DNA of 10,833 nt from Candidatus Uhrbacteria bacterium (lineage in GTDB: Bacteria; Patescibacteriota; Patescibacteriia; UBA9934; GWF2-40-263). Shown here one piece after another: positions 1 to 10,833 of this stretch; the stretch's first letter is position 1; each line of letters opens with the position of its first letter. Where the stretch lies: NCBI GenBank assembly GCA_903831335.1, contig CAIKXH010000082.1, forward strand, positions 1 to 10,833, written 5' to 3'. The notes under the pieces are model-generated. The model was not told where the DNA came from. It worked only from the letters and a program-made list of their open reading frames with translations, and made no database searches. The position numbers were made by a program, and so were the translations under genes.

Positions 1-546
1 GGTTTGATTTTCTCTCTGGTGTTTGTTCCAAAACAAACAGGATCTCTTTCGCTCGTCATGCAAAACATCCATGTTTTGCTTAATGATGGAAATGGCACAG
101 AAGTGAATACAACCGTTTCAAATCTTTCATTCATTGTTCTTGATCCACTTCCAGAAAAGGCGCCTGTTGTTGTAGAAAATAAAGATGCTGTTATTCCAGA
201 AGTGTTTGAGCCGATCATTACAAGTGACCCCAATGTATTTGAAGGAAAGAACATTCTTGTCTTTACCACCCAAGATAAAGAATCCGGTATTGATCATTAT
301 CTTGTTTGTGAAGGGGAAAAAGAATGTGTGAGGGCAGAAAGCCCATATCTTTTGAAGAATCAGTATTTGAATAAGGAAATAACCGTTCTTGCTGTTGATA
401 AGAACGGAAACACAAGAACCGTTTCACTTCCGGCGCAAAAAGAATTGTTATGGTATCAAGATCGTGTGTTTGTGGGTTCTTTGATTGCAATTTCGCTTCT
501 GATGCTTCTTCTGATGCTGCATAAGATTTATCGAAGAAGTCGCTAG
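1..546 (+). CDS. Cohesin-like domain protein with C-terminal membrane anchor (5' partial)
   Basis: The frame is open from the first base of the window, so this is the C-terminal part of a longer protein; the TTG at position 4 is probably internal. The visible start (GLIFSLVFVPKQTGS) resembles the end of a cohesin-type beta-sandwich, followed by a variable-loop segment with NDGNGTEV. A second, Ig-like segment contains the DKESGIDHY and AVDKNGNTR motifs common in bacterial surface beta-sandwich modules. Near the end, about 20 hydrophobic residues (VGSLIAISLLMLLLML) form a transmembrane helix followed by a basic tail (HKIYRRSR), predicting an extracellular protein anchored by its C-terminus with a short cytoplasmic tail. 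Proteins of this layout are common in Parcubacteria. No terminator separates it from the next gene, whose promoter lies 8 nt after this stop. The fold is inferred from sequence pattern only. Confidence 0.7.
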   Translation, partial: GLIFSLVFVPKQTGSLSLVMQNIHVLLNDGNGTEVNTTVSNLSFIVLDPLPEKAPVVVENKDAVIPEVFEPIITSDPNVFEGKNILVFTTQDKESGIDHYLVCEGEKECVRAESPYLLKNQYLNKEITVLAVDKNGNTRTVSLPAQKELLWYQDRVFVGSLIAISLLMLLLMLHKIYRRSR

Positions 547-553
547 AGATGTG

Positions 554-562
554 TGATATAAT
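554..562 (+). promoter_or_regulatory. Extended -10 promoter for the methyltransferase gene
   Basis: TGATATAAT is a perfect extended -10 (TGn-TATAAT) and begins 8 nt after the preceding stop codon. No good -35 box is seen 16-18 nt upstream. The ATG at 572 lies 9 nt after the hexamer, so the expected transcript starts within about 3 nt of the ATG. No Shine-Dalgarno site is present, which fits a leaderless mRNA. Confidence 0.65.
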
Positions 563-571
563 GCCGGCATT

Positions 572-1168
572 ATGTGGATTCTTTTTCTTGTCGGCTTTAT
601 TTTTCTCGCCTCTCTTGCCTACGCCTCAAACGCAGGTGCGCCTTGGGTTCCAACCTGGAAAAAAGATTTTGAACGTATTAATAAACTCGCAAATCTACAA
701 CCCGGAGAAACATTCATTGAACTCGGCTGCGGAAATGGTCGTGTGTGTCGCGCCGTTGCCAAGGCGGTTGGGAAGGCGTCCCCACCCATGCCCTCCCCTC
801 TGTTGAGGGGAGGGATAACGCGCGTTACCTCCCCCTTAACCAAGGGGGAGCATGAGGGGGACGTCTTCGTCATAGGCGTGGAACTTTCATTGTTGCAATA
901 CCTTATCGCACAACTCCAGGTAAAATTAAGTGGACTGAAAAACATTCAGATGAAACTAGGGAATGCATTCCACCAGGATCTGTCGAAAGTGGACGTCGTC
1001 TATATGTTTTTCATGCCAGAGACGTACAAAAAGATTCGTGGAAAACTGGATAAGGAATTAAAACCCGGTGCGCGTGTCATCACGTATGTTTGGCCCATAG
1101 AAGGTTGGGTGCCTGTCACGATTGATGAATTGGAAGGTCAGCCAAAGATTTATGTGTATCAAAGATAA
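572..1168 (+). CDS. Membrane-anchored class I SAM-dependent methyltransferase with in-frame repeat insertion
   Basis: This is a 198-aa protein. Residues 1-19 are hydrophobic (a membrane helix or uncleaved signal). The Rossmann SAM-binding motif I is ELGCGNGRV at residues 50-58, and the acidic residue ending strand beta-2 is E104 in VIGVELS. DVVYMFFMPE (141-150) and LKPGARVITYVWPI (163-176) match motif IV and the following strand/turn of small CPR methyltransferases. Residues of about 68-99 (KASPPMPS ... EGDVF) do not belong to this fold; they are translated from the palindromic repeat at 772-868. Removing 32 codons restores about 20 residues between GCG and the acidic residue, the usual spacing, and leaves 166 aa. 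The insert sits in the loop before beta-2, so the enzyme may still fold. The substrate is unknown. The start is set by the extended -10 box just upstream. The gene ends in a strong terminator. Confidence 0.85.
   Translation: MWILFLVGFIFLASLAYASNAGAPWVPTWKKDFERINKLANLQPGETFIELGCGNGRVCRAVAKAVGKASPPMPSPLLRGGITRVTSPLTKGEHEGDVFVIGVELSLLQYLIAQLQVKLSGLKNIQMKLGNAFHQDLSKVDVVYMFFMPETYKKIRGKLDKELKPGARVITYVWPIEGWVPVTIDELEGQPKIYVYQR
772..868. repeat. Cruciform palindromic element inserted within a coding region
   Basis: The outer arms GAAGGCGTCCCC (772-783) and GGGGACGTCTTC (857-868) are inverted with one mismatch. Inside each half is its own hairpin: CCCTCCCC/GGGGAGGG on the left (791-814) and CTCCCCCTT/AAGGGGGAG on the right (829-850). 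The centre TAACGCGCGTTA (816-827) is a perfect 12-bp palindrome. The whole unit can therefore fold as a four-armed cruciform. It is read through in frame by the methyltransferase gene and adds about 32 residues. Similar C-rich/G-rich hairpin repeats occur in many bacterial genomes; the layout resembles MITE or RPE-type elements. No transposase is encoded. Confidence 0.85.
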
Positions 1169-1200
1169 AACAACGGTTCATTATTGAACCGTTGTTTTTA
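1167..1200 (+). terminator. Rho-independent terminator, possibly bidirectional
   Basis: A perfect 14-bp stem (AAAACAACGGTTCA / TGAACCGTTGTTTT) with the 4-nt loop TTAT is followed by a T-rich run, starting on the stop codon of the methyltransferase gene. Read on the minus strand, the same stem is followed by TTTTATCTTT, so it may also stop transcripts from the convergent gene at 1320-2867. Confidence 0.9.
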
Positions 1201-1207
1201 ATATTGC

Positions 1208-1318
1208 TGTCATTGCGAGGAGTCTCGCTGTTTCTATCGAGACGACGAAGCAATCTTTGTATGCTGTTTCGTAGCGAAAAGATTGCTTCGTCAGCCTGCT
1301 GGCTTCCTCGCAATGACA
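1208..1318. repeat. Palindromic repeat with CATTGCGAGG ends (copy 1)
   Basis: The terminal arms TGTCATTGCGAGG (1208-1220) and CCTCGCAATGACA (1306-1318) are perfect inverted repeats. Inner inverted arms GACGAAGCAATCTT / AAGATTGCTTCGTC surround the centre, and each side carries a small lateral hairpin (GTCTCG/CGAGAC on the left, AGCC/GGCT on the right), giving a cruciform. A second copy is at 2934-3019. The right end lies one base from the stop codon of the minus-strand gene 1320-2867. Repeats with these ends are known from many unrelated bacterial genomes and are thought to be non-autonomous, MITE-like elements. Confidence 0.9.
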
Positions 1319-1319
1319 A

Positions 1320-2867
1320 CTATTTTCCTAATTCTGTATTTTTCTTTCGCTTCAGAGCTCCAATGATTCCGTAAGGAATGGTTCGCTTCACGATCTCGAG
1401 AACTTCTTCTCCGCTCATGCTCGTTGCAGGCGTTGTTCCTGGATTCACTCCGCCGTTTTGAATCGTGTCAGCGGCGTCATCGTAATACCATTCGTCGAGA
1501 CCATCGATACGGCCGGTCGACTGGAACAAAACGCGATCGAAGACGATTCCTGTGTTCTTGCGCTTTGCTTCTTCCTTGCGCAGCGCTTCAACCGTCGGGC
1601 GAAGATCAATGCTTCTGAGTTGTCGTGTAATAATGTTTGTATGTCCGCTTGACGCACGACGCTGGATAATGAGATCCATACGTTTTGCCGCGCGGAGGAA
1701 TCCGGCAAGCGCAATGTTATCTGTTTCAAGATACGCGCATTTCAGATCTGCATTTCCTTGTTTCAGATCAAACTGTTTTGCTTTTCCCGTATCAAGAAGC
1801 ATTTGCCATTCGAGTGGAAGTTCCTCCGATCTTTTCTGTTCCTCTAGAACATGAAAGTGAATCAGTGGAAGAATATAATCAAGTGTTCTTTTTGGATCAT
1901 CTGGAAAGGCGCGATTCAAATTCATCATGAGACCAGAAAGTCCGAATGCTCGATCAAGCGGATCATCGCTAATCGTTCCTTTGCCTTCTAGGTCATCACG
2001 CTTTGCCCATGCGAGCGCTTTCTTGAGAGGGGGATTTTGATCGATTCCAAGATACTTTGCGATAAGGGTTGATGCGCAATCCTCACGCTTTCCAGATTCT
2101 GTATTTGCGATGTGGTGATCGAATAATCCACCACCAAGATCTATAGTGAGTACGCCTTCCGAAAGTAATTGATCCGGAGTTTTGCCTTCTGGGAGAGAAG
2201 ACCAAAATAGAACCGGCGCAACATCTATTCCCGGAAAGGCTTCTTTTCCAAAGCGTGCGAGAATATAGAGGGCAACACAGGTGTCTGCCTGAATTTTTGG
2301 AAAAATCACGATCGCTTCCACCGGAATCGGCTCATGTGTTTGTTTTATAGTTGGATCAACAAAAGATTGTTTTGCATCATCCCAAAAAAGCTTCACGAAC
2401 TTTTCTCCATTCTTTCCCACAAGTACGAGCCGTCCGCCTAGAGTGAGTGGTGGAACAAGATCTGCCTCTTTTGGTTTGCTTGATAAAAATGGATCTGCTC
2501 CGCCGATAGAAAGATGAAAATCTTTGTCGTTTTCTGGAAGCAGAAGTTCTGAAACAAGAAGTTCTTTCCGAATCAGACTCGAAGGACTTTCCGCAGTGAG
2601 GTCTGGGGTCAAATACATGTAATCATGAATGGTTCCATACCCATCAAACGTAATAGATGTTTGCGAAAGGGAAGCAACAGCAATTTTTTTCAGAACATCC
2701 GTAAGTGCATCAGAATCAAGAGTATCAAAATACCCGAGCGTCATATGATGCTCTGGGAGTTTCACACGTTTTTCTAATCCATTTTTTCTCCACTCCGCAA
2801 TTTGCGAATGTGATTCAACAACATCAAACGGAAAATCATAACCTATCCAAGCGGATTTCAGTTGCAT
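1320..2867 (-). CDS. Two-domain phosphoesterase: N-terminal 2H domain, C-terminal DHH/MYG1-like domain
   Basis: This is a 515-aa protein. The N-terminal ~170 residues carry the two H-x-[ST]-h motifs of the 2H phosphoesterase (LigT-like) fold: HMTL at 41-44 and HLSI at 118-121. Members act on 2',3'-cyclic phosphates or 2'-5' linkages. Residues from about 184 form a second domain: AIVIFPKIQADTCVALYIL (185-203) matches the first strand/helix of DHH/MYG1 proteins, VLTIDLGGGLFDHH (239-252) holds the DHH signature, CASTLIAKYLG (264-274) follows as in that superfamily, and the C-terminus contains INGG-like IQNGG (469-473) and a SGEE helix. The usual metal-binding histidines of the first DHH motif are not visible (FPKIQAD instead of an HxxxD type), so activity of this half is uncertain. 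MYG1 proteins are reported 3'-5' exoribonucleases, which makes RNA-end processing a reasonable guess. The ATG at 2867 is supported by an extended -10 box 8 nt upstream; there is no Shine-Dalgarno site. Alternative: a nucleotide-second-messenger hydrolase. Confidence 0.75.
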   Translation of the reverse strand: MQLKSAWIGYDFPFDVVESHSQIAEWRKNGLEKRVKLPEHHMTLGYFDTLDSDALTDVLKKIAVASLSQTSITFDGYGTIHDYMYLTPDLTAESPSSLIRKELLVSELLLPENDKDFHLSIGGADPFLSSKPKEADLVPPLTLGGRLVLVGKNGEKFVKLFWDDAKQSFVDPTIKQTHEPIPVEAIVIFPKIQADTCVALYILARFGKEAFPGIDVAPVLFWSSLPEGKTPDQLLSEGVLTIDLGGGLFDHHIANTESGKREDCASTLIAKYLGIDQNPPLKKALAWAKRDDLEGKGTISDDPLDRAFGLSGLMMNLNRAFPDDPKRTLDYILPLIHFHVLEEQKRSEELPLEWQMLLDTGKAKQFDLKQGNADLKCAYLETDNIALAGFLRAAKRMDLIIQRRASSGHTNIITRQLRSIDLRPTVEALRKEEAKRKNTGIVFDRVLFQSTGRIDGLDEWYYDDAADTIQNGGVNPGTTPATSMSGEEVLEIVKRTIPYGIIGALKRKKNTELGK

Positions 2868-2875
2868 ATGAGGGT

Positions 2876-2884
2876 AGTGTAACA
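2876..2884 (-). promoter_or_regulatory. Extended -10 promoter for the 2H-DHH gene
   Basis: On the minus strand the sequence is TGTTACACT, an extended -10 (TGn-TACACT), with TTCATC as a weak -35 about 17 nt further upstream (2899-2904). Eight nucleotides separate the hexamer from the ATG at 2867, so the mRNA should begin at or within about 2 nt of the start codon, as for the gene at 572. Confidence 0.5.
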
Positions 2885-2923
2885 GAAAGTGAAAGAGTGA
2901 TGAAGTGAAAGAGTGAAGGAATT
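2884..2923. repeat. Short degenerate 8-nt tandem repeat
   Basis: Units AGAAAGTG, AAAGAGTG, ATGAAGTG and AAAGAGTG follow in phase. Within them AAGTGAAAGAGTGA occurs twice, 16 nt apart (2887-2900 and 2903-2916). The array overlaps the weak -35 region upstream of the 2H-DHH gene. No function is evident. Confidence 0.6.
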
Positions 2924-2933
2924 ATTTTTTTTC

Positions 2934-3019
2934 TGTCATTGCGAGGAGGCCAGCAGGCCGACGAAGTAATCTTTCCGGTAAGATTGCTTCGTCGTCGATG
3001 ACTCCTCCTCGCAATGACA
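2934..3019. repeat. Palindromic repeat with CATTGCGAGG ends (copy 2)
   Basis: It has the same 13-bp perfect terminal arms as copy 1 (TGTCATTGCGAGG at 2934-2946 and its complement at 3007-3019). The inner arms are GACGAAGTAATCTT / AAGATTGCTTCGTC, with a lateral hairpin GGCC-AGCA-GGCC on the left. This lateral hairpin corresponds to the right-hand lateral hairpin of copy 1, so the two copies lie in opposite orientation around the 1320-2867 gene. It directly abuts the terminator of the 3117-3668 gene. Confidence 0.9.
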
Positions 3020-3099
3020 CAAAAAAACAAAAAGAAAACCCCGAGCTGTGAAGAAAGTGACGTCGAGCTACGCTCGAGGTTTTCTTCACTTGCTCGGGG
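3020..3099 (-). terminator. Long three-part intrinsic terminator of the 3117-3668 gene
   Basis: Read on the minus strand, starting 17 nt after the stop codon: stem 1 CCCCGAGC/GCTCGGGG (3092-3099 with 3039-3046), stem 2 GTGAAGAAA/TTTCTTCAC (3081-3089 with 3048-3056), and apical stem TCGAGC/GCTCGA with a 3-nt loop (3063-3077), followed by TTTTCTTTTTG and a further T run (3020-3038). The stem is unusually long for an intrinsic terminator. Confidence 0.9.
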
Positions 3100-3116
3100 C
3101 AAGTGTCTGCTGGGGT

Positions 3117-3668
3117 CTAGGCCGTCGCGTGGCGATCGGTCTTCGGACGGCGCGGGCGGCGATCGGGCGTGTCGATCTCGGCGTTCAGCGGAACCACCTG
3201 GAGGCAGTGGTTGCGCTTGTTGTCCGAGGAGACGTGGGCGAACATGCCGTTGTCGCCGGCGATGTCGCGGTGCGCGCGCGGGGCGGCGGGGTCGTGGATC
3301 ACGATCTGGCACGTCGGGTCTTCCTTGGAGGGGAAGCAGTTGACGTACATCTGGTAGTTCCGCCACCCGTTCCCGTTCGAGGGTTCCCAAGTGCGGATCT
3401 TGATCACGATCTTGCCGCTGATCTCGCCATCGATCACTTGCAGGCCGTCGCGCAGGTGGACGTCCACGCCACGCATGTTAGCGTACAAGAATCCGGTCGC
3501 GCCGTTCATCTGCTGGCTGAACTCGACACCGGCGGTGTTGATCATGGCGTTGACGTCGATGATCGTGTAGGTGCGGCGCACGGACTTTCCGTCGCGGCTG
3601 GTGTCCTCACGGTCGCAGGTCAGTCCCTTGATCAGATCTTCCATGAACTTGTTGGTGCTGAGGCTCAT
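3117..3668 (-). CDS. Conserved-looking protein of unknown function, GC-rich, probably highly expressed
   Basis: I do not recognise a family for this 183-aa protein. It has no signal peptide or membrane helix. The core (residues of about 35-160) alternates beta-like stretches (RTYTIIDVNAM, GEISGKIVIKIRTWEP, QMYVNCFP, CQIVIHDP), suggesting an all-beta or OB-like soluble domain; the tail is basic and proline-rich (DTPDRRPRRPKTDRHATA), as in nucleic-acid-contacting tails. Four cysteines are scattered without a zinc pattern. The start at 3668 is firm: AGGAG sits 5 nt upstream of the ATG. GC content is visibly higher than in neighbouring genes, locally about 70 percent, with many C/G-ending codons. 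A consensus promoter, a long leader and a strong terminator make it a stand-alone, probably abundant transcript. The base bias may reflect strong expression or horizontal origin; the sequence alone does not decide. Confidence 0.8.
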   Translation of the reverse strand: MSLSTNKFMEDLIKGLTCDREDTSRDGKSVRRTYTIIDVNAMINTAGVEFSQQMNGATGFLYANMRGVDVHLRDGLQVIDGEISGKIVIKIRTWEPSNGNGWRNYQMYVNCFPSKEDPTCQIVIHDPAAPRAHRDIAGDNGMFAHVSSDNKRNHCLQVVPLNAEIDTPDRRPRRPKTDRHATA

Positions 3669-3818
3669 CTAGACTCCTGTTGAAAGAACGCGGTTTCGCG
3701 TCCAAGATGGTGCATCGCTTTTGCTTTGCACAGGTTCGGGTCTTGTCCGAAGTGGATTTGACCGTATCGCTTATGGCTTAGAAAAGTCATGAACGATACA
3801 GACACATCTCATGTTCGA
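3669..3818 (-). promoter_or_regulatory. Structured 5' leader of about 150 nt, with Shine-Dalgarno site
   Basis: This lies between the predicted transcription start (about 3818) and the ATG at 3668. On the minus strand it holds three potential hairpins: GTATCG...CGATAC with further pairing inside, GTGCA...TGCAC with a 13-nt loop, and ACGCG-AAAC-CGCGT just before the ribosome binding site AGGAG (3674-3678). A 13-codon upstream ORF (3771-3812) starts about 6 nt from the transcription start. It matches no riboswitch class I can name. It fills most of the 368-nt gap between 3668 and 4037. Confidence 0.5.
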
Positions 3819-3824
3819 CAGAGT

Positions 3825-3853
3825 AATATATCATAAAAACACGCTTTTGTCAA
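3825..3853 (-). promoter_or_regulatory. Consensus sigma-70-type promoter for the 3117-3668 gene
   Basis: On the minus strand: TTGACA (3848-3853), a 17-nt spacer ending in TGA, then TATATT (3825-3830). This is an ideal -35, ideal spacing and an extended -10. It is the strongest promoter visible in the window. Confidence 0.85.
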
Positions 3854-3898
3854 GAGTTGGATGCAGAAATAGCCCACAAAATGGGCAAAAAATGCGTG

Positions 3899-3926
3899 TA
3901 GACAGAATCTCATGATCGAGTATAAT
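3899..3926 (+). promoter_or_regulatory. Divergent promoter for the S23 gene
   Basis: TAGACA (3899-3904), a 16-nt spacer, then TATAAT (3921-3926). Transcription should start near 3933, just before the 7-nt repeat array, so the inverted repeat 3939-4028 would form the 5' leader of the S23 mRNA. Confidence 0.6.
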
Positions 3927-3938
3927 CGCCGAGAGGTC

Positions 3939-4028
3939 GTAGTTAGTAGTTTGTAGTTAGTAGTTAGGGTTTTGGAATTTCTTTTTTATTTTCTCATCCC
4001 TAACTTCGAACTACTAACTACAAACTAC
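3939..4028. repeat. Inverted pair of 7-nt tandem arrays (unit CTAACTA)
   Basis: The left arm (3939-3969) is built of GTAGTTA/GTAGTTT heptamers and the right arm (3998-4028) of the complementary CNAACTA heptamers. The arms are inverted copies matching at 27 of 31 positions, separated by a 28-nt T-rich loop. The right arm is repeated in direct orientation after the S23 gene (4414-4449). The array lies between the promoter and the start codon of the S23 gene. Confidence 0.85.
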
Positions 4029-4036
4029 TTATTTAC

Positions 4037-4417
4037 ATGGAGGATATGGAACAGAAAAAAATATCGCACTTTACAGATTTGAATGTTTGGCAAAAAGCGC
4101 ATGAACTTGTTTTGTTAATTTATGATTTGACCGATCATTTTTCTCAAGACGAACGTTTTGGTCTTACGAGCCAAATGCGCAGAAGTGCTGTATCGATCAC
4201 ATCAAATATTGCTGAAGGATTTGGGCGTCGAACGTTCAGTGATAAGCGTCATTTTTATGACATGGCTGTTGGTTCTATTTTCGAACTTCAAAATCAGTTG
4301 TATATTGTCAGAGACAGAAAATATGTTTCTTCAAATTCTTTTGATCTGGCAACAAAGTTTTCAACAGACGTTCTCATGATGACAAATGCGCTCATTTCGT
4401 CATTGTCTCGTCTCTAA
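4037..4417 (+). CDS. Four-helix-bundle protein (S23 / 23S rRNA intervening-sequence type)
   Basis: This 126-aa protein has the family hallmarks: FTDLNVWQKAHELVLLIYDLT (residues of about 12-32), FGLTSQMRRSAVSITSNIAEG (about 47-67) and the FGRR...KRHFYDMAVGS stretch with a following helix. The length is typical. Members of this family form pentameric helical bundles; relatives were first found inside rRNA intervening sequences, and the Avd accessory protein of diversity-generating retroelements is related, but the role of stand-alone members is unknown. The ATG at 4037 is chosen over that at 4046 because the GGAGG preceding the second ATG is only 2 nt away. CTAACTA-type heptamers bracket the gene, and its stop codon TAA lies within the first heptamer of the downstream array. 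No reverse transcriptase or template repeat is present. Confidence 0.9.
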   Translation: MEDMEQKKISHFTDLNVWQKAHELVLLIYDLTDHFSQDERFGLTSQMRRSAVSITSNIAEGFGRRTFSDKRHFYDMAVGSIFELQNQLYIVRDRKYVSSNSFDLATKFSTDVLMMTNALISSLSRL

Positions 4418-4449
4418 CCCCTAACTACTAACTACAAACTACGAACTAC
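4414..4449 (+). repeat. 7-nt tandem array (CTAACTA) after the S23 gene
   Basis: Five consecutive heptamers: CTAACCC, CTAACTA, CTAACTA, CAAACTA, CGAACTA. The TAA stop of the S23 gene (4415-4417) is inside the first unit. It shares unit and orientation with the right arm at 3998-4028 and ends 8 nt before the ATG of the next gene. Confidence 0.85.
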
Positions 4450-4456
4450 TCCCCCT

Positions 4457-4897
4457 ATGAAAATATCCGACCTCCTTGCCATCGAACTTGGCGAAAGTGT
4501 GAGTGTGGCAAATGAGCCATTCACAAAAATCGGCCAGGCAGAAATCACGCTTGATGATGGCACAAAAATGTTTTGGCTGTTTGATGATGAAGACCACATG
4601 CTTTCTGTGGCGCCAAAGGAAGATGAAATTCTCTATTTTTCACAAATCACAGAAGAGGTTGAGCCTTCTGAAGTCATCTTGTTTCAAAACAAGGAATATG
4701 AATTCAGTTATGAAGATGCGGGTGTGGTGAAAGAAGTAAACGGAGATGCTCGCGTAGAAGAAGAAGATCGCAATGCATTCTCTGATTATCAATCAAAAGA
4801 CGGAGAAATTCTCAGAATTATCACAAATGAAAATTCAGGTGAGGTCATCGGATATTCTGGACGCACGGTTTCAGAAGAGGATCTTTCGGAGATTTAG
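4457..4897 (+). CDS. Acidic protein, possible DUF4178 domain
   Basis: This is a 146-aa soluble protein with no signal or membrane segment, rich in Asp and Glu. The pattern of short beta-strands (AEITLDDGTKMFWLFDDEDHMLSV at about 28-51, then NKEYEFSYEDAGVV at about 77-90, and a late GEVIGYSGRTVSEEDL) resembles the DUF4178 beta-sandwich, whose members often carry a W[LF]-x-[DE] core and a tYxl-e-x-g strand. I assign this tentatively. The ATG lies 8 nt after the heptamer array with no Shine-Dalgarno site, and there is no separate promoter, so it is probably co-transcribed with the S23 gene from the promoter at 3899. The terminator at 4974-5005 ends the unit. Confidence 0.6.
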   Translation: MKISDLLAIELGESVSVANEPFTKIGQAEITLDDGTKMFWLFDDEDHMLSVAPKEDEILYFSQITEEVEPSEVILFQNKEYEFSYEDAGVVKEVNGDARVEEEDRNAFSDYQSKDGEILRIITNENSGEVIGYSGRTVSEEDLSEI

Positions 4898-5050
4898 GGG
4901 AAGGTCGGAAAAGTCGGAAAGGTTTGAAAGGTTGGAAAGGACAGAAGAGTTGGAGGCAAAGAAAATATACTGTAAAATACAAACGTCAAAAGCGTTTGTA
5001 TTTTTGTTTCATTTCAGACCTCTCAATCCTTTCCGACCTTTCAGACCTAC
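4898..5050. repeat. Inverted pair of 9-nt tandem arrays (unit GGAAAGGTY) flanking a hairpin
   Basis: Six 9-mers run from 4898 to 4951 (GGGAAGGTC, GGAAAAGTC, GGAAAGGTT, TGAAAGGTT, GGAAAGGAC, AGAAGAGTT). Read on the other strand, 5015-5050 contains the same unit (TGAAAGGTC, GGAAAGGAT, TGAGAGGTC). The arms form an imperfect inverted repeat around the terminator 4974-5005. The array begins at the base after the stop of the upstream gene and ends 5 nt before the next ATG. Confidence 0.8.
4974..5005 (+). terminator. Intrinsic terminator between the DUF4178-like gene and the 5056 gene
   Basis: A perfect 12-bp stem (AAAATACAAACG / CGTTTGTATTTT) with the 7-nt loop TCAAAAG is followed by T-rich sequence. 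It is nearly symmetric and may act in both directions. It is the core of the larger 9-mer inverted repeat. Confidence 0.75.
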
Positions 5051-5055
5051 TTTTC

Positions 5056-6258
5056 ATGCGCAAATCTCTTTTGTTTATTTCCCTCGGCGTGTTGGTTGTG
5101 TTGTCGCTTACGTTGGCGTCGTATTTTGTGCTCACACGGTTTTATCCTGCGGAAGAAATTCGTCGCATGACGATAGCCATGTCCCGATTACAAACCGTTT
5201 CGGAATCCGCGGGATTTCATTGGACAGTTGTGGATGAAGGGGAAGATGTTTATACAACCTTGTACACGAACGGAGTCGTGCGGTTATCAGACCCCACAAA
5301 ATTTGATCACGCAACAGCGTTCCGTGCTGTTTTTCTGAGTAAGTTAAATCTCTATAAAGATTTATCTGGGGAAGTTCGTCATGAAGAAGGAAAAACTTTT
5401 TTAACGTATACAGCACCAGGCCCTGTGATTAAGGGTTTTGATTTTTCAAAAGAGGGGACTTGGGTCTCATTTAAGGCCGGAGAGTTTCCTTCTTGGGGTT
5501 CTCTTATTCCAAATTTAAAAATGCCTTTCCCTACAACCGCGTCTCGTGAGAGTTGGAAACCAGAGGGGATAAAGCGACTCAGGGTTTTGCTCGGACTCAC
5601 AGATATTTTTTTAGTAAAATATGATGGTGCAGAAGAGATCGTGAGAGGAGAAAAAACACGCGTCATCGATGCACGATTTGATACAGAAGCATTGAAAACT
5701 TTTTTGTATGATGTCATTCGTGCGCGGGAAGAACGTGAACCGTCTGATGAAGAGCGTTTGGCGATTGCAGCAACCGCAACAGACCTTGAGCATCTCTCTG
5801 TCCGATTATGGATTGGGAAAAAAGATCATCTTCTTTATAGGCTACAAGCTGTCGGAGGAATTCAAAAAGAAAAAACAAAAGAGCTTATGCCGATTGATGT
5901 CAGGATCGATTTTTCTGATTTCAATAAAGAAATTGCTATAGAAGCTCCTGCGTCTTTTGTTTCTTTTTCTTCTGTTTATCAATCGCTCATGCGCTCGTTC
6001 CCACAGATGGAGGTTGCGTTTGGGCGTCCTAGCTCGATTCCAACGATTACAGAAGACGCATCCATCAGAGAGCAGTCTGTTATTGTTGGTTCAGATCGTG
6101 ATCAAGATGGACTGGATAATATTCTGGAAACATTTTTTGGCACAAATCCAAATAGTGCAGATACAGACAATGATGGTTCCTCGGATGGAAATGAAGTGAA
6201 GCGCGGAACAAATCCTCGCGGAAAGGGTTCTTTATTCGGATTTGGTTTGGGAAATTGA
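5056..6258 (+). CDS. Membrane-anchored extracellular protein with TSP3-like calcium-binding tail
   Basis: This is a 400-aa protein. The start at 5056 is preferred because residues 4-27 (SLLFISLGVLVVLSLTLASYF) then form an N-terminal membrane helix directly after MRK; an upstream extension in the same frame would translate the terminator and repeat array. The middle (about 30-330) is a soluble mixed alpha/beta region without a firm match; the stretch around LSVRLWIGKKDHLLYRLQAVG resembles the large-sheet lipoprotein-carrier folds (LolA/LppX-like), a weak inference. The C-terminal 56 residues carry Asp-rich loops of thrombospondin type 3 form: DRDQDG (347-352), then GTNP, DTDNDG (369-374), DGNEVKRGTNP, predicted to bind calcium outside the cell. 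The stop is one nucleotide before the start of the penicillin-binding protein gene, implying co-translation and a possible role in the envelope. Confidence 0.8.
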   Translation: MRKSLLFISLGVLVVLSLTLASYFVLTRFYPAEEIRRMTIAMSRLQTVSESAGFHWTVVDEGEDVYTTLYTNGVVRLSDPTKFDHATAFRAVFLSKLNLYKDLSGEVRHEEGKTFLTYTAPGPVIKGFDFSKEGTWVSFKAGEFPSWGSLIPNLKMPFPTTASRESWKPEGIKRLRVLLGLTDIFLVKYDGAEEIVRGEKTRVIDARFDTEALKTFLYDVIRAREEREPSDEERLAIAATATDLEHLSVRLWIGKKDHLLYRLQAVGGIQKEKTKELMPIDVRIDFSDFNKEIAIEAPASFVSFSSVYQSLMRSFPQMEVAFGRPSSIPTITEDASIREQSVIVGSDRDQDGLDNILETFFGTNPNSADTDNDGSSDGNEVKRGTNPRGKGSLFGFGLGN

Positions 6259-6259
6259 T

Positions 6260-8008
6260 ATGGAAAAACGCAAAAAAAATTGGCAACAGACAACAGGGGT
6301 AAAACGTGAGTGGCGTATAGAAACATTGCGTACGGTGTTTTTTGTAGTTGCAGCCATTATTGTGTTGAAATTATTTGTGATCCAAGTTGTGGATCATGGT
6401 CTCTATACCGCGCTTGCAAGTGGGCAACATGAAATTTTTCAAAAACTGTATCCAGATCGTGGACGTGTTTTTGTGCATGACGGAACAGAACTTGTTGCCG
6501 TTATCACAAATCAAGATTTGGCATTTGTGTATGCAGATCCAAGATATGTAAAAGATGTAAAAGCAACTGTGAGTGCTGTTGGAACGATTCTGGGATTAGA
6601 TGATGAGCGTAAAGCAGAGTTGGAGACAAAACTTTCTGTGACAACAGATCCATATGAACCAATTTTGCGTGGAGTTTCAAGGCCTGTTTTAGATAAACTC
6701 ATGGCATTAAAATTGCCTGGAATTTTGCACACCATGGAAACATCACGGTTGTATCCAGAATCCAACATGGGCGGACAGATTTTGGGATTTGTTGGATCAG
6801 ATAAAGATGGGAATAAGATTGGAAGATATGGAATTGAAGGATATTTTAATAAAGAACTTTCTGGTTCTCAGGGCTTTTTGAAATCCGATCGTGATATTGC
6901 GGGAAATATTATTGCTGTCGCAGATCACTCGCTTACACCAGCGAAAAATGGATCCGATATTGTTTTGACTCTTGATCGCACCATTCAATTCAAGGCGTGT
7001 ACAACACTTGCGGCTGCAGTGAAAAAGCATGGGGCAGATGGTGGAAGTATTATTATTGTAGATCCAAAAACAGGACGCATCCTTGCCATGTGCGGAGCGC
7101 CAGATTTTGATCCGAACCATTTTGGAGATGTAAAAGATGCAAATATTTTTAATAACCCAACCGTGTTTGGCTCTTATGAGCCAGGGTCTATTTTTAAGGC
7201 CATCACCATGGCTGCTGCTGTGGATGTTGGTGCCGTTTCGCCTTCAACCATATTCACAGATACAGGTTCTACGGTTATTGATAAGTGGACCATCAAAAAC
7301 GCAGAAAATAAAGTTTATGGAGCGGTTGATATGACAAAGGTTCTTGAAGATTCTATCAACACCGGAATGATTTTCTCCATGAGAAAAATGGGAGGTGATA
7401 TTTTTGCAGATTATATTACAAAGTTTGGATTCGGAAGTAAGACGGGAATTGAACTTGCAACAGAATCATCTGGAGATGTGACCTCTGTAAAAAATAAATC
7501 AGAAATTTACCGGGCAACCGCATCGTTTGGTCAGGGAATTTCTGTGACACCTCTTCAGGTTGTGATGGCTTATGCTGCGCTTGCAAACGGGGGTGTCTTG
7601 AAGAAGCCGATGATCGTTGATGAAATTCGTCATCCAGACGGCACGATTGAAAAACGTTCTCCGCAAGATGTCACGCAAGCGATCAGTCAAAAGACATCTA
7701 GGTTATTAGGTGCCATGCTCGTTTCTGTTATTGAACATGGTCACGGAAAAAAAGCGGGTGTTGCGGGATATTATATTGGGGGTAAAACAGGAACAGCTCA
7801 GGTGTCTTCAAACGGAGGATATTCAGAAGATAATACAATCGGTTCGTTTGCGGGATTTGGTCCTGTAGAAGATCCAAAATTTGCCATGATTGTACGTATT
7901 GATCATCCGCGTGATGTTCAGTGGGCAGAATCCACTGCCGCACCATTCTTTGGTGATATGGCAAAATTTCTGCTACAGTACTTTCAAGTACCGCCTACGA
8001 GGAAGTAA
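6260..8008 (+). CDS. Class B penicillin-binding protein (FtsI/PBP2-type peptidoglycan transpeptidase)
   Basis: This is a 582-aa protein that cross-links peptidoglycan at the outer face of the membrane. It has a short basic cytoplasmic N-terminus, a membrane helix at about 24-43, a dimerisation/pedestal domain (RGRVFVHDG at 67-75, RLYPESNMGGQILGFVG at 163-179, GRYGIEGYFNKEL at 188-200), and the transpeptidase domain with all three active-site motifs: S310-IFK (YEPGSIFK), S365-I-N367 and K509-T-G511. The Thr usually following the catalytic serine is Ile here, and the middle motif is SIN rather than SSN. The ATG at 6260 follows the previous stop by one base; an upstream TTG (6242) would overlap that gene. 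No PASTA domain is present. FtsI and MurF genes commonly sit together in division/cell-wall clusters, as here. Calling it FtsI rather than PBP2 (MrdA) is likely but not proven. Confidence 0.95.
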   Translation: MEKRKKNWQQTTGVKREWRIETLRTVFFVVAAIIVLKLFVIQVVDHGLYTALASGQHEIFQKLYPDRGRVFVHDGTELVAVITNQDLAFVYADPRYVKDVKATVSAVGTILGLDDERKAELETKLSVTTDPYEPILRGVSRPVLDKLMALKLPGILHTMETSRLYPESNMGGQILGFVGSDKDGNKIGRYGIEGYFNKELSGSQGFLKSDRDIAGNIIAVADHSLTPAKNGSDIVLTLDRTIQFKACTTLAAAVKKHGADGGSIIIVDPKTGRILAMCGAPDFDPNHFGDVKDANIFNNPTVFGSYEPGSIFKAITMAAAVDVGAVSPSTIFTDTGSTVIDKWTIKNAENKVYGAVDMTKVLEDSINTGMIFSMRKMGGDIFADYITKFGFGSKTGIELATESSGDVTSVKNKSEIYRATASFGQGISVTPLQVVMAYAALANGGVLKKPMIVDEIRHPDGTIEKRSPQDVTQAISQKTSRLLGAMLVSVIEHGHGKKAGVAGYYIGGKTGTAQVSSNGGYSEDNTIGSFAGFGPVEDPKFAMIVRIDHPRDVQWAESTAAPFFGDMAKFLLQYFQVPPTRK

Positions 8009-8014
8009 AAGTTA

Positions 8015-8132
8015 CATGTCATCCTGAGCGAAGCGAAGGATCTCATGTTTCCATTGGTACCATTAAATCTGATTGAGACGATTCTTGTATTATTTAAAAC
8101 GCGAGATCCTTCGCTTCGCTCAGGATGACATG
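8015..8132. repeat. Palindromic repeat with CATCCTGAGCGAAGCGAAGG ends
   Basis: Two perfect 29-bp inverted arms (8015-8043 and 8104-8132) enclose a 60-nt AT-rich centre. The arm CATCCTGAGCGAAGCGAAGG is a repeat end seen in many bacterial genomes. The left arm starts 6 nt after the PBP stop codon and the right arm ends 4 nt before the murF-like ATG, so the element fills the whole intergenic space. The mRNA would place a 29-bp stem immediately before the MurF start. Confidence 0.9.
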
Positions 8133-8136
8133 ATAT

Positions 8137-9417
8137 ATGAAAAAACTTCTCGAAAAACTTCTTGCAAATAAAGCTCGCAACTTTCTCGCAAAACATCACC
8201 CAATCGTGATTGGTGTTACCGGTTCTGTGGGAAAGACCTCTACGCGTCAAACAATCGCGACGATTTTGTCTGCGAAGTATTCTGTTGTCTCTTCAAAAGA
8301 GAATTACAATAATGAACTCGGACTTCCATTGTCGATTCTGGGAGCGAAATCACAAGGAAAGAATCTTTTTGGGTGGTTGGGAGTTTTGCTTTCATCACCA
8401 AAAAAACCAGCAGATGTGTATGTGCTTGAGTACGGGATTGATCATCCTGGCGATATGGATCATTTGGTTTCGATCGCGGTTCCATCGATCGCTGTTATGA
8501 CAGCATTGTCTCCTGTGCACGTTGAATTTTTTTCATCCATGGATCAGTTGGGAGAAGAGAAAGCGAAATTATTATCGAACGTTCCTGCGGATGGGCTTGT
8601 TGTGTTGAATGCAGATGATGTACGTGTTGTGGGTCTTGGATCTCATGCGTCAGCCCCTATTGTCACATACGGATTTTCTGAAGTAGCAGCTGTTCGTGCT
8701 TTAGATTATTCTATTGAAACACGATCTGATTTTTCCTTTGAACCTGGTGAGGAATTTTCAGAAGTGCGTTCGAACGTGTTGGTGCACGGGGAGTCGATTG
8801 TGATCACGCTTATAAATCAGCTAGGTAAAAGCGCGGTCAGTTCTGTGCTCGCTGCAGTTACTATTGCAAAACATCTCGGGCTTTCTACAGAGGAAATTCT
8901 CTCAAGGCTTGATCATCTTAAACAAGAACCTGGACGCATGAATCCTATTCCTGGGATTAAGGGTTCACTTATCATTGATTCAACATACAATGCAGCTCCT
9001 GCATCCATGATGTCAGCATTATCGATCTTATCGGAATTCGAGCCTGTCGAATCTGCTCGTCGCATTGCCGTTCTGGGCCACATGGCAGAGCTTGGGGTGC
9101 AATCTGAACAAGAGCACAGAATGGTTGGAATGCGCGCGGCTGAAGTGTGTGATCGATTGATTACGGTTGGGGAAATGGCACACCATATTCGCCATGCGGC
9201 CATTGAGGCCGGAATGCCAGAAGAACGCACAGAAGAATTTGCTGATCCGGTTGAGGCTGGAAGATGGTTAGATCATGAGATCAAGAAAGGGGATATTGTT
9301 CTCGTAAAGGGTTCGCAAAGTGCGCGCATGGAAAAAGTTGTGAAAGATGTGATGGCAGAACCATTGCGTGCAAAAGAGTTGCTTGTAAGGCAATCAAAGA
9401 AATGGAACAAGTCATAA
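8137..9417 (+). CDS. murF: MurF-like Mur ligase lacking the N-terminal UDP-binding domain
   Basis: This 426-aa protein belongs to the ATP-dependent Mur ligase family; MurF adds D-Ala-D-Ala to the UDP-MurNAc-tripeptide. Visible motifs: P-loop GVTGSVGKTST (26-36), ENYNNELGLPL (55-65), an acidic metal-site region EYGIDHPGDMDHL (98-110), PGRMNPIPG (265-273), DSTYNAAPASM (281-291) and KGSQSARME (391-399), the last two being MurF-like. The P-loop begins at residue 26, whereas in E. coli MurF it is near residue 107, so the N-terminal UDP-MurNAc-binding domain is absent and replaced by a short amphipathic helix (MKKLLEKLLANKARNFL). The usual GxHN motif before the central helix reads NQLGKSAVSS. Truncated MurF-like ligases of this type are typical of CPR genomes. 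The start has no clear Shine-Dalgarno site and is immediately preceded by a palindromic repeat. A terminator follows the stop. Confidence 0.85.
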   Translation: MKKLLEKLLANKARNFLAKHHPIVIGVTGSVGKTSTRQTIATILSAKYSVVSSKENYNNELGLPLSILGAKSQGKNLFGWLGVLLSSPKKPADVYVLEYGIDHPGDMDHLVSIAVPSIAVMTALSPVHVEFFSSMDQLGEEKAKLLSNVPADGLVVLNADDVRVVGLGSHASAPIVTYGFSEVAAVRALDYSIETRSDFSFEPGEEFSEVRSNVLVHGESIVITLINQLGKSAVSSVLAAVTIAKHLGLSTEEILSRLDHLKQEPGRMNPIPGIKGSLIIDSTYNAAPASMMSALSILSEFEPVESARRIAVLGHMAELGVQSEQEHRMVGMRAAEVCDRLITVGEMAHHIRHAAIEAGMPEERTEEFADPVEAGRWLDHEIKKGDIVLVKGSQSARMEKVVKDVMAEPLRAKELLVRQSKKWNKS

Positions 9418-9446
9418 AAAGAGTCGCCCGCTTGGGCGACTCTTTT
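9417..9446 (+). terminator. Intrinsic terminator of the murF-like gene
   Basis: A perfect 13-bp stem (AAAAGAGTCGCCC / GGGCGACTCTTTT) with the loop GCTT begins on the last base of the stop codon. The upp promoter starts 4 nt after it. Confidence 0.92.
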
Positions 9447-9449
9447 CTG

Positions 9450-9478
9450 TTGACGATTATGGATGTGTCCGTTATTAT
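9450..9478 (+). promoter_or_regulatory. Sigma-70-type promoter for upp
   Basis: TTGACG (9450-9455), a 17-nt spacer and TATTAT (9473-9478) form a near-consensus promoter. The transcript should start near 9485, giving a leader of about 18 nt that contains the Shine-Dalgarno site. Confidence 0.8.
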
Positions 9479-9492
9479 CCCGTCAGTCCTTT

Positions 9493-9498
9493 GGAGGT
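9493..9498 (+). promoter_or_regulatory. Shine-Dalgarno site that sets the upp start
   Basis: GGAGGT lies 4 nt before the ATG at 9503. It rules out an upstream in-frame TTG (9491), which would overlap the site. Confidence 0.85.
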
Positions 9499-9502
9499 GT
9501 CT

Positions 9503-10138
9503 ATGTCTACGACCGTTGTCCTTTCTCATCCTATTGCGCAGCATTTCATGGTGGCTCTCAGAAAAAAGAAGGGCCGCACGAATGAGAATTTCCGACGCGA
9601 TATGCATCGCATCGGCCTCATGCTCGCCATTGAAGCAACGAAAGATCTCAAGACGAAATCCGTGAAGGTGACAACACCTCTCGGAATCGCGACGGGTTCG
9701 TGTCTGCGTTCTCGGCAAGCACTTGTTTCCATCACGCGGGCCGGAAACGGACTTCTCGATGCGTTCCTGCAGTTTTTGCCTGAAGCCTATGTTTGGCACG
9801 TGAGTGTTTCTCGCAACGAAGAGACGTTCAAGCCGGACTTCCATGGCAGCAAAATCCCGGGGCATGTGCCTTCCGATCTCGACGTCTGCTATGTGCTGGA
9901 TCCCATGCTCGCGACGGCAGGTACGGCCTGTCTCACGATTCAGCTGCTGAAAGACGCGGGCGCGAAGAAGATCGTGTACGTTGGCGTACTTGGTGCAAGC
10001 GAAGGCGTTGCCACGCTCACAGCAGCACATCCGGATGTGCAAATCTACCTTGTCGCCATCGACGAAAAGCTCACAGCCAAAAAGTTCATCGATCCCGGTC
10101 TTGGTGATGCCGGTGACGAGCAATATCCGACTGTGTAA
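9503..10138 (+). CDS. upp: Uracil phosphoribosyltransferase
   Basis: This 211-aa enzyme, the family's normal length, joins uracil to PRPP to give UMP in cytoplasmic pyrimidine salvage. The PRPP-binding loop is DPMLATAGTA (residues 133-142; DPMLATGGS in E. coli) and the uracil-binding C-terminal motif is PGLGDAGDEQY (198-208). ITRAGNGLLDAFLQFLPEA (77-95) and SRNEET (103-108) also match the family. TRAGNGLLD differs slightly from the usual LRAGLGMVD. The gene stands alone between its own promoter and terminator. It uses more C-ending codons than the preceding cell-wall genes, as expected for a well-expressed gene, and has a canonical Shine-Dalgarno site. Salvage enzymes are expected in CPR bacteria, which usually lack complete nucleotide synthesis. 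Confidence 0.97.
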   Translation: MSTTVVLSHPIAQHFMVALRKKKGRTNENFRRDMHRIGLMLAIEATKDLKTKSVKVTTPLGIATGSCLRSRQALVSITRAGNGLLDAFLQFLPEAYVWHVSVSRNEETFKPDFHGSKIPGHVPSDLDVCYVLDPMLATAGTACLTIQLLKDAGAKKIVYVGVLGASEGVATLTAAHPDVQIYLVAIDEKLTAKKFIDPGLGDAGDEQYPTV

Positions 10139-10149
10139 TACAGTCACTT

Positions 10150-10177
10150 CCGAGTTTCAAGACTCGGTATTTTTTTT
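10150..10177 (+). terminator. Intrinsic terminator of upp
   Basis: The stem CCGAGT (10150-10155) / ACTCGG (10162-10167) has a 6-nt loop and is followed by TATTTTTTTT, 11 nt after the stop codon. Confidence 0.85.
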
Positions 10178-10190
10178 ACGGTTAAATGGG

Positions 10191-10297
10191 TAGATACGGA
10201 TTACAGATGAATACTGATATACAGATATGGAAAACTATTTAGAAACAAACTTTTTTTCGCGTCATCTCTATCTGTATTCATCTGTAATTCGTATCTA
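10191..10297. repeat. Inverted repeat with TACNGAT units
   Basis: The outer arms TAGATACGGATTACAGATGA (starting 10191, continuing to 10214) and its complement (10274-10297) match at 23 of 24 positions. The left arm and its inner flank hold four TACNGAT units (10195, 10202, 10212, 10220). The element fills the gap between the convergent upp and TrpF-like genes. Repeats of the type GATTACAGATGAATAC occur in other bacterial genomes. Confidence 0.8.
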
Positions 10298-10298
10298 T

Positions 10299-10326
10299 TA
10301 AAAAAACACACTCGTCATGAGTGTGT
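10299..10326 (-). terminator. Intrinsic terminator of the TrpF-like gene
   Basis: On the minus strand the perfect 8-bp stem ACACACTC/GAGTGTGT (10306-10313 with 10319-10326) with a 5-nt loop is followed by TTTTTTT, 5 nt after the stop codon. Confidence 0.9.
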
Positions 10327-10331
10327 AAGAG

Positions 10332-10808
10332 CTAGCGAAATTGTTCTGCTGCGACGCGGATGTACGCAGCTGTTTTCTCTGGATCAAGAATCGCATCGGG
10401 GTGTTTTCTGATGCGGCCTTCTGCGTCAATGCTGACCTGAGGAAACTGTTGTGTGATCGGTTTGATCGTGTGCAATGTTTCCGCACAGAATCCTCCGGCA
10501 ATGCCGAGACCGAGAGTAGGGTGGCGTGCACGGATTGCATGCAGCACAGCAAATGCCGTCGTCGGATCAATCGAGCGTCCGAGTCCTCCTGATGGATCGA
10601 ACAAGATATTTGTCACAACACCTTTGTAGGCGTCGAGTTGTTGTGCAAGTTGGTCAGGGTTTGAACCAACTTTTCTGTAGGCATTCACACCAATCTGGAG
10701 AATGACTCGTATCGGCCGGTCCGTAAACGTTCGTTTGAGCATGTTTGGATCAGGCCAGACCATATTGAGCTGGAAAGCATCCAAATCCGGTCCACCGAGT
10801 CTGATCAT
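10332..10808 (-). CDS. TrpF-like (beta/alpha)8-barrel fragment, apparently missing its N-terminal part
   Basis: This 158-aa protein resembles the C-terminal two thirds of phosphoribosylanthranilate isomerase-like barrels: a strand in DAFQLNMVWP (10-19), RVILQIG (34-40), VTNILFDPSGGLGRSIDP (65-82; compare LLD-GGTG-FDW of TrpF), LGLGIAGGF (99-107; compare AGGL) and VSIDAEGRIR (125-134), then DPEKTAAYI (142-150), close to the KDPEKI end of TrpF. Strands beta-1 and beta-2 are missing. Upstream, the same frame is closed by TGA at 10824-10826, while another frame reads GHEYNSRT and stops with a TGA overlapping the ATG at 10808 (ATGA). There is no Shine-Dalgarno site for this ATG. Either this is the second of two coupled genes or one gene split by a frameshift at the window edge. 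It is not a confirmed TrpF: the catalytic residues of TrpF cannot all be placed. Confidence 0.6.
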   Translation of the reverse strand: MIRLGGPDLDAFQLNMVWPDPNMLKRTFTDRPIRVILQIGVNAYRKVGSNPDQLAQQLDAYKGVVTNILFDPSGGLGRSIDPTTAFAVLHAIRARHPTLGLGIAGGFCAETLHTIKPITQQFPQVSIDAEGRIRKHPDAILDPEKTAAYIRVAAEQFR

Positions 10809-10833
10809 GTGCGCGAGTTGTATTCATGCCCAC

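Follow-up and report, generated by a model that had tools for sequence, protein, structure and literature searches.

We describe here a 97-nt palindromic element within a methyltransferase gene of a member of Candidatus Uhrbacteria, which consists of two inverted copies of a repeat unit of approximately 47 nt and is read through in frame. The explanation that we favor, and that we regard as probable taken as a whole, is that the palindrome is a pair of dispersed units of triplex design lodged in a loop of the methyltransferase, that it is mobile and largely neutral, and that elements carrying DUF559 genes are its autonomous relatives. The initial annotation interpreted the palindrome as a mobile-like element translated within a protein, and this interpretation is supported, with the refinements given below.

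The palindrome and its host methyltransferase

The window, by which we mean the whole stretch of DNA analyzed, is a contig of 10,833 bases from a draft genome of 852,255 bases that lies in 176 contigs and is 81% complete. The features discussed here are as follows.

572..1168, plus strand: SAM-dependent methyltransferase gene (open reading frame; N-terminal helix, likely membrane)
772..868, no strand: complete palindromic element, a head-to-head pair of units (sequence reading, RNA fold)
773..865, plus strand: codons 68–98, predicted disordered loop, from helix 57–67 to strand 99–104 (AlphaFold2)
776..824, minus strand: left unit (match to models R1/R2, 50 bits, E 1.9e-12)
779..814, minus strand: putative class II intrastrand triplex core, nine perfect triads (strict motif scan)
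815..826, no strand: perfect 12-bp palindromic center TAACGCGCGTTA joining both units (read by eye)
819..865, plus strand: right unit (match to models R1/R2, 53 bits, E 2.9e-13)
829..861, plus strand: putative class II intrastrand triplex core, eight perfect triads (strict motif scan)

The palindrome at 772–868 is confirmed as first described, with a perfect 12-bp center, a hairpin in each half, and outer arms, 12 nt long as read by eye, that contain one mismatch. The predicted RNA fold of positions 750–890 is unusually stable (z = -5.45), with none of 200 shuffled sequences reaching the same stability, and nothing in the window matched Rfam at gathering thresholds. The claim that the frame is unbroken also holds, as the gene reads through the palindrome without a stop, and the element is expected to add about 30 residues to the protein. 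An earlier estimate of about 32 was correct as to an in-frame gain and slightly too large, the net difference being about 30 between the 198 residues of this protein and the 168 of its nearest insert-free homologue (P0003); the residues at the junctions of the insert are also altered, beyond the net gain.

By profile comparison the methyltransferase family appears nearest to the archaeal protein-lysine methyltransferase structures 5fa8 and 5jwj, which are the first matches of a 92-homologue profile (E 2e-30 and 6.5e-30 respectively), and its Pfam and NCBIfam matches are all below cut-off, including NF041081 at E 8.2e-14. Three solved structures, 5fa8, 5fad, and 5jwj, come closest to the host enzyme by profile; they align from a point past its N-terminal helix and have a short loop at the insertion site, and we take all three to be aKMT4. 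The named homologue loci are those of Candidatus Uhrbacteria and other Patescibacteria.

Comparison with homologues indicates that the segment is an addition at this loop. Matches to the methyltransferase are present in 55 of the 59 genomes of the relatives set, its own included, and most of the good matches listed are split into two stretches that skip about residues 65–99. A clean gap had been predicted at about residues 68–99, and 22 of 24 aligned homologues indeed lack a segment there (the 24 were picked from 30 loci by a simple motif rule, and the window's own locus is among the six left unpicked); the other two, from G004 of the same genus and from G018, have different segments exactly at the insertion site. 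The distance from motif I to strand 2 in a larger protein database is mostly 22–23 residues, with a minority at 31–52 (112 of 120 sequences parsed). On a tree of 36 near homologues built with the loop excised, ten sequences have an insert, the window's among them, and at least nine state changes are required, with 15 of the 33 inner branches left open and gains not distinguishable from losses; P0002, which has an insert, and P0003, which has none, are close sisters on this tree. Nearly every insert thus looks like an event of its own. The expectation of a disordered loop is borne out by the AlphaFold2 model, in which residues 68–98 are predicted to be without secondary structure between the motif-I helix (57–67) and the strand at 99–104, with a mean pLDDT of 90 for the protein and block means of 52, 49, and 77 over residues 71–100.

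Other segments are seen in this family. The methyltransferase insert of G004 (L044) reads as a simple triplex unit as in P0007, APSPFEGEGGGRGVV, together with two segments nested in it, one of which contains a perfect 16-bp palindrome, TGCCTGCCGGCAGGCA, and all are in frame. A second loop, after the next helix, has extra segments in L060 (G028), L067 (G014), P0068, P0074, P0075, P0082, P0091, and P0105, which look like other dispersed repeats read in frame, mostly of the GAGCGAAGCGAAGGATC kind. Judging from this second loop and the nested segments of G004, other repeat families seem to enter genes in a similar way.

The remainder of the window contains repeats of further types. Inverted repeats at 3932–3972 and 4416–4456, which are 88% complementary and of the GTAGTTAGTAGTTTGTAG kind, flank a small gene at 4037–4417 for a protein of the 23S rRNA intervening-sequence type (PF05635), a layout that resembles that of the DUF559 genes considered below. 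Intergenic repeats of two further types occur at 1200–1326, 2926–3027, and 8015–8132; one type reads TGTCATTGCGAGGAGG...GACGAAGCAATCTT, and the other, GTCATCCTGAGCGAAGCGAAGGATCTC, is present as a long hairpin that separates the PBP gene from the Mur-ligase gene. A gene for a 183-residue protein at 3117–3668 on the minus strand is without a Pfam match, and its G+C content by eye is above that of its surroundings.

Dispersal of the unit within genes

The initial annotation called for a search of the genome for further copies and for a count of those within reading frames. A covariance model of the half unit finds 28 places in the same genome at E<=10, and the 21 with E<=0.24, which include the two units of the window, were classified. 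Fifteen of the 21 are in frame, within 12 genes: the methyltransferase (two units), Pth, UvrB (two), UvrC, RsmA, LigA, PheT (two), MiaA, ComEC, and RecG, together with an aspartoacylase-like gene and a putative glycosyltransferase gene that are both below family cut-offs. Pth, UvrC, RsmA, LigA, PheT, MiaA, ComEC, and RecG are above their NCBIfam cut-offs; UvrB, which holds the other full palindrome, matches at E 2.7e-194 with the cut-off unreached, its reading frame being cut by the edge of the locus. One of the remaining units runs into the C-terminus of a flippase-like gene, and five lie outside genes or at their edges.

Orthologues from the same genus were compared at these sites (24 loci fetched, using those that aligned, with the glycosyltransferase left out). 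The segment is missing from the orthologues of Pth (2 of 2), LigA (4 of 4), PheT (1 of 1, at both sites), UvrC (3 of 4), UvrB (2 of 2), and RecG (1 of 2), and the inserts of Pth, LigA, and UvrB fall in gaps relative to the best solved structure of each. At MiaA (2 of 2), RsmA (1 of 1), and ComEC (3 of 4) the orthologues are shorter by 8, 8, and 6 residues, which is less than a unit, and the aspartoacylase-like gene shows no gap in G002, which has a segment of like length, while G001 has a segment from a different repeat there. The UvrC and RecG sites have a different insert at the same place in G004. In G003, ComEC contains what looks like a decayed form of a similar unit, which suggests that inserts may be passed on over long periods. 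By eye, no target-site duplication was recognized at the inserts, the empty sites having diverged.

The unit is not confined to this genome. It is found by covariance model search in at least 12 of the 59 genomes of the relatives set, its own included, and with the rebuilt model R2 in at least 40 of 379 genomes drawn from the phylum, both counts being lower bounds with up to 104 candidates scored per genome in the first search and 16 in the second. Units lie in genes with a family match in 8 of 10 instances in G004, 16 of 23 in G022, and 6 of 9 in G005 (NCBIfam at E<=1e-12 or Pfam at E<=1e-6, some below the curated cut-offs). In these three genomes and that of the window together, 45 of 63 classified units are in frame in recognizable genes, which is partly a selection effect, because out-of-frame copies would not count as within a gene. 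The hosts in the relatives include RlmD, with the unit just before a GIELS strand, ValS, IleS, PrmC, TGT, MnmA, QueA, MiaA, MurC, HolB, DinB, a UvrD-type gene, and TatD in both G022 and G005, and in G055 most units are outside long genes. We inspected 30 of 34 units at loci from across the phylum and chose ten gene-like reading frames, which are examples and not a rate; all ten matched Pfam (MgsA, CysS, GuaA, DinB, TGT, transketolase twice, LGT, PolA, and Wzy).

We also note that units lie at what by eye seems to be the same loop of TGT in L181 (G022) and L214 (G013), and of TatD in L171 (G005) and L185 (G022). Many hosts in the four genomes are genes for DNA repair, tRNA modification, or tRNA synthetases.

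This distribution bears on two other accounts of the insert. One is that it arose by a lineage-specific expansion of a loop or of low-complexity sequence without any inserted element, and peptides rich in glycine, proline, and glutamate can indeed arise in this way; however, the DNA unit itself turns up at positions that are unrelated to one another, on either strand and in three frames, and its mirror and hairpin relations hold across variants, such that we find this account hardly credible. The other is that metagenome assembly has pasted repeats into genes, for which one may point to the 176 contigs of the draft genome and to metagenome assemblies as the source of most sequences. Units within genes are nevertheless present in the two-contig genome G022 and in independent records, and the ComEC unit is shared by descent between G003 and the genome of the window, which makes an artefact exceedingly improbable.

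The units have a preferred orientation within genes. The purine-rich strand is the coding strand in 31 of 39 single units in recognized genes of the four genomes (p 0.0003, or 0.0019 when weighted by open frames), and one frame is used by 20 of the 31 sense units (p 0.018 against its share of open frames), all of these p values being optimistic, since the units of any one genome are not of independent descent. By genome, the sense bias is significant alone only in that of the window (11 of 11). The preferred frame reads P-S-P-x-x-G-E-G-x-G-E-V, K-G-E-H-E-G-V, or K-E-G-x-G-E-V, and a preference of this kind would point to selection on the peptide, although it is weaker than that for orientation. 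An orientation preference together with a very stable predicted fold could also indicate that the unit is an RNA or DNA signal, such as a pause, attenuator, or stability hairpin, that serves regulation and is translated as a by-product. We consider this quite improbable, as the units are in many unrelated genes, deep within coding regions, and their placement varies from one species to the next, close sisters having empty sites, and the preference for one frame, though weak, would be a signature at the level of protein.

We infer instead that the element is DNA of a mobile and largely neutral kind, which can persist within a gene only if it preserves the reading frame and lies in a tolerant loop. 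The unit would move or be copied to new sites, with out-of-frame and otherwise harmful landings being lost, and in-frame landings in tolerant loops persisting and decaying. The suggestion that a palindromic element had been turned into a protein segment is upheld as far as an in-frame repeat is concerned, but not as exaptation, there being no sign of a useful loop and a neutral insert fitting equally well.

A class II intrastrand triplex design

The unit has a consistent layout of a pyrimidine run, a short loop, a complementary purine run, a few nucleotides, and a purine run that is the mirror image of the first. In 87 of 89 units, those with long enough arms, the third run agrees at 0.944 of positions with the first run of the same unit read as its mirror, counting T for A as a match as class II allows, compared with 0.826 (sd 0.010) for swapped third runs, none of 500 such sets reaching the observed value. 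The mirror relation still stands out if T for A is disallowed (0.856 compared with 0.748, sd 0.009). A direct-repeat relation between the two purine runs was rejected, as it shows no excess without T for A (0.746 compared with 0.748) and a small one with T allowed (0.834 compared with 0.808, sd 0.007). In the covariance alignment A5 many units are one register off, with 72% of cells paired and 97% when slid by +1, and model R2 was built from A5 and hence has the same register weakness; pairing was therefore assessed afresh in each unit.

The published class II rules, taken as stems of 6–15 nt in the order pyrimidine, purine, mirror purine, with loops of 1–6 nt and at most one mismatched triad, describe 89 of 90 units on the unit strand and 6 of 90 on the other, and both units of the window are among those that conform. 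Perfect class II motifs with stems of at least 8 occur only twice in the whole window, searched on both strands, and these are the two halves of the palindrome, at 829–861 (plus) and 779–814 (minus); a first-order Markov model of the window, resampled 200 times, yields none. Its sequence design thus places the unit among the class II (purine-motif) intrastrand triplex motifs, and its folding as a triplex is a prediction from that design.

DUF559 genes and comparison with known systems

Four units adjoin DUF559 genes, in the genome of the window (C27) and in G022, G055, and G014. The family (PF04480), a putative Vsr-like nuclease family, is present in 25 of the 59 genomes, and one member also matched a restriction-endonuclease-like Pfam family below cut-off. 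Of 30 DUF559 loci in a first set, drawn from the best-scoring matches and not at random, 21 have a GC-rich class II motif (stem of at least 7) within 250 bases, with 44 motifs in 24,079 near bases and 3 in 67,282 far bases, and the remaining 9 have no motif in that range. Control loci have such a motif in 6 of 59 instances (2 of 29 at the methyltransferase, 0 of 6 at Y1 transposases, and 4 of 24 at orthologues of the remaining genes; Fisher p 1.4e-8), several control genes being themselves hosts of units and many control loci lying in genomes without units. A second set of 30 loci, likewise from the best-scoring matches but in other genomes across the phylum, gives 17 of 30 with a motif (p 5e-6 against the same controls), with 29 motifs in 24,392 near and 4 in 70,467 far bases by motif midpoint, and 13 loci without one within 250 bases. 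Of the 20 loci with motifs on both sides of the gene, 18 have their nearest pair in inverted arrangement, as judged by eye (p 0.0004); 8 of the 18 pairs face outward like the window palindrome and 10 inward, and in three of these loci one motif overlaps the matched domain.

The two features also co-occur among genomes. In the 379-genome set DUF559 is found in 36 of 40 genomes with units and 65 of 339 without (p 4e-19, uncorrected for phylogeny and with part of the unit matches being those beside DUF559 genes themselves), and in the 59-genome set in 11 of 12 with units and 14 of 47 without (p 0.00014). Several observations count against such a link, among them the inward-facing pairs and the loci without a nearby motif. 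Five genomes (G001, G080, G107, G186, and G370) have units and no DUF559 match, and no motif was found near E. coli K-12 ycjD, annotated as DUF559. The dispersed units resemble those flanking DUF559 genes in three of six genomes (G022, G005, and G004); in the incomplete genome of the window they are no closer to the unit at its single DUF559 match than to those of other genomes (0.42 compared with 0.44), and a similarity is likewise not clear in G055 and G014.

REPs associate with Y1 transposases, and intragenic GTAG/CGTC REPs were reportedly treated by Di Nocera et al. 2013. A REP- or REPIN-like element mobilized by a Y1 (RAYT/IS200-type) transposase must also be considered. In favor of this model, the units seen here are short palindromes, both single and head to head, and are dispersed, and Y1 matches are present in 36 of the 59 genomes, including 11 of 12 with units and 25 of 47 without (p 0.019); the genome of the window has one partial match, on the same contig as the recG unit. 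However, the GTAG/CGTC tag is absent from the unit lists, R1 units are missing from three same-genus Y1 neighborhoods (L110–L112) with a fourth (L109) containing only the recG unit, and class II motifs are near none of the six Y1 loci, a small sample from other genera, as opposed to 21 of 30 DUF559 loci. G055 has units and no Y1 match, and co-occurrence in the 59 genomes is stronger for DUF559 (p 0.00014 against 0.019). A Y1 transposase is thus not favored as the partner, and we regard this model as unlikely.

We infer that DUF559 proteins spread the units. In our preferred explanation, DUF559 nuclease-like genes flanked by inverted unit pairs would be the autonomous relatives, although we are less sure of this part; the 97-nt palindrome would then correspond to the inverted pair of such an element minus its gene, and a single unit to one end. 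As a conjecture, the nuclease might act on the unit ends and nick or cut targets, with repair copying the unit in. A broader proposal, which we hold tentatively and think somewhat more apt to fail than to stand, is that Patescibacteria harbor a kind of mobile DNA, so far not recognized as one, in which a gene for a DUF559 nuclease of the Vsr/PD-(D/E)XK-like kind is bounded by inverted triplex units, gene-less palindromes and single units are its dependants, the nuclease recognizes or processes the triplex fold, and units spread in frame into the loops of core enzymes. If so, the orphan PIT/TM repeat gains a candidate mobilizer, and core proteins repeatedly gain new loops.

The closest known sequences by design are the intrastrand triplex motifs that Holder et al. 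2015 discuss, with reference to Hoyne and Maher (PMC4666352). Like the PIT/TM-ECO elements described there, the units have a pyrimidine run, a loop, a purine run, a short loop, and a reverse-Hoogsteen mirror run, and are G/C rich, single or in inverted pairs, dispersed, and without assigned function (PMC4666352). That paper describes the E. coli motif TM-ECO as always intergenic, with no strand bias in MG1655, and reports no association with transposons, phages, or plasmids and nothing in support of stable triplexes being formed in living cells (PMC4666352). Unlike TM-ECO as described there, the units of Patescibacteria are mostly in frame inside genes (45 of 63), have a sense bias in single units within genes (31 of 39), and cluster as motifs beside DUF559 genes. 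The TM-ECO consensus given in that source, CCCTCNCCC N3-6 GGGNGAGGG N3 GGGNGAGGG (PMC4666352), does not fit by eye either the right unit (CTCCCCCT/AGGGGGAG/GAGGGGGA) or the third run of the left unit (GGGTGGGGA). In the literature, intrastrand triplex repeats date back to about 2000 (Hoyne and Maher, via PMC4666352), without a mode of spread in the part of it so covered, and DUF559 is a family of unknown function; given the link between the two, a single small protein and a single oligonucleotide would suffice to put both questions to the test. DUF559 is unmentioned among the literature matches listed, from searches in which it was not queried by itself, and the matches listed, which come largely from outside subscription journals, include no account of triplex repeats or palindromes read in frame in Patescibacteria.

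By behavior, the units are similar to other repeats that enter genes. The parallel with Rickettsia palindromic elements drawn in the initial annotation stands as a likeness of behavior and is refined by the finding that the unit is an intrastrand triplex motif; as with those elements and Wolbachia repeats, in the portions of the sources considered, palindromic repeats are read in frame in unrelated genes (PMC10969869, PMC3733652). The units share with Rickettsia palindromic elements the trait of in-frame insertion in conserved genes, although the host phylum is different. Intragenic GTAG/CGTC REPs, as far as the relevant part of their description goes, are also short palindromes and dimers inside open reading frames, with the same reported bias in other bacteria toward DNA repair and tRNA genes, and one gene has a REP at nearly the same position in two related species (PMC3733652). 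The units differ from the REPs so described in tag and sequence and in their association with DUF559 genes. Repeated arrival in one enzyme loop, with at least nine changes among 36 sequences, provides a natural record of insertion-tolerant loops in organisms with small genomes. Protein-coding palindromes are already known from Rickettsia; those described here, in Patescibacteria, have a triplex design, a sense bias within genes, and an association with DUF559 genes.
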